The notes under the pieces are model-generated. The model was not told the origin of the DNA, did no database searches, and was given only the letters and a program-made list of their open reading frames with translations. Made by a program: the position numbers and the translations under genes. Of a DNA stretch of 64,000 bases, positions 1 through 64,000 are shown one piece after another. Numbering within the stretch: position 1 is the first letter of the stretch; every line of letters starts with the position of its first letter. Origin of the DNA: a virus; the IMG/VR virus record IMGVR_UViG_3300046171_000298, positions 1 to 64,000 of that record; one strand, 5' to 3'.

Positions 1-1
1 G

Positions 2-514
2 TACTTTCAGTATGTAGGCGAGAAAGAGACGAAAGCATTGCCTTCTAATACATTGTTCAATGTACGTTTTTCTGGCCTGTCCATCGCTGATGATGTCTAC
101 GACGGTGACTTCACTGGCGACAAGCTCAACATCTTCCTAGAGACTCAGCAAGGCCAGACTGTAATGCTTACGTCCGGACTTACTACATGGTGGTCTCGCT
201 CTATCATCACAGCGCTTCAGGGCCTTGTAGAGAGCAACTCACTGGCATCTCTGGTCAACATCAGTTCGTATTACAAAGGCATGGCTTGCTTTGCCACTGT
301 ATACAACAACAACAATCGTGTTTCCAGCGATGAAATGTTCAATACATGGAACAGCTTGAATGCTCCTATGAAAAAGCCAAACAAGCCTTCTGAAATGGAG
401 CGTCTTGAGAACAAGCAAAAGGTTGAGACAATCATGCGCGATTCAGTCGCAATTATTTCTCAAGCCATCACTGGTATTGCTGTTGCTAAAGTTGCTGCTG
501 CGGAAATCTTTTGA
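2..514 (+). CDS. Hypothetical protein, 5'-truncated by the window edge
   Basis: The reading frame is open to the left edge, so the true start lies outside; the TTG at 38 is probably not the start. About 170 residues are visible. They mix polar beta-like stretches with a C-terminal alanine/valine-rich hydrophobic helix (VAKVAAAEIF). I do not recognise the family. It lies upstream of replication and nucleotide genes on the same strand, so early expression is likely. The stop is followed one base later by the next start codon, which suggests a shared mRNA. Confidence 0.6.
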   Translation, partial: YFQYVGEKETKALPSNTLFNVRFSGLSIADDVYDGDFTGDKLNIFLETQQGQTVMLTSGLTTWWSRSIITALQGLVESNSLASLVNISSYYKGMACFATVYNNNNRVSSDEMFNTWNSLNAPMKKPNKPSEMERLENKQKVETIMRDSVAIISQAITGIAVAKVAAAEIF

Positions 515-515
515 T

Positions 516-764
516 ATGGGCATATCTATTGATCAGCCTGACAAAGGCTTTTTTATTGATATCAATGAATACCTCATTGCGAATTTTCCGATGCTTAATT
601 GGAAGGCTCGCAATGCTGTAGGCACATTGTGTGAACAAGACCTTGAGTTTGATCTAACAGCAATTTATGAGCAAATAGATCAATGGGTCTTGATTTACGC
701 AGAATCGAAAGGTATTGAAGTTCCTATCAAAGAAACTGAACTCGATGAATCAGAAACTACCTGA
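516..764 (+). CDS. Hypothetical small acidic protein (82 aa)
   Basis: The ATG at 516 sits just after the previous stop and is preferred over the in-frame upstream extension, which overlaps the first gene. The product is acidic, with a predicted helical centre (LTAIYEQIDQWVLIYAES) and a Glu/Asp-rich tail. No family is recognised. Its last 20 bases overlap the next gene, suggesting translational coupling. Confidence 0.6.
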   Translation: MGISIDQPDKGFFIDINEYLIANFPMLNWKARNAVGTLCEQDLEFDLTAIYEQIDQWVLIYAESKGIEVPIKETELDESETT

Positions 765-1188
765 ACCCTATGAATTAAACATAGGGCAAATAACAAAAGC
801 ATTAGATCAAAATGTCAAGCAACTCCGTGTTCGCAGAGACATTAAAAGAGATCTTAAAAAATTAAACAACAAGCAATCATTTTTTACGGTGATTAAAGCT
901 TCTATTTTTGTTGGATTAGGGATTACCACTGCTTTCCTTTTACAAGGAGGAGCAAGTGGCCTTAGAGCACGTTCGGTTCAAGCATTACGTTCAATTGTGC
1001 ATGCAAATGAACCAAGGCATTTTGTAAATCAACCAACTAACTTCCAAGAACAACAAAGGTTAATTCTAGAAAACCAAGAACTGCGTAAAAGAATTATTGA
1101 ATTCGAAACATCATTGTCAGTTAATTCGATTGAAAATAACATAACTGAAACTAACGATGAAGAAGATGATGATGATGACTACTTTTAA
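745..1188 (+). CDS. Hypothetical membrane-anchored coiled-coil protein
   Basis: The ATG at 745 lies inside the end of the preceding gene. A basic N-terminal part (residues about 20-45) precedes one hydrophobic segment (ASIFVGLGITTAFLL, about residues 54-68). A helical Glu/Arg-rich region with coiled-coil character follows, and the protein ends in a run of Glu and Asp. This looks like a single-pass inner-membrane protein with a cytoplasmic acidic tail. The role is unknown. Confidence 0.6.
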   Translation: MNQKLPEPYELNIGQITKALDQNVKQLRVRRDIKRDLKKLNNKQSFFTVIKASIFVGLGITTAFLLQGGASGLRARSVQALRSIVHANEPRHFVNQPTNFQEQQRLILENQELRKRIIEFETSLSVNSIENNITETNDEEDDDDDYF

Positions 1189-1272
1189 TCGCAATAGTAG
1201 TCGTTTAAGTTATTGGTGTTCGATACCAATCAAACGTTTTCGCAGTTACCAATGTCGGGAGTTTAACAGGCT

Positions 1273-1464
1273 GTGAATCCACGCGACATTAGCATATTGC
1301 GTCACACAAGGAATCGAATTCGGCAAATTTTGCTGAATGTCAATGTTTCTTCTCACGACTTAACTCTGGCAGGTTTTATAAACCTGCTGGAGTATTTCTG
1401 TGACAACCCCCAAGAGTATCTTGATTTCATTTACGAATCATCGAAACCAACTAAACACAAATGA
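1273..1464 (+). CDS. Hypothetical protein (63 aa)
   Basis: It starts with GTG. The N-terminus is basic and rich in Arg/His, followed by a leucine-rich helical stretch. No domain is recognised. The 84 bases before it hold only a 6-bp hairpin (ATTGGT/ACCAAT) and no convincing promoter. Confidence 0.45.
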   Translation: MNPRDISILRHTRNRIRQILLNVNVSSHDLTLAGFINLLEYFCDNPQEYLDFIYESSKPTKHK

Positions 1465-1576
1465 ATCTAAGAGTGCATTTGTCTACGACAGTATCAGTAG
1501 CTCATTAGATGATTATTCAACTAAAGAGCTGATTACTGAAGTCAAAGAGTATTACCCCCACCTTCTTGAAAAATGA
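1421..1576 (+). CDS. Possible small protein (51 aa) overlapping its neighbour
   Basis: A TTG-started frame runs from inside the previous gene to a TGA that overlaps the next start (ATGA). Its C-terminal half reads like a real acidic helical protein (STKELITEVKEYY). The start is uncertain, and an indel joining it to the preceding gene is also possible. Confidence 0.35.
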   Translation: MISFTNHRNQLNTNESKSAFVYDSISSSLDDYSTKELITEVKEYYPHLLEK

Positions 1577-1881
1577 AACACACTCAGACTGAGATGGAAG
1601 CAATTGCGCTGACCAAACCAGCCGAACGACCAGTGACTAATCCTGAAACACAGGAGCAAGAACTTCATCTTGCATATGACGCTGAAGTTCAATACAAAAG
1701 AAAACCTAAACAAAGCAGATTGATCCTTTGCAATTCACAAGATTCGATTAAAGTAGGTGAGCCGGTGTTGATTACATATCACTCAGGCATGAAGTGCTAT
1801 AAGCACTCACGTAAGTTGCATGTGTCTAATGCAGATAACTGTATTGGAGGTTTTTATTATACAAATGGTTCTATCGCATGA
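1573..1881 (+). CDS. Hypothetical protein (102 aa)
   Basis: A polar N-terminal half rich in Glu/Gln/Pro is followed by a beta-rich C-terminal half with three cysteines. It is coupled to the following gene by an ATGA overlap. No family is recognised. Confidence 0.55.
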   Translation: MKHTQTEMEAIALTKPAERPVTNPETQEQELHLAYDAEVQYKRKPKQSRLILCNSQDSIKVGEPVLITYHSGMKCYKHSRKLHVSNADNCIGGFYYTNGSIA

Positions 1882-2132
1882 AAGTAAAAAATCAAACAAT
1901 CACTCCACAAACTCCTGTATTTACAGATGATCTAGTTGATGCTGTGTGTTTTTGTCATGCAGGATTAGCACAAGATGCTCCCTATACATCTGATCATTAT
2001 TTGAATGTCATTATGAATATTTTGTTTGGATATCTTGGCCCTACACAGCGTCAAGAAGTTGAAAAATATTTGGCTGGCAAAGAGTATTTGCCACCTGTAA
2101 AATTAGTTTTACCTAACAATGAAAGAGTATAA
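1878..2132 (+). CDS. Hypothetical protein (84 aa)
   Basis: The start codon overlaps the upstream stop (ATGA), so this is an operon-internal gene. It contains an aromatic/helical centre around residues 35-60. No recognised motif. Confidence 0.55.
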   Translation: MKVKNQTITPQTPVFTDDLVDAVCFCHAGLAQDAPYTSDHYLNVIMNILFGYLGPTQRQEVEKYLAGKEYLPPVKLVLPNNERV

Positions 2133-2265
2133 CGTCAAGTATCTTGATAAGCAAAACAAATCACATGATGTTGTTGTCAATGCAATTAACGCAAAAGATG
2201 CAGTAAATCTCGCGTTAGAATTATATAACAATGCGTATCAGGTTATCAAAGTTTTACCCAAATAG
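2119..2265 (+). CDS. Small hypothetical protein (48 aa)
   Basis: It begins inside the end of the previous gene. It has an alternating beta-helix-beta pattern (VVVNAINAKDAVNLALELY, then QVIKVLP) typical of a compact folded protein. The stop lies 5 bases before the next ATG. Function is unknown. Confidence 0.5.
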   Translation: MKEYNVKYLDKQNKSHDVVVNAINAKDAVNLALELYNNAYQVIKVLPK

Positions 2266-2269
2266 ACTC

Positions 2270-2611
2270 ATGAAAAATTATTCAATCTATATTTTTTCAA
2301 ACAAAGAATGCCCACCTTGTCAGCGATTGAATGGCTTCATCAATACGCTGCCTAGTGAACAAATTGCATCTTTGCAAGTGGTTCCAATGAAGACTGAATC
2401 AGGCGCATTGACTGCTTTAGCAGAAGAGTGCGAAGTTTCACTCACACCAACTCTAGTTGCTGTGCACCATGATGTTGTATGTGAACAAAGTGACGGTGAA
2501 GAATGGTGTGATCAAAGTATTGAGATTGTAGAAACAATTGTTGGAGCAACCAATATTATTACAGCATTACCATCAACAATTAGCGCTTACACATATACTG
2601 AAGCTGAATAA
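2270..2611 (+). CDS. Glutaredoxin/thioredoxin-like protein with CPPC active site
   Basis: A beta strand (SIYIFSNKE) leads into CPPCQRLNGF, the N-terminal redox motif of the thioredoxin fold. A cis-proline-like LTPTLV segment follows near residue 63. This is the layout of phage glutaredoxins, which reduce ribonucleotide reductase. The RNR genes begin about 0.9 kb downstream on the same strand, which supports that role. The ATG at 2270 is preferred because the in-frame extension overlaps the previous gene. The product is 113 aa and cytoplasmic. Other thiol-disulfide roles cannot be excluded. Confidence 0.75.
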   Translation: MKNYSIYIFSNKECPPCQRLNGFINTLPSEQIASLQVVPMKTESGALTALAEECEVSLTPTLVAVHHDVVCEQSDGEEWCDQSIEIVETIVGATNIITALPSTISAYTYTEAE

Positions 2612-2635
2612 ATAAACGTTATATAAAACAATAAG

Positions 2636-2866
2636 ATGGCACTATCACCAACTGTTTCTGATGCATTGTCAGAAGCAGAAGCTAGTTTAAGAAACGCATT
2701 ATCATTTGCCGCTCGTCAAGAGAGGCCAATGGTTTGTGCTGGAGTTGCAGATTTGATGCAACGTTTAGAAGCGATCATGTCAATGGACAAAGTCCTTGAC
2801 AAAATTGAAACCAATATGTCTGATTCATTTTTTGGTCCTTTCAAAGTTGATGACACAGATCCATAA
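2636..2866 (+). CDS. Hypothetical small helical protein
   Basis: 76 residues, almost all helical (LSEAEASLRNALSFAARQE), with an acidic C-terminus. It resembles short unknown proteins I associate with marine cyanophages. Nothing indicates a function. Confidence 0.6.
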   Translation: MALSPTVSDALSEAEASLRNALSFAARQERPMVCAGVADLMQRLEAIMSMDKVLDKIETNMSDSFFGPFKVDDTDP

Positions 2867-2874
2867 TAAATTTA

Positions 2875-3106
2875 ATGTCTAAAGATAAAGCTAACGTTAT
2901 ACAAGCCAAAGGTTATATCTACAAAGAAAGCGGTAACGGATACTTTCAATGTAGAACTTGACGAACCAGAAGGCCATCAATGTCTATGTCGAGCATCAGG
3001 TAAATTAATTACCCGCAAAATTCAATTACTTGTTGGAGATAAAGTCACAGTAGAACTCTCTCCATTTGATTTGACGCGAGGTAGAATTACACTACGAGAT
3101 AAATAA
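2875..3106 (+). CDS. infA: Translation initiation factor IF-1 (single frameshift)
   Basis: Frame one gives [13 protein letters not shown]...GYF. After a one-base step at about 2944-2947 (ACTTTCAATG) the +1 frame gives NVEL, then [11 protein letters not shown] and [18 protein letters not shown]. That last block is the IF-1 signature of the OB fold. The joined product is about 76 aa, the normal IF-1 length. IF-1 binds the 30S A site during initiation. The stop overlaps the MazG-like start (TAATG). Removing one T from the TTT run restores the frame, so an indel error is likely, though the gene may truly be broken. Phage-borne infA is unusual. Confidence 0.75.
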
Positions 3107-3468
3107 TGGATCTACAACAGCAGGCAATAGAATTTCGTACATGCTACGAAGTTCAAAATTCCACTGATAATTCTGATATGCAACTACGGTTGATACAAGA
3201 AGAATATCAAGAATTTATTGATGCAGAGGCTCTTATTAAACAAGAATCAGCTGCAACTCCAGATGCATTAAAAGAACTTGCTGATCTCGTTTATGTTTGT
3301 TTTCAATATGCAGAAAATCGTGAATGGGATCTGCTTACAGCATTAAATCGCGTTCACCAGAGCAACATGTCAAAGCTCGATGAAAACAAACGTCCATTCA
3401 GACGCGATGACGGCAAGATTCTCAAAGGTCCAAACTACAAACCACCGTACCTAACTGATTTAGTTTAA
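3106..3468 (+). CDS. MazG-like nucleoside triphosphate pyrophosphohydrolase
   Basis: An all-alpha protein of 120 aa. It carries the metal-binding pattern EExxE at residues 32-36 and ExxD at residues 57-60 (KELADLVYV), as in the MazG/HisE-like superfamily. These enzymes hydrolyse NTPs to NMP and pyrophosphate. Phage members are linked to nucleotide recycling or to altering the host stringent state. It is coupled by overlap to infA and lies 2 bases before the RNR gene, so it belongs to the nucleotide operon. Exact substrate is unknown. Confidence 0.8.
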   Translation: MDLQQQAIEFRTCYEVQNSTDNSDMQLRLIQEEYQEFIDAEALIKQESAATPDALKELADLVYVCFQYAENREWDLLTALNRVHQSNMSKLDENKRPFRRDDGKILKGPNYKPPYLTDLV

Positions 3469-3470
3469 TA

Positions 3471-4897
3471 ATGTCAAACTCAGCAATTGCCCGTACTGGC
3501 CGTGTACAAAATTGGCTTGATGACCCAACTGGTCGTCTCCCTGTTTCATGCACAGTATTTTCTGTTGAAAATGAGATGGAAGGACCTAACGGAATTGAAG
3601 CGTCCTGGCGCTTTGTATCCCATGCACTGCGTAATGGAGCAGGTGTAGCTGTCCATCTATCTAAGCTCGATTCCAAAGGCTACGAGAGGCCTTCAGGAGT
3701 GGTTGCATCTGGTGCCGTGTCCTTTGGCAAGATTTACTCAGTATTAAACGAAACACTACGTAGAGGTGGTCGATTTAAAAATGGTGCTGTAGTTCTCCAT
3801 TGTGATATTAACCATGGAGATATTCTAGATTTTATTAATGTATCTAGATCAGAACTTCCATGGGCTAAACGCTGCGTAAATATTTCACGTAAACTATGGG
3901 ATGAAGCTTCTGATGAAGTAAAGCAAGCTGTTCTGCTTGGTATTGCAAAAGGTGATATCTGGCTTGCAAAAATCAAGCAAGATAAATATGGTAATCGTAT
4001 TTTTGCAAACGTATGTCTTGAAGTCTTTATTAAAAGCAGGGGTACTTGTCTTCTTGAGCACATCAACTTAGGAGCCTGCAAACCTGATCAAATTGCTCAA
4101 GCATTTGCAGATGGTATGGAAGAGCTCTGTGTTCTGCACAATAAAACTGGTGTAGAATCAACAGGAGAATATCTAGGTACAAGAAGAGGATAGACAGGTC
4201 GGTCTTGGCATTCTTGGTCTTGCAAATTTACTTGCGTTAGAGCACGTCTCTTACGCTCAATTTGCCGATGCACTTGAACTGCACAATGGTTTCGAAGGTG
4301 AACTTCAGGTGACTCCAGAAGCACTTAATATTGTAAAAGAACTACAAAAAGGAATAGACGCTGCCACAGGTAAGGGCAAAGCGAGCCAACATGGATCGCG
4401 CATTTGCCATTGCTCCTACTGCGTCATGTTCCTATCGATACACTGACAGAGCTGGCTATACTACTGCCCCCGAAATTGCACCACCAATCGGGCGCAAAGT
4501 AGATAGGGATAGCTCAACTTTTGGAGTCTCTCAATTTAATTATGGCAACGTTGAAACAGCGGAAGACGTAGGTTGGAATATTTACTTCCGAGTTGCAAAC
4601 GGAATCATGGAAATGCTCCAAAAAACTGGATTATGCCATGGCTATAGTTTCAATTCATGGAGTGATGTTGTAACCTACGACGAATCATTTATTGACACTT
4701 GGCTTAATTCACCTCAAACCAGTTTGTACTATTCTCTTCAGGTCATGCAAAATACGCAGGCTAAGGATAATGCAATGGCTGCTTTGAATGAAGACTACGA
4801 TTTTACATTTGCTGAATCTAGTGAAGAGCAAACGTCAATTGATGAGTATCTTGATCAATTTAATGATCCATCAAATTGTGTAGGTTGCGCCGAATAA
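3471..4897 (+). CDS. Ribonucleotide reductase large (alpha) subunit, two frameshifts
   Basis: Three consecutive frames give one coherent 474-aa product. The first runs to TAG at 4191. A second frame (VGLGILGLANLLALEH) runs to about 4390. A third frame runs from RAFAIAPTASCSY to CVGCAE. The protein contains C27 in PVSCTVFS, C182 in ANVCLEVF, and a C-terminal CxxC that would relay electrons. It matches the short RNR of podoviruses such as P-SSP7, first labelled class II and later argued to be class I. It reduces ribonucleotides for phage DNA. The span is 3n+2 long, consistent with two extra bases. The frameshifts are probably errors. Confidence 0.85.
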
Positions 4898-4920
4898 ACA
4901 TTTCAATTTTCATTAAAACA

Positions 4921-5652
4921 ATGACTTACAACACTCAGTACCAAAAATTACACGACACAAAGCGCACATGGACGCCAACAGCTGTCACTGCTGGTAGCTT
5001 ATTTGTTGGTGGAGAGGATGCTGTACTGCGAGGACTAGCTCTTCGTTGTCTTGAAATTCCTGTCGGTGATTTTATTGAAGATGCTATGAAAGGTGATCTT
5101 CCATCTGATGAAGGTTGTCTAGAGTTGTTGAAGTCAAATGTTGTAGATGAAGTCAAACATGATATTGCTTTGAACTATGCAGCAGACGCTCATCAAATTC
5201 CATCTAAGCTTCAAGCTGAAGCACACCGCATTAAGAATGCATGGCTAGAACTTGATCGCCATCCTATTTTAAAAGCTGTTGTTCTTGAGCGTTCAGTATT
5301 TTTTGTATTACTACCTATGTTCCGATTCCTTGGTGACACAGGATTGCGTACAACCAGTGCTGATATCTCACGAGATGAGAGAGTGCATGTCGCAGCTAAC
5401 ACTCTTGTGTGTGAAGCATTAGGCCTTAAATCAGATAAAAAGTTGAATAATTTGAGACGTGCAACAGTTGCTTGGGTCACTCAATCTCTGAAAGGAGATG
5501 ACAGTAATAAGCATCTGTCTAGTAACTTCTGGCTTCAAAGTTCTGATTCACTGTATGCAAGAGGAAAGGCTGAAGGTTTGATTGAAACAAGAGCTAGCAG
5601 AATGCCAGCATTTTTTGAGGCTAACAATTCAGATTTACCATCATATGCATAA
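4921..5652 (+). CDS. Ferritin-like protein, candidate ribonucleotide reductase beta subunit
   Basis: 243 residues, mostly helical. Diiron-type ligands are visible as E77xxH80, E123 in VVLERSVFF, and E153xxH156 in SRDERVHVAAN. This is the spacing of a ferritin-like or R2 four-helix core. It lies directly after the alpha subunit and before thyX. In the P-SSP7 type of RNR a divergent small subunit sits in this position, so a radical-generating beta subunit is the best inference. I see no obvious conserved radical tyrosine and cannot assign the metal. The ATG at 4921 is used because it follows the RNR stop. Confidence 0.65.
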   Translation: MTYNTQYQKLHDTKRTWTPTAVTAGSLFVGGEDAVLRGLALRCLEIPVGDFIEDAMKGDLPSDEGCLELLKSNVVDEVKHDIALNYAADAHQIPSKLQAEAHRIKNAWLELDRHPILKAVVLERSVFFVLLPMFRFLGDTGLRTTSADISRDERVHVAANTLVCEALGLKSDKKLNNLRRATVAWVTQSLKGDDSNKHLSSNFWLQSSDSLYARGKAEGLIETRASRMPAFFEANNSDLPSYA

Positions 5653-6268
5653 TGCTAAACTGGTTTGGGTTACACCAAACGCCGAAGCTTTAATTGGAAA
5701 GATTGCTCGTGTATCTAATCCAAAGAATGAAGACAATCCAGAAGTTGAAAAGCTAATCAAGTATCTAATCAAGCATAAGCACTGGTCTCCTATGGAGATG
5801 GTGAGTATGTGCGTAGAGATTGTAACTACTCGTGCTATTAGTCCGCAGATTTTGCGGCATAGGAGCTTCTCATTTCAAGAATTTAGCCAACGTTACTCAG
5901 TTTCTACTGAAGCAATTGCCCCTGATCTGCGCAGGCAAGATCTAACTAATAGGCAAAACTCAATTCCAGATTTGGAGACAGAAGTACAAGCTTGCTATAA
6001 AGAACGTATAGAAGAACATTTTGATCAATCGTTTGCATTGTACGAATCACTATTGCACTCAGGGATTGCAAAAGAATGTGCAAGGGCAGTGCTGCCATTA
6101 AATACTGTCACTCGTTTATACATGAGTGGCACACTAAGAAGCTGGCTGCATTATGTAGATTTACGCGCTCAAGATGATACACAACTAGAGCACAGAACAA
6201 TTGCGCGATCGATTGGTGAAATACTAGCTTCAGAATTTCCTACTGTATCCCGTGCAATGTGGAACTGA
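5645..6268 (+). CDS. thyX: Flavin-dependent thymidylate synthase ThyX
   Basis: The ThyX signature RHRxxSxxxxSxR is present at residues 71-83 (RHRSFSFQEFSQR). A C-terminal RSWLHYVDLR segment, the usual substrate-binding helix, follows. The product is 207 aa, normal for the family. It methylates dUMP to dTMP using folate, FAD and NADPH. It overlaps the end of the beta-like gene by 8 bases, which places it in the RNR operon. The upstream in-frame extension is rejected because it lies inside the previous gene. Confidence 0.93.
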   Translation: MHNAKLVWVTPNAEALIGKIARVSNPKNEDNPEVEKLIKYLIKHKHWSPMEMVSMCVEIVTTRAISPQILRHRSFSFQEFSQRYSVSTEAIAPDLRRQDLTNRQNSIPDLETEVQACYKERIEEHFDQSFALYESLLHSGIAKECARAVLPLNTVTRLYMSGTLRSWLHYVDLRAQDDTQLEHRTIARSIGEILASEFPTVSRAMWN

Positions 6269-6306
6269 TTGCTAAACTAAAGACTGAATGATAATAATCA
6301 GTCATA

Positions 6307-7021
6307 ATGAATTTTATTGCCGCAACGATTGAACTACGATCCCATCACACAAATCAAATTGATGCTTATGGGCTCACTTATCGCGGCGCTGACGCTGTTG
6401 TGCCCTCTAGTAGCAATCAATCGGAAGTTCAACTTAGAATCCTCTGTTATGACAGAGCAGGTGCAAAACTTACTGCATTTCAGGATTGGAACCCGGGTAC
6501 AAGAGCATTAATAACTGGCGACATTATGTTCTCTGAAGATCCTGCTGATCCTTTGGATTTAATAGTATCTACAATTGAGACTAATATACCCAAAGATATG
6601 TATTGCAATCAAGTAGTACTTGGTAATGCATTCTTTGCATCCGATGAAATTAAGGAGCGAAAAAATGGACAGGTTGCAACAAAAATTGGATCGACACTTG
6701 ATAATTCAGATACAACAACTTGGTTATTCCTTGAAACATTTGAAGCAAGGAAGGCCAAGTTACAAGATCGAATTCGCAAAGGACGTCCCATCTGCGTGCA
6801 AGGCTACTTTCGCGAATATCGTGCGGAAGACAGTGACTCTCCCTATAGAGCCATTGTTGCAAGCGATTTTACTACTCGTAAGGATCGCCCACGTAGCGGA
6901 CGGAATACAGCGCCGAACAGTACAGCGGCAGGCTACGGAGAAGTTGATCCAACGCCAGATTATTAAACGTGAGTTTGAAAAACCATCTGGCTGGGACGCA
7001 CCTATTTACGGCAACAAATAA
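6307..7021 (+). CDS. Single-stranded DNA-binding protein (possible frameshift near C-terminus)
   Basis: The first 219 residues look OB-fold rich, followed by a Pro/Asn/Ser-rich linker and an acidic end (VDPTPDY) before TAA. Skipping one base there continues coherently as KREFEKPSGWDAPIYGNK, ending at 7021. The total span is 3n+1, as expected for one extra base. Phage SSBs coat ssDNA and recruit replication proteins through an acidic tail. The short form ending at 6966 would already have an acidic tip, so the extension is uncertain. The stop abuts the stop of the - strand island. Confidence 0.65.
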
Positions 7022-7276
7022 TTAACTCCTGTACTTAGCAGTTTTATCAGCTATATCATCAGGTTGCTTGCTGTGCTGCTTCCCTTTATAGCTATCAGCT
7101 CGTTTTTTAGCACTAGACCTTGCGTATTCCTTATCACTCAAAGCTTTTCTAGCTGTTTCAGGTAAGTAGCGTTCACCTGTTGCTTCACTACCTTGCGTTG
7201 AATTTTTACCAGACTTGGTTCCCCAATTTTCTTCGGTCCAACTGTCTAATGATTCTTGTGATTTAGCTTTAGCCAT
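7022..7276 (-). CDS. DUF5872-like small basic protein
   Basis: 84 residues, Lys/Ser rich. It includes SLDSWTEENWGTKSGKNST and GERYLP, which match my memory of the DUF5872 family found in phages and giant-virus-like genomes. The function is unknown; a role on DNA or as a virion-packaged protein is only a guess from the charge. It is the last gene of the six-gene antisense island and overlaps the upstream gene by one base. Confidence 0.65.
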   Translation of the reverse strand: MAKAKSQESLDSWTEENWGTKSGKNSTQGSEATGERYLPETARKALSDKEYARSSAKKRADSYKGKQHSKQPDDIADKTAKYRS

Positions 7277-7461
7277 TAGTTTTTATATCCACCACCTTTA
7301 GCTTTGTACGCTTTAGCAAGCATCTGCGCTTTACGAGCAGACCATTGACCTGCAGAACCGCCTTTACTTCCTGCTTTGATTGAATTAAACAATCGTTTGC
7401 GCATTTCGGGTTTAGTATAGTTACCCGCTTCGTTTACTTTAGATTTTTTTTGATCAGCCAT
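7276..7461 (-). CDS. Small basic DUF5872/DUF6321-type protein
   Basis: 61 residues. The motif AGSKGGSAGQWSARKAQMLA followed by a KGGGYK end recurs in small phage proteins of unknown function. Strongly basic. It overlaps both neighbours, so it is co-translated with the island. Confidence 0.65.
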   Translation of the reverse strand: MADQKKSKVNEAGNYTKPEMRKRLFNSIKAGSKGGSAGQWSARKAQMLAKAYKAKGGGYKN

Positions 7462-7585
7462 TTTTCCGCTTAGCCATCACGTCTTTAACTTTTTTATCTT
7501 TAAAAGATTGAGCCGCTTCTTTCATTGACTCAGATTTATCGCCATCTTTATCGATGTCAATATAATCAGGTTTCTCATTAGCCAT
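7454..7585 (-). CDS. Small hypothetical protein (43 aa) with acidic N-terminus and lysine-rich end
   Basis: A short frame fills the gap between two island genes, with start and stop overlapping both. It reads DYIDIDKDGDKSESMKEA and then a lysine-rich tail. DIDKDGD resembles a calcium-loop-like stretch, but a single loop is weak evidence. Confidence 0.55.
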   Translation of the reverse strand: MANEKPDYIDIDKDGDKSESMKEAAQSFKDKKVKDVMAKRKNG

Positions 7586-7812
7586 CATTTTTTACTGATA
7601 ATGTTTTTATAGAAGTTTGCCTTCTTTTTCATTTTAGGAGATGCAGAAGGGTCTTTTAATACTTGAGTTGCGTAGGCCTTGCGTCCTTCCGGAGTATCTG
7701 GATGACCTGCTTTTGTAGCTGCTGCAGTAAATGTACCTTTAGTTCCACCTTTTTTACGGTGAGACATTTTTTTGAAAGCAGATGCTAGTCCTTTTGCTTT
7801 AGCTCGTTTCAT
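7585..7812 (-). CDS. Lysine-rich small protein with KKMSHRKKGG motif
   Basis: 75 residues with about one quarter Lys/Arg. The segment MSHRKKGGTKGTFTAAATKAG recalls DNA-associated small phage proteins of unknown function. It overlaps its neighbours in the island. A nucleic-acid-binding role is inferred from charge only. Confidence 0.6.
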   Translation of the reverse strand: MKRAKAKGLASAFKKMSHRKKGGTKGTFTAAATKAGHPDTPEGRKAYATQVLKDPSASPKMKKKANFYKNIISKK

Positions 7813-7943
7813 CGTGGAAATAATGTTGTACGTGGATTCCCGTGACTCATAGTGGGTTTCACGGGAGCTGGATAATCTTCTGGTTTTGTAGCGCAGCCTT
7901 GACCCATTTGATTAGCGGGTGGAAGCCACACTTGTCCTGCCAT
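7809..7943 (-). CDS. Small proline-rich hypothetical protein (44 aa)
   Basis: The frame overlaps the next gene's start by 4 bases (ATGA type). It is rich in Pro and Gly, with one Cys. An in-frame ATG two codons upstream (7949) is an alternative start. No family is recognised. Confidence 0.45.
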   Translation of the reverse strand: MAGQVWLPPANQMGQGCATKPEDYPAPVKPTMSHGNPRTTLFPR

Positions 7944-7951
7944 ACGCATTA

Positions 7952-8257
7952 CTAACAATTCCAACGACGTCTAGCTGCTTTACCGCGTTCACCAGTCCAT
8001 CCCCGTGAACGAGCACAAAATGACTTACGTCTTGCAGCATCTTTTTTAGTTTTAGGATTAGGTGCAGGAGCTTTGAGATTAGAACCAGTTCTACGATTAA
8101 TAGAACGCCGACCTTTTTCAGTAAGTCCAGCTCCTTTTTTAACAGATAATTTATGACCGCCTTTGACAGTCATGCCATCCATAGCACCTTTCTTTTTGCT
8201 TTTTGTATAAGCTTTTGCCTTGCCTTTTGCTTTACTGCAATTACTGCTACAAGCCAT
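7952..8257 (-). CDS. DUF6321-like basic cysteine-containing protein
   Basis: 101 residues, very basic, with an N-terminal MACSSNC. A central GAGLTEKGRRSINRRTGSNLK and a C-terminal RKSFCARSRG match the unnamed family I recall as DUF6321 from marine phages. A GAGG ribosome-binding site precedes the ATG. It is the first gene of the island, whose promoter must lie in the 62-bp divergent gap to the + strand gene at 8320. Possible nucleoid-like or virion-DNA protein; unproven. Confidence 0.65.
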   Translation of the reverse strand: MACSSNCSKAKGKAKAYTKSKKKGAMDGMTVKGGHKLSVKKGAGLTEKGRRSINRRTGSNLKAPAPNPKTKKDAARRKSFCARSRGWTGERGKAARRRWNC

Positions 8258-8319
8258 AATTTCAACCTCGCATGTTTATATTTTACTACTTATAGTTGAA
8301 GTGTCTAACAATTAAATAA

Positions 8320-9060
8320 ATGACACTTCAAATTGTACCTCCAGAATTACTAACACCAACACAAGATAAAGTTGAAACAAAAGAACCTCAACCATATTGG
8401 AAGCCAAGTTCTCTTAAAGATGGAGAATCAGAAGAATTTAGATTACTCGGATGTTACGAAACCGGACACGCAATTGTCGGATGGCAATATGCGTCGGAAG
8501 CACAAGATCCAAAGACTGGTGAACTCCGGTTCAATGGATATGTTGTTACTCGTAGTTACCCTAATAACCCCCCTGATCTTGCTCGCGAAACCGATTGGAG
8601 TAAACCTGATCGACCAAAAATTGATGGCTCCTACGTCAAGCCACGTCGGTTTTTAGCATGGGTAGCTACATCAGCAGCTCGTTCAAGATTAGAAGTCTTG
8701 TTTATCGAACAGAAATCATTACGAGAACAACTTACAGAAGTTCTACAAGAAACAGATGACTATACATGGACAGATGATGGCTTGGCCAATTTCTCAATTA
8801 AGATTAGCCGTAAAGGAACTGGCTTGGAGACTTCATACAGTATCTTACCGAAAGTTCGTAAGGTGCCTGAGAAGATCACCAAACAATGGCGGACTGAAAA
8901 AGAAACCATATGGCTCCCTAACTTCTTTGAAGGCAAAGATCCTTTTGATGGTAAGCAAACTGACGAGAAAGGTTTACCTGCAGGCGGCACTGACAAGCGC
9001 GGATCGACAGTATTACCAACAGCAACAACTCCCACTGATGACACTAACGACGAATTCTGA
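8320..9060 (+). CDS. Probable ssDNA-binding/replication accessory protein
   Basis: 246 residues. A structured N-terminal domain (WKPSSLKDGESEEFRLLG) and an FSIKISRKGTGLETSYSI segment resemble phage proteins annotated as ssDNA-binding. The end is a disordered Thr/Gly/Asp tail terminating in DDTNDEF, like the acidic tip of SSBs. It lies upstream of the exonuclease and primase genes. This would be the second SSB-like protein in the window. Confidence 0.5.
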   Translation: MTLQIVPPELLTPTQDKVETKEPQPYWKPSSLKDGESEEFRLLGCYETGHAIVGWQYASEAQDPKTGELRFNGYVVTRSYPNNPPDLARETDWSKPDRPKIDGSYVKPRRFLAWVATSAARSRLEVLFIEQKSLREQLTEVLQETDDYTWTDDGLANFSIKISRKGTGLETSYSILPKVRKVPEKITKQWRTEKETIWLPNFFEGKDPFDGKQTDEKGLPAGGTDKRGSTVLPTATTPTDDTNDEF

Positions 9061-9065
9061 TAATC

Positions 9066-9479
9066 ATGACTAACGCATTACAAAATCTTCCACCTGAAAT
9101 GCAAGCACGTCTTGCACAAATTATGGCAGGAGCTCAAGCTCCTCAACAGCAGCAGTCTGCAGCACCTGTGCCTCAACCTGCTCCACAACCGCAGCAACCA
9201 ATGTATGCACCTCAACCTACTGAGCCAGCTGCACCGCCTAAGCCTCCTTCTCTCATTGATCATGTACTTAACATGAGAGCAGAGCAAGCAGTCATGAAAG
9301 AAGCTGTTATGGCATTAAACAATCAAATGATTGCTAATTCTCAAGTCTTAGAAGCTATTGGTCAAGCAGTAGGTCGTATGTATCAGATGTTTCAACCATC
9401 CGAGCATGCGATGCAAGATCCAACGTATAGCCAGAATTTCCAAAACTCACAAATGAATGAACAGGATGGAGACTACTGA
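9066..9479 (+). CDS. Hypothetical Pro/Gln-rich protein
   Basis: 137 residues. The N-terminal half is low-complexity Ala/Pro/Gln, and a helical C-terminal half is rich in Met and Gln. It lies 6 bases after the previous gene and overlaps the exonuclease start. Possibly a replication accessory or linker protein; not recognised. Confidence 0.6.
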   Translation: MTNALQNLPPEMQARLAQIMAGAQAPQQQQSAAPVPQPAPQPQQPMYAPQPTEPAAPPKPPSLIDHVLNMRAEQAVMKEAVMALNNQMIANSQVLEAIGQAVGRMYQMFQPSEHAMQDPTYSQNFQNSQMNEQDGDY

Positions 9480-10245
9480 TAAGCCATTTAGAATCCAAAC
9501 GTCTAAAGGTTACAGAAAATACTTATGCAGTGGCATGTACTTGCCATCTGTTACAACAGTCCTATCAGCTACAGAAACTGAAAAATCAAAAGCTAGCTTG
9601 CGCTCTTGGCAAGAAAAAAATCCAGGAGCACTTGAAGCTGCAAGCACTCGTGGCTCCTATATCCACAAGTGTTGTGAAGATCATTTAAGAGGTATTCCTG
9701 TCGAATGTTCTGATGAATATTCAGCATTCTGGAACGGAATGGACAAATACCTTGATTGGTTTGATACAGTGCATTGGTCAGAGCGTCCACTACGTCCTGA
9801 TTGGTATCACTTGAGATCTGATGATAAAGAAGCCGCATTTGTATGGAGCACTGAGCATAAATACGCAGGGTGCCCTGACCTTATTGGAGAAATTGGTGGT
9901 GTAAAAGTCATTGCAGACTTTAAAACAAGTAATGGTCCTTACATGAATTCCTTTCCCGATAAAGGTGACCGTATGGGCTTTGGCGGATTTCGTAAATATC
10001 AAAAGTGCGCTCAACAAATGGCTGCTTACAGGTATGCTCTTAATGAACGCACTGGATTTTTATGTGATGTTGCATTAATCATCGTCACCACAGAGACTAC
10101 AACACAAGGTATATTTATTGATGGAGATCAACTGTCATTATATGAATCTCGGTTTCTAAAGCGAGCACAACAATTTCACGAAGAAGAAGATAATGAAACT
10201 GAAAATCTCAGTCAACAAGAACTGCAAGAACAAAGAGAATCCTGA
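9457..10245 (+). CDS. PD-(D/E)XK (RecB/Cas4-like) exonuclease
   Basis: The motif series is typical of phage RecB-like exonucleases: GSYIHKCCEDHLRG near residue 66, PDLIGEIGGVKVIADFKTS (catalytic D..xxDFK) near residue 140, and QKCAQQMAAYRYA after it. These enzymes degrade host DNA or resect phage DNA for recombination. The ATG at 9466 inside the same frame is an equally good start. It overlaps the previous gene and the primase gene. Confidence 0.8.
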   Translation: MNRMETTDKPFRIQTSKGYRKYLCSGMYLPSVTTVLSATETEKSKASLRSWQEKNPGALEAASTRGSYIHKCCEDHLRGIPVECSDEYSAFWNGMDKYLDWFDTVHWSERPLRPDWYHLRSDDKEAAFVWSTEHKYAGCPDLIGEIGGVKVIADFKTSNGPYMNSFPDKGDRMGFGGFRKYQKCAQQMAAYRYALNERTGFLCDVALIIVTTETTTQGIFIDGDQLSLYESRFLKRAQQFHEEEDNETENLSQQELQEQRES

Positions 10246-11301
10246 TAAGGTCGCAACTGGGTGGCTGAATATCTATGAAGATATCCAATGGCTAGACGGT
10301 TGGGTTAAGTCTGGCTTTGGATGGTGTGCGACTCACTTTGTCAATCGTTATCGCAAGTCAGACAATTTTTCTGGCAGTAATTTAGTTGTAATTGATATTG
10401 ACGGTGATGTAACGTTAGAGAAGTTTTGGTCAACACAAACTGCTATTGACTGGTGTATAGCAACATATACATCTGTAAGTCACACAGAATCAGAGCATCG
10501 GTTTCGAGCACTATTTCCTTTAGAGATAGAGCTTGATACTATTGCAAAGCACAAAGGTGCTTATTGGTTAGTCGTCAATCGTCTACTTGGTGAACTGAAT
10601 ATTGACAAACTCAAAGATAACTGTGGTCGAAAAGCCTGAGCGATTATGGTATGGCAATACCAATGCAATCTTTCAGGCATAATGAAAAGCATGCGCCAAT
10701 TCCACAGTTTCTTTTAGAATCGATTGACTATGAAGAACCTACAAATTTTGTAGATACTGAAGTATCTGACACTGACGTTGAACGATGCAAATGGCTTCTT
10801 ACAAGCTTCCTAAGACCATCTGAAGATGATGAGTATGAAAGTTACTATGTGCCAGTTATGGCAGCCTGTGCAGGCATTGGTCAATCAATCTTTGACGAAT
10901 GGGTGCAATGGGTATTAAAAGGTCATCATGGTCAAAAAGAAGATAATATTCGACCATACAAATGGAAAGGGCTTGGTAACTTTGCAGGCCATACATCCTT
11001 GTACGCACTTGCAAAGAAACAAGATGCTAATTGGACAAGGTCATTGCCAACATCATTACGATTTAGCTTTTTCAATAAAGCAGTTGGTTATGACGAAGTA
11101 GATCCCACAATTGTATATCCACCTGCTAAAAAGCCAATGAATATAACTCCTGAAATGCCAGAGCCTGACCCATTGCCAGATACACAAGTATCTAAAAAGA
11201 AAGGGAGGCCTAAAAAATCAGTTGACGATTTAGCCAAAGAACGTGAAAGTGATGTTGGTAAAGTAAAAATATCTTTAACAACCTACGACGAAATCTATTG
11301 A
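10193..11301 (+). CDS. AEP-type DNA primase (primpol-like), two frameshifts
   Basis: A first frame gives an N-terminal domain with NLVVIDIDGDV (acidic metal motif) and HRFRALFPLEIEL. It stops at 10639 (GRKA). A short middle frame reads KPERLWYGNTNAIFQA, and the frame from about 10675 continues NEKHAPIPQFLL to 11301. The span is 3n+2, so two extra bases explain the breaks; the first sits in an AAAA run. The joined protein is about 369 aa, with a Lys-rich C-terminus. It would make primers at the phage fork beside the helicase downstream. Confidence 0.7.
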
Positions 11302-12380
11302 CAAATTCAATGGAGTTCGAAGATGAATCAGGTCGTACACACGAGCTGCAAGGTAACGATCTAGATATTATGACAACTAAGTTGTCGTGTGAGCATGGTG
11401 TATTTATTCCAGAGCAGCGTGTTAAACAAGCAATTCAATATGCTGCAAGTAAAAATACATACTGCCCAATACGACAGTATCTCGACAAATGCCGTGATCA
11501 CGCAGTGCCACATGCAAACTGGCATCGTGTAGGAGAAATTTTTCTTGGCAATAAAGATCCATTAGCTACGTTAGCAATTCAACGGATGATGATTGGAGCT
11601 GTAGCTCGCGCATATAATCCAGGTTGCACAATGTCATGGCTACCTATTCTTGTAGGTGCGCAAGGCTGTGGTAAGTCACAGTTTTGTAGAAGTCTTGTGC
11701 CATCAAAGCTGTTTGCAGAAATTACAACTCCACTAGAAACTCTTATGAAAGAGCAATATCGTTTGCATATTGCTTGGATGCTAGAGCTACCAGAGATCGA
11801 TAACTTTTTTAGCCGTCGTAATATCGAAAACTTCAAAAATCTAGTAACAACTCGATGTGATGAAACAAGACGTCCATATGCATCATTGCCTGAACGTCTT
11901 CAACGTAGATTTGTAATGATTGGCACTACAAATAGAAATCAATTCTTGGTTGATTCTACTGGTAATCGTAGATTTGTACCACTAGAAGTTGGCTCTGAAG
12001 GTATGTTTCTAATTAATTGGAAACAACTTAGAGATGAGCGAGATATGTTGTGGGCATCAGCTATTGAAGATTATCAAAACAATGTGCCGTACGAATTTAG
12101 CAGCGGTGAAATTGCAAAGATTTCAGAGTACATTCAGCAGTTTGGAGAACCAGATCCATGGTCAGAAAAAATCTTGAATTACGTCAAACATCGTGAAGAA
12201 GTTAGTGTTTCAAAAGTCTTGACTGAAGCATTAGATCTTGATGCAAGGCAGCAAGGAATAAAAGAATCTCGTCGTGTGACAGATGTACTTCAGACTTTAG
12301 GTTGGAGACGTAAAACAAAACGAGAAAAAGACCAAGTAACTGGTAAATGGAAATCAGTTCGTATATGGCTTAGGCCCTGA
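11298..12380 (+). CDS. VapE/VirE-like superfamily 3 helicase-type ATPase
   Basis: Walker A GAQGCGKS lies at about residues 120-127, Walker B in WMLELPEID, and a sensor segment GTTNRNQFL...GNRRFVPLEV. This order defines the virulence-associated E family of phage and island helicases. The C-terminal region (VLQTLGWRRK) looks like a winged helix. It would unwind DNA with the adjacent primase. The TTG at 11298 overlaps the previous stop; the ATG at 11310 is an alternative start. A fusion with the primase broken by an indel is also possible. Confidence 0.85.
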   Translation: MTNSMEFEDESGRTHELQGNDLDIMTTKLSCEHGVFIPEQRVKQAIQYAASKNTYCPIRQYLDKCRDHAVPHANWHRVGEIFLGNKDPLATLAIQRMMIGAVARAYNPGCTMSWLPILVGAQGCGKSQFCRSLVPSKLFAEITTPLETLMKEQYRLHIAWMLELPEIDNFFSRRNIENFKNLVTTRCDETRRPYASLPERLQRRFVMIGTTNRNQFLVDSTGNRRFVPLEVGSEGMFLINWKQLRDERDMLWASAIEDYQNNVPYEFSSGEIAKISEYIQQFGEPDPWSEKILNYVKHREEVSVSKVLTEALDLDARQQGIKESRRVTDVLQTLGWRRKTKREKDQVTGKWKSVRIWLRP

Positions 12381-12458
12381 AAATGATCCAATCAATGAAG
12401 CTCACATTAATAATGATTTTTAAATACACTAATAAGTGAAATTAACTAGCAATATTCA

Positions 12459-12695
12459 ATGGATTCATCAAAAATACAATTAGCATTACGTGTTAGAGTA
12501 AAGCGAAATGGTTCAACAGCTTTAGTTGTAGGCAAGCCAGAATACTATCGTTCTAATTTAAAACTCGTAAGAATTAAGTACGAAAATAGTACACGCTATG
12601 AATACATGATTAGCAATCAGATTGAACCACTTCCTTTGGAAGAACAGTATCCCGCATTAGGTGGTACTTATGAACCTAAAGATGGTGCAATTTAA
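12459..12695 (+). CDS. Hypothetical protein (78 aa)
   Basis: A beta-rich small protein with alternating basic and hydrophobic residues (LRVRVKRNGSTALVV) that suggest an SH3 or OB-like barrel. Its stop overlaps the HNH start (TAATG). Function is unknown. Confidence 0.5.
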   Translation: MDSSKIQLALRVRVKRNGSTALVVGKPEYYRSNLKLVRIKYENSTRYEYMISNQIEPLPLEEQYPALGGTYEPKDGAI

Positions 12696-13475
12696 TGGCT
12701 GAAGCACAACCTAGTAAAAAAAGAGGAGGGCATGCATACGGACGACGACATCAGCGGCTCTCAAACACCGCTATAGAAGGCGAGCTTTGCTTGTATAAAG
12801 GGCATTCGATAGGTCGATTCTCATCGCACTCAATGCGGTATGACAGCCATCAGGCTTGCACTCGTTGCGTTGCAGCTGCTCGTGAAGGCCGCCTGTCGTT
12901 AGATATTGATCGACTACTTCAAAAAATAAAGAACGTGCTCTTAAGTTTTGGTCACAAGTAGACATTGGTGATCCAAACGAATGTTGGAATTGGAATGGAA
13001 CTATTAATCCTAGAACACATCAACCACAATTTTCGTGGAGAAGGCATGCAATTTCAAGCTCAACGCAGCATCATCCACAAAGAGTTGCAATGTGGTTTTC
13101 TTGGGGTGACTTAGGATTTACAGGTGTCAAGACTACATGCGGTAATAAGTATTGCTGTAATCCATTTCATCTGTTACCACAACACGTTGGTGTTTTTGTT
13201 GATCAAGATAGTTATATAGAAAATTTTGAGTTGCAATGTGAGCTACATACACTTAAGCAAGTAGTGCATGAGTATCAAGTAGATAAGGCTTTAAAAGAAC
13301 AAGAAAAAGCTCAACTAAAACAGCACGGGCATTTTGGATCTGAGTCATTACTTATTGACCCATCTGCTGATTTTTCAGACAAGTATCAATCAGTTTTAAT
13401 TGATATGCTTCAAGGCAATCATATTACACAGCAGAAGCTCAGAATATAATTGATGAATTTGGAAAAAATGATTAG
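12695..13475 (+). CDS. HNH-endonuclease-like protein with degenerate centre (frameshifted)
   Basis: A basic zinc-finger-like N-terminus (CTRC near residue 62) continues after a missing base in an A6 run at about 12920. The next segment has NECWNWNG and RVAMWF, then CGNKYCCNPFHLLPQ, the typical CCNPxH end of phage HNH proteins. The position that normally carries the first His reads TTCGN. A second missing base near 13430 would extend the tail as AQNIIDEFGKND to 13475. The span is 3n+1, as expected for two lost bases. It may be a DNA-binding or nicking protein. Confidence 0.55.
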
Positions 13476-13531
13476 TAAAATCCCACACTTTTAACTTAAT
13501 CAAGATATGCTAATAAAAGAGTAGTAATATT

Positions 13532-13956
13532 ATGACTAGACAAACAGACCTGCTACGGCAATTACTTCAATCAAATGAAACTGATCTTGTAAACAAGAAA
13601 AAGAACAAAAGTTTCTAACCGCTACTGCTCAGTTAATACTGACAGATTTTATTAACATCGCAATAAACGGTTTTCAAGTATATGGTCCCGGTTCATTAGT
13701 AATCAATCTAGTTAATGATACTACTACTTATATGACTGGATCAAGTGTAGAGAATGATTTGGCACTTTCTGAATCAGAAGATGATGAAGATGTAACAAAT
13801 TTTCTACGATCATTAATTAATCAGATTGATGAAAATGACTGGTCAAAAAATTTGCTCATTACGTTGATCTCCGATGCTGGAACAAGAACATTTGCAGTCG
13901 AGGCAGGTCGGAGCCAAGAATGCTTCCGAGCGCTCGCAGAAGAATTTACAGGATAA
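13532..13956 (+). CDS. Hypothetical protein (frameshifted, about 141 aa)
   Basis: The ATG at 13532 starts a frame that stops early. A missing base in the A-rich stretch near 13597 restores EKEQKFLTATAQLILTDF and a mixed alpha/beta protein that ends GRSQECFRALAEEFTG. The length 3n+2 fits one lost base. No family is recognised. The end overlaps the Dam-like gene. Confidence 0.5.
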
Positions 13957-14542
13957 ACTGAAGTCACAAGGTTTAAAACTTCCGCTTTATCCAACACCAC
14001 AAATTATTGAAAGAGCCCGTACAGTGATGGGCAGCATTGACTTTGACCCAACGTCTGATGCTGTTCAACAAGTCTTAGTAGATGCAGTTTCTGTACCATC
14101 AATAGAAGTTAATCCACTTCAAACACACTGGCATGGTAATGTTTTTGTTGCGCCAAAAGGTGCTGTAAGAAACAACCGCATATGGTTTCAATAAAACCAT
14201 TAGCGAATACAGAAACAATTATATTGAAAGCTTTGTATTTTTCACAAGTGCATCTGAAATCTAAGAGCTGCACCTGCAATTTTAGATTATCCAATTTGCA
14301 TACCATTTAAGCGTGTAAAACAATTACGTGCAACGTCTAATGGATTTGATCCAGTCTCACCATCAACATGGAATGTGATTGTGTATGGTCCGCCATTAGA
14401 TCAGGTTATGTCAAATATTGACAAAACCACTTTGTTTTACAACACGTTTAGAGACATCGGTCGTGTCTCATTTAATGAGTTTGCAGGTGATAACTGGCAG
14501 CGTGATTTAGATTATTACGAGCAGCAAAAGGGGAATGTTTGA
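13874..14542 (+). CDS. Dam-like phage DNA adenine methyltransferase fold, probably inactive (two frameshifts)
   Basis: The layout follows the phage Dam (N6-adenine) family: YPTPQIIERA, then GSIDFDPTSDAVQQ (SAM-site-like acidic motif), then WHGNVFVAPKGAVRNNRIWF. The catalytic (D/N)PP(Y/F/W) motif is replaced by APKG. An extra T in TTT at 14186-14190 and a missing T at about 14262 separate three coherent segments, the last with IPFKRVKQLRA and WNVIVYGPP. The net span is an exact multiple of three. It could bind DNA or SAM without methylating. Confidence 0.55.
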
Positions 14543-14955
14543 TGTCTAAATACATAGATGATAAATATTTATTTAAACTTCCTTCTGGCCAAAACGTGCA
14601 TCCGTGCCGTCTCATTATTAAAGACGGTACATTGATGTGGAAAGATGCATTGTGCACTAATAACTCTAAAGGACACATTCCAAAAACAGAAGCTCATGAG
14701 CAGCATATTATAAAAACTGCTCAACGTTTAGAAGAATTAAATACATGGGTTTCAACGACACTAGAGCCTTGGGAAGCATTTAAACCTCTATCGTGGTATA
14801 ACTACGATTTAAATGAACTGTGCCAAGGCATATCGTTGTACTTTAATCACAAACAATTTTCCAATCAATATGTAATTGAAAAATTAATATCACATATATA
14901 CCCGCATGAAGAACTAGAGCTTCGCGGGAATTATATATTTTTCAAGCGTTGTTAA
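14542..14955 (+). CDS. Hypothetical protein (137 aa)
   Basis: The ATG overlaps the preceding TGA (TGATG). A mixed alpha/beta protein with many Trp, Tyr and His. No motif is recognised. It ends 1 base from the stop of the antisense DUF3310 gene. Confidence 0.6.
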   Translation: MSKYIDDKYLFKLPSGQNVHPCRLIIKDGTLMWKDALCTNNSKGHIPKTEAHEQHIIKTAQRLEELNTWVSTTLEPWEAFKPLSWYNYDLNELCQGISLYFNHKQFSNQYVIEKLISHIYPHEELELRGNYIFFKRC

Positions 14956-14956
14956 A

Positions 14957-15340
14957 TCAAAGCTTATCAATTAATCGATTTAAATACCATTGTGCTTTTT
15001 GAGCATCCTTTTTAGGATTATCTTTTAACCACATACGTAGCATATATTTCAGCACTTGCCATTGCAATCCAGAAACAATTGTATCTGGAGCATCTTTTAC
15101 AGCATCTTCAATAATATCAATCACTTCGACCTTACCAGAAGTGTAATGACTAGGGTGATTTACCCCATCATTTTTTGACTCTTTTTCTCTCTTATCTTTA
15201 AAATAGTCTGCTGAAAATTTGTAAACCAGTTTTGTGTTTTCTTGAAACTTATCTTCTTGGTCGTTAAATTTTAAAATATCATCCGCATATAAGTTGTTAA
15301 GTTCGTTGTGTTTTAAGAACTCTTCGTATTCCATATTCAC
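14957..15340 (-). CDS. DUF3310 protein (T7 gp1.7-like nucleotide kinase family)
   Basis: The C-terminal half carries the DUF3310 signature NHPSHYTSGKVEVIDIIED near residues 61-80, then LKYMLRMWLKDN and KAQWYLNRLID. T7 gp1.7, a nucleotide kinase, belongs to this family, so a dNMP-handling role is plausible. The N-terminal 55 residues are charged and not conserved in my memory. It is the only - strand gene in this part and would need its own promoter in the 54-bp gap before 15395. Confidence 0.8.
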   Translation of the reverse strand: MNMEYEEFLKHNELNNLYADDILKFNDQEDKFQENTKLVYKFSADYFKDKREKESKNDGVNHPSHYTSGKVEVIDIIEDAVKDAPDTIVSGLQWQVLKYMLRMWLKDNPKKDAQKAQWYLNRLIDKL

Positions 15341-15394
15341 AGTATTAGCTTGTACAATACATAATATAGACTCTTAATAAACTATTTGCGAGCA

Positions 15395-15976
15395 ATGAAT
15401 ATCATCAAAGGAGATCCAACATATATTCATGATAAAGAAACATACTTTATGAATATTGCAAAAGCCATACGGTCAGGATCTACGCATCCTATGTGTCCTG
15501 GGGCTTGCATTATCACCAGAGATAGAGAGATAATTGGTGAAGGGAGAAGTGTTTTAGCGAGTTGCAAAATTGAAATTGATTGCATTACCTATGCAATAGC
15601 TACCGCTGCAAAAAGAGGAACTCCATTGACTGGAGCTGCCGTTTATACGACTCGATACCCGTTCTCTGCAGCAGTGTTTCAACTACACATAATGGGAGTA
15701 AACAAAATAATTGTATTAGCACATGATTGGGAACCTTATTACAAAGATGAATTTAGAAGAGCAGCAACACTAGCTAGCGAATTAGGAATATCAATTGAAC
15801 CATATCATGACGACAAAGATGAATCATACCGCACAAGTGAACTCGCCCCAAAAGAAAGCGACCGTAAAAAAGAATTTAAAAACAAAGAGCTCTACACAAG
15901 CATCCCGATTGAAGAAGAATCTTTTGACATTGAAACGTATACAGCAGAATCCCATGAAACAGACTTTACTCTTTGA
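15395..15976 (+). CDS. dCMP-deaminase-like protein lacking zinc ligands
   Basis: The cytidine-deaminase fold is recognisable: HPMCPGACIITRD, GEGRSVLASCKIEIDCITYAI, GAAVYTTRYPF, and MGVNKIIVL. The catalytic (H/C)AE is replaced by IEID, and the PCxxC zinc motif by YPFSAAV, so it should not bind zinc or deaminate. A variable acidic/basic C-terminal tail follows. Related annotated dCMP deaminases occur in marine phages. A regulatory or nucleotide-sensing role beside the polymerase is an inference. It overlaps the polymerase start by 23 bases. Confidence 0.65.
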   Translation: MNIIKGDPTYIHDKETYFMNIAKAIRSGSTHPMCPGACIITRDREIIGEGRSVLASCKIEIDCITYAIATAAKRGTPLTGAAVYTTRYPFSAAVFQLHIMGVNKIIVLAHDWEPYYKDEFRRAATLASELGISIEPYHDDKDESYRTSELAPKESDRKKEFKNKELYTSIPIEEESFDIETYTAESHETDFTL

Positions 15977-17772
15977 TATTGAAAGCACTGGGCTACTTCG
16001 TAGAGGCTCAAAAATCCACTGTATTGTTGCTCGTGATTTGAATGATCAATCTGAGCCACTTGTCTTTGACCATAAGCCAGATCGGTCAATTGACATGGGC
16101 ATCGAGCAGCTTAAACGCGCTAATGTATTAGTTGGCCACAACATAATTGGTTACGATATTCCACTTATCCGTGAATCATATGAATTTGAATTCGAAGGAG
16201 ACGTACTTGATACTCTTGTACTTAGTCGGTTATTTTATCCTCATATCTTGGATCGCGATTACGAACGGCGTCCCGAAGGAATGCCTCAAAAACTATACGG
16301 ACGTCACAGTCTCGAAGCATGGGGCTATCGATTAAAGTGTTTTAAGGGTGACTACGGCAAGCAATCAACAGCTTGGGATACATATACTCCTGAGATGCTT
16401 GATTATTGCATTCAAGACACGATGGTTACAGTCAGACTATACGAACTCATGATGCGGAGGATGGAAGACCATGCTTAATTGTGTACAGCTTGAGATGCGC
16501 ATGGCTCAACTGATGGCTCAACAAGAGTCATCTGGGTTCAGGTTTGACATGCTCGCTGCAGAACGGGTTCGTTCTGATTTGAATCAAAAAGTACTAGACA
16601 TTCAACAGAAAATTTCTGAGCGATACAAGTATGTACCTGGCAAGGTGTTTACTCCAAAACGTACTGATAAAAAGACAGGCTATGTAGCTGGAGCGCCGAT
16701 GACTAAGTTGGTTGAATTCAACCCAACTAGCCGTCAGCATATTGCATGGGTTCTTCAGAATCATCGGGGTGCTCGATTCACAAAGCTTACAGATACTGGA
16801 AAACCTAAAGTTGATGAAGCGACTCTTTCTGAAATGAGAGACACAGCTCAGCAGCAAAAAAATATACGCTTGTTTGAAGAGTGTGACATGTTCATTACTC
16901 TGCTCACATTGCAAAAGCATATGGGCCAGTTATCAGAAGGCTCTAACTCTTGGTTCAATACCATTGAAGAGGACAACTGTATTCACCACAGCTGTTCACT
17001 TGCAACGCAAACTGGACGTAACGCGCATCGTGGCCCTAATCTTGGCCAGGTTGTAAGTGCTCCTTGGGCTCGTGAGCTCTTTATACCTCATCCTGGTATG
17101 ACAATGGTAGGAGCTGACCTTGAAGGTCTAGAGCTTCGCTGTTTAGGGCATTACCTGCACAGGTTTGACGAAGGTGACTTTGCCAAGGTTGTTATTGAAG
17201 GTGATATTCATCAGCAAAATGCTGACCGGGTAGGCTGCAAACGCCATGAAGTCAAGACAATTTGCTATGCGTTTATCTATGGAGCTGGTGACCTTAAGTT
17301 AGGCCACAGCTTGCATCCTGAGTACTCTGATGCACAGAAAAAAGCGTTGGGTCAAGAGCTTCGCCGTAAGTTCCTTGATGCTATTCCAGGTCTTGAACCA
17401 CTGATTGATGCAGTCAAGCAAAAGGTTCGTTCTAAAGGAATGATCAAAGGATTAGACGGTCGTCCTATCTTCTGTAAGGCAGAACACGCCTCGCTCAACT
17501 ATCTCCTGCAGTCAGCCGGAGCGATTTTGAGTAAAAGGTGGTGTATAATTGGTCAGCAATTAATTGATGCTGCAGGTCTTACTTATAATAGAGACTACAC
17601 ACGTTGCGCTTACGTCCACGATGAACAGCAGTTTTCTGTTATTCCTCAAGAAGCCGAAAGAGTTGCAAGTATTTTAGTAGAAGCTGCTCCACTTGCTGGT
17701 ACTTACTATGACTTTAAAGTACCAATTACAGCAGCATCAGCTATAGGTGAGAACTGGGCCAAAACGCATTAA
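15954..17772 (+). CDS. Family A (T7-like) DNA polymerase with 3'-5' exonuclease, split by one frameshift
   Basis: The first part has exonuclease motifs DIESTGL near residue 8, GHNIIGYDIP, and YCIQDTMVT. It ends at TAA 16476-16478. An overlapping frame from 16471 carries the polymerase: motif A GADLEGLELRCLGHYL, motif B KTICYAFIYGAGD, and motif C YVHDE. Removing one T at GCTTAAT fuses them as ..DHANCVQLE.. into about 605 aa, close to a full T7-type enzyme without a separate thioredoxin loop. The split could be real two-gene organisation, but the shift matches the other single-base breaks. Confidence 0.9.
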
Positions 17773-17776
17773 TGCT

Positions 17777-17968
17777 ATGATTGATTCTCCAGACGACAAT
17801 TTCAATATTCAAATTGATCTAAATAAAGATGCCTTAAGACTGCTGCTTAAAGCAGTCGATTATCGAATTGAGAAATGGCCGGGTGGAGATCCTAAAGAAC
17901 AAACAGATCTTCAATTTTTACAAACTAGGTTAAGAGCAGCCTTCCTTGAATATCAATTTAAAGACTAA
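17777..17968 (+). CDS. Conserved small cyanophage-type protein (63 aa)
   Basis: An acidic N-terminus is followed by a helix with ALRLLLKAVDYRIEKWPGGDP and a second helix ending in AFLEYQF. I recall this WPGGDP type of short protein from cyanophages. Function is unknown. It is 4 bases after the polymerase stop. Confidence 0.6.
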   Translation: MIDSPDDNFNIQIDLNKDALRLLLKAVDYRIEKWPGGDPKEQTDLQFLQTRLRAAFLEYQFKD

Positions 17969-18010
17969 GTGTTCGCCGTGAACTGGTAACAATAGTTACA
18001 ATAATAGTAA

Positions 18011-18082
18011 ACGTTGATCCTCATTGAGGACGCAAGTACCACAGCCAGTGGGAAGCAACGGGCAATTAAACCCCTACTGGAT
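18011..18082 (+). promoter_or_regulatory. Glutamine-riboswitch-like RNA (Downstream-peptide/glnA type)
   Basis: The RNA folds as a three-way junction. P1 pairs CGTTG (18012-18016) with CAACG (18056-18060). P2 is TCCTC-ATT-GAGGA. P3 is CCAC-AGCCA-GTGG. The junction strands CGCAAGTA and GAAG match the conserved core of the glnA/Downstream-peptide RNAs. ACTGG at 18076-18080 can pair with CCAGT of the P3 loop as a pseudoknot, as in the Downstream-peptide class. It ends 7 bases before the ATG of a short protein, the usual target. Binding of glutamine is known for the class and inferred here. Confidence 0.72.
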
Positions 18083-18088
18083 AGACCA

Positions 18089-18274
18089 ATGACTGAACTG
18101 CAAGCTCGTGCAATTGTTAATGCACGCAATGACTTTGAGCGTGCTCGTAAAGAGCTCAATCAAATCAAACTGAGCGAAACCCGTTATCGCGGAAATCTGT
18201 ATACAACAGACGCTCGTATGCCACAAAATGTACATGGTACATTTACTTATCGTGGTCAAACCTACGAAAAGTGA
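18089..18274 (+). CDS. Short riboswitch-controlled protein with DUF4278-like end
   Basis: 61 residues. A helical ARNDFERARKELNQIKL segment is followed by a C-terminal FTYRGQTYEK, which resembles the YRGxxY core of DUF4278, a short cyanobacterial domain. It lies directly under the glutamine-riboswitch-like leader, the standard location of downstream peptides. In the host such peptides are linked to nitrogen regulation; here the phage may tune its own or the host's glutamine metabolism. The ATG at 18089 is chosen because earlier in-frame codons lie inside the RNA. Confidence 0.6.
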   Translation: MTELQARAIVNARNDFERARKELNQIKLSETRYRGNLYTTDARMPQNVHGTFTYRGQTYEK

Positions 18275-18321
18275 AGCAAAGTAACAATAGAATAGAAGAA
18301 ATACTCCTTTGCTTATGAATA

Positions 18322-18513
18322 ATGTATCTCTACATTCCCAAAGATTTAGACAAGAATAGAACTAAAAAAAGGCCTATTGAGCCTGAAATGATTTTTGCAA
18401 GTCTTTGTTATAGAGGAATACATTATTCAAAATGGGTATGCACTAACTCATTAGCATTAAATTACCAGCACCTCCATGGTGAACCCATGGAAGACTGGAC
18501 ATTAGATTGGTAA
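18322..18513 (+). CDS. Small DUF4278-like protein (63 aa)
   Basis: It contains ASLCYRGIHYSKW, a YRGxxY core like the previous gene, with flanking basic and Trp-rich ends. It may be a second DUF4278-type peptide transcribed from the same leader. A terminator follows 6 bases after the stop. Confidence 0.55.
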   Translation: MYLYIPKDLDKNRTKKRPIEPEMIFASLCYRGIHYSKWVCTNSLALNYQHLHGEPMEDWTLDW

Positions 18514-18518
18514 GTTCT

Positions 18519-18546
18519 GACCCACTAACGTGGGTCTATTTTTTTG
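18519..18546 (+). terminator. Rho-independent terminator after the riboswitch operon
   Basis: A 7-bp stem GACCCAC/GTGGGTC with loop TAAC is followed by TATTTTTTT. Confidence 0.85.
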
Positions 18547-18572
18547 TCTTCAATCAATTAAATTAGTAATAT
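18544..18572 (+). promoter_or_regulatory. Candidate sigma-70 promoter for PTOX
   Basis: TTGTCT and TAATAT are 17 bases apart, just after the terminator and 14 bases before the PTOX ATG. This would give a very short leader. No other promoter is visible in the gap. Confidence 0.4.
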
Positions 18573-18586
18573 ATGCGTATTTAACA

Positions 18587-19096
18587 ATGGAACACATTAA
18601 CAAGTTGTTAATTCATTACTCTGTTTTACTCATTGATTTACTTTATAAAGACAGGCATTTTCAAAGATTTTGGGTACTAGAAACCATTGCCCGAGTTCCT
18701 TACTTTTCTTTTCTAAGTGTTCTGCATTTTAAAGAATCATTAGGATTGCGAGGAAACAATCATCATTTTCTAATGAAAGAACATTTTGCTCAATCAATTA
18801 ATGAAACAGAGCATTTGGAAATTATGGAAAAACGTGGCGGTAACGCATATTGGATTGATCGGTTTTTTGCATATCATTTAGTATTACTTTATTACTGGTT
18901 AATGGTCATCTATTATCTAGTTGCCCCATCATATGCTTATGATCTTAATGTATGTATTGAGCAACATGCTGTTCATACATATCAGACTTATTTAGACAAT
19001 GTAGATTCTAAAGATTCACAGATATTTCAAATACTTAGTGATGAACAAAAGCATGTATACGAGCTAATATCTGCTCAATCATTAATTCTTTTATAA
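18587..19096 (+). CDS. Plastoquinol terminal oxidase (PTOX, alternative-oxidase family)
   Basis: All diiron ligand motifs of the family are visible: LET with E32, NETEHL with E73 and H76, IEQHAVHTY with E125, and SDEQKH with E153 and H156. A hydrophobic stretch near residues 95-112 fits interfacial membrane binding. PTOX transfers electrons from plastoquinol to O2. In infected cyanobacteria it can bleed electrons between the photosystems and save ATP-generating proton flow. The 169-aa length is typical of cyanophage versions. It stands alone between two terminators. Confidence 0.88.
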   Translation: MEHINKLLIHYSVLLIDLLYKDRHFQRFWVLETIARVPYFSFLSVLHFKESLGLRGNNHHFLMKEHFAQSINETEHLEIMEKRGGNAYWIDRFFAYHLVLLYYWLMVIYYLVAPSYAYDLNVCIEQHAVHTYQTYLDNVDSKDSQIFQILSDEQKHVYELISAQSLILL

Positions 19097-19125
19097 GACA
19101 GATACTATACTGTCTTTTCACTTTT
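19095..19125 (+). terminator. Probable terminator after PTOX
   Basis: Stem AAGACAG/CTGTCTT with an 8-base loop is followed by an interrupted T tract (TTCACTTTT). It overlaps the PTOX stop codon. Confidence 0.5.
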
Positions 19126-19194
19126 AACTAAAAATTAGTTTATAGTATTTAAAGTGACATTAGCTCACTAACTATATTATTTACTATAGATTAT

Positions 19195-19575
19195 ATGTCT
19201 ATCATTTCAAAAATTGCACTTTTTGGTGCACTGTCTACTGTTGCAGTATCTCCTGCAATCGCTGGTCCATTTGCAAACATCGAAAGCAATACATCTTATT
19301 TTGGTGATGATCGCTTAAATACAACTACAGATTTGCATCTTGGCTATGAGCATGCTATCAACGATAAAGTAACTGTCTCTATTCAAGCAGGCCCTTCTTT
19401 TGTTAATATGCCTGATGCTGATTACGAGCATGAAATCTCAGGTAAAGTTGCAATCTCAGCTGATGTAAGCGAAAGCCTCAACATTTATGGTGAAGCATAC
19501 GCAATCACGGTTCAACGTGACATTGAAGCAGACTTTCCAATTGATTTGAAAGTAGGCGCACGATATTCCTTCTGA
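19195..19575 (+). CDS. Exported small beta-rich protein, outer-membrane-like
   Basis: A signal peptide with a Lys, a hydrophobic core and an SPAIAG cleavage region (after about residue 23) precedes repeated amphipathic beta strands. The protein ends in KVGARYSF, an outer-membrane-type terminal Phe. The length of 126 aa matches small exported proteins of unknown function in cyanomyoviruses. It probably modifies the host envelope. It is followed by a strong terminator that closes the + strand block. Confidence 0.65.
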   Translation: MSIISKIALFGALSTVAVSPAIAGPFANIESNTSYFGDDRLNTTTDLHLGYEHAINDKVTVSIQAGPSFVNMPDADYEHEISGKVAISADVSESLNIYGEAYAITVQRDIEADFPIDLKVGARYSF

Positions 19576-19581
19576 TAAAGT

Positions 19582-19607
19582 CCCGGCTAGCGCCGGGCTT
19601 TTTTTTT
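19582..19607 (+). terminator. Strong terminator ending the early/middle block
   Basis: CCCGGC/GCCGGG stem with loop TAGC, then a 9-T run. The + and - transcription units converge here. Confidence 0.9.
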
Positions 19608-19611
19608 GTTC

Positions 19612-19914
19612 TTAAGACAACAGCCTTATATTCTCATTACGTAGTTCAATATCTTTTTTCAGGCTTTCGGCACTTGCAGTTTCTGCAGCTTGCTTCTGAA
19701 GGCCTGCTTGCTTGTACTGATAATTATTCTGCAAAGGATCACCTTGCATTGATTTAGGAACAACTCCAGACGGGTTGTATGCTGCACGATAAGCTAAATT
19801 ACCGCGAGAGCGGTGTGCAATCGCTTTACTTTTAGCATTCATTCGATCTCGATATCCACGATCACTAGATTTCAGATATCTATTATCAACTGGATTTGAG
19901 CGTAAACCAGACAC
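19612..19914 (-). CDS. Hypothetical protein (100 aa)
   Basis: Arg/Asn/Tyr-rich N-terminus and a helical Glu/Lys-rich C-terminus (coiled-coil-like). No family is recognised. It is the last gene of the - strand transcription unit. Confidence 0.6.
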   Translation of the reverse strand: MSGLRSNPVDNRYLKSSDRGYRDRMNAKSKAIAHRSRGNLAYRAAYNPSGVVPKSMQGDPLQNNYQYKQAGLQKQAAETASAESLKKDIELRNENIRLLS

Positions 19915-19923
19915 AATTTATTT

Positions 19924-20109
19924 TCATTTATCTTTATTATATCCCCACTCAGTTTCGGAGGCATTCCATATCGATATCCATTCTGCTGAGCGATGCAACA
20001 GGTCCACAGGCAATGAATCCATTAGACAATTCACTGCTGCTATATGGTGACTTGAGTTTGGATCGTAGTTTTTAAAGAATCGATTTAGGTCAATCACGGA
20101 TCCCAACAA
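19924..20109 (-). CDS. Small protein sharing the N-terminal module of the endolysin
   Basis: 61 residues with the pattern IDLNRFFKNYD...H..A...L...LP..LL....EWI. The same pattern forms the N-terminal 55 residues of the GH19-like endolysin at 23.4 kb (LSQFRNFFKFYD, LPNELKDEETDWI). It may be a freestanding accessory module; binding target is unknown. Confidence 0.6.
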   Translation of the reverse strand: MLGSVIDLNRFFKNYDPNSSHHIAAVNCLMDSLPVDLLHRSAEWISIWNASETEWGYNKDK

Positions 20110-20320
20110 AGTCTTTAATTGTTTGCAGCTCAGTAGCTACGGGCTGTAGGGTAACAACCATCTTTTGAAGTGTTTGTTTATCAATTACATCTACTAGCTT
20201 TTCAACACGTTCAACTCTGGCTGTTAAGTCAGTAACTTTTTTCTTTAGACGTTCATCGGTAAAGTGCGTGAACTTCATACCAAAGAGTAAAGCCAAGATT
20301 GGCCCCAGTACATATTCCAT
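20090..20320 (-). CDS. Small membrane protein with coiled coil
   Basis: One N-terminal transmembrane segment (YVLGPILALLFGM) is followed by a charged coiled coil (LKKKVTDLTARVERVEKLVDVI). I recall this type from cyanophages. A pinholin or spanin-like lysis role is conceivable near the endolysin, but unproven. Confidence 0.6.
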   Translation of the reverse strand: MEYVLGPILALLFGMKFTHFTDERLKKKVTDLTARVERVEKLVDVIDKQTLQKMVVTLQPVATELQTIKDFVGIRD

Positions 20321-20355
20321 TATTGTTTGTATAACTAGTACCAGTCTACATTTAT

Positions 20356-20682
20356 CTATGCAAAAGTGAGACCATCACCATCTAAATCATCATCTTCCCA
20401 ACCTATATCTTCAATGTCTGTAGACATTTCATCAGCACTATTTAAAATCAATAGTTCTGTAAATGTTTCTTCTGACATTATTTCCGGTGGCCCTACTTGA
20501 GCCTCATCTACTTTAAATAATATACCGTTCTCTCTCAAGAATGTTTGCAAGCCATTCTTTTGCTCCATTCGTGTTTTAAGCAGTTTTAAGGCTGTGAGCT
20601 CCAAAGCAGACCGGCTCATCCTCGTTACTTCGTAACGCGCTCTCCTGAGTGCAAACCTCTGTTCTATCGATAGTGTGTTCAT
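20356..20682 (-). CDS. nblA: NblA-like phycobilisome degradation adaptor with acidic extension
   Basis: The first 57 residues follow the NblA pattern: MNTLSIEQRFALRRARYEVT, MSRSALELTALKLLKTRM, then QKNGLQTFLRENG, as in L-S-L-E-Q-x-F and the S-x-E-x-L-x-x-L-L helix. NblA dimers tether phycobiliproteins to Clp protease during bleaching; phage copies are known in freshwater and marine cyanophages. Here a 50-residue acidic tail (IGWEDDDLDGDGLTFA) follows, unlike the 55-65 aa host protein. The ATG at 20682 is chosen over 20691. Its start overlaps the HNH gene by about 107 bases. Confidence 0.72.
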   Translation of the reverse strand: MNTLSIEQRFALRRARYEVTRMSRSALELTALKLLKTRMEQKNGLQTFLRENGILFKVDEAQVGPPEIMSEETFTELLILNSADEMSTDIEDIGWEDDDLDGDGLTFA

Positions 20683-21046
20683 CATTTTCAAAGTAATCGT
20701 AATCTAGGCGTGTGTCATTAACCCATTCCAAAATCAATTCTTTTGCAACTTCGTTGTAAAATGTTTGTGATTCAAACCAAGAAACCCATTCTTGAGAACT
20801 CTTGCTTTGGTTACATTCTACGCAACACGGAACAAGATTGCTTCTTAAATTACTGCCACCTTTCGAGCGAGGTTTGAGGTGGTCAACCGTTACTGCTCTT
20901 TGTTTTCGACAATACGCACACAAACCTCCAAACGAATATCGGATGAAGTTTCGGAATCTTTTCTTGGCAGATCCCTTGGAAAGGCACTGGAGATTGAACA
21001 TAAGTTCGCCCCAACTTTCTGGTGTACGCATAAAGTTGCTTAACAA
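20576..21046 (-). CDS. HNH endonuclease
   Basis: The HNH core is clear: CAYC, then VTVDHLKPRSKGGSN, then NLVPCCVECNQSK, with four zinc-binding cysteines and the catalytic His in VDH. A C-terminal Asp/Glu-rich end runs deep into the NblA-like gene. Freestanding HNH nucleases of this form are common in cyanophages and act as homing or packaging nicking enzymes. The last 30 residues could be an indel artefact. An internal ATG at 21031 is an alternative start. Confidence 0.8.
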   Translation of the reverse strand: MLSNFMRTPESWGELMFNLQCLSKGSAKKRFRNFIRYSFGGLCAYCRKQRAVTVDHLKPRSKGGSNLRSNLVPCCVECNQSKSSQEWVSWFESQTFYNEVAKELILEWVNDTRLDYDYFENDEHTIDRTEVCTQESALRSNEDEPVCFGAHSLKTA

Positions 21047-21081
21047 CTTAACTTAACTATAAGTTGAGTTTGATTCAAAAT

Positions 21082-21396
21082 TCAGTCGTCATCCATAAAG
21101 TCAGCTGTTAAGCGCATTTCTCCGCCTAATGGAGTCTCCCCATTTTTCTGTTCATACTTTTTGAATCTACTTTTTTTGCGGCGTGTTTCGTAGTATTTAA
21201 CAATAGACTCAATCTCTTTATCTAAATCGTCCATTGTTTTTTGAGTTTTATATTTTGTCCAATCATGCACGCATTCTTCCCTAACCATCTTGACAATGGG
21301 ATGAAGTCCCCATTTTCCATTGTTATTGATTAACACTATGGTAATTTCATACGCAACAACTTTCCACCATTTATATGCAAATCTTTCGTTATTCAT
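21082..21396 (-). CDS. Hypothetical basic helical protein (104 aa)
   Basis: A short hydrophobic N-terminal region (VVAYEITIVLI) is followed by Lys/Glu-rich helices and an acidic end (FMDDD). No family is recognised. Confidence 0.55.
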   Translation of the reverse strand: MNNERFAYKWWKVVAYEITIVLINNNGKWGLHPIVKMVREECVHDWTKYKTQKTMDDLDKEIESIVKYYETRRKKSRFKKYEQKNGETPLGGEMRLTADFMDDD

Positions 21397-21438
21397 TTTG
21401 CTAAATGAACAACGCTATAAAAATCATTACACTTCAGA

Positions 21439-21639
21439 TTAAAGCAAAAGGTCATTGCATTCCTCAGCTACTTTTGATTTAAAGAATTGAATTAAATTAC
21501 GCTTACTTCTTGTGTCTAATTCTTCGTCAAACTGTATCTCAATTTTTAGCTCTAAAAAACGATCACATGTTATGTGCCAGTCGTAAGCACTGTCGCCATG
21601 ATGAGTAAACAAAAGGGCTGCCAGGACAATACCTGACAT
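21439..21639 (-). CDS. Conserved short exported-type cyanophage protein
   Basis: 66 residues. A hydrophobic N-terminus (IVLAALLF) is followed by THHGDSAYDWHITCDRF, a pattern I recall from short cyanophage proteins, and then a helical end. It may be exported or membrane-tethered. It is coupled by overlap to the next small membrane protein. Confidence 0.6.
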   Translation of the reverse strand: MSGIVLAALLFTHHGDSAYDWHITCDRFLELKIEIQFDEELDTRSKRNLIQFFKSKVAEECNDLLL

Positions 21640-21785
21640 TATTTTTTACCTAACTTCGGCTTGATCGTATCAAGTGCTGTGAATACCAGTTGAACGATGC
21701 TATTTTCTTTCAGTGGGCTGAGAGCCACAATTTCAGAAAGAGCAGCGACAATAATCCAGAAGATAGGATTTTCGATAATTCCCAT
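21639..21785 (-). CDS. Conserved short membrane protein (48 aa), holin-like candidate
   Basis: The frame reads MGIIENPIFWIIVAALSEI followed by SPLKENSIVQLVF and ends in KPKLGKK. This is a single hydrophobic helix with a basic tail, a type seen repeatedly in cyanophages. Size, topology and nearness to the endolysin make a holin possible, but no test is available here. Confidence 0.6.
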   Translation of the reverse strand: MGIIENPIFWIIVAALSEIVALSPLKENSIVQLVFTALDTIKPKLGKK

Positions 21786-21837
21786 GATAATATTTTGTCT
21801 CTACTTTAATTTTATCAAATCTATTTAGAATAAAAAT

Positions 21838-21924
21838 GGAGAGGTGGTCGAGTGGTTTATGGCTCCAGTCTTGAAAACTGGCGTGTCTTCACGGGCACCA
21901 GGGGTTCGAATCCCCTCCTCTCCG
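21838..21924 (+). tRNA. tRNA-Ser (anticodon TGA)
   Basis: A complete class II tRNA. The acceptor stem is GGAGAGG/CCTCTCC with discriminator G. The anticodon arm is CAGT-CTTGAAA-ACTG, anticodon TGA. It has a long variable arm and a T arm AGGGG-TTCGAAT-CCCCT. No CCA is encoded. It starts right after an AT-rich gap and ends 11 bases before the convergent integrase stop. Confidence 0.95.
21889..21924 (+). other. Candidate attP core in the tRNA-Ser 3' half
   Basis: Tyrosine integrases commonly use the T-arm/acceptor part of a tRNA gene as attachment core, and int lies immediately beside it. The location is inferred from the arrangement; the core borders cannot be read without the host sequence. 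Confidence 0.4.
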
Positions 21925-21935
21925 TGGATGCGCGA

Positions 21936-22748
21936 CTAACGTCTAATCTTTTTTATTGCTTCAAATTTATCTTCAATGGTCCAAGTGCCATAACGAGCTG
22001 TCATACCTGCAACTTTATGACCCATGAGTTTAGAAATCATAGAATCTTGCAAATTAGCGCTCCTTGCTCTAGTGCTCCAGTTGTGACGAAGGCTGTGAGC
22101 TGCTTCGCCTTGGGGTAGCCCCATAACGTCATTAAATTTTTCAGACCAATTTTTGCCTGGGTAACGAGTGAAGTCAGTTGTTAGCATCCCCACCCACGGA
22201 TAAAACTCAGGATGGATGGGCACTTGCCGTGTGGCCAGAGGCTTTACAAGCCTGTTGTCATTATTTTTAATTTGAAAGTAAGGGATTTCACTACGGAAAA
22301 CAATTTCTCTATTTAACAAACCAGCGATTTCACCAATTCTAAATCCGTGATACCAGATCGCAAGAAAAATAGGATCTTGATGATAGGGTTTATAAAAATC
22401 AAACGGACGCACAGGATATTCTTTACCCATGCGCTCCGCTTGCATGTCTCTGTTGACTTTAATTTTTTTACTGGAGTGTAGCCAATAGTTTTGACCATCA
22501 ACGATGTCTTCTTCATTTGCCATATTCCAGATACCTGAGAGCAAGCTGAGGCGGCGTCTGAGGGTCTCAGGAGAGCATTTGCCAATTGGCTTGAGCTGTG
22601 ACTTCCAATAGCGTGTAACAAACATTTTGTCTGTCATTGACACGTCAACATCAGCGATAGGCCGAATAGCCTGCCACCAACATTTGTATGTGCTGTCACG
22701 AATGTCCTGCGTTTCGCGGACACATTCCATCAGTTCTTTGTAATTCAT
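21936..22748 (-). CDS. int: Tyrosine recombinase/integrase
   Basis: Catalytic residues are in order: R137 in YHGFRIGEIAGL, K161, H218xxR221 in HSLRHNW, H244 in LMGHKV, and Y253 in ARYGTW. The N-terminal half fits a SAM-like core-binding domain. It would catalyse site-specific insertion into the host tRNA-Ser gene. The ATG at 22748 is preferred to an upstream TTG. A terminator lies just before it, so it has its own promoter or low read-through expression. Confidence 0.9.
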   Translation of the reverse strand: MNYKELMECVRETQDIRDSTYKCWWQAIRPIADVDVSMTDKMFVTRYWKSQLKPIGKCSPETLRRRLSLLSGIWNMANEEDIVDGQNYWLHSSKKIKVNRDMQAERMGKEYPVRPFDFYKPYHQDPIFLAIWYHGFRIGEIAGLLNREIVFRSEIPYFQIKNNDNRLVKPLATRQVPIHPEFYPWVGMLTTDFTRYPGKNWSEKFNDVMGLPQGEAAHSLRHNWSTRARSANLQDSMISKLMGHKVAGMTARYGTWTIEDKFEAIKKIRR

Positions 22749-22790
22749 GTGATCTTTCTGGGTTATAAGCAACGCCAATCAATGTCTAAC

Positions 22791-22813
22791 AAAAAACCCC
22801 ACAAATTGTGGGG
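22791..22813 (-). terminator. Terminator upstream of int
   Basis: Read on the - strand: CCCCACA/TGTGGGG, 7 bp with a 3-base loop, followed by TTTTTT. It closes the transcription unit of the two genes at 22.9-23.4 kb. Confidence 0.85.
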
Positions 22814-22919
22814 CTTTGGGTTAGGTGACGGAGAGCGAGGGATTCGCTCTTTCGAAATTGACGTTACTGCCCAAACAATAGCACCTAAGTACTCAATTTA
22901 CAATAAGACTAACTTATCA

Positions 22920-23084
22920 TTAGTCCTCATCTTTTTCCACAGGCTTGTCAAGGGAGATGTCTAAAGGGTCAGGTTTACCACTAACAATGGCACAAGCTCT
23001 TTTGTAGAAGTAATTGTCTGTTGCTTCTGCGCTTTCCATGCTTTCTTTGATGCGCTTCCAGTTATCAACTTCGTATTTATCCAT
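22920..23084 (-). CDS. Hypothetical small protein (54 aa)
   Basis: The frame starts MDKYEVDNWKRIKESMES and ends in an acidic Lys/Glu tail. It overlaps the end of the upstream gene by 8 bases. It is followed by the terminator before int. I recall similar short proteins from marine picocyanobacteria and their phages; function is unknown. Confidence 0.6.
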   Translation of the reverse strand: MDKYEVDNWKRIKESMESAEATDNYFYKRACAIVSGKPDPLDISLDKPVEKDED

Positions 23085-23355
23085 TGTTATTTGCCGCGAG
23101 GTGTTCTAACTCTGCATTCATTTGGTCGCTTAACGCGCTTACTTGAGCACATGCACCAAGGATTAACCCACGTTGGTCTGGAGTTAAATGATGAGCATCC
23201 TCAGCGTCCTCAGAGAGGACATTAGCGATATCACCTAAACACATAATGAGTGCCGGAAGGCCCCACTTTTCTACAAGCGTATGCAGGACAGAAAGTAAAG
23301 GGTCAGATCCTGTTTCAATCGCTTCCCAAAAAGCCTGGCGTTCTTCTGGCAACAT
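23077..23355 (-). CDS. Hypothetical helical protein (92 aa)
   Basis: All-helical and acidic, with LPEERQAFWEAIETG and a hydrophobic centre (WGLPALIMCLGDIANVL). No motif is recognised. It is divergent from the endolysin, so the 47-bp gap must hold two promoters. Confidence 0.55.
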   Translation of the reverse strand: MLPEERQAFWEAIETGSDPLLSVLHTLVEKWGLPALIMCLGDIANVLSEDAEDAHHLTPDQRGLILGACAQVSALSDQMNAELEHLAANNNG

Positions 23356-23402
23356 AATAATTCTAGCTACTATTTCTATTTTAAACGTTAGAATTTATAG
23401 AT

Positions 23403-24164
23403 ATGATGATAAAATCAATGGCAAGAATTAACTTAAGTCAATTTAGAAACTTTTTTAAATTTTACGACGGTAGTCCGCACCAACGTTATGCAATTTGTTT
23501 ACTGTATGATGACTTGCCAAATGAATTAAAAGACGAAGAAACAGATTGGATTAGAGCTTATCGCAGTGAGCTAAGGCAAAAGAAAGCTGCTAAAAAATGG
23601 CCCATCACTAAAGAGCAAATGGGTGCCATTATGAACTGTTCTTATGAGCAGCTACCGAACGAACTGATGGAGGATTTTGCAACGTGCTGCCGTTTATACA
23701 AATTAGACCGGGTAAACATTGCTTATTTCTTAGGTCAATGCGCTCATGAATCAGCAGGGTTGCGCTATCCACTAGAAATACACGACGGCTCAAACTATGA
23801 GTTCCGCAGTGACCTTGGCAATAATGAACCTGGAGACGGCGTTAAATTTGCCGGGACTGGTTACATCCAGGTGACGGGGAAATATTGGCACACACGGTTT
23901 TCGGATTTCTTGACAGCTAGCGGTGAACCAGATGCAAATATTTTAAAGGTGGGTAAGACGCACACTTGCAATCGTTACCCGTGGTCTATTTCTGGTTTTT
24001 GGTGGATGGAAAACGATATGATTGAATACTGTAAAACGCATCCACCAATTGATAAAGTTGGAGCTTTGGTTAATGGACGCTATCTACCAAATGGTTATGA
24101 AGATAGACGATACTATAGTCAAAGGGCATTCGAGACACTAGGCCTTGAATACCCTGGTAATTAA
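23403..24164 (+). CDS. GH19-like endolysin (muramidase/chitinase fold) with N-terminal cyanophage module
   Basis: The C-terminal domain contains FLGQCAHESAGL (catalytic Glu near residue 116) and FAGTGYIQVTGKYWH, the GH19 signature GxGYIQxTG. The N-terminal 55 residues form a separate module shared with the 61-aa protein at 20.0 kb. It cleaves host peptidoglycan at lysis. No signal peptide is visible, so a holin should be required. ATG codons at 23403, 23406 and 23418 all fit; 23418 (MARINLSQ) may be the true start. It is the only + strand gene in this part. Confidence 0.8.
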   Translation: MMIKSMARINLSQFRNFFKFYDGSPHQRYAICLLYDDLPNELKDEETDWIRAYRSELRQKKAAKKWPITKEQMGAIMNCSYEQLPNELMEDFATCCRLYKLDRVNIAYFLGQCAHESAGLRYPLEIHDGSNYEFRSDLGNNEPGDGVKFAGTGYIQVTGKYWHTRFSDFLTASGEPDANILKVGKTHTCNRYPWSISGFWWMENDMIEYCKTHPPIDKVGALVNGRYLPNGYEDRRYYSQRAFETLGLEYPGN

Positions 24165-24353
24165 TCACTCAGCAGCTTCTGTAGTCTCTTCAGTTGCTTC
24201 TTCAGCTGCAGGGTCTTCAGGAGTATATTCCAGCGTATCTACGAGCTTCTGAATCCAACCACCTGAAACGTTGATCAGATTGGCGTCAGCGCTAACACGA
24301 GCTGCGGCGTAAGAATTGATAGCCGAAACCAGCTCAGATTTTTTACAAGGCAT
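24165..24353 (-). CDS. Hypothetical acidic-tailed small protein
   Basis: 62 residues. An N-terminal helical domain (KKSELVSAINSYAAARV) is followed by a Glu/Ala/Thr-rich tail. It is convergent with the endolysin at zero spacing. Similar tail-adjacent proteins occur in cyanophages. Function is unknown. Confidence 0.6.
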   Translation of the reverse strand: MPCKKSELVSAINSYAAARVSADANLINVSGGWIQKLVDTLEYTPEDPAAEEATEETTEAAE

Positions 24354-24395
24354 TTTATTATGTATGAATGAATGCTATTTAAATATAGCAAAGAA

Positions 24396-26066
24396 TCATT
24401 CACCTTTGAGAGTTTTTACTTCCGACTCTAATTGTTCAATTCGTGACATACATTCTTGCAGAGCGCCTAAAGCTTTTAGATATAGCACGGAATATTTCAC
24501 GCTTTCAGTTTTACTGCCTGTTTTTTGAGTCACTTCCTTCATTTTCTGGTTTCCCGACTCATCTAGTACTGGTAACCCTCTGTCATTAAACATCGGCACT
24601 TTTTTGATTGATGTGTCTGCATGACTAGTAACTAAACTAGGGCAGACACGCTTTAGCTCTTGTGAAATTACACCCATTTGTTTACCACTTGGTAAATTAA
24701 CAGATTGTTTAAATTCAAAGTTAACTAAACGCACACGCTTGATATCATTCCATTGTGATTTAATTGTAGAAATATTAGTCTTTAATTTGCGGTCAGACAA
24801 GCCGCCATAAGAGTTGTTGGCATTTTCAACATCACCATTACTTCTAATTGCCATATTGCCATTAGCAAACACGGCTGTACCACTAACGTCTAAGTTGCCT
24901 TTGAATATTGCATCAAAGTAATGAACACCTGTGAACCAATCACGAACAGGGTTTGTTTGAACCCACTGCTTACTATCTGCGTCTTCATAAAGGACATATA
25001 GTTGTCCGTCATTTGGATTACTGTTCCACCAAAGGCTACCTGGATTATAAAGGTTTACTTGTGGTGGTGCATCTTGAACATTAACAATTTGAATGTTTGT
25101 AATCTGTGAGCCATCACCAACAAGAGTTCCATCAAATTCAGATGCAGTAACTTTACCTTCAATCTCTGCATCACCATTTGTTTTTAATACTATCTTGTCA
25201 CTAGCAATTGTTAGATTGCCTGTCATGTTATCTCCACCAGATGCTAGGTATCTAGTGGAACCAGCTAGTTGGTCACTGATTTTTGCATCAATTGTTGTAT
25301 CAACGTATGTCTTTGTTGTTAATTGATTGTCATTTGTAATCGGTATGCCTGCAGATAAGACGATGTCTCTAGCTGCAATACGACCATCTGCATAAAGCAC
25401 AAATCGATCAACACCATCTAAGTATGAACGCAAGACAATATCATCAGAGCCTGCATGAGTTGATGTAATTTCACCTGTTAATTCAGCTGATGCAGCAGTT
25501 ATATTGCCTGTAAAAATACCATCACCATTGCTGCTAAGACGGATGCTATTACTAGCAATTGTAAGGTCATCAGATAAGTTACCACCAGAAAGGCTTAGAT
25601 ACTCAAAGACTAAGTTATTGAGCTGAGTATTGAGGTAACCAAGCGGTACAGCATGTGAATCGGCAGTTGGATTTAAGCCAAGACTTACATGACGACTAAA
25701 TGATGCATCACCTGTTGTATTAAGAGCAATATTACTAACACCTGCACTTGGTCCAAATTCTAAGTTACCAACAACAAAATCACCTGTGTTATGCAGATAT
25801 GGACCATCAGCTTCATCAACACCACCACGCATCAACTTACCATCAGCTGATACACTCACAAGTGCTGAACCCACACCTTGCATATTCGTAATACGCAAGT
25901 CACCTGTCATGACATCACCTGTTTGATTAACAAAGGTGTCATTTACAGCTGATTGATTATTAGCTTTCCAGCGACTACCTACAAATTGATAGATGACTAA
26001 TGTATCAGGATGTTGCCAAATATCACCATTGTTTGGATTCTCTGGAAAATTATAGATAGCCATCAA
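24396..26066 (-). CDS. Tail fibre protein with C-terminal S74 chaperone domain
   Basis: 556 residues. The N-terminus has a GDIWQHPDTLVIYQFVG module. Repeated ITxASDKIxLxxNGDAE segments form the shaft, and an LYVLYEDADSKQWVQTNP module lies in the middle. The end has LSDRKLKTNISTI, GVISQELKRVCPSLV and a coiled-coil tail, the peptidase-S74 intramolecular chaperone that trimerises and self-cleaves. Two terminators precede it, so it is a separate unit. It is likely a receptor-binding fibre. Confidence 0.8.
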   Translation of the reverse strand: MMAIYNFPENPNNGDIWQHPDTLVIYQFVGSRWKANNQSAVNDTFVNQTGDVMTGDLRITNMQGVGSALVSVSADGKLMRGGVDEADGPYLHNTGDFVVGNLEFGPSAGVSNIALNTTGDASFSRHVSLGLNPTADSHAVPLGYLNTQLNNLVFEYLSLSGGNLSDDLTIASNSIRLSSNGDGIFTGNITAASAELTGEITSTHAGSDDIVLRSYLDGVDRFVLYADGRIAARDIVLSAGIPITNDNQLTTKTYVDTTIDAKISDQLAGSTRYLASGGDNMTGNLTIASDKIVLKTNGDAEIEGKVTASEFDGTLVGDGSQITNIQIVNVQDAPPQVNLYNPGSLWWNSNPNDGQLYVLYEDADSKQWVQTNPVRDWFTGVHYFDAIFKGNLDVSGTAVFANGNMAIRSNGDVENANNSYGGLSDRKLKTNISTIKSQWNDIKRVRLVNFEFKQSVNLPSGKQMGVISQELKRVCPSLVTSHADTSIKKVPMFNDRGLPVLDESGNQKMKEVTQKTGSKTESVKYSVLYLKALGALQECMSRIEQLESEVKTLKGE

Positions 26067-26098
26067 ATTACACTGGTACTACTTTAATTTTATCTAAT

Positions 26099-26122
26099 AA
26101 AAAACCCGCCATTTCTGACGGG
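26099..26122 (-). terminator. Terminator (first of a tandem pair by distance to the fibre gene)
   Basis: - strand stem CCCGTCA-GAAA-TGGCGGG, a 7-bp stem (one G-T pair) with a GAAA tetraloop, then T6. Confidence 0.85.
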
Positions 26123-26135
26123 ATGAGTGTATAAG

Positions 26136-26158
26136 AAAAACCCTGCGATGACACAGGG
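26136..26158 (-). terminator. Second terminator of the tandem pair
   Basis: - strand stem CCCTG/CAGGG with an 8-base loop, then TTTTT. It lies 20 bases after the stop of the 84-aa gene. Confidence 0.65.
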
Positions 26159-26177
26159 CGATAACCCTTTAAATAAA

Positions 26178-26432
26178 TTATTCGCCAGGTTGTTGTGCTG
26201 CCATGTTTGCTTGATAAGCATCAATTACTTCTTGTGTCCATAGTGCAGTTGCAACTGCTTGTAGCTCAGTGCAATCTGAGCTTACATCATCACCAGGGGA
26301 ACGGACATGACGATGATAGGTGCGACCGACCTCAACACCATCTTTTTCGACGATGTTAGCTTGGCGGCATTGAATGATCTGAAAAGGAGGAATGATCTCC
26401 AGTTTATGTTCTTGGCGTTCAGTAAAGGCCAT
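26178..26432 (-). CDS. Small tail-associated hypothetical protein (84 aa)
   Basis: Beta-rich N-terminus (LEIIPPFQIIQCR), then VEVGRTYHRHV and a helical end. I recall this type next to cyanophage tail fibres, where it may be a fibre-assembly or adhesin accessory. It is followed by two terminators. Confidence 0.6.
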   Translation of the reverse strand: MAFTERQEHKLEIIPPFQIIQCRQANIVEKDGVEVGRTYHRHVRSPGDDVSSDCTELQAVATALWTQEVIDAYQANMAAQQPGE

Positions 26433-26493
26433 ATTAGGAACTACCGACTGGTAGTGACAGGTTTAATGGTCGTAGTTTTAAGCCAGTTACGGG

Positions 26494-28314
26494 CTAAGCA
26501 GCAATATAGCTTGCTGAGAACATTACGTAACGAGGATTTCCTGCGATCCACTGTGCTTGAGTTGTTGAATCATCCATTGTAGGAACAATGTGATTGCCGT
26601 TAAAGGCTATATAACCACCATTTGTCGGTGTTGTAAATGTAGTGGTATGAGTAAAACTTGCAACAGGATATAAATCAACTGTGTTAGCAGCAACAAAAGG
26701 AAGACCGCCAATTCTTGCACTTCCATTTCCTATATTCGAAATACTCATTGCTGAGGAATACCAATGACAGGTAACTTGTTTTCCGATTTTTATATAATGA
26801 CCAGTAGTATTACCAACAGTTGCTACAAATCCTCCACCGGCTGAGTAAAGTGTCACTTCAAATGTACCTTCTTCGTAATCATCCAGTGCATTAGCCGTTG
26901 CAGTATCACCGTTAAAGGAAATGCCACCTGCGTTTTGAATTCGTAATTTTTCAGTTGAAGAAGTACCGGATGAAAAAATAATATCTCTATTTTCATGATT
27001 TTGAAAAACCAGTGATCCTGCACTCGCTCCGGATTCAGCGCCTAGTGCAACAATATACGATCCTTCATTAGCTCCATGACCTGAGGCTGAAGTCGTTAAA
27101 TGAATTCGTGCTTGTCCACCATTGTCTCCAGAGATATGAAGAACCTTGCCAGACTGTGATGTTGGTGATACTTGATTAATGCCGACGTTGCCTGAGCTGT
27201 CGATTCGCATCTTCTCGGTTGCACCTATCTGAAAAGAAATAGGATTGGCAGCAATAGTTAAACCCATATATGCGCTAGTGCTGCGGTTATATGACTGAAT
27301 ATAATGATTGGTTAAACCGCTGGAATAGCCCATCTCAAGGTTTTGATTTCCGTCATGTGACAAAACAAAAGGTACTAAAGGATTATTTGTTCCAATCCCC
27401 ACGTTGCCAGCGCTGTTGATTCGTAGGATCTCGGAGTTATTATTAAGATAAAATACATGAGCTGGGGCTTTGTAATTAAGTTGTCCACTAGAAATACCGA
27501 AGCCCACAATAGTGCCGCCGTTATTAAATAAATGAATTTTATTTACATCAGAAGGTGTCGTGTCTACAGCATTGTCAAAACGCAGTTTTGCGGTTCCTGT
27601 ATCTGTCGTGCCAATCCCTACGTTGCCTCCGTATGGGTTAATAATAAGTGCATCTGCATGTTTGGTCTGAATGCCAGAGTTATTATTGGTATCATTGACA
27701 AAAATCTGAAAGCCATTTGTACTGTTAGGTCCAGCAAATTCAGCTACATTTCCCGCGCCGCTTTCACCTGTTGAAGAAGAACCTACGACAACAAAAGGAT
27801 TAATAGGACTGGTAGTCCCTATGCCGACGTTCGATGCAAAGTAGGCGCTGCCGTCGGCTTGGATATAAGCATTTGTGCTGCCATTCAGTTTCGAGTAAAA
27901 AGTCCCGTGCAAGGGATTAGTTCTATTGGAAGTAACCGGGCCAGCAAACGTGGCGCTGCCGTCGGCGTAAATAGAACCCTTACTTGTACCATTATGTGCA
28001 ACATCTAAACCAGCAAAGTTAGAAGGCGATGACCCAGTGTAGTTTCTGTAGAAAAGGGCGTTAGAGCTACCTTCAATTTTAACCGTTCCAGCAAACGTGG
28101 CGCTGCCGTTTGTTGCATTAAGTACAATCTTATCTGTACCCAGTGTTAAATTACCGGTTAAGTTATCGCCATCAACATCGACGAACAATTCTGGAGCTGT
28201 TTGAGCAGTACGTACGGCTTTCCATATGCCGTTTGCCCATTCATATGTAATTCCTGTGTCAGGATTGGTGTAACTAGTAGTTACATTAGGATCTGGAAAG
28301 TTAAGTGCGGCCAT
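26494..28314 (-). CDS. Tail fibre/receptor-binding protein with GNVGIG repeats
   Basis: 606 residues. The N-terminal TYEWANGIWKAVRTAQ anchor module is shared with neighbouring fibres. The shaft has repeated DGSATFAG and SSGNVGIGT strands, and a C-terminal knob region contains VATVGNTTGHYIKIGKQVTC. No S74 domain is visible, unlike its neighbours. It probably forms trimers and binds the host surface. Confidence 0.75.
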   Translation of the reverse strand: MAALNFPDPNVTTSYTNPDTGITYEWANGIWKAVRTAQTAPELFVDVDGDNLTGNLTLGTDKIVLNATNGSATFAGTVKIEGSSNALFYRNYTGSSPSNFAGLDVAHNGTSKGSIYADGSATFAGPVTSNRTNPLHGTFYSKLNGSTNAYIQADGSAYFASNVGIGTTSPINPFVVVGSSSTGESGAGNVAEFAGPNSTNGFQIFVNDTNNNSGIQTKHADALIINPYGGNVGIGTTDTGTAKLRFDNAVDTTPSDVNKIHLFNNGGTIVGFGISSGQLNYKAPAHVFYLNNNSEILRINSAGNVGIGTNNPLVPFVLSHDGNQNLEMGYSSGLTNHYIQSYNRSTSAYMGLTIAANPISFQIGATEKMRIDSSGNVGINQVSPTSQSGKVLHISGDNGGQARIHLTTSASGHGANEGSYIVALGAESGASAGSLVFQNHENRDIIFSSGTSSTEKLRIQNAGGISFNGDTATANALDDYEEGTFEVTLYSAGGGFVATVGNTTGHYIKIGKQVTCHWYSSAMSISNIGNGSARIGGLPFVAANTVDLYPVASFTHTTTFTTPTNGGYIAFNGNHIVPTMDDSTTQAQWIAGNPRYVMFSASYIAA

Positions 28315-29795
28315 TGTTTTTTACCTAAGGTTAGAAATAAATAAGTTAATAAAAATTAGCTAGCCTTAAGGGCTGCTACTTCTGCTGCAAGTTCTTTTAC
28401 AGCTCCAAGCAATTTCATAATCAGTACATCATGATTAATTGCTTTATAAGAATCGTCGTCTTGACCTGCGACTTCATAAACCATCTCAGGACAAATTGCT
28501 TCTACTTCTTGTGCAATTAGACCAAGCTTGCGTTGTGCCTTGAGTTCATCAGATAAAGGAGCTTCATCTTTCCAATCAAATGTCTTGAGTTTAAATGCAG
28601 ATATGTCAGAAAGCTGCGAAGGTGCTGCTTCGATGTTCTCCTTAAACTTAATGTCGGAAACGTTGCCTGCGGTGATGTTGCCAGCAAACATGGCGCTGCC
28701 GTCAGCCTTAATTAAGGATGTAGGTGATGACGTTCCAACAGTATATCCTTCAAATACAGAAGAAGTTCCGGAATTTTGAGCAGCTCTGATCGTTCCAAAC
28801 TCGTTAATCGATGTTCCTCTTGCCGTACCAGAGTTAGGGTCGCCTCCGGATTGAATTTTGCTAGCAAATTCGGCGCTGCCGTCTGCTTTAAGCTGGATAT
28901 TTCGGGAAGCACCAGTACCTCCAATTACAACATCATTATTATAAACAGCGCTGCCATTTGCATATAATAGGAGACCAGCATTACCACCATTTGTGTAATC
29001 ACCAACCTGTACTGTTTCAGCAAATTCGGCGCTGCCGTCTACGTTTAGACTGATATTTCTAGTGCTGTATGGAGCTTGGTCTAAAGTATCAGTAAGTCCA
29101 AGATAGAAACCACCACCATGGTCAACATATAATTTACCACCGGCAAGCTTGGCGCTGCCGTCCATATTCAAGGAGGCACTATAGCCGCCGCTACCATCCT
29201 CTACAGCTAAAGCACGCTCTACGCCTTGTGTTGTAGTTGTGATTCCTACTGAACGGCCTGAGTATGCATTTGATTGAAATCCAGTATCAGCGACTACTAC
29301 TCCGGCAAACGTGGCGTTGCCGTTGCCAAAGATTGTAGCGTTGTAGTTTCCATTGGTAAAATCACCAATGTACAGTCCGTTGCTACTACTTGTAGTATCA
29401 CAAATTAGATTAGTAGCGGCTTTTACATACCCAGCAAACTCGGCGGTGCCGTTATCTAAAATGTCAACATAAGTGCTTGAACCAAGCCAACTCTTGAAGA
29501 TGGAACTTCCGTTAGGTGCGGCCGTCTGTGCCACATAAAAACCTTCGTTACTTGTCACATAATCGGCAAACGAGGCGCTGCCGTCATAATTAATACGTGC
29601 AACTGCATCTGCTGCTGTAAGTCCACCGTTTAGAACCATATAAGCAGCAACTGAACTTCCAGCACCATCCTGTCGAGTAAAGTTCTGTCCTACAGGCGAA
29701 AGTACAGCGCCTGCAGAATTATCTACGTCACCAGATTTTACATTTCCCGAACCTGTTATTACTACATCGCCACCAGCAAACGAGGCGCTGCCAGT
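27842..29795. repeat. Dispersed GGCGCTGCCGTC repeats in two fibre genes
   Basis: A GC-rich unit (on + CAGCAAACGTGGCGCTGCCG and variants) recurs about a dozen times, roughly every 80-200 bases, across both genes. It encodes D-G-S-A-x-F-A-G. Synonymous positions are conserved too. Confidence 0.75.
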
Positions 29796-30632
29796 AACAT
29801 TCATATTACCAGTGAATGTTGAATCACCAGTGTGTGTACCATCAAAACCAATTGAATCAGGTGCAGGTGCTGCTTCAACCCAATACTTATCACCTGCAAG
29901 GCCGTTAGGACCAGTTGGGTCTTGATACAGGATGTACAGAGAAGTATCAGTTGAATCAGAGTTCCACCACATGGTGCCAACTTCATAGTCAGCAGGTGTT
30001 GGAGGAGTGCTTGAAATTATTGTTTCACTGCCAACTCCTGTCAGCTGTGAACCATCACCAATGAATGCACTTGCAGTAACATCACCTGTAAATGTAGCGC
30101 CACTAAGGTCTGCCTTACCAGCAAGTGAATTAGTAACTGTACCTGCAAAGTTAGAGTCATCACCCAGTGATGCTGCTAATTCGTTGAGGGTATCAAGAGC
30201 ACCAGGAGCGCCATCAGTTAAGGATGTTTCTAATGCAGAAACTTTTGCTGTGACTTCGGCAGATGTATCATATGCACTTAAGTCAGTAGGAGGAATAGCT
30301 GCAATCTGTTGATTGACATAAGCTTCAGTTGTTTTAGTTGCGACTTTAGCGTCAACTTCAGCTGACGTGTCAACAGCAGCGCCATCAATGGTCAGTGCAT
30401 TTGCATCAACGGTTCCAGCGAATGATGCAGAACCATCTGTATTTAATGCAATTTTATCTGTTGCAATCGTTAGATTGCCGCTCATGTCATCACCAGTGCT
30501 GTTCACATAACGAACATCGCCAAGACCAGCAAATGTTGTTGCTTTCCAAACACCATCGATGAATTCATAAGTAACGCCACTATCAGCGACGTATGTAGTC
30601 TGTTGAGAAGGATCAGGGAAGTTGATCGCCAT
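28356..30632 (-). CDS. Tail fibre protein with S74 chaperone
   Basis: 758 residues. It has an N-terminal TYEFIDGVWKATT anchor and a long shaft with about ten DGSAxFAG units. The end has DIKFKENIEAAPSQL, LGLIAQEVEAICPEMV and a coiled coil: the S74 auto-chaperone. A TMWWNSDSTDTSLYILY module is in the first third. It shares repeats with the upstream fibre and could exchange segments with it. Confidence 0.85.
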   Translation of the reverse strand: MAINFPDPSQQTTYVADSGVTYEFIDGVWKATTFAGLGDVRYVNSTGDDMSGNLTIATDKIALNTDGSASFAGTVDANALTIDGAAVDTSAEVDAKVATKTTEAYVNQQIAAIPPTDLSAYDTSAEVTAKVSALETSLTDGAPGALDTLNELAASLGDDSNFAGTVTNSLAGKADLSGATFTGDVTASAFIGDGSQLTGVGSETIISSTPPTPADYEVGTMWWNSDSTDTSLYILYQDPTGPNGLAGDKYWVEAAPAPDSIGFDGTHTGDSTFTGNMNVTGSASFAGGDVVITGSGNVKSGDVDNSAGAVLSPVGQNFTRQDGAGSSVAAYMVLNGGLTAADAVARINYDGSASFADYVTSNEGFYVAQTAAPNGSSIFKSWLGSSTYVDILDNGTAEFAGYVKAATNLICDTTSSSNGLYIGDFTNGNYNATIFGNGNATFAGVVVADTGFQSNAYSGRSVGITTTTQGVERALAVEDGSGGYSASLNMDGSAKLAGGKLYVDHGGGFYLGLTDTLDQAPYSTRNISLNVDGSAEFAETVQVGDYTNGGNAGLLLYANGSAVYNNDVVIGGTGASRNIQLKADGSAEFASKIQSGGDPNSGTARGTSINEFGTIRAAQNSGTSSVFEGYTVGTSSPTSLIKADGSAMFAGNITAGNVSDIKFKENIEAAPSQLSDISAFKLKTFDWKDEAPLSDELKAQRKLGLIAQEVEAICPEMVYEVAGQDDDSYKAINHDVLIMKLLGAVKELAAEVAALKAS

Positions 30633-30674
30633 TGCTTTGTACCTCGTTAATAATAAAAATTAAATTTGCTAATC

Positions 30675-33600
30675 TCAATTGGATAATCGAGGCGCATTGG
30701 CTTCGACCCATTGCTTACTATCGGCATCCTCAAGTAAGATATAAAGTTGCCCGTCGTTACGGTTATACCAAAGTGTACCTTCACTATAGGAGTTTGCATC
30801 AGGTACTGACGATGTCATTAGAACTGGAACTGTAATAAAGTCAGCGACTTTATTGTCAACGTATAATTTATTTGTTAAATGTTCATCTGATGTTGGAGCT
30901 GTAGATGCAGAAACAAGGCCACCGAATGTGGCTGTACCGTCTACTCCAATGACTGAATCAGAAGAGCTAACTTGATAGTTCTCATCAACAGTTGTGTCAT
31001 CAACTTTGATACCAAGAATCAATAAACCGCCAGAAGGATAGGAATTCTTCCATGTGATGCTTGATAACTCGTAGGGGAATGTGATGTACTGTGAAACATC
31101 AACATCATTAAAGCTACGCGGTGTTGCTGTGCCGGGGATTTCGACTTCAGAAGCTAGTCCTGCATTAAGAACCAAGGGGCTATCAGTTCCTGCACCCATT
31201 ATCTGAATAAATTCCAGTTTTGAGGTGACTGTGAGTGGAGTGAATGAAATACCAGATCCATCTCCACCACGAACGTCGAAGAAGTTGTTACCGCCATCAA
31301 ACAACTGGTTATTGATTACGTTACCAATATTTTGAACATTGGGTTCATATGTGCCCCCACCTGAGCCCATGACTATCGCACCACTCATATTGCCGCCTGC
31401 GAGAGGCAAGAGCAGAGCATCAGCTGCGATACGTGCAGCTTCTTCAGTGTCAATGTTTGATTGAAGAGTGGTATCTGCACTGCTGCGAGCTGTTGATTCA
31501 GCTGTAAGCAGTGTTTGAGTTGTGGGATCAGCTTCAAGCGTATCGATGCGACCTGACAGTGCGGTATCAGCTGAAGTACGGGCAGCCTCTTCTGCAGTAA
31601 CAGCTGCGGCCCGATCAGAGACTTCCTGAGCCAGGTTGTTGTTAAGGGTTGTGTCAGCAGTGACGCGAGCAGTTACCTCTGCATTAACAGCGGCTTGGCG
31701 GTCACTAACTTCAGTCGCCAGATTTGCAGTTAATGTACTATCAGCTGCAATACGAGCATTTTCTTCAGTCGTGATATCGCTTTGCAGTGCTGTGACTGCA
31801 TTAGCGCGAGCTGTTGCTTCTGCATCAATGTTTGACTGCAGAGTTGTGTCAGCAGATGTTCTAGCGCTAGCTTCTGCATCAATGTTTGATTGCAGTGTAG
31901 TATCAGCTGCTGTACGAGCTGATTCTTCAGCGGAAATTGCGGCTGTACGTGCTGTTGCTTCATCAGAAACAGTGGTGTCAACGTAGAGCTTGTTCGTAAG
32001 ATTTGAATCAGAGGTTGGTGCAACTGAAGTACTGATTTTACCGTCGAAGGAAGCAGAGCCATCAGCTTTCAGCTGAATGCTGCTTGTTAATTCAGTTGTG
32101 CCGCCAACATAAACAGCTCCAGTAAAGCCAGCGCCTACACCAGTTTGCCAGTTGTTTCCGTCATATTTCCATTCAACATTAGCTCCGTCAACTGTAATAC
32201 CTGAACCAGCTGCTGCTGCATCAGATTGTCCTTTACCAACAACAATCATCTTGTCGGTAACATCAAGGTCGGTTGTATTGATTGTTGTCGTTGTACCGTT
32301 AACAATCAAATCACCACCGATTGTGACGTTGCCAGTTGTATCAACTGAAGCAGCGCTGACGCTTACGAATGTTGCAGCGCCATCACCATCAACACTGTAG
32401 TTAACGTTAGTGCCTTTTGTTCCTGTAATAGCACCAGTTGCGTCAACCTTGACGCCAGTTGTGTTATTACCAAAGATTGCAACACCATCTGTTTGGAACT
32501 TCATCTTGTCGGAAGCACCGACAGTTACGTTTCCAGTAAAGTTACCACCGGCTTTTGCCATCTTGGTGGTGGATAATGTAGAAATCTCACCTTGGTTGGT
32601 TGCAATCTGACCAAGGTTATAAGGAGCGATTAAATCATCAGCATATTTTTTCGTTGCCGCTTGCTTATCATCAGAAGCAAGTGTTGGGTGGTCACTCAGT
32701 ACCAGCAAGCCGGTCATTGTGTCACCAGTCTGATCGACGTATGTACCGCTGACTGCATCAATTGCTGTATTACGGTCAATAACTTCTTGTGCAATAGCAG
32801 AAGCAATTGCTGAATTACGGTCGGTAACTTCAGTAGAAATTGCAGCGGAGATTGCGGAAGTGCGGTCGCTGCCTTCAGTTGCTAATTGCTGAGTTGTAGC
32901 GTAAGTATTAGTATCAACCGAACCGTCAGCTTTAAGGAATTCAGTTGAAGCACCACCTGTTTTGACAAACTGTGTAGCTTCTGCAATGTCAATGATTTTA
33001 ACTTTACCGGTGCCAGCACCTGTAAGAACTAAGTCACCGCCATCGATGTCAGATGTAATTTGACCAACAGAAATGTCATTGGCAAATTTAATTGCATTAC
33101 CATCAGAGCTATTAAAGGAATAGCCTGCATACAATGTCAGGGGAGCTTTAACAGCAACAACACCTGTACCTTCTGGATTCAGCTCAAGGTCACCATCACC
33201 AGTTGGCTGGAAGATAACGTTTTGACCATTATCAGCACTAAGGACAAGGTTCTCAGAATCATCTTCGTGCAGGATTCGTGTACCATTCAAGTACAGTGAA
33301 CCAGGACCGATGTAGACGTCCTTCCACATCTTGGTTGGTGAACCAAGGCTGTGTACGTTATCAGTAGCGGGTAAGATATCAGCATTCAGTGTCATCTCGC
33401 CTTTAAACACTGATGTACCATCTGTGTTCAGGAAGATTTTATCTGCGATTTGAACTCCATTATGGATTTGCTGAGTTGATGTTGCAGTCTTTACAACATA
33501 TCGCTCATCAGATGGAGCTTTACGATAGTAAAGGTCATCAAGGTTTGTTGTAGCAGGACTTGCATCAACCCAAGCAGAACCGTTATAAATATACAGTCTG

Positions 33601-33950
33601 TTGTCTGATGTATCCCAATACTGTTCACCTTCAACAGCTGTAACTGGTGCTGTAGCTAAAACCTGAGCAACGCCACCTAAAAACTTAGGAGCTGTCAGGT
33701 TACCTGTCATTACATCACCATCGACATTGACGTAACGGTCGTCAAGTGTGGTTCCAGGTGTAACGTCAGGTACAGCAAGAAACTGTAGTTTCTGAATTAC
33801 GTTATTAGAATCTTTAATAAAGATTGTAGGGTCGGATGACGCATAGTTGATTGCGATTTCACCGAACTCCATTTGTGCAACTGAAGGCGGTTGCGCAGTT
33901 AAACTGTCACTAGTAAGTACGCGCAAGCTGCGCTTTAGTTGTAATTTCAT
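30675..33950 (-). CDS. Long tail fibre with alanine-rich coiled-coil shaft (1091 aa)
   Basis: The N-terminal part has several LYIYNGSAWVDA-like modules and beta repeats. The central third is a run of about ten helical units of the form ADTTLQSNIDAE and EVSDRQAAV, predicted to be a trimeric coiled coil. The C-terminal end has DGTATFGG, then the LWYNRNDGQLYILL module. No S74 domain is seen. It is probably the long distal fibre or its proximal rod. Confidence 0.75.
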   Translation of the reverse strand: MKLQLKRSLRVLTSDSLTAQPPSVAQMEFGEIAINYASSDPTIFIKDSNNVIQKLQFLAVPDVTPGTTLDDRYVNVDGDVMTGNLTAPKFLGGVAQVLATAPVTAVEGEQYWDTSDNRLYIYNGSAWVDASPATTNLDDLYYRKAPSDERYVVKTATSTQQIHNGVQIADKIFLNTDGTSVFKGEMTLNADILPATDNVHSLGSPTKMWKDVYIGPGSLYLNGTRILHEDDSENLVLSADNGQNVIFQPTGDGDLELNPEGTGVVAVKAPLTLYAGYSFNSSDGNAIKFANDISVGQITSDIDGGDLVLTGAGTGKVKIIDIAEATQFVKTGGASTEFLKADGSVDTNTYATTQQLATEGSDRTSAISAAISTEVTDRNSAIASAIAQEVIDRNTAIDAVSGTYVDQTGDTMTGLLVLSDHPTLASDDKQAATKKYADDLIAPYNLGQIATNQGEISTLSTTKMAKAGGNFTGNVTVGASDKMKFQTDGVAIFGNNTTGVKVDATGAITGTKGTNVNYSVDGDGAATFVSVSAASVDTTGNVTIGGDLIVNGTTTTINTTDLDVTDKMIVVGKGQSDAAAAGSGITVDGANVEWKYDGNNWQTGVGAGFTGAVYVGGTTELTSSIQLKADGSASFDGKISTSVAPTSDSNLTNKLYVDTTVSDEATARTAAISAEESARTAADTTLQSNIDAEASARTSADTTLQSNIDAEATARANAVTALQSDITTEENARIAADSTLTANLATEVSDRQAAVNAEVTARVTADTTLNNNLAQEVSDRAAAVTAEEAARTSADTALSGRIDTLEADPTTQTLLTAESTARSSADTTLQSNIDTEEAARIAADALLLPLAGGNMSGAIVMGSGGGTYEPNVQNIGNVINNQLFDGGNNFFDVRGGDGSGISFTPLTVTSKLEFIQIMGAGTDSPLVLNAGLASEVEIPGTATPRSFNDVDVSQYITFPYELSSITWKNSYPSGGLLILGIKVDDTTVDENYQVSSSDSVIGVDGTATFGGLVSASTAPTSDEHLTNKLYVDNKVADFITVPVLMTSSVPDANSYSEGTLWYNRNDGQLYILLEDADSKQWVEANAPRLSN

Positions 33951-34073
33951 TGCTAAAAAGCTCCGGGTGGTATATACTTCCCTTTAACAAGTATATCAAT
34001 ATACGAAACTTTAATGCTAAGTTTATTGTTCGATAAAGTTAACATTTTTATCTATTAATTAGAGCGTTTCAGT

Positions 34074-34610
34074 CTATGTTTGTGGATTTTGTTGAATGTC
34101 AACTGCCATATGATTTTCTCCAACAGCAATGCCACACTGTAATACTAAGAAATCTCTTGCGTTTGATTTAGGCTCAAGTGTCCAACGTCCAGGATGTAAT
34201 GAACTTAAATAATATGCTCTGCCGATTTGTAGTGCATATGTTTCTTCATCTGTAATTTTATCTGCATTAAACATCTCAAATGATGTGTTCATAGTGAAGC
34301 GCACGACTTGACCAACATTAGTTCGATCAATTGCTACTCCAACAACACGGGCATTTTCAGGTGTAGAAGCAAGCGCAGGATATGCTTTACCATTATCATC
34401 TAATCGAATCAGCATTCCTTGCTCAATTAACTGTGCATCATCTGCAACTTGTGCTGAACCATAGACAAGAGATACTGCTTGTGCATCACCAGCTTCAGCA
34501 GCTGTAGGTGAATCTGCAAGTTGCCATGTGCCTGGACCAAGTGCTTGGTCAGGATTGGCATAGACATAACGTCTGCCAAAGACTTCTTTTGTATCTCCAA
34601 TTTGTGGCAT
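34074..34610 (-). CDS. Structural protein, head/tail fibre-associated (178 aa)
   Basis: Beta-rich. It begins MPQIGDTKEVFGRRYVY, then a GPGTWQLADSP anchor-like module, then a domain with ARVVGVAIDRTNVGQVV similar to small capsid-decorating or fibre-cap proteins. No close family is recognised. It precedes the long fibre gene. Confidence 0.55.
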   Translation of the reverse strand: MPQIGDTKEVFGRRYVYANPDQALGPGTWQLADSPTAAEAGDAQAVSLVYGSAQVADDAQLIEQGMLIRLDDNGKAYPALASTPENARVVGVAIDRTNVGQVVRFTMNTSFEMFNADKITDEETYALQIGRAYYLSSLHPGRWTLEPKSNARDFLVLQCGIAVGENHMAVDIQQNPQT

Positions 34611-34630
34611 CTGCTTACGTTAATTATCTG

Positions 34631-34855
34631 TTAGTTATCTTTTTTAATTTTACTAGCCCAATCAGACATGTCTTTTGCAATCATTTCTTTGGCACATACA
34701 GCTAATAGCTGCTGATAAATCATGACTAATTTTGATGTTTCTTTTAGATACTTTTGAAGCTTTTTTACATCTAAGCATGAATCAATTTCATCATGCATAA
34801 TCCTTAACTTTAGGTCAGATTCCATAGATACGTTGTAATCTTCTGGTGCAAACAT
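34631..34855 (-). CDS. Conserved short cyanophage protein (74 aa)
   Basis: An all-helical protein (SMESDLKLRIMHDEIDSC, LQKYLKETSKLVMIYQQLL). The LKLRxxxDEID pattern is one I recall from cyanomyovirus unknowns. Basic tail. Terminator upstream of it. Confidence 0.6.
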   Translation of the reverse strand: MFAPEDYNVSMESDLKLRIMHDEIDSCLDVKKLQKYLKETSKLVMIYQQLLAVCAKEMIAKDMSDWASKIKKDN

Positions 34856-34889
34856 CTAAGTATCCTCTCATAGTAATAGTATAAATAAT

Positions 34890-34914
34890 AAAAAAGGCCA
34901 CCGAGAGGGTGGCC
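34890..34914 (-). terminator. Terminator after the fibre unit
   Basis: - strand GGCCACC/GGTGGCC, 7 bp, loop CTCTC, then T6. It lies just after the stop at 34930. Confidence 0.9.
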
Positions 34915-34929
34915 TAAGGGTGATAAGAA

Positions 34930-35475
34930 TCATCGTAATGTCATATCCAGAACATGTGAATCATCACCTGCACTCGCGACGAAGTCAGCAAGAGCTGCTC
35001 CATCTAACAATCCAATGCCTATTTTCTGTAAGTCATACTCGATGTGCATCTTTGTATGAGCAGATTCATAGCCATCTTCGATTGTCAGTATATCTTGAGT
35101 GAAGTCCTGAGTTGCTTGAGTGTAGCCATTAACGATACCTTCGTTAATGTCTTCAATCTTCGCAAATGTATAACGGTCGTCGTCGTTTTCTACTGTTGTA
35201 TCAGAACCGAGAGTATACTCTCCTTCCCAATTGTGAACAGTATTATCTGTGGCAACAAATATTAGGTGTCGTTCTTTAGAAGTCCAGGAGTGGAAACTCT
35301 CTGAATCCTTGAAGTGGATTTGCAGAGAGTTCCCGTTTAAATCTCCAACTTTTTCGATACCTAATAAGTCATACAACTCATCCCCAAGACTGAAGGATTG
35401 ATAAGAGATGTCGAGTGTGTTGCCATCAGACGTGAAGTCTGGTGTAAAGGCAAAGGTTACACCCGCCCTATCCAG
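34930..35475 (-). CDS. C-terminal domain of a fibre, separated by an in-frame stop
   Basis: The frame continues directly from the fibre gene upstream after its TAA, with TFAFTPDFTSDGNTLDI, SLGDELYDLLGIEKVGDLNG and a beta-rich end. There is no plausible ATG or RBS between the TAA (35476-35478) and the domain; the only candidates are a TTG at 35376 and CTG. It is best read as the distal part of the same protein, with the stop a sequence error, a real truncation or a read-through site. Confidence 0.55.
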   Translation of the reverse strand: MDRAGVTFAFTPDFTSDGNTLDISYQSFSLGDELYDLLGIEKVGDLNGNSLQIHFKDSESFHSWTSKERHLIFVATDNTVHNWEGEYTLGSDTTVENDDDRYTFAKIEDINEGIVNGYTQATQDFTQDILTIEDGYESAHTKMHIEYDLQKIGIGLLDGAALADFVASAGDDSHVLDMTLR

Positions 35476-36901
35476 TTATGCAGAAGCTTCAGTTTCCAGG
35501 AAGGTCTTATCGATGGACTTCAGCTGACCGGTGGCGGAATCAACAACCAAGAAGAGGTAGGAGGCAGGCTCTGACTGAGGCAGAGTTTCACCAACCAGCA
35601 CTTCGTTCACTTTGGTTTGCAGAGTGACTTTGGTGTTGTCAGCAGCGATACGAGCGTTAGCTTCAGCAGTCACTGCAGCAGCGCGATCGGAGACTTCGGT
35701 AGCCAGGTTGTTGGTCAGGGTTGTATCAGCAGCAGCGCGAGCAGTTGCTTCGGCTGTCACAGCAGACTGACGGTCGCTGACTTCAGTAGCCAGGTTGTTT
35801 GTCAGAGTTGTGTCTGCAGCGATACGAGCTGATTCTTCAGCGTCGATGTTGCTTTGCAGAGTTGTGTCAGCAGCAGAACGAGCAGAAGCTTCGTTTGAAA
35901 CTGCAGTTGTGCGGTCAGTTACTTCCTGAGCCAAGTTAGCTGTCAGGGTGCTGTCAGCAGCTTTGAATGCAGTATCCAGAGCAGACACAGCGTTCTGACG
36001 GTCAGTAACCTCAGTTGCCAGGTTTGTTGTCAGGGTGCTGTCAGCAGAGATACGTGCGGACTCTTCAGCATCGATGTTTGACTGCAGGGTTGTGTCAGGC
36101 AGCAGCACGGGCAGATGCTTCAGTAGAAACAGCGGCTGTACGGTCAGTGACTTCCTGAGCCAAGTTGGTGGTCAGAGTGCTGTCAGCGGCAATGCGGGCA
36201 GCTTCTTCAGCATCGATGTTTGCCTGCAGAGCGTCGTCAGCGTTTGTACGTGCAGTTGCTTCAGCAGAAACGGCAGAGATGCGATCAGCAACTTCAGCTT
36301 CGTGAGCTGTTTCCAGGTCCTGAAGGGCAGTTGTGATTGTTGCGTCGTCAGCAATGGTGGAGCCAGTGAAGACAGTGCCGAAGTCATCAGTGTCAGCAAT
36401 TTGACCAGACAGGCTGATCAGGTTTGCAAGACGTGAACCGACGGCAGCGGTGTCGCCAGCAGCAGAAACGCCAGCAGCTTCCAGGGCTGACTCAACAGCT
36501 TGGAGAGCAGATTTGACGCTCAGGCCGGAACCGATTGTAGAGCCAGAGAAGGCACCGAGATCTGTGGAATCTTTGGCAACACCTGTCAGGGCAGCCATGT
36601 TATCCATGTGGGTCTCGTTAGCATCAATCATGCTGACGAGGTTGCCAACGATGTCGGAGCCATCGGCACCAGACATAAGGTCAGCGATTTCCTTCAGGGT
36701 GTCCAGAGCAGCAGGGGCACCACCGATCAGGTCGTTAATCTTGGCGTCCACCTGAGCGGATGTATTGTAATCCTGAAGCAGGTTAGCAACAGTGATTTGC
36801 TTAGAGTTATAATCGTCGCCGGACTTGTCGGCAACATAAATCAGAGAATCAACAGCAGTCGAAGAAGTGCTGTTAAGCTCCGTAAGTTTAAAAGAAGCCA
36901 T
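35476..36901 (-). CDS. Coiled-coil tail fibre, one frameshift (about 475 aa)
   Basis: The N-terminal domain (SLIYVADKSGDDYNSKQI) leads into beta/helix spacers and then Ala-rich repeats like those of the 1091-aa fibre (ADTTLQSNIDAEESARI, NLAQEVTDR). An extra C at about 36097 splits it; removal restores ARAAADTTLQ. The span is 3n+1. GC content is visibly higher than in the neighbouring fibres. It ends FLETEASA before TAA, then continues in frame into the domain described separately. Confidence 0.75.
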
Positions 36902-36902
36902 G

Positions 36903-36957
36903 TTTCTAATTCTAGAATAGAAAGTGTATTGCCTAACGCAAAATATTTACATTAGGC
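36903..36957 (-). promoter_or_regulatory. Palindromic leader/promoter region of the coiled-coil fibre
   Basis: Two inverted repeats lie between the fibre ATG and 36957: TTTCTA-ATTCTAGAAT-AGAAA ending 2 bases before the ATG, and GCCTAA/TTAGGC. On the - strand TTGCGT and TATTCT are 16 bases apart, a possible promoter giving an almost leaderless mRNA. No Shine-Dalgarno sequence is visible. Confidence 0.3.
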
Positions 36958-37014
36958 CTCATTTTTGATTATAACGTTCAAAACAAACACAAGTGAAATG
37001 CCAAAAGACTCTTT

Positions 37015-37302
37015 TTAGTCTTCTAACACAAGCACGGCACGGTTTTCTAAAACATTAATTTCATTGTTCAATTCAGTAATACTGTTGACCAAAGTTTGAT
37101 ACAAATTGTTAGCTGAAAGCAGCGCATTAAAATCGTCAGCAGAAATTACTCCAATATCACCAAACTCTTGATGCGTGTGGTCTTCAGTCTCTGCGCTAAC
37201 TCTCCAAACTCCATTAACGTATTCCCATGTTTCGCCAGTAGTCGGATGAGTGACTATTTGACTCTCACTAGGATCAGGAAGTTGAAAGGGTGAATTTGTC
37301 AT
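37015..37302 (-). CDS. Small fibre-anchor-like protein (95 aa)
   Basis: The first 40 residues have GETWEYVNGVWRVSA, the anchor module of the large fibres. The C-terminal half is a coiled coil (LVNSITELNNEINVLE). Probably a fibre connector or a truncated fibre paralogue. The stop overlaps a weak AAGACT/AGTCTT hairpin. Confidence 0.55.
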   Translation of the reverse strand: MTNSPFQLPDPSESQIVTHPTTGETWEYVNGVWRVSAETEDHTHQEFGDIGVISADDFNALLSANNLYQTLVNSITELNNEINVLENRAVLVLED

Positions 37303-37387
37303 TATTTACCTGCCAATATTCATATTCTAAGGCTAAAAAAAGAAAATGATGTATGTTTCCGAGTCTCAACAAAAAATAAGCCTTTAA

Positions 37388-38597
37388 TTATCTTCTATCA
37401 GGATTAATCCAAGCACCATTGCTATGGAAATACATTTTAAACTCAGTAGTGTCAAACCAAATATCTCCGTTTCTCAACATCACTCCCTGTAGGAATTGTT
37501 GTCTGATGGAAAATTTTGTTTGTACCTTCTGTACTTACTCGATCTGGATTAATCCAGGTATCTTGGTCACGTACTAAAAGCCTGAGATTTAAACGGTCGT
37601 ACCATAAATCGCCATTGTTCACTACGGCATCTGCAGGTGCAGAGTACTCATAAAAGAATTGATGCTTCTGGTCTAACTCTGTTTGGAGAATTTGAAGCTG
37701 CTCATTAGTGTAAGAGATTGTTGCGTAATCATCATTTTGTGGATAGATGAATACTTTTATTTCATCACCAATTTCATATGTATTAGATCCGCTACTTAAT
37801 TGAGTTTGATAAAAAGTAGGCAGAACATCAACGATTGTATAACGATTAATTGAACCATCGTCAGATTCAATATCAATAATATCACCTGCTGTACCGGGAA
37901 TTGATACTAAACCATTTTTGTCATGAGAACTGATAGCTATGTTTATAAATTCGCTTGTATTACTTAAATCAGATGTGGCGACTTGACCATCACTACTTGC
38001 TTCAGGTAAATCAAATTCATTGAATATTTCATACTCACGAGAAGAACTTCTTCTGGCAGACAGTTCATCAACCGTATTACGAAGTAAATTAAGCTCATCA
38101 CTCAATGCAGAAGTGCTTCCACTACCTCCATTAATTTCAATCCACTGAATGCCGTTCCACAAGAAATAAGCACCGATATCTGTGTTATACCAGCTTTGAC
38201 CTGTAAATGGATTTTCCGGAGGCTGGTTAGTAACTACTGTTAGTCCATCCCCTCCATTTGCTTGATAGAAGCCATCATTGACCCACACCATCAAACGACC
38301 TTGGCGTGTATCAAACCACAGCGTGCCGTTATCCGGCGGCGGCTCCCATGTGTCACCAATAATATGACCATCGTCGTCATACACAGGCATCCACTGAGGT
38401 GGGGTAATGCCAATATGAGATTGAGCAATGTTTAATGACAAAATGGCTGCTACAAGACCACCCATGTTTGAGGGATAATCTTTAATTCCAAATCCTTGGC
38501 GACTAATCAAGCTATTAGCAGCTGCAATAGCTCCGTCGATGTTTGCGCCTAATGATCCGTAATTACCTTTTGCAGGAGTAACAGTCATTTTCTTCAA
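37388..38597 (-). CDS. Tail protein built of repeated LWx/LYI/W modules (one frameshift)
   Basis: At least four modules of the type NGDLWYDRLNLRLLV...TWINPDR are visible. A +1 step near 37480 restores a last copy, RNGDIWFDTTEFKMYFHSNG, and the end INPDRR. The N-terminus has a helical region (GSLGANIDGAIAAANSLI). A coiled coil lies in the middle (NLLRNTVDELSARR). It is probably a tail hub or fibre-attachment protein. The span is 3n+1, as expected for one extra base. Confidence 0.65.
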
Positions 38598-38625
38598 TAC
38601 GTACCTATTATTATTGTACTTTTAT

Positions 38626-40380
38626 TTAGAACTTAGAATTTAACATCACAAACGCTGTCTCGATTTCATTTAAATTAAGACCTTGTGCAAGCATAAAAAC
38701 AATCTCAGCTGTTGTAATATTAGACCTACGTAATTGTGCTTTAAATTCAACGCCAACTTCATCCATATCTTTCTTTAGTCGTTGCTCAAACTTAATACGA
38801 CTTTCAAAACTAGGAACTGCTTTGGGTTCTTGCATTTTGATTTTATTAATCATCATTGCAGCAACTGTATGTTTACAGATACGAAAGCTATTGCGATACT
38901 TCTGGGTTTCCCATGATTGCAATATGCCTGCAGCTTCTGCAGTTCCAGAAGAATCAAATGAGTTTTTACCCATCGCAGATGGCAGCGGGAATCTACGCTG
39001 ACGGTTTTGAGTAGTCCCTCCTTCTCCTAATGCCTCAGGCATACGCACTACGGCATGAGTAAAATCTGGGCAACTACAGCAAAATACTTCCGCAATCTTT
39101 AGTTCAGTATCTTTTGTAAATACAAGATCATACCAAGGGTCAATATCTATAATTAGACGTTGCCATAGTGCTTCGTTAGGAGCTGGAGCGGCATGGAGAT
39201 AATTCCCATCTGAATCTGTATCAACTACTTGTCTTGTAAAGCTTTTATCAGCAAGTATCAAAAATCCTTCATTATCTGCATCTGCAAATAGGTTGATGTT
39301 TAGATTAAATGGCTCAGCCGTCAGTTCTAGATTATCACCATTAATTAATACTGACCTAATATTAAAGGGAAAGATTGCATATGATAGCTCACTGACTTCT
39401 TGTTTCACTACATCACCAGTCAGATACTGCTGACCATAAAACCGTTGATAATCACTTTTGCGAAATCGAAATGTTGCAGATAATTCACCTACGGCCACTT
39501 GCGTTTCAAAAATTGATGGTAAAGCGGCTATATCTAGCAACGCAGGGTTTAGGGTTTCGTTGTTATTTAAGATTTTAAATAAAGAACTTGTAAGTCTATC
39601 GTTGACTTCATAGTCAAAATACTCTGACTGATCATAATATGATCCAACATTTTCCGTACTCTTTTCGTTTAAAAAGTTTGGGAAATAACCAATTTTACCA
39701 ATTAAATTATTGACATTACCTCTGTTATCTTGCATAAACTCTGTCTGCAAAACATCAGTTAAAGGCACTTTTACAACAACTGATGCTTTGTTATTGTCAA
39801 CAGTTTTTCCTTTGTATATAGCAGGTAATTGCTTGCTAGTTAATACGTTAACTATATTTGCAGATGTCTCTCCATCTGTAATGCGTTCTCCGAGTAGCCT
39901 CTTAAAACTAGTTGCAGTTGTTGCTAAAGTTCGCTCAATTTGTACAAGTATTTCTTCTCGATTTATATATTCTTTATATAATTCTTTATCAGTAAAAACT
40001 TTTTTTATTTTCCCATATGACTTGCCGTTTAATACAGTGCGTTTAGCTGTATAGTGACTTCTACTATCTGCATTGGTTGTAGAGAACTGTTTGCTATCAA
40101 AAAAGACTTTTGATTCATCACTAGTTCCAGCGTATAGAGCAGATTCAATATCTTCTTGGTCTAAGTAAGCACCTTGATAGAAATACTCGATGCCCTTTCT
40201 CCATCGCGTCCAATCACTGTCGATGTCATACTTTTCGATAACAGATCGATGAACTGATGTGCCAAACCGACGATTGCCCGGATAATTACCAGCAGCGCTA
40301 AATGACTTTGATTTACTTACCTTTGCACTAAATCCCTTAACTTGAAAGTCGTTCTTTTGACGACTTCTTTTCTTTGGCAT
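38626..40380 (-). CDS. Large tail/virion protein with SWIM-like zinc motif
   Basis: 584 residues. The Lys/Arg-rich N-terminus (PKKRSRQKNDFQVKGFSAK) looks cleavable or DNA-contacting. A beta-rich centre follows. Near residue 433 is CCSCPDFTH, and near residue 502 CKHTVAAMM: together CxC...CxH, a SWIM-type zinc finger. Helical C-terminus. It sits in the tail cluster and resembles long unknown marine phage structural proteins. Zinc binding is inferred. Confidence 0.6.
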   Translation of the reverse strand: MPKKRSRQKNDFQVKGFSAKVSKSKSFSAAGNYPGNRRFGTSVHRSVIEKYDIDSDWTRWRKGIEYFYQGAYLDQEDIESALYAGTSDESKVFFDSKQFSTTNADSRSHYTAKRTVLNGKSYGKIKKVFTDKELYKEYINREEILVQIERTLATTATSFKRLLGERITDGETSANIVNVLTSKQLPAIYKGKTVDNNKASVVVKVPLTDVLQTEFMQDNRGNVNNLIGKIGYFPNFLNEKSTENVGSYYDQSEYFDYEVNDRLTSSLFKILNNNETLNPALLDIAALPSIFETQVAVGELSATFRFRKSDYQRFYGQQYLTGDVVKQEVSELSYAIFPFNIRSVLINGDNLELTAEPFNLNINLFADADNEGFLILADKSFTRQVVDTDSDGNYLHAAPAPNEALWQRLIIDIDPWYDLVFTKDTELKIAEVFCCSCPDFTHAVVRMPEALGEGGTTQNRQRRFPLPSAMGKNSFDSSGTAEAAGILQSWETQKYRNSFRICKHTVAAMMINKIKMQEPKAVPSFESRIKFEQRLKKDMDEVGVEFKAQLRRSNITTAEIVFMLAQGLNLNEIETAFVMLNSKF

Positions 40381-40889
40381 TAGAAGAAGCCGCCAGACAC
40401 TCCTAAAATTGGTGCGTTGTTAATGTTGTCTGATAAATTATCTGTTTGTCTTGCAGCCCACAGAGCTTTACCTTTAGGCACATAGAATGCTCGCAATTGA
40501 CCTTCAGCTCCTACATTAGGCAACGGTGCAAGAATCTTTGGCAAATCTGTTGCATGCATCCATTCATTCTTTGTAGAACTTGCAATGTGTTGGCCGACAA
40601 AAATTGCACCTTCTCTTAAAAAGTCAAAATCAGAACTTAAATATAAATTAATAGGATAATCATAGGTTTCTGGGTTACCGTTACTGTCAGTTCTGGTTCC
40701 TTGTCCTTGGGAGATAATATAGATGTCTTCAATCACTGCACCATCATTTGTTGTGCAATTTAAAATCATCTGAGCAAAGTTAGTACCTGTAACTTTTTCA
40801 GTCAGAATTGTTGGTGTTGCCATCTCATATACTTCGTGAAATACACGATCGACGAGCAACGGTTGTTTATTTGTAGACGTTGAAGCCAT
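40380..40889 (-). CDS. Tail/virion structural protein (169 aa)
   Basis: Beta-rich with LLVDRVFHEVYEMATPTIL and YPINLYLSSDFDFLREG. Ends in a Gly-rich GVSGGFF tail. It overlaps the next large tail gene by one base. Possibly a tail completion or decoration protein. Confidence 0.5.
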   Translation of the reverse strand: MASTSTNKQPLLVDRVFHEVYEMATPTILTEKVTGTNFAQMILNCTTNDGAVIEDIYIISQGQGTRTDSNGNPETYDYPINLYLSSDFDFLREGAIFVGQHIASSTKNEWMHATDLPKILAPLPNVGAEGQLRAFYVPKGKALWAARQTDNLSDNINNAPILGVSGGFF

Positions 40890-40900
40890 GATATCGTTCC

Positions 40901-41458
40901 TTACTGATTAGGTTGCTGATTACGGCCACCGTTTCCAGTGTTCATCCCACGTTGAAAGGGAATTGTTCTTGCCGTTTGTTGTGGCATTTGTCCTGGAACA
41001 TTGCCTGGCATTGGTGTTTGACTACCCATGATTCCCATTGGGCCAATAGCAGCCGACTGCGTCATGTTTCTCTGAGCTGCAGAATTAGCTGCTGCCATAG
41101 CAATCATCTGCTCAGCTGGCATGCCATCAGGAGCTCCTGCGCCAGGATGTCCAATGGGTATACGGTTGAGCATGCCTGCAGGTCTTACAAGCATGTTTTG
41201 GGGTGCACCAGACGGCATCGACACGCCTACAACACCAACACCTGGGTGGCTTTGAGGTACACCGCCGTCATAGTAAAGGTTTTGCATACCATTACTTGAT
41301 GGGGTGATTAATGCATTATTAGGATTCCCATCCATATTATTTGATGTCTGAGGAGAGCCCGGCAAAGGCCTAGCTGTCACTTCAATTTTAGAACGATCAT
41401 CACCCATTGCTTGTGAGTTTAAATAACGCCGATCGTTAGGGCCTGCTGTCATTGCCAT
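40901..41458 (-). CDS. Low-complexity virion-associated protein (185 aa)
   Basis: Rich in Pro, Gly, Met, Asn and Gln (GGVPQSHPGVGVVGVSMPSG). Likely disordered. The pattern resembles other Pro/Met-rich proteins of this virion cluster. Function is unknown. Confidence 0.5.
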   Translation of the reverse strand: MAMTAGPNDRRYLNSQAMGDDRSKIEVTARPLPGSPQTSNNMDGNPNNALITPSSNGMQNLYYDGGVPQSHPGVGVVGVSMPSGAPQNMLVRPAGMLNRIPIGHPGAGAPDGMPAEQMIAMAAANSAAQRNMTQSAAIGPMGIMGSQTPMPGNVPGQMPQQTARTIPFQRGMNTGNGGRNQQPNQ

Positions 41459-41460
41459 GA

Positions 41461-41721
41461 TTATCCAATGTTGTAGAGCGTATGAGGATCATTCAAATTC
41501 TTACGCCCTTTAAGAAGTGCGTTCATTCCCAATTCACTAGCACCTGCATGAGGTTCAAGTGTTTGTGACTCTCCAGATTCTAAATACGCAGTTTGCTGAC
41601 CGTATTGAACAGGAGCACTGTTGAATTTATTATCACCTTGAGCTTTTGCCTGAGCAATTGCATTCGCATATTCTTCAGGGTCGTAGTCAAACTTACGTCC
41701 AAATGTAATTTTTTGGGTCAT
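41461..41721 (-). CDS. Small virion-associated protein (86 aa)
   Basis: Polar, with YDPEEYANAIAQAKAQG and a Gly/Leu end (GMNALLKGRKNL). It overlaps no gene but lies 2 bases after the next unit. No family is recognised. Confidence 0.5.
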   Translation of the reverse strand: MTQKITFGRKFDYDPEEYANAIAQAKAQGDNKFNSAPVQYGQQTAYLESGESQTLEPHAGASELGMNALLKGRKNLNDPHTLYNIG

Positions 41722-41752
41722 AATAATACCTCTACCTAAACTTATTCTACTA

Positions 41753-42235
41753 TTATCTCCAAACTTGTGATAAGTAAATCCGAGTTCCTACTGCAGTATC
41801 TGCTGGTCCAGGTATTGCCATGATAAATTCTGATCCAGCTCGTTCAAACGCATAACGTCTAGTCTCTGGTCTTCTGTAGTTTGGTACGTACAATGTTTCA
41901 GCTAGTCGATCACCTTCCCGCAGATAGATTTCTCTAAAATACTCGTCTCCTTTTAAAGGATCTGATGTTGCAATTGTACGCTGCACATCACCAGCAATTT
42001 GCTCTAAACGGCTGAAGTTGGGAGAACCATCGCTGTCAACTGGAAAATACTCACTGTTTTCCCATGCTCTATCACAGCGTGTAATGTGATTGACAACCTG
42101 TGTATACCAGTATTCATCTGGTATTAAAGCCATTGCTTCTTCAAGACGTCCTCTATCACCAGCAGGAATTTGAGCACCTGCATTAAATCCTAAGTGGAAT
42201 CTAACTTTTGATTTGAGATGGTCGTTTAACTCCAT
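41753..42235 (-). CDS. Connector/tail-tube-like structural protein (160 aa)
   Basis: An N-terminal HLKSKVRFHLGF helical region is followed by RCDRAWENSEYF, a DVQRTIATSDPL segment and a beta-rich C-terminus. This order, mixed helix then beta, resembles podovirus/siphovirus head-tail connectors, but no signature is firm. Confidence 0.5.
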   Translation of the reverse strand: MELNDHLKSKVRFHLGFNAGAQIPAGDRGRLEEAMALIPDEYWYTQVVNHITRCDRAWENSEYFPVDSDGSPNFSRLEQIAGDVQRTIATSDPLKGDEYFREIYLREGDRLAETLYVPNYRRPETRRYAFERAGSEFIMAIPGPADTAVGTRIYLSQVWR

Positions 42236-42588
42236 TAGTCCATCCCTGAATTACGAATACTTTCAGCTAAAACTTTTTCATATATCATTCGGTCATAATC
42301 GCTTAAACCTTCTACTCCACCTGGAGTTGCTGCAACTTTTGCAATCATGGGTGATGTTGGTGATTTTTGGACCCACGCCTTTCTCACACCTTCACCTAGT
42401 AGTCCTCCCATGACTGACCCAAATAGTGCATTACTTGCCATACGTCCTGGCATCATTTTTCCTTTGACAGGCAATGTGTTGATACCACCTAATAATGCAC
42501 CAGCAGCGACGCCAGCTACAGGTGCTTCTGACAACACTTGGCCCTCTTTCTGGGCCTGCGCAAGCATTATTTGTTCTTCAATTGTCAT
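42235..42588 (-). CDS. Glycine-zipper virion protein (117 aa)
   Basis: Helical, with GVAAGALLGGINTL and FGSVMGGLLGEG, two glycine-zipper segments like those of DNA-ejection proteins. One-base overlap with the connector-like gene. A small membrane-active internal protein is inferred. Confidence 0.55.
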   Translation of the reverse strand: MTIEEQIMLAQAQKEGQVLSEAPVAGVAAGALLGGINTLPVKGKMMPGRMASNALFGSVMGGLLGEGVRKAWVQKSPTSPMIAKVAATPGGVEGLSDYDRMIYEKVLAESIRNSGMD

Positions 42589-42615
42589 AGTAATCTATGC
42601 TTCGCTATTAACAGT

Positions 42616-43047
42616 TTAACTGATAAAGATAAGGTCTTCTTCAATTAACTGCTCCCAATTCACTCTAGGGATATTTTCAAGCTGCTTAAGGTTAGTAAAT
42701 CTTTCACCTGACAGTGACATACGCAGCTCAACAATGCGCTTGGCAGTTGTATAGCCAACACCAGGCAAACGCTTTGCAATTTGCTCAGCCTCAGCTGCAT
42801 TCAGATTTAAACGTGTGTCTTCAAGAGGTACTACACGGTCAGGCAAATTCTCCTCTTTTGTTACCGCAATCTGCGGTGCTTCTATTTTTGCAAGACGACC
42901 TTTCTTAGTATCATAAGGAACTAACTGATCTAACGTTACGTACGTGATACCGCCATTTGCCTGGCGAACCATTGCAAATTCATTATCATGCTTAGTAATA
43001 AATTCGACTAACGCACCTGTTTTTGAATCTTGAAATAGATTTGACAT
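42616..43047 (-). CDS. Helix-hairpin-helix (ComEA-like) protein in the virion cluster
   Basis: The C-terminal 60 residues have LNLNAAEAEQIAKRLPGVGY, then RIVELRM and LKQLENIPRVNW, the duplicated helix-hairpin-helix of ComEA-like DNA-binding domains. The N-terminal half is a small beta-rich region with FQDSKTGALVEF. It may contact packaged DNA at the head-tail junction. It follows the capsid operon terminator on the same strand. Confidence 0.7.
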   Translation of the reverse strand: MSNLFQDSKTGALVEFITKHDNEFAMVRQANGGITYVTLDQLVPYDTKKGRLAKIEAPQIAVTKEENLPDRVVPLEDTRLNLNAAEAEQIAKRLPGVGYTTAKRIVELRMSLSGERFTNLKQLENIPRVNWEQLIEEDLIFIS

Positions 43048-43081
43048 AACTTATATACTACCTTCACTTCATTATAGACAC

Positions 43082-43109
43082 AAAAAAAAGCGCCCGATAA
43101 GGACGCTTT
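43082..43109 (-). terminator. Terminator of the capsid operon
   Basis: - strand stem AAAGCGTCC/GGGCGCTTT, 9 bp (one G-T pair), loop TTATC, followed by a T8 run. Confidence 0.9.
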
Positions 43110-43127
43110 AGTGTTATGCAGCAAAGA

Positions 43128-43713
43128 TCAATAACCTTGACCTGCTTCTGTTTTATAAGGGAAGATGGAACATCTTCTGTGCAAGGAGCATGTGCGTCCA
43201 TGTAGAAGCACACTTCAACGAGCACAGCAGCTTGTGAGTTGCTGTCAACGACAGTTAAGTCATTGCTCAGTTCCACTTCAATGCTACGGTCGCTACCTTC
43301 AGGTGAGCGAGCTGTAGAAGGGTCGTAAGCAAAAGCTGTACCGTATTCGGAGAATTTACCGTCAGCACCAGCTGTAAGTGTTACGCCTGTAGCCACAGCT
43401 GCAGGAAACGCAACAGTACCAGCAGCAGCTGTGCTGAGGTTCTCGCAGCTAATTGCAGTGCGATAGATGGTTGCACCTGCAGGTACAGTCATTGCACGAT
43501 CTAGACGAGGCTTGTCATCTTGACGCTGATCAGGAGACAAGATTTTTGCGCCGTGAGTACCTGAAGTCAGGATACTATCAACACAAATTGCACCGACCAT
43601 ACGAAGAAGTTCACGCCAGGGATAGCTTGAACGCCTTGGTTACGATATGCATTCAGATGAGTGACTTGGTTACCAGGGAAGATAACGTTGTTGTTGAAAT
43701 AGGAATTAGACAT
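43128..43713 (-). CDS. Capsid-associated structural protein, two frameshifts (about 195 aa)
   Basis: The frame from ATG 43713 reads SNSYFNNNVIFPGNQ. A missing base near 43606 leads into MVGAICVDSILTSGTHGAKIL and a beta-rich domain (GATIYRTAISCENL). A second missing base near 43155 leads to IFPYKTEAGQGY and the stop. The length 3n+1 matches two lost bases. It lies 16 bases after the capsid gene and is followed by a terminator. It is probably a decoration or cement protein. Confidence 0.6.
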
Positions 43714-43729
43714 TGTTAGTTACCTCCTA

Positions 43730-44906
43730 TCAATATACGAAAGAGTAACCGACGGTGATGAAGTCCTGGTTGAGAACTTCAAAACCAGCAAACAACGACC
43801 AGATCATGATGATGAAACGACTGAAGTCATCGTTATTGTTCAGCAAGATTTGAGCGTTATTACCGCCAATGCCAACACCGATAGCCTGAGGTCCAAAGAA
43901 GATCAGCTGTGATGCACCGAAAGTCAGCAGCGCTTGAAGTGCTGTCAGAATCGTTAATCACAATGTTGTACTTTGTCTCGGGCAGGTTTGTTGATTCAAA
44001 CCAACGGACACCTTCAAACAGGAAGCCAGTAGGCATCACGGGTTGACCTGCAACGAAACCAGCTTGACCATAAGCAGGTCCCATACCTTGGTAGAAACTT
44101 GCGTTAGGAGCCATGTTGGGCTGCATGGGGTTAATCATGCCTTGACCCGGATAACGTGCAATTTCTCTGAAGTCAGAGTTCTGACGCAAGTGCATCAATG
44201 CAGTGGGGTCAACAATGCAGCGGTAGTAGCCGTCAGCAAACGTAGGCACGTTGCGCTTACGCATATCTTTACAACTTCCAGCAGGTCAGTTGTTACGTCA
44301 AACTTAGCGGATTCGCCAGCATCATATTCAACACCGTCTGTACCTTTACCAGGGTCGCCACCTTTGGCTTTAGCACCTGGCAGGTAGTAACCACCTGATT
44401 CATCTGTGGCTTGACCTTTTGCTTCTGCTTTCAGCAGTTCATTAGCAAAGACACGGTCACGCCAGCGGCGGTAGTCATCCAGCAGTGTCAGTGAACCGAT
44501 GGACTGGTGGAAGACGTTAAGGTTGCCTGTATCCAGCAGCAGACGCTGAGCTGTGATCAGGGTTTCACGAGCGACTTTAAAAGTTGAAGGCTGAGTTGCA
44601 TCGCGAGTATCAGCAGGGACCTGTGTACTCTTTCAGTGTCACGAGGACCTTGTCCTTCACGATGTTGCGTGCAGATGCTGTGCCCAGTGTTTGGTCAGCT
44701 GTCCGCTCACGGGACTCCTTAGTGCCAGGCTTACCCCAGAAGCGATATCTATCTAACTGCACCGTTTGACCGGGCTGCTTGGAGAAATCATGCACCACCA
44801 CTGGCTCGACTGTCATCTCAATGATGTAGGCCGGGTGGGGGCGATAAAGTTCGGCACCAAGAAGCTTAGGAAAATCATTATCAATCCACATAGGGATTAA
44901 CTCCAA
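43730..44906 (-). CDS. Major capsid protein, three frameshifts (about 391 aa)
   Basis: Four segments join. The first, from ATG 44906, has RTADQTLGTASARNIV and LKEYTGP. An extra C near 44620 precedes TLITAQRLLLDTGNLNV and LLDDYRRWRD. A missing base near 44268 precedes RKRNVPTFADGYYRCIVDPTAL. An extra base near 43950 precedes TALQALLTFGASQLIFFG and the end at SFVY. The joined length and order match the N4-gp56-type capsid family seen in several cyanophages. Codons are more C-ending than in neighbours, as for highly expressed genes. Confidence 0.8.
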
Positions 44907-45005
44907 TAAGCTAAATGGTTATAAGTGACCTCGACTTAGTCACATATATAAATACTACTCAGATTAATGATTATAATTTTAATGTACCCCAAGTATTTGT
45001 GATAT

Positions 45006-45387
45006 ATGGATTTTATCGATAATAATTTATGGACCCCCGTTCATACACTCGATGGATTTGAATGCTGTATTGAATATTATGTCAATGATCACGGAGAAGT
45101 TAAATCCACAAAAGGCTGTATTGAACGTTTACTTAAACAAAGCATAGGCCGTAATGGCTATCCACGAGTAAACTTGACTCAAAGAATAGGAAGAAAACAA
45201 ACGATTACCGTTAACGTACATACTCTTGTAGCTTTAGCTTTTCTGCCGTTACCTCAGACTCCTCCAGGGCGAAAAAAAGGGATGCTCATTTGTAAAACAC
45301 ATAGATGGTGACAAAACAAACTGTTCGGTATTAAACCTCGAATGGGCAAAAGAATTAACTAAATATCTTAGAATGTTGAAAGAATAA
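45006..45387 (+). CDS. HNH homing endonuclease (NUMOD4-type), one frameshift
   Basis: The N-terminal YYVNDHGEVKSTKG and NGYPRVNL are the NUMOD4-like substrate region, followed by VNVHTLVALAFLP (HNH first His). One indel in the stretch near 45285 restores VKHIDGDKTNCSVLNLEWA, the HNH end. Such free-standing homing enzymes spread between phages. It lies on the opposite strand between the capsid gene and the sigma-factor region. Confidence 0.8.
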
Positions 45388-45397
45388 ACAGATAGTT

Positions 45398-45817
45398 ATG
45401 ACCAGTAAGGTGAGATTGGTGGGCACTAAACGTTTATCTCATCAAACAGATAAGTGTTTTGCAATTGATACTCCTAAGCGCGGTAAGGATCAACATTCCT
45501 TCCGCAGGTGGTGGAGTGACTCAAGTGTTAAGACCAAGTATGTTGATTGCACTCGATTGCGGGTAAATCGAGTCGATGGAGATGTGTATGCTGTGATACC
45601 GTCAAAACCAGATACTAGATTAGATATTATCTTTGATGGCAACAAACGATGGCGATTTGGCCCTAACTATCGAAATGTTGATCGCATAGCAATTTATGAT
45701 CTAGACAATAATATTATTGAAGAATATGTGTTTTCTCATATCTCTAAAGGTCAAGTCATGAAAGTACTTCCTCCTGATGCTGCTAGCTACCCCTCTGCTG
45801 TATTAGCTGTTGACTAG
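45398..45817 (+). CDS. Hypothetical basic protein (139 aa)
   Basis: Beta-rich, basic, with repeated R/K/W and FDGNKRWRFGPNYRN. Located immediately after the homing endonuclease on the same strand, so it may have been carried in with it. It overlaps the convergent gene by about 15 bases. No family is recognised. Confidence 0.5.
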   Translation: MTSKVRLVGTKRLSHQTDKCFAIDTPKRGKDQHSFRRWWSDSSVKTKYVDCTRLRVNRVDGDVYAVIPSKPDTRLDIIFDGNKRWRFGPNYRNVDRIAIYDLDNNIIEEYVFSHISKGQVMKVLPPDAASYPSAVLAVD

Positions 45818-46477
45818 TAGCTTTTGATTAATTACATCTACAGTACTAATAAGTGTTTCTGCGATATTAACTTTGATGTTATAAGGCAAGCGCCTTGTAT
45901 TTCTAGCATGAAGTCCAATATATAAAGGTATCTTGTGGTTTTACATAGACAGTATTGGATGGCAAGGCCTGTTTGCTTGAACTATATAAAACAACATCTA
46001 ACCAGTTGTCATTGTACTTATTGCCTGTTTTATTGTTGATTAACTCAACACTAAGCATAATACCTTCGTTGTTTTCTAATCTAGTATTATAGTCTGCTTT
46101 TTCATATCCATTAATAATGATTCTTCATTACTAGTAGATGTATCTACAGCTTCTTCATAGTGTTCATATTCTTGCGCTTGTCGCGTAATGTTGTAAATAA
46201 AGTAACCATCAGCTTGTTTGTATTCTCCGCTGAACATGTGAAACAATGTGTTTCTTACATTAATATCCAATTTGATAAACTTATTTTCACTACCAAACAA
46301 TCCAACAGCATCTTTATACCCTAATGTCAAAGGCATTGCTGTAATACGTTCGACAATAGGGCGATCGATTGATGGCCCTTGTGCTGCATTTAACGATTTC
46401 GTTGCTGCTGCAAAAGATGGATTTGTAAATGTACTAAATCCATTTTTATAATTATTGATCTGCTGGGTAACATCCAT
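45803..46477 (-). CDS. Hypothetical protein, two frameshifts (about 224 aa)
   Basis: The frame from ATG 46477 reads VTQQINNYKNGFSTFTNP, with a short helix then beta strands, to MDMKKQTIILD. A missing base near 46104 restores EKADYNTRLENNEGIML and further strands. An extra base near 45922 restores IGLHARNTRRLPYNIKVN and the true stop. The net length is an exact multiple of three. Unknown fold, probably structural. Confidence 0.5.
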
Positions 46478-46505
46478 GCCAGCTACTATTACACATACTT
46501 ACATT

Positions 46506-47462
46506 TTAAAGGTATTCACTCACCATATCGCTGCGATCTTTAAGAGCTTTTAGTGCTTTGATTTCTAATGTCCGAACACGATCTCTGCTCATGTTTAAAA
46601 TTTGACCAATTGCTGTCATAGACATAGGTTCCCTTACTTCATCTCCAATACCATATCTCATACGAATTACTGATGCTTGCATTTCAGGAAGTTCATTGAT
46701 TAAATTTTGAATGTCTTCTTTAATAAACGCAGACGTCAGTAACTTGTCTGGTAATGAGTTCTCATCTTCAAGTAAATCAATGAGGCAGGTATCTCGATTC
46801 TCTCCTACACGAATCTCCAGAGACGTTGGAAGTCTCGCTTTACACATCAGATCTTTGACCTCATCAATGCTTAAGTCAAGCTCTCGTGAAAGCTGCTCAA
46901 GTGATGGCATATCGCCATTGTATTGGGCTAAGTCACGCTGGGCTTTCTTAAGCTTGTTGAGATTCTCAGTGACGTGTATTGGCAATCGGATAGCTCTACT
47001 TTTCTCAGCAATAGCTCGTGTAATGCCCTGTCTGATCCACCAGTAAGCATATGTACTAAATTTATAACCACGACCTGGGTCAAATTTTTCTACACCACGT
47101 ACTAGTCCAATAGTGCCTTCTTGAATAATATCAAGTAGCTCCATATTCCTTTTGGTGTATTTTTTGGCAACACTAACAACTAGACGCAGGTTGGCTGTAA
47201 CCATCTTGTTTTTTGCTTTCTGTCCAGCACGAATTTCTCTAATCAGAGCCCTTCTGTCGTACTCAAAATGTGCAGCCAATTCTGTATCATCAATCTTACG
47301 ACTGTGCTGCTCTGCTAGTTCTTTACGCTTTTCTTCTATTTCCATCAAGCGCTGAACTTGACGGCCAAGCATAATTTCTTCGTCATGCTCAAGCAATGGG
47401 ATTCTACCAATGTCCCTCAAATAAGAACGAACATTGTCCCCACTAATATTAGGTTTTGGCAT
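46506..47462 (-). CDS. RpoD-like (group 1/2) sigma-70 factor
   Basis: 318 residues in canonical order: region 1.2 (DNVRSYLRDIGRIPLL), region 2 (ANLRLVVSVAKKYTKRNMELLD, GYKFSTYAYWWIRQGITRAIA), region 3 (LNKLKKAQRDLAQYN), and region 4 (SMTAIGQILNMSRDRVRTLE). It resembles cyanobacterial group 2 sigma factors rather than T4 gp55. It would redirect host RNA polymerase to phage promoters. No region 1.1 is present. A complete RpoD-like sigma in a phage is uncommon. Confidence 0.9.
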   Translation of the reverse strand: MPKPNISGDNVRSYLRDIGRIPLLEHDEEIMLGRQVQRLMEIEEKRKELAEQHSRKIDDTELAAHFEYDRRALIREIRAGQKAKNKMVTANLRLVVSVAKKYTKRNMELLDIIQEGTIGLVRGVEKFDPGRGYKFSTYAYWWIRQGITRAIAEKSRAIRLPIHVTENLNKLKKAQRDLAQYNGDMPSLEQLSRELDLSIDEVKDLMCKARLPTSLEIRVGENRDTCLIDLLEDENSLPDKLLTSAFIKEDIQNLINELPEMQASVIRMRYGIGDEVREPMSMTAIGQILNMSRDRVRTLEIKALKALKDRSDMVSEYL

Positions 47463-47484
47463 ATCTGCTGTTTACTCTATACCC

Positions 47485-48108
47485 TTACATTGTAGAGGTA
47501 ATTGTTAATCCTGTCAAATAATCAAGCTCATGAACAGCATGTTTATGCTCATTGATTCTTACATTCTTTTTGAATTTTTTAGGTGTAATATGATTGATGT
47601 TTGGAAGCGTATCGTTGTCAAATACATCAAATGGACGGGTGACTATATTATTGTTTTCAGGAAAATAAATTTCTTCAATATTTACAATATCTTGTTTTCT
47701 AAATCTCCAGTTTTTTCTATACCTCGCATAGGACATAATAGTATCTGTATTTCCATAATGGTCTTCAGGATGACCTAAGCCCAAAGCATGCCCTAATTCA
47801 TGGGCAACAGTTGATCGGTACTCTTTGCCTCTTAAAACTTCTAACTCCCATTTATATCCCGTAGCTTCACCCCAACGTGCAACTCCTAACCATGAAGGAT
47901 CATCTAATTTCCGCTTCTTCGTTAAAATAATCTCAGCATCAGCTTCATTATCAACACGCACGAAAACTAAATCAACTTTCTTGGTTAGTTTATTGATAGC
48001 TTTTTGCATGGGAAATGATCCATTACCTGCATACCAAGTAATCTGACCATCATCCATCATTGGAAGACAAGCAACTTCTGCCCAAGGTTCTATTAGATTT
48101 TCGTACAT
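47485..48108 (-). CDS. Metzincin-type zinc metalloprotease
   Basis: HELGHALGLGH at residues 103-113 is the HExxHxxGxxH zinc site, followed by DTIMSYARY with the Met-turn. The protein is 207 aa, with no signal peptide visible. It resembles matrixin/astacin-like proteases (M10/M12). In a phage structural cluster it could process capsid or fibre proteins, or act on the host envelope during entry. The usual phage prohead protease folds are different, so this is unexpected. Confidence 0.8.
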   Translation of the reverse strand: MYENLIEPWAEVACLPMMDDGQITWYAGNGSFPMQKAINKLTKKVDLVFVRVDNEADAEIILTKKRKLDDPSWLGVARWGEATGYKWELEVLRGKEYRSTVAHELGHALGLGHPEDHYGNTDTIMSYARYRKNWRFRKQDIVNIEEIYFPENNNIVTRPFDVFDNDTLPNINHITPKKFKKNVRINEHKHAVHELDYLTGLTITSTM

Positions 48109-48144
48109 TATTTTATAAATTAATACTTCTATATTTTGAGCTCT

Positions 48145-48435
48145 TTATGACTCATATATCCCAGCAAATCTTGTGTTTGATTTAGGTGGTTCTTCTCGTC
48201 CTTCCATTGCCTCTACTGCCATAGCTTGTGCAGCATGTTCGTTATATCCTTTCTCTTTATACATCGAGAAATACCGCTCAAATAGTTCAATTGAACTTTC
48301 AAAGTCTTCACCATGTGTAACCATCTCAGCTGCCATTTGATTAGCAGCTTGATCAGGTACACCGTCAGTTTTTAAGTGTTTCCAGATTGCCTGAAAAACC
48401 TCAGGATCATTTGCTTCCTGTCCTGCTACTCTCAC
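48145..48435 (-). CDS. Hypothetical helical acidic protein (96 aa)
   Basis: All-helical (DPEVFQAIWKHLKTDG, NQMAAEMVTHGEDFESSIELF), ending in a Glu/Arg-rich tail. No domain is recognised. It lies between the protease and the scaffold-adjacent gene, so it may be a head or assembly protein. Confidence 0.55.
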   Translation of the reverse strand: MRVAGQEANDPEVFQAIWKHLKTDGVPDQAANQMAAEMVTHGEDFESSIELFERYFSMYKEKGYNEHAAQAMAVEAMEGREEPPKSNTRFAGIYES

Positions 48436-48498
48436 GGCACTATTTACACTACTAATACAATTGTAGTGAATTTAATATTCTATTGATTTAGATTTAGC

Positions 48499-48915
48499 TT
48501 AAGCTCTTTTAGGGAATAAGCTCACGATTCCATTGTTCTCAGCACTGCCTGGAGCACCAACTGCAGCAAGATACTTACCTTGACTTGGAATCTCTTCAGG
48601 GCTTTGATCAATAATCATTGCCTTAGTTCGGCCAAGCAGCTCAGCAGCTTTAGCTTCTGCATTTGATTGCTCTACAACAGCAACATCTTGCATTCTCTCC
48701 ATCTGAGCTTGCATGCCACTATTCTGTGGTGCAACTTTTGAAGCCATATCAGATGCTTGCTGCTGCAACCGCATTGCAGCTTGAGGATTCATATCTGGAT
48801 TACTGACAGGGTCATGCATCATTTGAGGACCTGGCATGACGCCCGAGTTCATACCCATGTTGTATGAACCCGGAACCTCAACCGGAGCCTGTTGAATGGG
48901 CTGCGGAAATTTCAT
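48499..48915 (-). CDS. Head-associated Met/Gln-rich protein (138 aa)
   Basis: It begins MKFPQPIQQAPVEVPG; this start is preferred to an upstream Arg-rich extension inside the scaffold gene. A central Met/Gln/Pro-rich stretch precedes a helical tail (ASKVAPQNSGMQAQME) and SLFPKRA. Directly downstream of the scaffold candidate; possibly a minor head protein. Confidence 0.55.
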   Translation of the reverse strand: MKFPQPIQQAPVEVPGSYNMGMNSGVMPGPQMMHDPVSNPDMNPQAAMRLQQQASDMASKVAPQNSGMQAQMERMQDVAVVEQSNAEAKAAELLGRTKAMIIDQSPEEIPSQGKYLAAVGAPGSAENNGIVSLFPKRA

Positions 48916-48923
48916 GTCTAACC

Positions 48924-49946
48924 TCAGAGATCTTGGACGAGCATCTTGGTCTGCAGAGCACCATTGGGGGCCTGTGCGAGGTACTGCCATGCTTGCTCAG
49001 GATTAGTATCCATCAGCTCACTAAAGTCACCCCACCAGTTAGCTGCTGCATTGCCTTGAGCCTGATTAGGTGTGGGCATGTCCATTGTTGGACGCTGGAA
49101 GTTAGCAGGGACGCCACGCTGCTCTTGAGCTTGAATTTCAGCTTCAAACTGTTCGCGGGCTTCTAACTGTTCGCGTTCTGCAGTTTCTTCAAGTGTTTCA
49201 GTCGGGTAAGGACCTTCAGGACCGAAGAACTCATTGACGTAATCAGCCAGATAGTCAGGGTTTGTCAAGAGAATGTTCATTGCAGCACGCTCTTCACCAG
49301 CTGCATTCAGCATCTTGTGCATTGCTTGGCCGCGACGCACCTGCTCAATCAGTGCATCTTCAACTGCGCAAGCATAGGTATTCAGCATGGCAGGAGCTTC
49401 AGCACCAAAGTGCTCAAGAACTTCAAGGCTTTCATCTGAAATCTGGCTCAGATAGCCATCACGTACGGCGACGTCTTGCTCTTGGGTCTGGAGGGGTTGG
49501 GCGATTTGGGCCTGCTGTTGGTCCAGAAGTTGCTGCACCTGCTGGGCCGTATAAGCCGGGGTTGAAACTTGGGCTGAGTAAATCGGCTGCGCCTGGGGCA
49601 GTGTTGCCTGGGGTGAAACCCAAGCTGCCTGGGAAGGTGCCTGTGGTGTTGGGGTCTGATATGCCGAGTACTGTGCCGGGGCCTGGTATTGGTTGCTCTG
49701 ATTCACGCTTGCGCTGAGCGCCTGGAACGCTGTTTGCCATGGATCCGCTACCGGAGCCGAAGCCGGCTGGGCCGCTGTTGGCTGATAAGTTGGAACCTGG
49801 GGCGTAGCTGGTGCCTGGGCCGTTGATGCCTGGAATGTTGACGGTGCGCTGATCGCGGGGGTCGATGCCAAGTTCGGAGCGACGCTTGTCGGATTCGCTG
49901 AGCTTGTCGGGATAGCTGTTGCTGTCTGTTGGTTTGTACCTTCCAC
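48924..49946 (-). CDS. Scaffolding-like protein, N-terminus overlapping the portal gene
   Basis: 340 residues. The N-terminal 160 are Pro/Ala/Gln/Thr low-complexity and lie inside the portal C-terminal region in another frame. The C-terminal half is highly helical and acidic (LEETAEREQLEAREQFEAEI, ANWWGDFSELMD), the usual mix for phage scaffold proteins between portal and capsid genes. The AUG at 49946 is chosen because the next internal Met is near residue 186. Confidence 0.6.
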   Translation of the reverse strand: MEGTNQQTATAIPTSSANPTSVAPNLASTPAISAPSTFQASTAQAPATPQVPTYQPTAAQPASAPVADPWQTAFQALSASVNQSNQYQAPAQYSAYQTPTPQAPSQAAWVSPQATLPQAQPIYSAQVSTPAYTAQQVQQLLDQQQAQIAQPLQTQEQDVAVRDGYLSQISDESLEVLEHFGAEAPAMLNTYACAVEDALIEQVRRGQAMHKMLNAAGEERAAMNILLTNPDYLADYVNEFFGPEGPYPTETLEETAEREQLEAREQFEAEIQAQEQRGVPANFQRPTMDMPTPNQAQGNAAANWWGDFSELMDTNPEQAWQYLAQAPNGALQTKMLVQDL

Positions 49947-51708
49947 TGTAACTTAACTCCTTACGTAAAAATTCGAGTGATCGATATAAGAATCCGGTAA
50001 TATCTAGATTCGGATCGGATGCAAGTGGTAAATTTGGAACTTGCGGGTGTGGTAATTGATATAGACTTCCGAGAAGTCCAATAAATGAATTAAAAGACTT
50101 TTGGGTTTCGTTGACCATTCTGAATGGGAAGCCGCTTAGCATCCCTGCCCTTTCATCATCTGTTTTGCTTGGGAATAGATATTTAAGAGCTTCAATAGAA
50201 TCAACACCAAGTTCTTGTAGATTTCGAACAACAATACTGTTATTCAAGATATCTTGTGAATCGTCTTCAAAGACATCTCCCATCCATCGCCAAGCAACTT
50301 TGATGCTCCCATCAGGAATAAGACCAACGGTGCCTGGAGGTAATTCTCCTGACTCCATCCTAGCACGAAACTCGTTATCCCTTTTGTCTAAAAATTCTGC
50401 TTTAGCAACTGTATATTCATTAGCTGCACGAATATACTCTTCTTCATTTTGAAACTCCTCTTGCAATGGTATTTGTGGCTTTTCAAGCCCGATTGCTTTA
50501 GCAAAGGAATCTTCAAACAATGTCTCTTCATGTGCAATCATTTTTGAAAGCAACCTGCACAGGCCAAAGGTAAATAAGGCCCTAGCTTTCTTTTCAGCTG
50601 TTGCAGCTACTCTGCCATACAATGTTTTGATTTCATATGCAGTTGAAGCTAGATTAAAATCAATATCATCTACACCGCCGAGTGCAAGGCGAATTTCAGA
50701 TCTATACTGTTTGACGTACATGTTCTGATCACCTGAAACACTATCAGGTGTCATATAAGAAACACGGTCGGTTGGCTCCAAATTAGCAATGACTCTGGGA
50801 ACTTTAATTTGACCATCTAATGGTGATACTCCACCAAAAGGTGCACCCATTCGACTGTTGCCTCTATCAGGAGTAAAGAAACCAGCCTGTGAACTGATAG
50901 TTGGACGGAATGGTTGTTCTTCCCCACTCTCTAAAATGTCATGCTTTGGTCTACTAGATACAAGCGTTGGGTTACCAAAGAACTTCATGTTCTTTCGAAT
51001 GTTACGTACCAAGTCATCGTGATACATAATTTGATTGCTAATCCAGTCAAACTCACCTCGACCAGTAGCTTGTCCTGTGCAATCCAAATGATTAAACACT
51101 TCAACAGCTGGAATGAATCCAAGGCTATTCGTCAATACTTCTGTATTGCCCGGCTGTGACAAATTGGGCAAACCTGTATTAATATCATCAAATTCAATCT
51201 TTTCATTGGAAATATATTGTTCAATTTTGTCTTTGAATACCTTTAAACGAATATATTTCTTACGACCACCTCTTGCGTCTGGAACACTCATTGTGTCCAT
51301 AATATTAGGCTCTCGTACACTGAAGCTGTAGATAAGCACAACGCTTTTTATTTCCCCTTCTTGGTCTCTAAAGCATCTGTAACTATCTTTGGGGAAATAT
51401 AGTATTTGATAGGACTCTCCAGATGGACGGAAATAAAATAGGCCTTGACCATCACACAAGAAATAATCAACGACACTATCCAATTTCATTTCAAGCATAT
51501 TATCTTCATAGATCTTATGCAAAAAATCTCTACGCTTTCCGTATGAATCCTGCTCACAGTAGAACTCAATACCTCTTCTCAAAATAAATGTTCGCATCTG
51601 CGATAGATGCGAAGCAACAATCATGGTATCTACTGAAAGGTCACCACGACGTTCTTTTGCAGCATTCAGTATTTCAGTGAATTGTGTATTATTTGTTGGA
51701 TTTGCCAT
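49459..51708 (-). CDS. Portal protein with long C-terminal tail
   Basis: 749 residues. The core to about residue 580 has the portal type of mixed helix/beta with MRTFILRRGIEFYCEQDSYGK, FYFRPSGESYQILYFPKD, RNIRKNMKFFGNP and KDNEFRARMESGELPPG, and sits between the terminase cluster and scaffold. The last 160 residues are Pro/Gly/Ser-rich and basic (PDPRARRRRT) and overlap the scaffold gene by about 490 bases. The tail could thread into the head or be an overprinted extension. Confidence 0.7.
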   Translation of the reverse strand: MANPTNNTQFTEILNAAKERRGDLSVDTMIVASHLSQMRTFILRRGIEFYCEQDSYGKRRDFLHKIYEDNMLEMKLDSVVDYFLCDGQGLFYFRPSGESYQILYFPKDSYRCFRDQEGEIKSVVLIYSFSVREPNIMDTMSVPDARGGRKKYIRLKVFKDKIEQYISNEKIEFDDINTGLPNLSQPGNTEVLTNSLGFIPAVEVFNHLDCTGQATGRGEFDWISNQIMYHDDLVRNIRKNMKFFGNPTLVSSRPKHDILESGEEQPFRPTISSQAGFFTPDRGNSRMGAPFGGVSPLDGQIKVPRVIANLEPTDRVSYMTPDSVSGDQNMYVKQYRSEIRLALGGVDDIDFNLASTAYEIKTLYGRVAATAEKKARALFTFGLCRLLSKMIAHEETLFEDSFAKAIGLEKPQIPLQEEFQNEEEYIRAANEYTVAKAEFLDKRDNEFRARMESGELPPGTVGLIPDGSIKVAWRWMGDVFEDDSQDILNNSIVVRNLQELGVDSIEALKYLFPSKTDDERAGMLSGFPFRMVNETQKSFNSFIGLLGSLYQLPHPQVPNLPLASDPNLDITGFLYRSLEFLRKELSYSGRYKPTDSNSYPDKLSESDKRRSELGIDPRDQRTVNIPGINGPGTSYAPGSNLSANSGPAGFGSGSGSMANSVPGAQRKRESEQPIPGPGTVLGISDPNTTGTFPGSLGFTPGNTAPGAADLLSPSFNPGLYGPAGAATSGPTAGPNRPTPPDPRARRRRT

Positions 51709-51738
51709 ATCTACTACTCTTTACCTAAGTATAGGAAA

Positions 51739-53271
51739 TTATTTGTCCTTATCTTCATCCTCTTTTTTATTTAGCTCATCTCTAAAGGCTGTATTGAAAT
51801 AATCAGTACCTTCAGGAGCTGGCATATTAGGTACAAATCCAGATCCAAAGTTTGGATCATCATAATTACCATACAAATTACGCATGGTTAAATCGCCTCT
51901 ACCCTGTAAATAGTTAATAGGCGTTTGCATTTGTTGTTGATAATTCTGCAACTCTGCTTGAATACCTCTACTCGCCATAGCAGCTTGAGAATTACCAAGA
52001 GTGGCAGCTAATGGATTAAAATTTTGATTCTGTCTATTGTATTGAAGTTGATTCATTTGCTGAAAATTAGCAGTAGATGCAGCCATACCGTTGCCATTAC
52101 CGCCATCATTGATAGTTAAGCTTTGATCTACATTACCGCCTACGAAATTACCAAAGACATTTCCTCCAATCGTATTAGTGTTGTTTGATGAATTATCTCT
52201 TCTATTATCTGTATAGCTATTATCGGTGAAGTTTGTATTATTGCTGTTGGAAGTATTAGTGCCATATCCTCCATAGCTTCCAAATGAATATGGATTGAAC
52301 CCTTGCGTACTCATTGATGTGTATTGCTGGCTGTAAGAACCGCCGCTAGTGCCGCCATTATATGTTGTACTTTGATCAGAATTTCCACCAATAAAGCTAC
52401 CACTTACATCACCTTCAATGCGATTAGTATTGTTTGAGGAATTATCTTTACGATTATCTACATAACTATTGTCATTGACAACAGTATTATTACTATCACT
52501 TACATAAGGTTGAGTGACGTCAGAGCTGGAATCTGGCGTCGGAGTAGGTGCTGCTGGTGTCCGTGGCTGCTGCTGTGCTGGTGGTGGAGCAGGCGCTGAT
52601 GGAGGTTCAGGTGTTCTTGCCGGAGGTGCATCTAGGACTCCTTCGCTTGAATCTGGTGCTGGAGTAGGTGTTGTAGGTGTGGGTGCTGTAGGTGTAGGGG
52701 CTGTAGGAGCCGGGTCTGGGTCAGTAACAGGAGTTCTTTCGGTTGACCCTAATTTATCTAATTGTTTATTTAAAAAATTCTGTGCACCACCTTTAAGATT
52801 TTTTTGTTTGAGCATGTCATTAGCTTTTTGAGCACCATGCTCGTTAATCATCTCTCTAACTTCAGCTTTATCAATTTGATTATCTTTCTTATTTCTTATC
52901 TCTTTCTTTAAGTTCTTTGCTTCTTCAGAGCCTTTTTTAACTTGGGCTTTTTTGTCTTGTGCTTTCTGTACAGCTTTTGAAGAATTTTTAGGCTTTGCTG
53001 GTGGCGGAGCAGGCGAAGGTGCTGGGGCAGGTTTGCCTTTAGTGTCTGAAAAATAAGAGTTATTATTATTTTTCTTTGATGAATTAGGTTTGTTAGTTTT
53101 ATTAGATGATTTCGGCGGACTTTGTTTAAATGATTCTTCTACATCTGAATTATTATCAGACATAGCTTTAGCACTTCTTTTAGCTTTCTTCGCATTAAAA
53201 TCACGCTTAGAACCAAATCTAGCCTTTTGAGCATCGGTTAACTCTCCCCATTTTTTATCTGTTAACGCCAT
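51739..53271 (-). CDS. Low-complexity virion protein with a duplicated Asn-rich module
   Basis: 510 residues. It has a Lys/Ser/Asn-rich N-terminus and Pro/Ala/Thr-rich linkers. Two copies of a module NSYxDNRxDNSSNNTNxIxGxVxGxFxGGNxDQS, about 100 residues apart, follow. A Gln/Asn-rich end closes it. The repeats suggest a beta-strand repeat like those of surface fibres. No enzymatic motif. Confidence 0.55.
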   Translation of the reverse strand: MALTDKKWGELTDAQKARFGSKRDFNAKKAKRSAKAMSDNNSDVEESFKQSPPKSSNKTNKPNSSKKNNNNSYFSDTKGKPAPAPSPAPPPAKPKNSSKAVQKAQDKKAQVKKGSEEAKNLKKEIRNKKDNQIDKAEVREMINEHGAQKANDMLKQKNLKGGAQNFLNKQLDKLGSTERTPVTDPDPAPTAPTPTAPTPTTPTPAPDSSEGVLDAPPARTPEPPSAPAPPPAQQQPRTPAAPTPTPDSSSDVTQPYVSDSNNTVVNDNSYVDNRKDNSSNNTNRIEGDVSGSFIGGNSDQSTTYNGGTSGGSYSQQYTSMSTQGFNPYSFGSYGGYGTNTSNSNNTNFTDNSYTDNRRDNSSNNTNTIGGNVFGNFVGGNVDQSLTINDGGNGNGMAASTANFQQMNQLQYNRQNQNFNPLAATLGNSQAAMASRGIQAELQNYQQQMQTPINYLQGRGDLTMRNLYGNYDDPNFGSGFVPNMPAPEGTDYFNTAFRDELNKKEDEDKDK

Positions 53272-53288
53272 TACTGCTAATAAATACT

Positions 53289-54818
53289 TTAACTGTCACT
53301 ATTGTAGTCAATCTGCAAACTACCTCTTCTCAGCAATCCACCAATTGTTAATACCATTGAATCAACAGCATCATCGTGAGATGCATGTCCAAAATTAAGA
53401 AGCTCTTCTTCTAATACATCCCATTTACGCCATTTGTTCCACACTACTTTTTTGTGTTCGTATAAACCTAAGACACCTCTTAATCTTGCTAACTTGTCAC
53501 CTCTAAATCCTTTTACAGGTGAGATACTTAAATTAAACAATGAACGCTCATCAAACATTATTCTTTTAAAATCACCTTCGAATGATGTTTGATATGCAAT
53601 GGCTTCAGGCCAAATAATACAAGGGGAAGTAGTTGCAAAATATTTACCATCATCATTCTCAAGCAAAATATTCCAATCAGCCAACATCTCACATAATGTG
53701 TCCATTTTGTCAAGATTACCCATTGACCTACAACGTCTTTGGTCAATAAGATAAATCTTGCCTTCGTAAATCCCGGCTAATGTAAAGACTGTCCAATCGT
53801 TCTTCTCTCCTAAGCCTGCACTAAGGTCAATTCCAACACCAATACAATCATAATCTTCTGGTACTTCACCTTTGACAATTAACTCTGGTGATATCCCAAC
53901 ATCAGAAGACTGTACAGCTGTATTTAAATACTGATAAGCAAAGGCAATTTTATCTTCTGCCTTTCTTTCTTTTAGATACTTCATTGACCAGAATTCAGGC
54001 CAATAAGATCGTGATCTACCGTCTTCGTCTGTTATGACTGCTTTTTGTACGATTTGCTTCCAGTTATTCTTGGGGACAAATAAAGTGGCGTGTATGTCGT
54101 CAAAATGAAACCTCGTTCCCAAACAGATTGCCCTTGCACCTTGGAACATCGTAGGTGCAATGACATTAGACCACGTCTGTTCCATCTCACGTCGTATGTC
54201 CGGGTTATTGATGGACGCAGCGGATTTAATAGGGTCATCGATAAGCACCAATTGGGAACGTTTTGAAGTAATTGCTCCTTTGAGACCTCCACACGCAACG
54301 GTAAATGCTTCTTCACCTGCTGTATCAATTCCTGCAAATTCATAATCAATACTCCAATACTCATCGGATCTTTTAATTTTTGAGAGCCTCACCATGGGAA
54401 AAATTTCCCTGTATTTGGCACTATTGAGTACACCTTTAATTGTTGCAGATTTTGCTCGGCTAATATCTACCATGTAAGCAATATAAAGTATTCGCAGCAT
54501 CTGTTTAGCAGCAGCGTGGCGTCCAATCATCCATGCAGCAAACAGACCAAGAACAGTGCTCTTGGCAGAGCCTCTAGGAGCAAGAATGGCTGTATTAGGG
54601 CCGCCTACGCCTAACAAGCACTCGGTATCTACTCCAGTACAAAGCTCGTTATGCCATTCCAACATATGCTTAGCTGGAGCTTTGCCCATAACAGTGCAGA
54701 ACGCGGCAAAGTTTTCTCTAGCTGCTAAGACGTCCGCTGATGGTGCTTTAGTCGTTACTTTATTAGCCGACATCAAAGCGTTTCTTCTATACGCTAATGC
54801 CGCGCTTGCAATTGCCAT
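53289..54818 (-). CDS. Large terminase subunit (TerL)
   Basis: Walker A PRGSAKST at residues 81-88, Walker B VLIDD near 191-195, then LGTRFHF (motif III region). The nuclease site is at GVGIDLSAGLGEKNDW (acidic residues near 340) with HDDAVDSM near 485. The product is 509 aa, normal for the family. It packages DNA into the prohead through the portal two genes downstream. No indel break is seen. Confidence 0.9.
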   Translation of the reverse strand: MAIASAALAYRRNALMSANKVTTKAPSADVLAARENFAAFCTVMGKAPAKHMLEWHNELCTGVDTECLLGVGGPNTAILAPRGSAKSTVLGLFAAWMIGRHAAAKQMLRILYIAYMVDISRAKSATIKGVLNSAKYREIFPMVRLSKIKRSDEYWSIDYEFAGIDTAGEEAFTVACGGLKGAITSKRSQLVLIDDPIKSAASINNPDIRREMEQTWSNVIAPTMFQGARAICLGTRFHFDDIHATLFVPKNNWKQIVQKAVITDEDGRSRSYWPEFWSMKYLKERKAEDKIAFAYQYLNTAVQSSDVGISPELIVKGEVPEDYDCIGVGIDLSAGLGEKNDWTVFTLAGIYEGKIYLIDQRRCRSMGNLDKMDTLCEMLADWNILLENDDGKYFATTSPCIIWPEAIAYQTSFEGDFKRIMFDERSLFNLSISPVKGFRGDKLARLRGVLGLYEHKKVVWNKWRKWDVLEEELLNFGHASHDDAVDSMVLTIGGLLRRGSLQIDYNSDS

Positions 54819-54845
54819 ACAAATTGTCTTCTTTATATTTCTATT

Positions 54846-55271
54846 TTATCTAATGATCTTGTATAATTCAGAGCTAACTCCAAGTAATTCACCAGCAAAC
54901 CTGCGCATAAACAAGTTTTTATTACGTTGATTGGAGCGACTTAATAAAGCCAGCCTGTTTCTATATTGTGTTTCTAACGCTTTAAAATATCGATCAATAG
55001 CTAACGACTTTTTTCTTGCAACTAATTCAGAACGGTTTAAGTTTGCACGATTATCAGCAAATGCAAGACCTAGCTCTTGAGCGTATTTTGCTGCATCAAT
55101 TTCTTTTGAATTAAACCCACGCAGCCTATCACTATCAATACTTAGAATTCTTGGCAGTGCTGACCTGGCTCTGAGCAAAGCATCTAAATACTGTACATCT
55201 ACTCCCTTGATATTAGGAAGTTCAACTCCTGCTTCTAAGGACTTATAAATTGAATCAATTGTTCTATCCAT
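54846..55271 (-). CDS. Hypothetical helical protein (141 aa) beside terminase
   Basis: All-helical, with YLDALLRARSALPRIL and a basic C-terminal half (KKSLAIDRYFKALETQYRNRL). It overlaps the candidate small terminase gene by 8 bases. It may assist packaging. No motif is recognised. Confidence 0.5.
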   Translation of the reverse strand: MDRTIDSIYKSLEAGVELPNIKGVDVQYLDALLRARSALPRILSIDSDRLRGFNSKEIDAAKYAQELGLAFADNRANLNRSELVARKKSLAIDRYFKALETQYRNRLALLSRSNQRNKNLFMRRFAGELLGVSSELYKIIR

Positions 55272-55800
55272 TGCTCAACTCACTAGAAAGCTTTGCCCAT
55301 ACTGCATCAATAGCATTTTCGATAGGTTCAGCAAATTGTGGGTCATCTTTAAAAATACTGGTAAATTCACGGAAGACACGGTCTGCGCCAGCAAGAATTA
55401 GTCCACGCTTATCAGTACTGCGGTTTATTCTCTCGCTTGCTTCAATATGTGACCTAAGCTCTTTTTCAAGTGCGGCTAGCCTTGCAGCTCCATGGTCTCC
55501 TTTGATTTCACCAGAGGTAATTGCCATACGTAGCTCTTGAATATCAGAGTGAAGTGCAGCAATTTCACTATTTAAAATCTCACGTCGATTGAGCTTTTTA
55601 TATTTCATCTTGACCCAACGATGTAGGTCATTAAAAGTACCGCTGTATCCCAGTATTCCAGCAAATACCCAGATTTCAATAATTGATGGAGTTACATCTG
55701 CAAAGTCTTTAAAATCCTCACTATCAGCTGCTGGTAGTGTATCAAGCCACTGATCAACAATTGTCAGATAGACTTTACTTGCTTTCTTGCTGTCAACCAT
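55264..55800 (-). CDS. Candidate small terminase subunit (TerS)
   Basis: 178 residues. The N-terminal domain (IIEIWVFAGILGYSGTFNDLHRWVK) looks like an HTH. A long coiled coil follows (RREILNSEIAALHSDIQELR, LAALEKELRSHIEAS). The position two genes before TerL and the HTH plus coiled-coil layout fit small terminases that recognise packaging DNA. No sequence signature confirms it. Confidence 0.5.
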   Translation of the reverse strand: MVDSKKASKVYLTIVDQWLDTLPAADSEDFKDFADVTPSIIEIWVFAGILGYSGTFNDLHRWVKMKYKKLNRREILNSEIAALHSDIQELRMAITSGEIKGDHGAARLAALEKELRSHIEASERINRSTDKRGLILAGADRVFREFTSIFKDDPQFAEPIENAIDAVWAKLSSELSNG

Positions 55801-57962
55801 TACATCATCCCCGCTAAGTTACGAGCGTAACTACTTTGATTAGCTCTATCTTTGGATTTCAGTTTATTCTCTAATTCTAATGTCTTACGGGTATCATCTC
55901 CTGCAACCTTAGTCTTTCTAACGTCTTGGTCACCTTTAGCACCAATCTGCTCAACAGCCTGGTCACCCACCATTCCTTGAATTGTTTTATCTACTAATCC
56001 TTGAGCACTAATTCTACTTTCTTCAACATCACCTCTTTCTTGAATCTGACGTGATTCAATATCACCTGCTAATGAGGTCTCAGATTGACGATTGGTTGAC
56101 TTAATATTCTCTAATGTAGTATCCGCAAGAGTTTGCGCTTTAATTAAACGTTCGTCAGCTTCAGACTGTGTAATAATACGAGCTTGATCGGCAACACTAG
56201 TAGCACCAATCTTTGAAACATCAATTTCACCTTGTTTTTCTAATACATCAAGTTGAACATCACCTTCAGCACCAATTTGCTCAATAGATTGCTCACCTGC
56301 TTTTTCTAGGCGCTCCATTTCAGCACGATCTACCATACTTTGAATCTTTTCATTGCTGAATATGTTGGCCTGTAGCTCTTTAAATTTTTGATTGCCAATG
56401 AGTTTTTGAAGATCCTTTTCTTGTATGCCAGTCTGACGTAGTAGTGTCTCATCTACCTTACCTTGTGTTGCGATCTGCTTCAACACACCTGTATTTTTTA
56501 AACGCTCTAAATCCTGCTCATTTACACCAATCTTTGATAATTCAGTCTCGATTTGCAGTATTGCTTGGCGACCCTTCATTCTTTGAAGAGTTTCGTTACT
56601 ACTAATCTCAGCATTAAGACGGTCTAAAGCGCCTGAATCTACTAATGCTTGTAGACTACGATCTTCTATCCCACCCTCTTTCAGTAAGCGAGAGTCAATA
56701 CTGCCTTTTTCTAATATTTGATCTATAACTCCGCTTTGACGAAGACCTTCAAGCTTGCGTTCATTAATGCCTGATTCACGCAATTCTGTTAAAAGCTGAT
56801 CTTTAGCTTGTGCACCCACCATACTTTGAATAGTGACATTGTTGCCCATTTCAACATTTAATCTATCTAGTGCTCCAGAATCTACCAACTCTTGTAGTTT
56901 ACGATCCTCTATTCCGCCTTTTTGCAGGAGCTCTCCATCAACACGCCCTTGCTCTGCGATTTGCTTAATTGCTCCAGTCGTCTGTAACCCCTGTAGCGCT
57001 TGCTCATTAAATCCCGCCAACGTTAATTCCTCTTTTATTTGCTTGACAGCCTCTGCACCTTTTAATCCAACTAATCTCTCATTAGATGCAAGCTCATTAT
57101 TTAATCGAATAAGTTGTGCATCATTATTTAAGCCAACTATATCTGTTTCAATTCTCCCTCTTTCAAGTATTTTAGCTAACTCTCCATCAACTACTAACTG
57201 CTGTAAGTCACGATCTTCAACACCTGCTGCCTTTAGCTCCTGAAGCATATAATCTTTTGCAATAACACCTTGCACTCCTGCTAAATCAATCTGATTTCGT
57301 GCAGCATTATCTTGTGTAAGGCGATTTTGATCACCATCAATTTTCCTGAGGTTACCCTCTAAGTCAGCCTTAAGCCCTAATTCAGTTAACCTTTCTTCAG
57401 CTCGGTTAAACTCAAATTGGTTTTGTAACGTAAACTCGTTTGATTGATTTAACGCATTAAAGAGTGCGTCGTACTCTGACCTTTGCAGATAATCAGCTCT
57501 ATCTTGTGTAAGCTCTGCATCTCTGACAAACAAACCACGAGAAGCATCTGCATCAGCATTTGACTGACGATATTGTGTATCAAGAAATTTACTAGCTACA
57601 TTACCAATAAATTCATTCTTCAACGCAGCTCCAGTAGAGCCTTCTTTATGAGGTGTATTTAATATATATTCAAGAGCATTGTCTAAACCGCTGATACCTT
57701 GAGCTACATTATCGTTCTTAATTCCAAAGTCATCACTTGATACGTTATTAGTCTCGGCAGATACAGAAGATGTATATGTATTATTTAAATATTTCTCTGC
57801 ATTGCCCGCAAATGTAAGCCCTGCCTTTTGAATATATTTTTTCACATCTTCAGGTGATAATCCTGCAGCTTCCATACCTTGCAGCTCAACACCTCCAACT
57901 TTGGCACCTAAATTAATTCCATTCTTTTTTAAATAATCTTCTACAGTTTTCGCTGTGGCCAT
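55800..57962 (-). CDS. Long repeat-rich internal or tape-measure-like protein (720 aa)
   Basis: Seven copies of a motif of about 23 residues, G[IVF][EQN][DE][RKQ]xLxxL...G...[LI], occur in the region 56,390-57,250, alternating with Ala/Gln/Glu-rich helices. The end is rich in EQIGAKGDQDVRKTKVAG. It resembles extended solenoid or internal virion proteins. Tail length control or DNA ejection is plausible. Confidence 0.6.
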   Translation of the reverse strand: MATAKTVEDYLKKNGINLGAKVGGVELQGMEAAGLSPEDVKKYIQKAGLTFAGNAEKYLNNTYTSSVSAETNNVSSDDFGIKNDNVAQGISGLDNALEYILNTPHKEGSTGAALKNEFIGNVASKFLDTQYRQSNADADASRGLFVRDAELTQDRADYLQRSEYDALFNALNQSNEFTLQNQFEFNRAEERLTELGLKADLEGNLRKIDGDQNRLTQDNAARNQIDLAGVQGVIAKDYMLQELKAAGVEDRDLQQLVVDGELAKILERGRIETDIVGLNNDAQLIRLNNELASNERLVGLKGAEAVKQIKEELTLAGFNEQALQGLQTTGAIKQIAEQGRVDGELLQKGGIEDRKLQELVDSGALDRLNVEMGNNVTIQSMVGAQAKDQLLTELRESGINERKLEGLRQSGVIDQILEKGSIDSRLLKEGGIEDRSLQALVDSGALDRLNAEISSNETLQRMKGRQAILQIETELSKIGVNEQDLERLKNTGVLKQIATQGKVDETLLRQTGIQEKDLQKLIGNQKFKELQANIFSNEKIQSMVDRAEMERLEKAGEQSIEQIGAEGDVQLDVLEKQGEIDVSKIGATSVADQARIITQSEADERLIKAQTLADTTLENIKSTNRQSETSLAGDIESRQIQERGDVEESRISAQGLVDKTIQGMVGDQAVEQIGAKGDQDVRKTKVAGDDTRKTLELENKLKSKDRANQSSYARNLAGMM

Positions 57963-58031
57963 CTCTATATGTACTCGAAAGCTTCTTTAATTCTACAAAG
58001 TTAGAATAGTGAAAGAATAAGCTTAACTTAA

Positions 58032-58538
58032 ATGTCTTTGCATAGGGCTGCAGCAAATAGTGGAAGATTCAGTGATGATAGTCCAATGCGTAGCTTTGGT
58101 GAAATTGGACTAGAACGCAAAAGACGTAATCAGGAGAATGAACTGTTTGATAAAGGACTGTTCACTGATTCTGTACTTAAAGATAAGAAACGCGATTACG
58201 ATCTCTGGTCAACTAAACAACAAATAGCTTTAAATCGCGAAACAGGCGCAGCTCAAAGGTTTGCTGGCGGCCTAAGCATGCTCGGACAAGCTGCTGGAGC
58301 ATACGGTGGCGCACGTATGGATGCAGCTGCTGATGCTGCAAGAGAAAGCCGATTTAAAGGCTTGATGGATGGCTCTCAGTATGGATCACATGGAGGTTTT
58401 GGGAGCCCAGTTGATTTTGGTAATATTGGAACAGGTGATTATACATATAACTCTAGTTTCCCGACTATTGGGGAATCTAAAATGAGTTCTAGTTTTCCGA
58501 CTTTTGGTGATAAATACGGCGTATTCGGAGGGAATTAA
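58032..58538 (+). CDS. Hypothetical virion-associated protein (168 aa)
   Basis: The Lys/Glu-rich N-terminus gives way to Gly/Phe/Ser-rich segments (GGLSMLGQAAGAYGGARMD, SSFPTIGE). It starts on the + strand, divergent from the 720-aa gene over a 69-bp gap. It is co-oriented with the muralytic gene after it, so the pair forms its own transcription unit. Confidence 0.55.
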   Translation: MSLHRAAANSGRFSDDSPMRSFGEIGLERKRRNQENELFDKGLFTDSVLKDKKRDYDLWSTKQQIALNRETGAAQRFAGGLSMLGQAAGAYGGARMDAAADAARESRFKGLMDGSQYGSHGGFGSPVDFGNIGTGDYTYNSSFPTIGESKMSSSFPTFGDKYGVFGGN

Positions 58539-58540
58539 TT

Positions 58541-60277
58541 ATGAGCACTCAAGTTTATAAACCTATTGACAATAGAGCTTTCCGCGGCACCACTGTTGAT
58601 GTTCAATCATCAACAATGAACAATGGCATGGGAGGTAGTCATCTCAAATTAAATCAACCTAAACAAGCATCAAAAGCCCTACTCGGTTCCGCCACCAAAG
58701 CAGCTAAGTTTGGAAAAGTGTTAGGTCCTGTCGGAACTATCTTTAATGCGGGAGTATCGATTGCCACTGCAGATAAATCTCAAGGAGCAGCTGGTATTGC
58801 GGGTGATGTCTTTGCAGAAACCGGTGGGTACATGCTGGGTGCGGCAAAAGGTGCTGCTATTGGGTCATTTTTAGGTCCAATTGGTACGGCAGTTGGAGGT
58901 GTGACGGGAGGATTAATAGGTGGCGGTGTGGCTAGCTGGGGTATGGATCAAGTCCAAAACTTATGGCGTCAAAATACTTCATCTGACTCAACTAAATACC
59001 GGAATAGTCCAGCTCCTACCGCCAATCCGAATGGTATTCCGCAAACAGGTACTGCTACTACTACTCGTGGCTTTGCAGATCTACGCGGTTCTATTACACC
59101 TGGCTCGTCCGACGCTGCTCCGATTAATAATGGAGCTGTATTAGCTAATGCCGGAGCAGATCAGTGGCAGCAGAATAAAAAGAGTGCAGGTAAAGATATA
59201 ACCAAAGCTGAAGTCCCTGTACTCAACAAGTCCTACGGCAGTATGTCTCGTAAAGAGATTAATGAGGCATATGACCAAATGAGATACGGTGATAACTTTG
59301 ATAAGGCCCGTGAGGCTATGGGTAAGGCAAAAGGTAACCCTTTTGATAGTACAAATAATCCTGAGAAGTTTTTAGTAGATGCTGCAGGTCAAAAGAAGGC
59401 TGTAGAACAAGGGCTTGAAATGCATAAGAGCTTCTTTGCTCAAGGCGGTGGCCGCTCTCGTGAATTAAATGGTACTAGTCCTACGTCTAGTTCTAGACAA
59501 TTAAGTCCAGCTGCAAAACCTAATGAGCCTGGTAGTGGTGTGAGGAGTGAGCGACTTGGCACCCTTGTTTCTGCTCACGATAAACACAATAATTTTTCTG
59601 GCAAGCACCAAAAAAATAGTCCTGGCAGTGGGCAGCCTGGAGGTCGTACAGTAAAAGACGTTTTTTCTAGGGCAGTTCATCCACCTAGCTCATCATCTAG
59701 AAATAAACGGGGATCTGGAAAACGCAATAATGCGGTCGGCAAGGCTAATTCCTATTTAAAAGGCAACTCCGCAAGCGGAAGCTCTTTATCTGAGGATGAG
59801 AAATATGATCTTTCACTACTCCGTCGTGTTGAATCAGACGGCTCTGGAGGCTACGAAGCTGTCAATCAATTTGGTTTTGCAGATGGTCATCAGAACTATT
59901 GGGAGAATCCAAATACTGGCAAGCGTAGTTACGTTGGTGCTTTTTCAAAAATGCCTCAGCATCGCGGCCGAAAGCTGACTGATATGTCTGTCCAAGAAAT
60001 TATGGATCTGCAGTCGAATAATAATATGTCGAATGAAGAGTGGGCTAATAGTGGACGTCTTCATGCAGTTGGAGCTTATCAATTTATTGGTAGTACTTTG
60101 GCTAGTGAAGTGGCACGGCAAGGCATTGATCCTAATGCTAAGTTTACTTCAGATTTACAAGATAGAATAGGTTTAAACTACTTGAAGCATACAGGCGATA
60201 TCTCTAAGTGGGTTGGTACTAATAACTTATCTGATGAAGAAAAAGCATATTTAAATAAGAAATACTCTAGAAGCTAA
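58541..60277 (+). CDS. Virion protein with C-terminal muralytic (lysozyme-like) domain
   Basis: 578 residues. The N-terminal half carries glycine-zipper stretches (FGKVLGPVGTIFNAGVSIATA, AAIGSFLGPIGTAVGGVTGGL), like membrane-inserting internal proteins. The last 150 residues (LLRRVESDGSGGYEAVNQFG, LHAVGAYQFIGSTLA) match the transglycosylase/lysozyme-type domain of internal phage proteins. It likely cuts peptidoglycan at entry. It lies on the opposite strand to the other virion genes. Confidence 0.7.
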   Translation: MSTQVYKPIDNRAFRGTTVDVQSSTMNNGMGGSHLKLNQPKQASKALLGSATKAAKFGKVLGPVGTIFNAGVSIATADKSQGAAGIAGDVFAETGGYMLGAAKGAAIGSFLGPIGTAVGGVTGGLIGGGVASWGMDQVQNLWRQNTSSDSTKYRNSPAPTANPNGIPQTGTATTTRGFADLRGSITPGSSDAAPINNGAVLANAGADQWQQNKKSAGKDITKAEVPVLNKSYGSMSRKEINEAYDQMRYGDNFDKAREAMGKAKGNPFDSTNNPEKFLVDAAGQKKAVEQGLEMHKSFFAQGGGRSRELNGTSPTSSSRQLSPAAKPNEPGSGVRSERLGTLVSAHDKHNNFSGKHQKNSPGSGQPGGRTVKDVFSRAVHPPSSSSRNKRGSGKRNNAVGKANSYLKGNSASGSSLSEDEKYDLSLLRRVESDGSGGYEAVNQFGFADGHQNYWENPNTGKRSYVGAFSKMPQHRGRKLTDMSVQEIMDLQSNNNMSNEEWANSGRLHAVGAYQFIGSTLASEVARQGIDPNAKFTSDLQDRIGLNYLKHTGDISKWVGTNNLSDEEKAYLNKKYSRS

Positions 60278-60279
60278 TC

Positions 60280-60891
60280 TTACGCGCTTAATATTGCAGC
60301 TAACGCACCACCCATACCTAACATAGCGTTCTGTGTATCACGACGTCTTTGATGGGCTCTATCATACATACGCTCTTGCATCGCAAACATATTCATTCTG
60401 TCTTGTTGTGCCATTCGCTCTCTTTGTAATTGATAGACAGGGCTATTTGCCTCAATTTGTTGCCTATATTCAATATCTTTTCTTTTTTCGGATTCTATGG
60501 CTTCCCTCAGCGGCTGAACCAATGAATTTCTCGCCTGCTCGATGGTCATTCCTGGATTGAAGTTAGGAAGTTCAATCCCTTGTGCACTTATGCGGTCTCT
60601 GGTTGCTCGGGTAGCGTCATTTATTTTACTTAATTTTTTATCGCCAATTTCCTTATCGCTATCTATCAGACCCACGCTTTGACCTAAGGATTGAAATAAG
60701 CCTTTATTTTCAATTGTGTATTCATTGGTGTCTTTGTTCCACGTACCTTGTTTTTCTAACAAGTCATTTTCCATCCCACTTGTAATGCCTTGACCTAAAT
60801 TGCCAAGCGCATCAGCAGCCATTCCAACAGTTGCTACAGTTGATACTGGTACAAACGCTTTACCGGCAAATCTCAATAACTGCTTTCTCAT
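60280..60891 (-). CDS. Internal virion/ejection protein (203 aa)
   Basis: Hydrophobic N-terminus (AFVPVSTVATVGMAADAL), helical acidic centre, and a long Arg/Gln/Glu-rich coiled coil (YDRAHQRRRD) with a Gly/Ala-rich end. Tail-to-tail with the muralytic gene. It overlaps its neighbour by one base. Confidence 0.55.
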   Translation of the reverse strand: MRKQLLRFAGKAFVPVSTVATVGMAADALGNLGQGITSGMENDLLEKQGTWNKDTNEYTIENKGLFQSLGQSVGLIDSDKEIGDKKLSKINDATRATRDRISAQGIELPNFNPGMTIEQARNSLVQPLREAIESEKRKDIEYRQQIEANSPVYQLQRERMAQQDRMNMFAMQERMYDRAHQRRRDTQNAMLGMGGALAAILSA

Positions 60892-61313
60892 TAGCCCATA
60901 CCTCCAGTCATCATTCTGTACTCTTCAAGTGTCATCGGCTGCTGCTCGTTAACTTCGCTTCCGAATAAGTTACTTGCAATAGCACCAGTGCCAAGTAAGC
61001 CTGCACTAATAGTTGCTGGCATTACAGCACGGACAATTTCAGGATGCTGAGCTCTGAACTCTCTTCCAGCCATTCGTGTTTTACCAGGGATCATTTCAGC
61101 AATGTTATCAATGCCACTTTTGATGCCTCTCTGAGTATTAGCATCTGTACCCATGCCTACTTTCAAAGCTTTTTTAATAAAGCTATCATCCATCGCATCG
61201 ACATAACCGTCGGCACGACCCACCATATCGTTTGCAAAATTACGCAATCTACTGCCAATTCCTGGCTGATGCTTTGCGCTTCTAGATACTGCTTTCACGA
61301 GTGCTAATGACAT
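60891..61313 (-). CDS. Internal virion/ejection protein (140 aa)
   Basis: Basic N-terminal helices, an RDYVDAMDD-like region, and a hydrophobic Gly-rich stretch (MPATISAGLLGTGAIASNLF) suitable for membrane insertion. It ends GGMG. Its stop overlaps the next start. Confidence 0.55.
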   Translation of the reverse strand: MSLALVKAVSRSAKHQPGIGSRLRNFANDMVGRADGYVDAMDDSFIKKALKVGMGTDANTQRGIKSGIDNIAEMIPGKTRMAGREFRAQHPEIVRAVMPATISAGLLGTGAIASNLFGSEVNEQQPMTLEEYRMMTGGMG

Positions 61314-61325
61314 GACTTTACCTCC

Positions 61326-61727
61326 TTACATGAAACTGGTTACACCACTTAGTGCAGCCATTGCTGGACCTGCGCCAGGAGCAGCAACACTTAAGCCCAG
61401 TTTTGCCAGACCTAAACCAGCTTGTATAAACCCTCCTGTTTTAGTTCTCTCATTAGCTCTCCTCTGCTCTTCAGCTTTCATATTAAAAATCTTCTTCCCC
61501 ATATCAATATCTTTATCTTGTTCAAAATAATCAGCAACAGCTTTTTTATCAAATCTATCTTCTTGATCTCTTAAGCCGTCTACAATATCTGTTGCTTTGG
61601 AAAATGAACCCATTTGAGGGCCAGTGTCTTTACCTCTATTTGTCAAATCAAATGCCAACCCCCCTGCAGTGCGGTTCTCTCCTGGCCCACGATATTGATC
61701 AAAATTTAAACTAGAACGGAACGCCAC
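61326..61727 (-). CDS. Internal virion/ejection protein (133 aa)
   Basis: A polar N-terminus is followed by a helical charged part (EEQRRANERTK) and a Gly/Ala-rich hydrophobic end (GLGLAKLGLSVAAPGAGPAMA). The glycine-zipper tail is shared with the neighbours, which suggests one ejection complex. Confidence 0.55.
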   Translation of the reverse strand: MAFRSSLNFDQYRGPGENRTAGGLAFDLTNRGKDTGPQMGSFSKATDIVDGLRDQEDRFDKKAVADYFEQDKDIDMGKKIFNMKAEEQRRANERTKTGGFIQAGLGLAKLGLSVAAPGAGPAMAALSGVTSFM

Positions 61728-61764
61728 AATATCGTGCTCCTAACTTATTAACTATTCTAGTGTA

Positions 61765-62953
61765 TCAAGAAATGTACATCTCTTTTTCGTTTTCTTCTGC
61801 ATTGCGGCGTCTACGTTCTTGCTCTAAAACATTTCCTGCTACCTGACCTGCTGCTAATCCTCCTAAGCCCCCCATAAAACCTCTACCTATAGTGTTCTTC
61901 TTAGATCTAACTCCTAATGCTCCTCCAGCTAAAGCGCCGATATAAGGAACGATTCCTGTAGTTACAGGCAGGCTCTTACCTAGGAATTGCACTTCAGGTC
62001 CGTGAATACCTTCTGTCGTTGTCTTAAGCGCACCAGCAAGCATTGTTGTATCTCCATCTAATGGATTCCAGTCTTCCTTCTTGTCGTACTTAAAGGCCTT
62101 ATACTTGCCGTATTCTTCAGGGACTTACATCCGGTCCTGACTTTTACAAACTCATCATACGGCAGCAGCTGTCCTGTTCTGCCCATAAAATATTTCAAGC
62201 CAACTTCACCCACAACGTTTGCTGTTTTGGTTGGATCATCCTCACTTGGAATAGCTGCCTTATAACCTTCTGCACCTCCAAAAGGTGTCATTAAACCTAA
62301 ACCTGTATTAATGGCTATACCAGTTGGAATAGCTAAAGCAGCAACATGCCCAGGCTGGAAATTACGCTTTTCATAATAAGCATTTTTACCTTCACCTTTA
62401 ACTGAAACACCACGTTTAGGTTTACCTTGCTTGTTAATAATTTCTTGCTCTTTAGCCTGGCGGTAGGACGTTGTTTTTAGTGGCTCATTTGTCAGGTTAT
62501 TGATAACTGTACTCTTTCCATAAAGCTTTGGATTAGCAGCGTTAAAACAGCTTCTGTGCCAACCTGAGCAGCAGCTTGAGCAGCGTTCATTAACCACCAG
62601 AAATTTCTTGTTCCATCTTGAGTGAGGTCAGCTGCAACCGTACCTACTCTTTGTCCCAAACGTTTACCAGCTGTATCCATCATCCCCATATCCATCTCTT
62701 CCCTTGCCGCTACGCCTTCAGGGGAGGCCATGCCGAATGCCTCTCGTGTCCTGTATGTAGGTGGGTGTGAGGACGTCATTGCAGTGAAACGGGGAGCTTC
62801 AGGCTGAAGGCCTTGCTTCTCACGCATTAGGTACATCATCCGAGCATTATCTTCTCGACCAATTCCATAGTCACTACGAAACCCTTCTACAAAATCACTA
62901 GCACCACTTTTGATGGTTCCCATGATTTTTTCAATGGACCTGTATCTCGACAT
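61765..62953 (-). CDS. Internal virion/ejection protein with glycine zipper, two frameshifts (about 396 aa)
   Basis: The ATG at 62953 begins RYRSIEKIMGTIKSGASDF. A missing T in the run at about 62530 restores AANPKLYGKSTVINNLT. A missing base near 62130 restores PEEYGKYKAFKYDKKED and continues to the Gly-rich end (GIVPYIGALAGGALGVRS, GFMGGLGGLAAGQVAG). The length 3n+1 fits two lost bases. The zipper and order suggest a DNA-ejection protein. Confidence 0.6.
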
Positions 62954-63497
62954 CAGATAATACCTGAACCTAAGCCAGTTGGGTCAATTGACAAATATTC
63001 ACTTCGCTGACCTGGAATAATCCATGCTGTGCAAGTACTTGATTAATGAGTTGGGATTCTTGCTCTTCTGACAGCTTTTCCCAAGGTGTTTGACCTTTAC
63101 CGCCAGTAACTAAATCTTTACCCTTAAGCACTTGATCAGCAGCCATTTGACCCACCATATCGCCACCAAAACCTCCGACCATTTCACTAACCATATTCGG
63201 CTTCATACCTAAGAATTTGCCGGCAGCTCCGGTTGTAGCAATGCCGCCTAAACCGCCACCGAGAGCGGAACCAGCGCCGACAACTAATTTATCAGTTAAA
63301 TCGCCGGGAGTCATTGCACCCGCTAATCCACCAAAAAGAATGTCAGGTGCCAAGCGTCCTGCTGTTGTCCCTAAATCAAATTTACCTGCAGAATCGACAA
63401 TTCCAGCTGGTTTTAAAAATTCCCTGACACCTTTGCTGCCAGCAAACTTTGATACTCCTCTCAAAGCTGGGCCGAGTTTAGTTATGAGTCCTAACAT
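62953..63497 (-). CDS. Glycine-rich virion protein, one frameshift (about 181 aa)
   Basis: Long Gly/Ala-rich hydrophobic segments (LFGGLAGAMT, GSALGGGLGGIATTGAAG). A missing base near 63015 restores IIPGQRSEYLSIDPTGLGSGII and a TGA that overlaps the next ATG (TGATG). This supports the join. It probably belongs to the same internal protein set. Confidence 0.55.
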
Positions 63498-63499
63498 GA

Positions 63500-63871
63500 T
63501 TATGCCTCCGTTTGCTGCTCTTGAGTTGCTGGTGCAGCGTCTGCTACCTCAATTGTATTAGGTTGCTCAGCTCTACCTGATTCTTGAGCATATTGCGCAC
63601 CTCTTTGTGTCTCCACTTCTTTTTGCAACTTTGTGCGATTAAAATCAGCACCTTCATTGCAGTTGCTGAACATACCCATCCACTCATCTACTGTTCCTGC
63701 ATTAGCGCCGCAGTAATCTTTAAAATGTGTACCCGCAAAACGTTGCTTTGATTGATAATCTAGTGGGATAACTGATTTATGTTCGGATACTCCACCAGTT
63801 GTTGGGAAGAATGAAGTTTTCTCCCTTTCATTTGCTAATTTATATGCTTCCCTTAGCTGTTCGCTATTCAT
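63500..63871 (-). CDS. Hypothetical virion-cluster protein (123 aa)
   Basis: The ATG at 63871 has a GGAGGT ribosome-binding site 5 bases before it and is preferred to an upstream extension. Polar, with NEREKTSFFPTTGG and a Thr/Glu/Gln-rich end. Unknown. Confidence 0.55.
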   Translation of the reverse strand: MNSEQLREAYKLANEREKTSFFPTTGGVSEHKSVIPLDYQSKQRFAGTHFKDYCGANAGTVDEWMGMFSNCNEGADFNRTKLQKEVETQRGAQYAQESGRAEQPNTIEVADAAPATQEQQTEA

Positions 63872-63872
63872 A

Positions 63873-63995
63873 TCAACCTCCAATACGTACGCGGTAAGGA
63901 GCAATGGCTCTTTCCTTCTCTAATCGTATTCTATTGTCTCTATTAGCTCTTTCTTGGGTCAATGCAGCTTTAACGACTTTCTGACGCAGATCTCT
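63873..63995 (-). CDS. C-terminal fragment of an Arg-rich protein, cut by window edge or indel
   Basis: The frame ends ALTQERANRDNRIRLEKERA ... RVRIGG just before the RBS of the gene above, but an in-frame TGA sits at 63996-63998. Shifting one base near 63975 would join it to an ATG at 63999 in another frame. The start cannot be resolved here. Confidence 0.3.
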   Translation of the reverse strand, partial: RDLRQKVVKAALTQERANRDNRIRLEKERAIAPYRVRIGG

Positions 63996-64000
63996 TCATC

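Follow-up and report, generated by a model that had tools for sequence, protein, structure and literature searches.

Our analysis of a 64,000-base stretch of DNA (hereafter the window; bases 1–64,000 of a 67,208-base IMG/VR virus record) identified a leader of the type I glutamine-riboswitch class, which is preceded by an NtcA-type promoter box and followed by a gene for a small DUF4278-like peptide. We estimate a probability of roughly two in three that these elements form a translational switch turned on by glutamine, under a promoter that NtcA can repress, that is, a two-input nitrogen-sufficiency switch carried by a phage, and the phage probably makes the peptide only in a nitrogen-rich infected cell. 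The genes around the locus are those of a marine cyanophage, including DNA polymerase A, plastoquinol terminal oxidase (PTOX), an outer-membrane-like protein, and an integrase; no near DNA relatives of the window were found among deposited phages. The features of the locus are listed in the table.

Features of the riboswitch locus (window coordinates)
Feature	Position	Strand	Basis or remark
DNA polymerase A (polA)	16471–17772		
Conserved inverted repeat GTTCGCCGTGAAC, −35 region	17971–17983	+	
NtcA-type box GTAACAATAGTTAC (GTA-N8-TAC)	17986–17999	+	Position enrichment in relatives; overlaps −10
Predicted −10 element TACAAT	17997–18002	+	TANNNT-like element conserved at this distance in relatives
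Type I (glnA-class) glutamine riboswitch aptamer	18010–18064	+	RF01739, covariation
P1, CGUUG/CAACG	18012–18016/18056–18060	+	
P2	18018–18022/18026–18030	+	
Junction strand CGCAAGUA	18031–18038	+	
P3, CCAC/GUGG	18039–18042/18048–18051	+	
Junction strand GAAG	18052–18055	+	
Long-range pair adjoining P1	C18033:G18061	+	Covaries C-G/G-C in relatives
Proposed switching helix, 5' strand CCAGUGGG	18045–18052	+	Overlaps P3 3' strand and first G of GAAG
Proposed switching helix, 3' strand CCUACUGG	18073–18080	+	Extends into RBS (GGA, 18079–18081)
DUF4278-like peptide, 61 aa, ATG at 18089	18089–18274	+	phrog_545, E 2.9e-9
Second small ORF of the unit, 63 aa	18322–18513	+	phrog_6192; YRG motif (CYRGIHY)
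Intrinsic terminator, 7-bp stem then T-run	18519–18545	+	−12.5 kcal/mol, z −5.4
Plastoquinol terminal oxidase (PTOX)	18587–19096		
Cyanophage outer-membrane-like protein	19195–19575		

The leader matches RF01739 (Glutamine, type I, glnA class) at 42.0 bits, above the gathering threshold of 35 (E = 9e-6 in a search of the whole 64-kb window with 4,227 families), and this is the sole match to the family in the 67,208-base record. P1, P2, and P3, together with the AAGUA and GAAG junction strands, are all present in the sequence and in the covariance-model alignment, and the inner pair of P1 changes in a compensatory manner across viral relatives (C-G, U-A, and, in the window, G-C). The three-way junction strands and GAAG that had been proposed from the letters lie, like the leader and the peptide, at the positions given there, and are borne out by score, sequence, and covariation. 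The accompanying assignment to the Downstream-peptide class is rejected on score: of the two covariance models named for the check, glnA gave a hit, whereas RF01704 (Glutamine-II, formerly Downstream-peptide) scored 20.7 bits, under its gathering threshold of 33. Single-sequence folding does not favor the three-way junction (minimum free energy [MFE] −18.3, z −1.0), so that support for the aptamer is comparative. On these grounds, the leader is a real element of the type I glutamine-riboswitch class and would be expected to bind glutamine.

A pattern scan of viral contigs gave at least 120 matches (L001–L120 are those listed), and the phage aptamers fall into two classes, A (GACGC...AACGG), which includes the window, and B (GACGG...AACGC). 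Among unique aptamers from a scan fixing neither base of the long-range pair, this pair is G-C in 73 cases, C-G in 14, and G-T in 1. In the Glutamine-II crystal structure this pair is C19:G41, and type I has a counterpart of it (PMC6698751). Class A, in combining type I junction strands with a C:G pair, therefore carries the type II form of the pair in a type I fold. The class-A pattern is found in 108 viral contigs. Its matches in GTDB genomes are mostly viral-looking contigs, chance matches, or rearranged bacterial RNAs, and just 1 of 400 picocyanobacterial genomes has a match, which lies ahead of a YRG peptide and has an NtcA-type box of its own (L402). Class-B aptamers among the matches listed precede varied, very short ORFs (approximately 30–65 aa), many without YRG, and most of these ORFs have a hairpin sequestering the Shine–Dalgarno (SD) sequence ahead of them. 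A further set of RNAs (L227, L229, L231, L233, L235, L240, L243, L245, L248, L253, L257, and L259), from marine Gammaproteobacteria, Nitrospina, and Dehalococcoidia, resembles circularly permuted type I aptamers, with P2 open and P1 capped by a short loop; their Rfam scores are only 23.6–24.9 bits, below gathering, and several lie immediately 5' of glutamine synthetase (PF00120/PF03951) or TonB-receptor-like genes.

The sequence-only reading had also proposed an ACTGG pseudoknot as part of the Downstream-peptide layout. The complementarity exists and is more extensive than proposed, at 8 bp, with the topology of an H-type pseudoknot relative to P1, but it is not a general layout element: ACTGGAG also stands ahead of the start codon where a relative's P3 loop is unable to pair with it, and a loop–RBS pseudoknot was ruled out as a feature of the class because ACTGG is a common RBS variant regardless of the P3 loop. 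A better reading places ACTGG in one strand of the CCAGUGGG/CCUACUGG helix, which contains one G-U pair (shuffle P 0.003–0.027), encloses CAACG, is mutually exclusive with P3, covers the RBS, and appears in MFE folds once P1 is unavailable. Both strands are invariant in the five members of the window clade (L019, L177, L197, L203, and the window), in which adjacent leader bases vary and polA proteins are 76–99% identical to that of the window; with five members and three distinct leaders, the helix is conserved, and covariation is not shown. Computed RBS accessibility with P1 forced and with the P1 5' strand blocked, respectively, is 0.69 and 0.50 in the window, 0.71 and 0.62 in L019, and 0.64 and 0.51 in L203.

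Most class-A leaders, as well as class B, hold the SD inside a hairpin that begins directly after P1. In class A, the pairing of this hairpin exceeds that with shuffled partners in every one of 100 shuffles (8.42 versus 7.54, sd 0.09), and forcing P1 has no effect on RBS accessibility in the ordinary leaders of the class (0.41 versus 0.41). This P4 hairpin was ruled out as the platform of the window, where only GG/CC is left of it; the window clade as a whole lacks it. The sister pair L221 and L225 has a different anti-aptamer stem, GAAGC/GCUUU plus GGAA/UUCC. Of 97 leaders from T4-like cyanophages, 96 pair the junction strand CT(A/G)AAG with bases immediately 5' of the SD and one leaves it unpaired, and this helix covaries (CTAAAG/CTTTAG in 37, CTGAAG/CTTCAG in 26), with CTTTAG as the sole partner of CTAAAG (Fisher p = 1e-13, although the sequences are related and the counts are not independent events). 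The RBS is thus tied to the aptamer's own junction in three lineages, which fits an ON switch. The T4-like loci (L216–L220 and L260–L379; e.g., L216:2215–2480) contain tandem glutamine-type elements, and the P2 loop of the second aptamer holds an entire ORF of 51–66 aa, which starts at an AUG within the P2 5' strand (CCCAUG) and stops at a UGA within the aptamer core; this ORF occurs in 89 of the 97 unique T4-like elements, the other 8 having an ordinary P2 hairpin.

Upstream of the aptamer, positions 17986–17999 are an NtcA-type box at a conserved promoter position, where NtcA would be expected to repress. GTA-N8-TAC, the NtcA consensus for marine cyanobacteria (PMC3037559), lies −23 to −28 from the start of P1 in 36 of the 84 unique class-A leaders from phages, against 1.6 expected from the same contigs, and is similarly placed in host leaders (17 of 20 picocyanobacterial and 15 of 19 other cyanobacterial); as the leaders compared are related, these tallies do not represent independent events. 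The motif by itself is common, with 16 occurrences anywhere in the window versus 10 expected, so that its position is the telling feature. The proposed phage-carried nitrogen control draws independent support from the box. No TTGACA-type (sigma-70) −35 box was found to accompany the predicted −10 element. The exact inverted repeat GTTCGCCGTGAAC occurs once in the window, and its relaxed form, GTTCGCC(G/A)TGAAC, sits between −39 and −43 in 28 of the 83 phage leaders; in 1.87 Mb of background, this form turns up 9 times. A similar repeat is found in all 3 picocyanobacterial host leaders without an NtcA-type box, and repeats of this type are common to phage and host glutamine-riboswitch promoters.

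The 61-aa peptide is DUF4278-like at the family level, as had been proposed. Taken alone, it scores 19.2 bits against DUF4278 (PF14105; E = 0.0016), under the Pfam cut-off of 25.3; 27 of the 34 family members match PF14105 with E values no higher than 1 (the lowest being 1.3e-5), and hhalign aligns the family profile with host DUF4278 proteins at a probability of 92.7% (E = 4.3e-7). YRG is invariant in the family alignment and present in all 185 unique peptides downstream of class-A and T4-like elements. The AlphaFold2 model, built from an input without three rows from deposited phages, has an N-terminal helix (residues 3–29) and two YRG beta hairpins (pLDDT 80.8, pTM 0.40); searches by sequence and by fold found no relatives of solved structure (best E by fold 7.4). 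The DUF4278 family is linked to glutamine synthetase control. An IF7-like helix seemed plausible by eye and was ruled out by hhalign, with a probability of 0.2% against four IF17 C-terminal modules; without an IF7 module, the label of glutamine synthetase inactivating factor is unjustified.

The peptide gene and the second YRG ORF, which is found at the same location in L177, L197, and L203, make up a two-gene unit closed by the strong terminator, and the PTOX gene lies outside it. In L177, a relative otherwise almost identical, the PTOX position is occupied by another ORF (L177:11570–12300; approximately 230 aa) that contains the kinase-like motif GAGAYGVVY, which indicates a variable cargo slot. 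Farther downstream (21837–22778), the window contains a complete tRNA-Ser(TGA) gene with the integrase alongside on the opposite strand, a pair that suggests a possible integration site.

In the mechanism that we favor, high 2-oxoglutarate in a nitrogen-starved cell would place host NtcA on GTAACAATAGTTAC across the −10 element and repress transcription, and in a nitrogen-rich cell NtcA would depart. The transcript would start at the aptamer; without glutamine, CCAGUGGG would pair with CCUACUGG at the RBS, dissolving P3 and hiding the RBS, whereas bound glutamine would lock P1, P3, and the junction, free the RBS, and turn translation on. The output would be the small DUF4278 peptide, then the second YRG peptide, up to the terminator. 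Host DUF4278/IF17 genes are wired in this way, so the target of the peptide probably lies in nitrogen assimilation by the host.

Type I and type II glutamine riboswitches have both been reported as ON switches in hosts (PMC6316151, PMC6698751). Because the CCAGUGGG/CCUACUGG helix is able to form alongside P1 as a Glutamine-II-like H-type pseudoknot, the leader could be an OFF switch in which glutamine stabilizes the pseudoknot (P1 CGUUG/CAACG plus the helix) and conceals the RBS under plentiful nitrogen. In favor of this, the strands follow one another as in Glutamine-II, the C:G long-range pair belongs to the Glutamine-II type (PMC6698751), and the AAG linker ahead of CAACG agrees with the A-N-G found in Glutamine-II sequences. 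We nevertheless judge this direction quite improbable, considering the sub-threshold RF01704 score, the 12 nt that separate CAACG from the 3' strand (about 3 nt in the Glutamine-II crystal RNA), the reported ON direction of both host classes (PMC6316151), and the NtcA-type box over the −10 element, which points to ON under nitrogen excess. We also consider it improbable, if slightly less so, that the leader is bistable, alternating between the type I three-way junction with P3 formed and a type-II-like H-type pseudoknot with CCAGUGGG/CCUACUGG around CAACG, the two sharing a core with the type II C:G long-range pair. Were this true, the phage leaders would represent present-day intermediates linking the two classes, with switching accomplished by the architecture itself.

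GTA-N8-TAC may be an activating NtcA site, as proposed for cyanophage boxes (PMC3037559), or simply part of a conserved phage promoter, leaving the transcriptional input absent or reversed; its absence from 48 of 83 class-A leaders and the location of most T4-like boxes at −53 to −61 fit such a role. We regard this as unlikely, albeit a serious contender, given that in the window clade TAC makes up the opening half of the −10 element, a polymerase-blocking position, that host leaders have the box at about the same position, and that gif genes are described as repressed by NtcA in hosts (PMC6316151, PMC6698751). A further possibility, in which the aptamer is left over from a host and no longer part of a functioning switch and the peptide is made constitutively, seems very unlikely: the window lacks the usual class-A SD-sequestering hairpin, its SD is weak (GGA only), and its folding z is only −1.0, yet the aptamer and both helix strands are retained in phages with polA only 76–77% identical to that of the window, P1 shows compensatory change, and the spacing of the box is fixed.

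Glutamine riboswitches have been noted previously in cyanophages (PMC9964418, PMC9602691), as have NtcA sites (PMC3037559), and the tie between glutamine riboswitches and DUF4278 is known in hosts (PMC6316151); in the literature searched, no paper joined riboswitch, DUF4278, and NtcA site in a phage or dealt with the class-A aptamer or the CCAGUGGG/CCUACUGG helix. New here are the fixed-position NtcA-type box before phage aptamers, matching that of hosts, the reading of ACTGG as a helix strand, with the analogous covarying helix of T4-like relatives, and the type-II-like pair of class A. The riboswitches of marine phages had been annotated with their purpose left open; a single control cassette common to phage and host (NtcA-type box, glutamine aptamer, and YRG peptide) points to phages taking over the host nitrogen-excess response via the host signals 2-oxoglutarate and glutamine. 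The role of DUF4278 peptides without an IF7 module, long an open question, becomes testable. The locus also provides a concrete proposed switching helix that can be mutated, as well as a variant aptamer class, specific to phages, that connects types I and II.

Among known systems, the locus resembles the type I (RF01739) leaders of cyanobacterial gifB/DUF4278 genes in its three-way junction, AAGUA and GAAG strands, DUF4278 product, and NtcA-type box just 5' of the aptamer. It differs from them in being phage-borne, in its long-range pair (C:G rather than G:C), in pairing its RBS with the P3 strand, and in a product that lacks the IF7 module. With the type II (RF01704) systems of marine picocyanobacteria, such as PMM1846 (PMC6316151), it shares a small YRG peptide, an upstream NtcA-type box, the C:G long-range pair, and a possible H-type pseudoknot, whereas its score below gathering, P3 hairpin, type I junction strands, and long linker set it apart. 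Glutamine riboswitches noted in the marine phages S-CREM1 (PMC9964418) and Melnitz, Mosig, and AG-345-P14 (PMC9004378), that of Melnitz being placed with ssrA (PMC9004378), are likewise phage-borne glnA-class aptamers; relative to the available portions of those accounts, the DUF4278 link, the NtcA-type box, and the switching helix are described here only.

Follow-up and report, generated by a model that had tools for sequence, protein, structure and literature searches.

A probable tRNA-Ser(GGA)-type attachment core and a separate tRNA-Ser(UGA) gene on opposite sides of a cyanophage integrase gene

Whether cyanophages with an integrase gene lysogenise their hosts is a wider question on which the locus described here bears; according to a passage of PMC8776855, marine Synechococcus and Prochlorococcus isolates are said to have no intact prophages. 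We analysed a stretch of 64,000 bases (referred to as the window), which covers positions 1-64000 of a virus record 67,208 bases long and in which a tRNA-Ser(UGA) gene lies directly beside an integrase gene. Is this tRNA the attachment site (attP) of the phage, as an earlier note on this DNA had proposed, or does it serve another purpose? Sequence comparisons with related phages and host genomes point to an answer that we consider quite probable: the attP would be an 18-base core at the opposite flank of the integrase gene, directed to host tRNA-Ser(GGA), and the tRNA-Ser(UGA) would be a functional phage tRNA.

The tRNA gene, the integrase and related phages

The tRNA gene is the only one detected by ARAGORN in the window, and Rfam (RF00005) places it at 21838-21924 with 54.6 bits. 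It is a whole tRNA-Ser(TGA) beside the integrase, as the earlier note had described it, with coordinates that were right within 1-2 bases. All 25 hand-assigned stem pairs are standard (7 in the acceptor stem, 3 in the D stem and 5 each in the anticodon stem, the variable arm and the T stem), and the acceptor stem is therefore perfect, as had been claimed. The tRNA and the integrase gene are convergent; the distance of 11 bases to the integrase stop, given previously, applies to the Rfam end of the tRNA, and the ARAGORN end leaves 10 bases. The motif TAGAAT ahead of the tRNA is a weak candidate for its -10 element: a promoter scan placed no site at this motif and revealed no regional excess (3 sites found vs 2.9 expected).

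Features of the integrase region, with positions in the window
Feature	Position	Strand	Remarks
Possible -10 element TAGAAT	21826..21831	+	6 bases ahead of the first G of the tRNA; invariant in four aligned tRNA loci
tRNA-Ser(UGA), complete	21837..21925	+	ARAGORN
Tyrosine integrase, 270 aa	21936..22748	-	PF00589, E=3e-7; PHROG 'integrase', E=1.2e-16
Right-hand 12-base repeat GATTGGCGTTGC	22769..22780	-	mostly invariant columns; possible recombinase or accessory-protein site
Hairpin and T-run (CCCCACAATTTGTGGGG TTTTTT)	22791..22813	-	between core and integrase; present in 9 aligned loci
Candidate attP core CGAATCCCTCGCTCTCCG	22829..22846	-	equals 3' end of host tRNA-Ser(GGA); upstream of integrase gene
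Left-hand 12-base repeat GTAACGTCAATT	22856..22867	-	inverted relative to the right-hand repeat; 9/12 match in window
Possible integrase promoter TTGTAA-17-TATTGT	22875..22903	-	upstream of core; weak

The residues R137, H218, R221, H244 and Y253 of the integrase, which we take to be the catalytic residues of tyrosine recombinases, are invariant in 10 aligned relatives, and the protein is predicted to be a tyrosine recombinase in which these residues are intact. Judged by length and inspection only, it appears to have no N-terminal arm-binding domain. An AlphaFold model of the integrase was poor (mean pLDDT 48.7).

The isolate with the nearest terminase is Synechococcus phage S-EIV1 (54.4% identity over 99%, tblastn), and the phage is most likely closest to the S-EIV1 lineage; the tblastn comparison with S-EIV1 covered two proteins, the terminase and the integrase. 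The integrase gave no match at E 1e-5 in a tblastn search of phage records, S-EIV1 included. According to parts of PMC5332604 the S-EIV1 group includes environmental members with hli and ptoX, and the window likewise contains a gene for an alternative-oxidase family protein (18530-19096, +). S-EIV1 (KJ410740) differs from the window in that it has no tRNA gene, no match to the integrase and none of the host-tRNA 18-mers described below. Complete tRNA-Ser genes are also found in T4-like cyanophages (S-RSM4, S-SM2 and others), but their best full-length match to the window tRNA is only 80.7%; two phage records show a partial match of 95-99%.

Using a 35-base tRNA pattern, three viral contigs (L001, L002 and L003) were recovered, each with a whole tRNA-Ser(UGA). 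A query of the viral contigs with a single integrase sequence found nothing, and an alignment of two integrase sequences yielded 11 loci (L006-L016), the integrases of which are 63-86% identical. The contigs of L001 and L002 also carry two of these loci, L011 and L012. Within each of the pairs L011/L012 and L013/L014 the loci are nearly identical to one another, and L010 begins inside the integrase gene, without upstream sequence. ARAGORN detected a tRNA in only 2 of the 11 loci, and a search of whole records in 4 of 13 (the window, L003, L011 and L012). The tRNA is missing from 9 of the 12 integrase-bearing records, four of which are 73-84 kb long. Several records are fragments; the stretch adjoining the integrase is nonetheless present, and free of a tRNA, in all nine. 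The tRNA is clearly dispensable within this phage group.

Other features in this part of the window are a gene for a cyanophage outer-membrane-like beta barrel protein (19195-19575, +), a gene for an NblA-like phycobilisome degradation protein (20356-20691, -; PF04485, E=1.7e-6), with similar ORFs seen by eye in L001-L003, and a glutamine riboswitch (RF01739, 18010-18064, +), which is also present in L006, L007, L009, L013 and L016.

A host tRNA-Ser end upstream of the integrase gene

As a control set we used 1,423 distinct 18-mers from 293 host tRNAs, which is a partial set consisting mostly of Ser, Ile and Ala tRNAs. In the window these 18-mers match the tRNA gene itself and the candidate core, and nowhere else. 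Neither the window nor the final 3.3 kb of the record contains a second copy of the core. The identity between window and host covers exactly 18 bases, from the T-loop to the discriminator base, in 14 Synechococcus-type genomes. Upstream sequence is available for 11 of the integrase loci (window included, L010 excluded), and the core lies upstream of the integrase gene in every one of them; 9 of these are distinct loci because the set contains two near-identical pairs. In an alignment of nine loci 17 of the 18 core columns are invariant, and the core has two forms, CGAATCCCTC-G/C-CTCTCCG, with the G form in the window. A longer pattern of 21 bases matched 8 viral contigs, every one of which was already in the integrase set.

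A host 20-mer that ends in the core and covers both forms is present in 383 of 400 Cyanobiaceae genomes. Among the 14 C-form loci examined, out of 30 matches listed, 7 belong to tRNA-Ser(GCT) and 7 to tRNA-Ser(GGA). The G form was sought in 27 chosen genomes, 18 with a tRNA-Ser(UGA) that is 89-91% like that of the phage and 9 others; it was found in 14 of the 18 and in 0 of the 9, and the host gene was tRNA-Ser(GGA) in all 14 cases. All 14 G-form genomes share one genus with G138 and with G003, which is Synechococcus sp. AG-670-A05, and this likely host genus is presumably marine.

The core is flanked by two 12-base repeats, both of which are present in 9 of 9 loci. The right-hand repeat follows the core at +49 or +50. 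The left-hand repeat, picked out as the best match in a stretch of 45 bases and without a shuffle control, precedes the core by 9-10 bases and agrees in 9-11 of 12 positions. The hairpin between core and integrase gene was listed on the plus strand only, and the T-run of the minus strand was read directly from the sequence. Hairpin and T-run may serve the restored host tRNA as a terminator: a short inverted repeat directly follows tRNA-Ser(GGA) in hosts, and the phage may therefore bring a replacement terminator. Ahead of the core, at a distance of 26-28 bases, the motif TAnnnT is found in 9 of 9 loci. The possible integrase promoter of the window matches no better than shuffled sequences (116 of 300 reach the same score), and the sigma-70 consensus scores of this element are within those of shuffles at most loci.

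Choice of the attachment site and proposed integration

The earlier note had suggested a comparison of the 3' half of the phage tRNA with picocyanobacterial tRNA-Ser genes. A match to the phage tRNA was found in 361 of the 400 Cyanobiaceae genomes, but its last 18 bases are present in 0 of 400, and an exact pattern of the last 60 bases (anticodon arm onward) was found in none of the genome contigs. The best host tRNA-Ser(UGA), which accounts for 14 of 30 loci among the matches listed, agrees with the phage tRNA at 79 of 87 bases, and over the first 28 bases the two are identical. The eight differences from this nearest host tRNA are located at 29/43 and 30/42 in the anticodon stem and at 63/79 and 64/78 in the T stem, that is, in four pairs which have changed on both sides with pairing kept in all of them. 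Because of these compensated differences and the absence of the last 18 bases, the 3' half differs from every host tRNA found. The chance of such compensation by eight random sites is 2e-7 in a simple model that ignores mutation bias, and the pattern of changes would imply past selection on the tRNA fold. The blocks shared with the 293 host tRNAs comprise 29 bases at the 5' end, 19 bases in the variable arm and one 18-mer in the T arm. Together with the 28 identical bases, these blocks speak most strongly for the attP that the earlier note had proposed.

If the whole tRNA-Ser(UGA) were the attP, the crossover would take place in the 5' half or the variable arm and both hybrids would be intact tRNAs. 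The gene adjoins the integrase, and a site in the 5' half is conceivable because the identity of 28 bases to the best hosts is longer than the 18-base core; moreover, the attP of T7-like cyanophages is described in sections of PMC8776855 as located downstream of the integrase gene and matching the first half of a tRNA-Leu. However, the nine records without the tRNA beside the integrase include those with the closest integrases (85-86% identical), the upstream core is there with or without the tRNA, and the last 18 bases of the tRNA lack any counterpart in the 400 genomes, compared with 383 for the host sequence of the upstream block. We regard this site as highly improbable. It is also conceivable that the 18-base block acts as the hairpin of a leader RNA (GAGCGA-ATCCC-TCGCTC) which regulates the integrase gene, and that its likeness to a tRNA is incidental. 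The block forms a short inverted repeat in the window, lies between the possible promoter and the integrase gene and is followed by the hairpin and T-run. But its end coincides exactly with the tRNA discriminator base, each of the two forms is an exact 3' end of host tRNA-Ser genes, and the G/C alternative spoils the symmetry of the local hairpin and preserves the tRNA match; a leader hairpin seems unlikely to us.

We prefer the reading in which the core is the attP for tRNA-Ser(GGA) and the tRNA-Ser(UGA) is probably a functional phage tRNA distinct from the attachment site. Against this reading stands that the 18-base core is short and that longer blocks are common to the phage tRNA and host tRNAs. 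The proposal of a tRNA-Ser-derived attP adjoining the integrase appears to hold in kind but not in place: the candidate at 22829-22846 lies at the opposite flank of the integrase gene and corresponds to tRNA-Ser(GGA).

In the proposed integration, recombination by the integrase would take place between the core and the 3' end of the host tRNA-Ser(GGA) gene, the two being identical. The host gene would keep its 5' part, and its last 18 bases would be restored unchanged from the phage. The restored tRNA would end at the phage hairpin and T-run, with the integrase gene adjoining. The tRNA-Ser(UGA) would be a separate gene, descended from a host-like tRNA-Ser(UGA), the fold of which would have been kept by selection. 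Tentatively, and with more doubt than confidence, we suggest that integration might switch off the integrase gene and repair the host tRNA in one step, while the second, freely evolving tRNA-Ser(UGA) moves between lineages. Because the core sits between the conserved promoter-like site and the integrase gene, integration at tRNA-Ser(GGA) would separate this gene from its promoter. The integrase gene would be placed behind the host tRNA and the latter given a phage-borne terminator; the mobile tRNA-Ser(UGA) would occupy a slot downstream of the integrase gene, where most relatives have a long hairpin. If this is true, marine S-EIV1-like phages can integrate at an isoacceptor other than the tRNA they carry.

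Because no integrated copy was found among the genomes and viral contigs searched, integration is a step that we infer. An integrase profile gave only distant matches in 400 Cyanobiaceae (one genome per species; 5 of 400, best E 2e-15) and in the likely host genus (3 of 34 genomes), and the attL and attR for which the earlier note had suggested a look in host genomes were not seen in this profile search of 400 and 34 genomes. The host integrases recovered with the profile are distant, and their loci of ~3.5 kb contain no tRNA. In the viral contigs an attL-like pattern matched only two unrelated tRNA-Ser genes. A scan of 30 small ORFs (of 106 candidate ORFs) revealed no PHROG match for a repressor or excisionase. 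Parts of PMC8776855 report integration of T7-like cyanophages into tRNA-Leu but no formation of stable lysogens, and an attP together with an integrase gene therefore falls short of proving lysogeny.

The int/attP modules of the T7-like cyanophages P-SSP7 and S-TIP37, as far as they are described in the same parts of PMC8776855, resemble the locus in their lytic-looking gene set, tyrosine integrase and tRNA-identical attachment sequence. There, the attP is downstream of the integrase gene and matches the first half of tRNA-Leu over 39 bp, whereas here the core is upstream and shares 18 bp with the 3' end of tRNA-Ser(GGA), and the phage lineage is another one. The siphovirus P-SS2 is likewise a marine picocyanobacterial phage with a tRNA-related putative attP by its integrase gene and with unproven integration; according to an excerpt of PMC2784084 it differs in its 53-bp match including 36 bp of tRNA-Met, its host Prochlorococcus and its phage type. 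Integrase elements at tRNA-Phe or tRNA-Cys of marine picocyanobacteria also combine a tRNA with a tyrosine recombinase, but in the portions of the preprint PMC10187409 that describe them the integrases are full-length and exceed 350 aa, the tRNAs are others and the elements are host genomic islands; the integrase described here has 270 aa and is encoded in a phage. The literature searched contains no description of an attP for S-EIV1-like phages, which is weak evidence of its absence from print. For a group of cyanophages that is not T7-like, these results name a host gene and a likely host genus and give exact junction sequences, so that PCR or metagenomic reads can be used to look for integration. 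The locus also serves as a warning that the nearest whole tRNA need not be the attachment site; a short copy of a tRNA end across the integrase gene fits better.

Use and spread of the phage tRNA

The codon UCA is used 20.3 times per 1000 codons in the window vs 5.3 in the sampled host G138, the coding sample of which has 63% GC; the low-GC genome G248 (33% GC, presumably Prochlorococcus) uses it 23.3 times per 1000. Most likely the tRNA-Ser(UGA), if expressed, would supplement UCA decoding in a GC-rich host that seldom uses this codon. The role as a translational aid, which the earlier note had considered, is in agreement with the compensated stem changes and the high UCA usage, but relatives without the tRNA are similarly rich in UCA (12-26 per 1000; 12.5 in S-EIV1).

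The tRNA could instead be a passenger which provides no present benefit and owes its spread among related phages to an HNH homing endonuclease linked to it. Its sequence is identical across 89 alignment columns in the window, L001, L002 and L003 while the flanks diverge, and the integrase of L002 is only 67% identical to that of the window. L001, L002 and L003 each have an ORF that abuts on the tRNA and overlaps it, with an HNH_3 match in L003 (E=1.2e-5); in two of the three integrase-bearing records with the tRNA an HNH-like ORF lies between tRNA and integrase. The abutting ORF may explain the spread of the tRNA. However, the window has no such ORF beside its tRNA, the ORF of L001 has no Pfam match, and the four compensated stem changes speak for selection on the fold in the past. 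A mere passenger appears rather unlikely, though less so than either of the alternatives for the attachment site.

In relatives a long inverted repeat with arms near GCTACGYTAACTAC and GTAGTTAGCGTAGC replaces the tRNA just downstream of the integrase gene (L006, L007, L008, L009, L010, L013, L014, L015 and L016). In the 5 of 9 loci that were folded, z scores range from -2.1 to -8.75; the covariation term of RNAalifold is slightly unfavourable (+0.68), and 4 of 14 pairs have changed on both sides. The support for a conserved fold is mixed, and Rfam gave no match at the gathering threshold for the five loci searched. This long hairpin was rejected as the attP of the relatives, because the window and L011/L012 are without it while the core is present in all 11 loci.

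The HNH-like ORFs at L001:7089-7520 and L003:9232-9759 are on the strand opposite to the tRNA, their reading frames extend into it, and they could form a mobile tRNA-endonuclease cassette. Two more HNH endonuclease genes are located in the window at 20576-21046 (-) and 45006-45311 (+).
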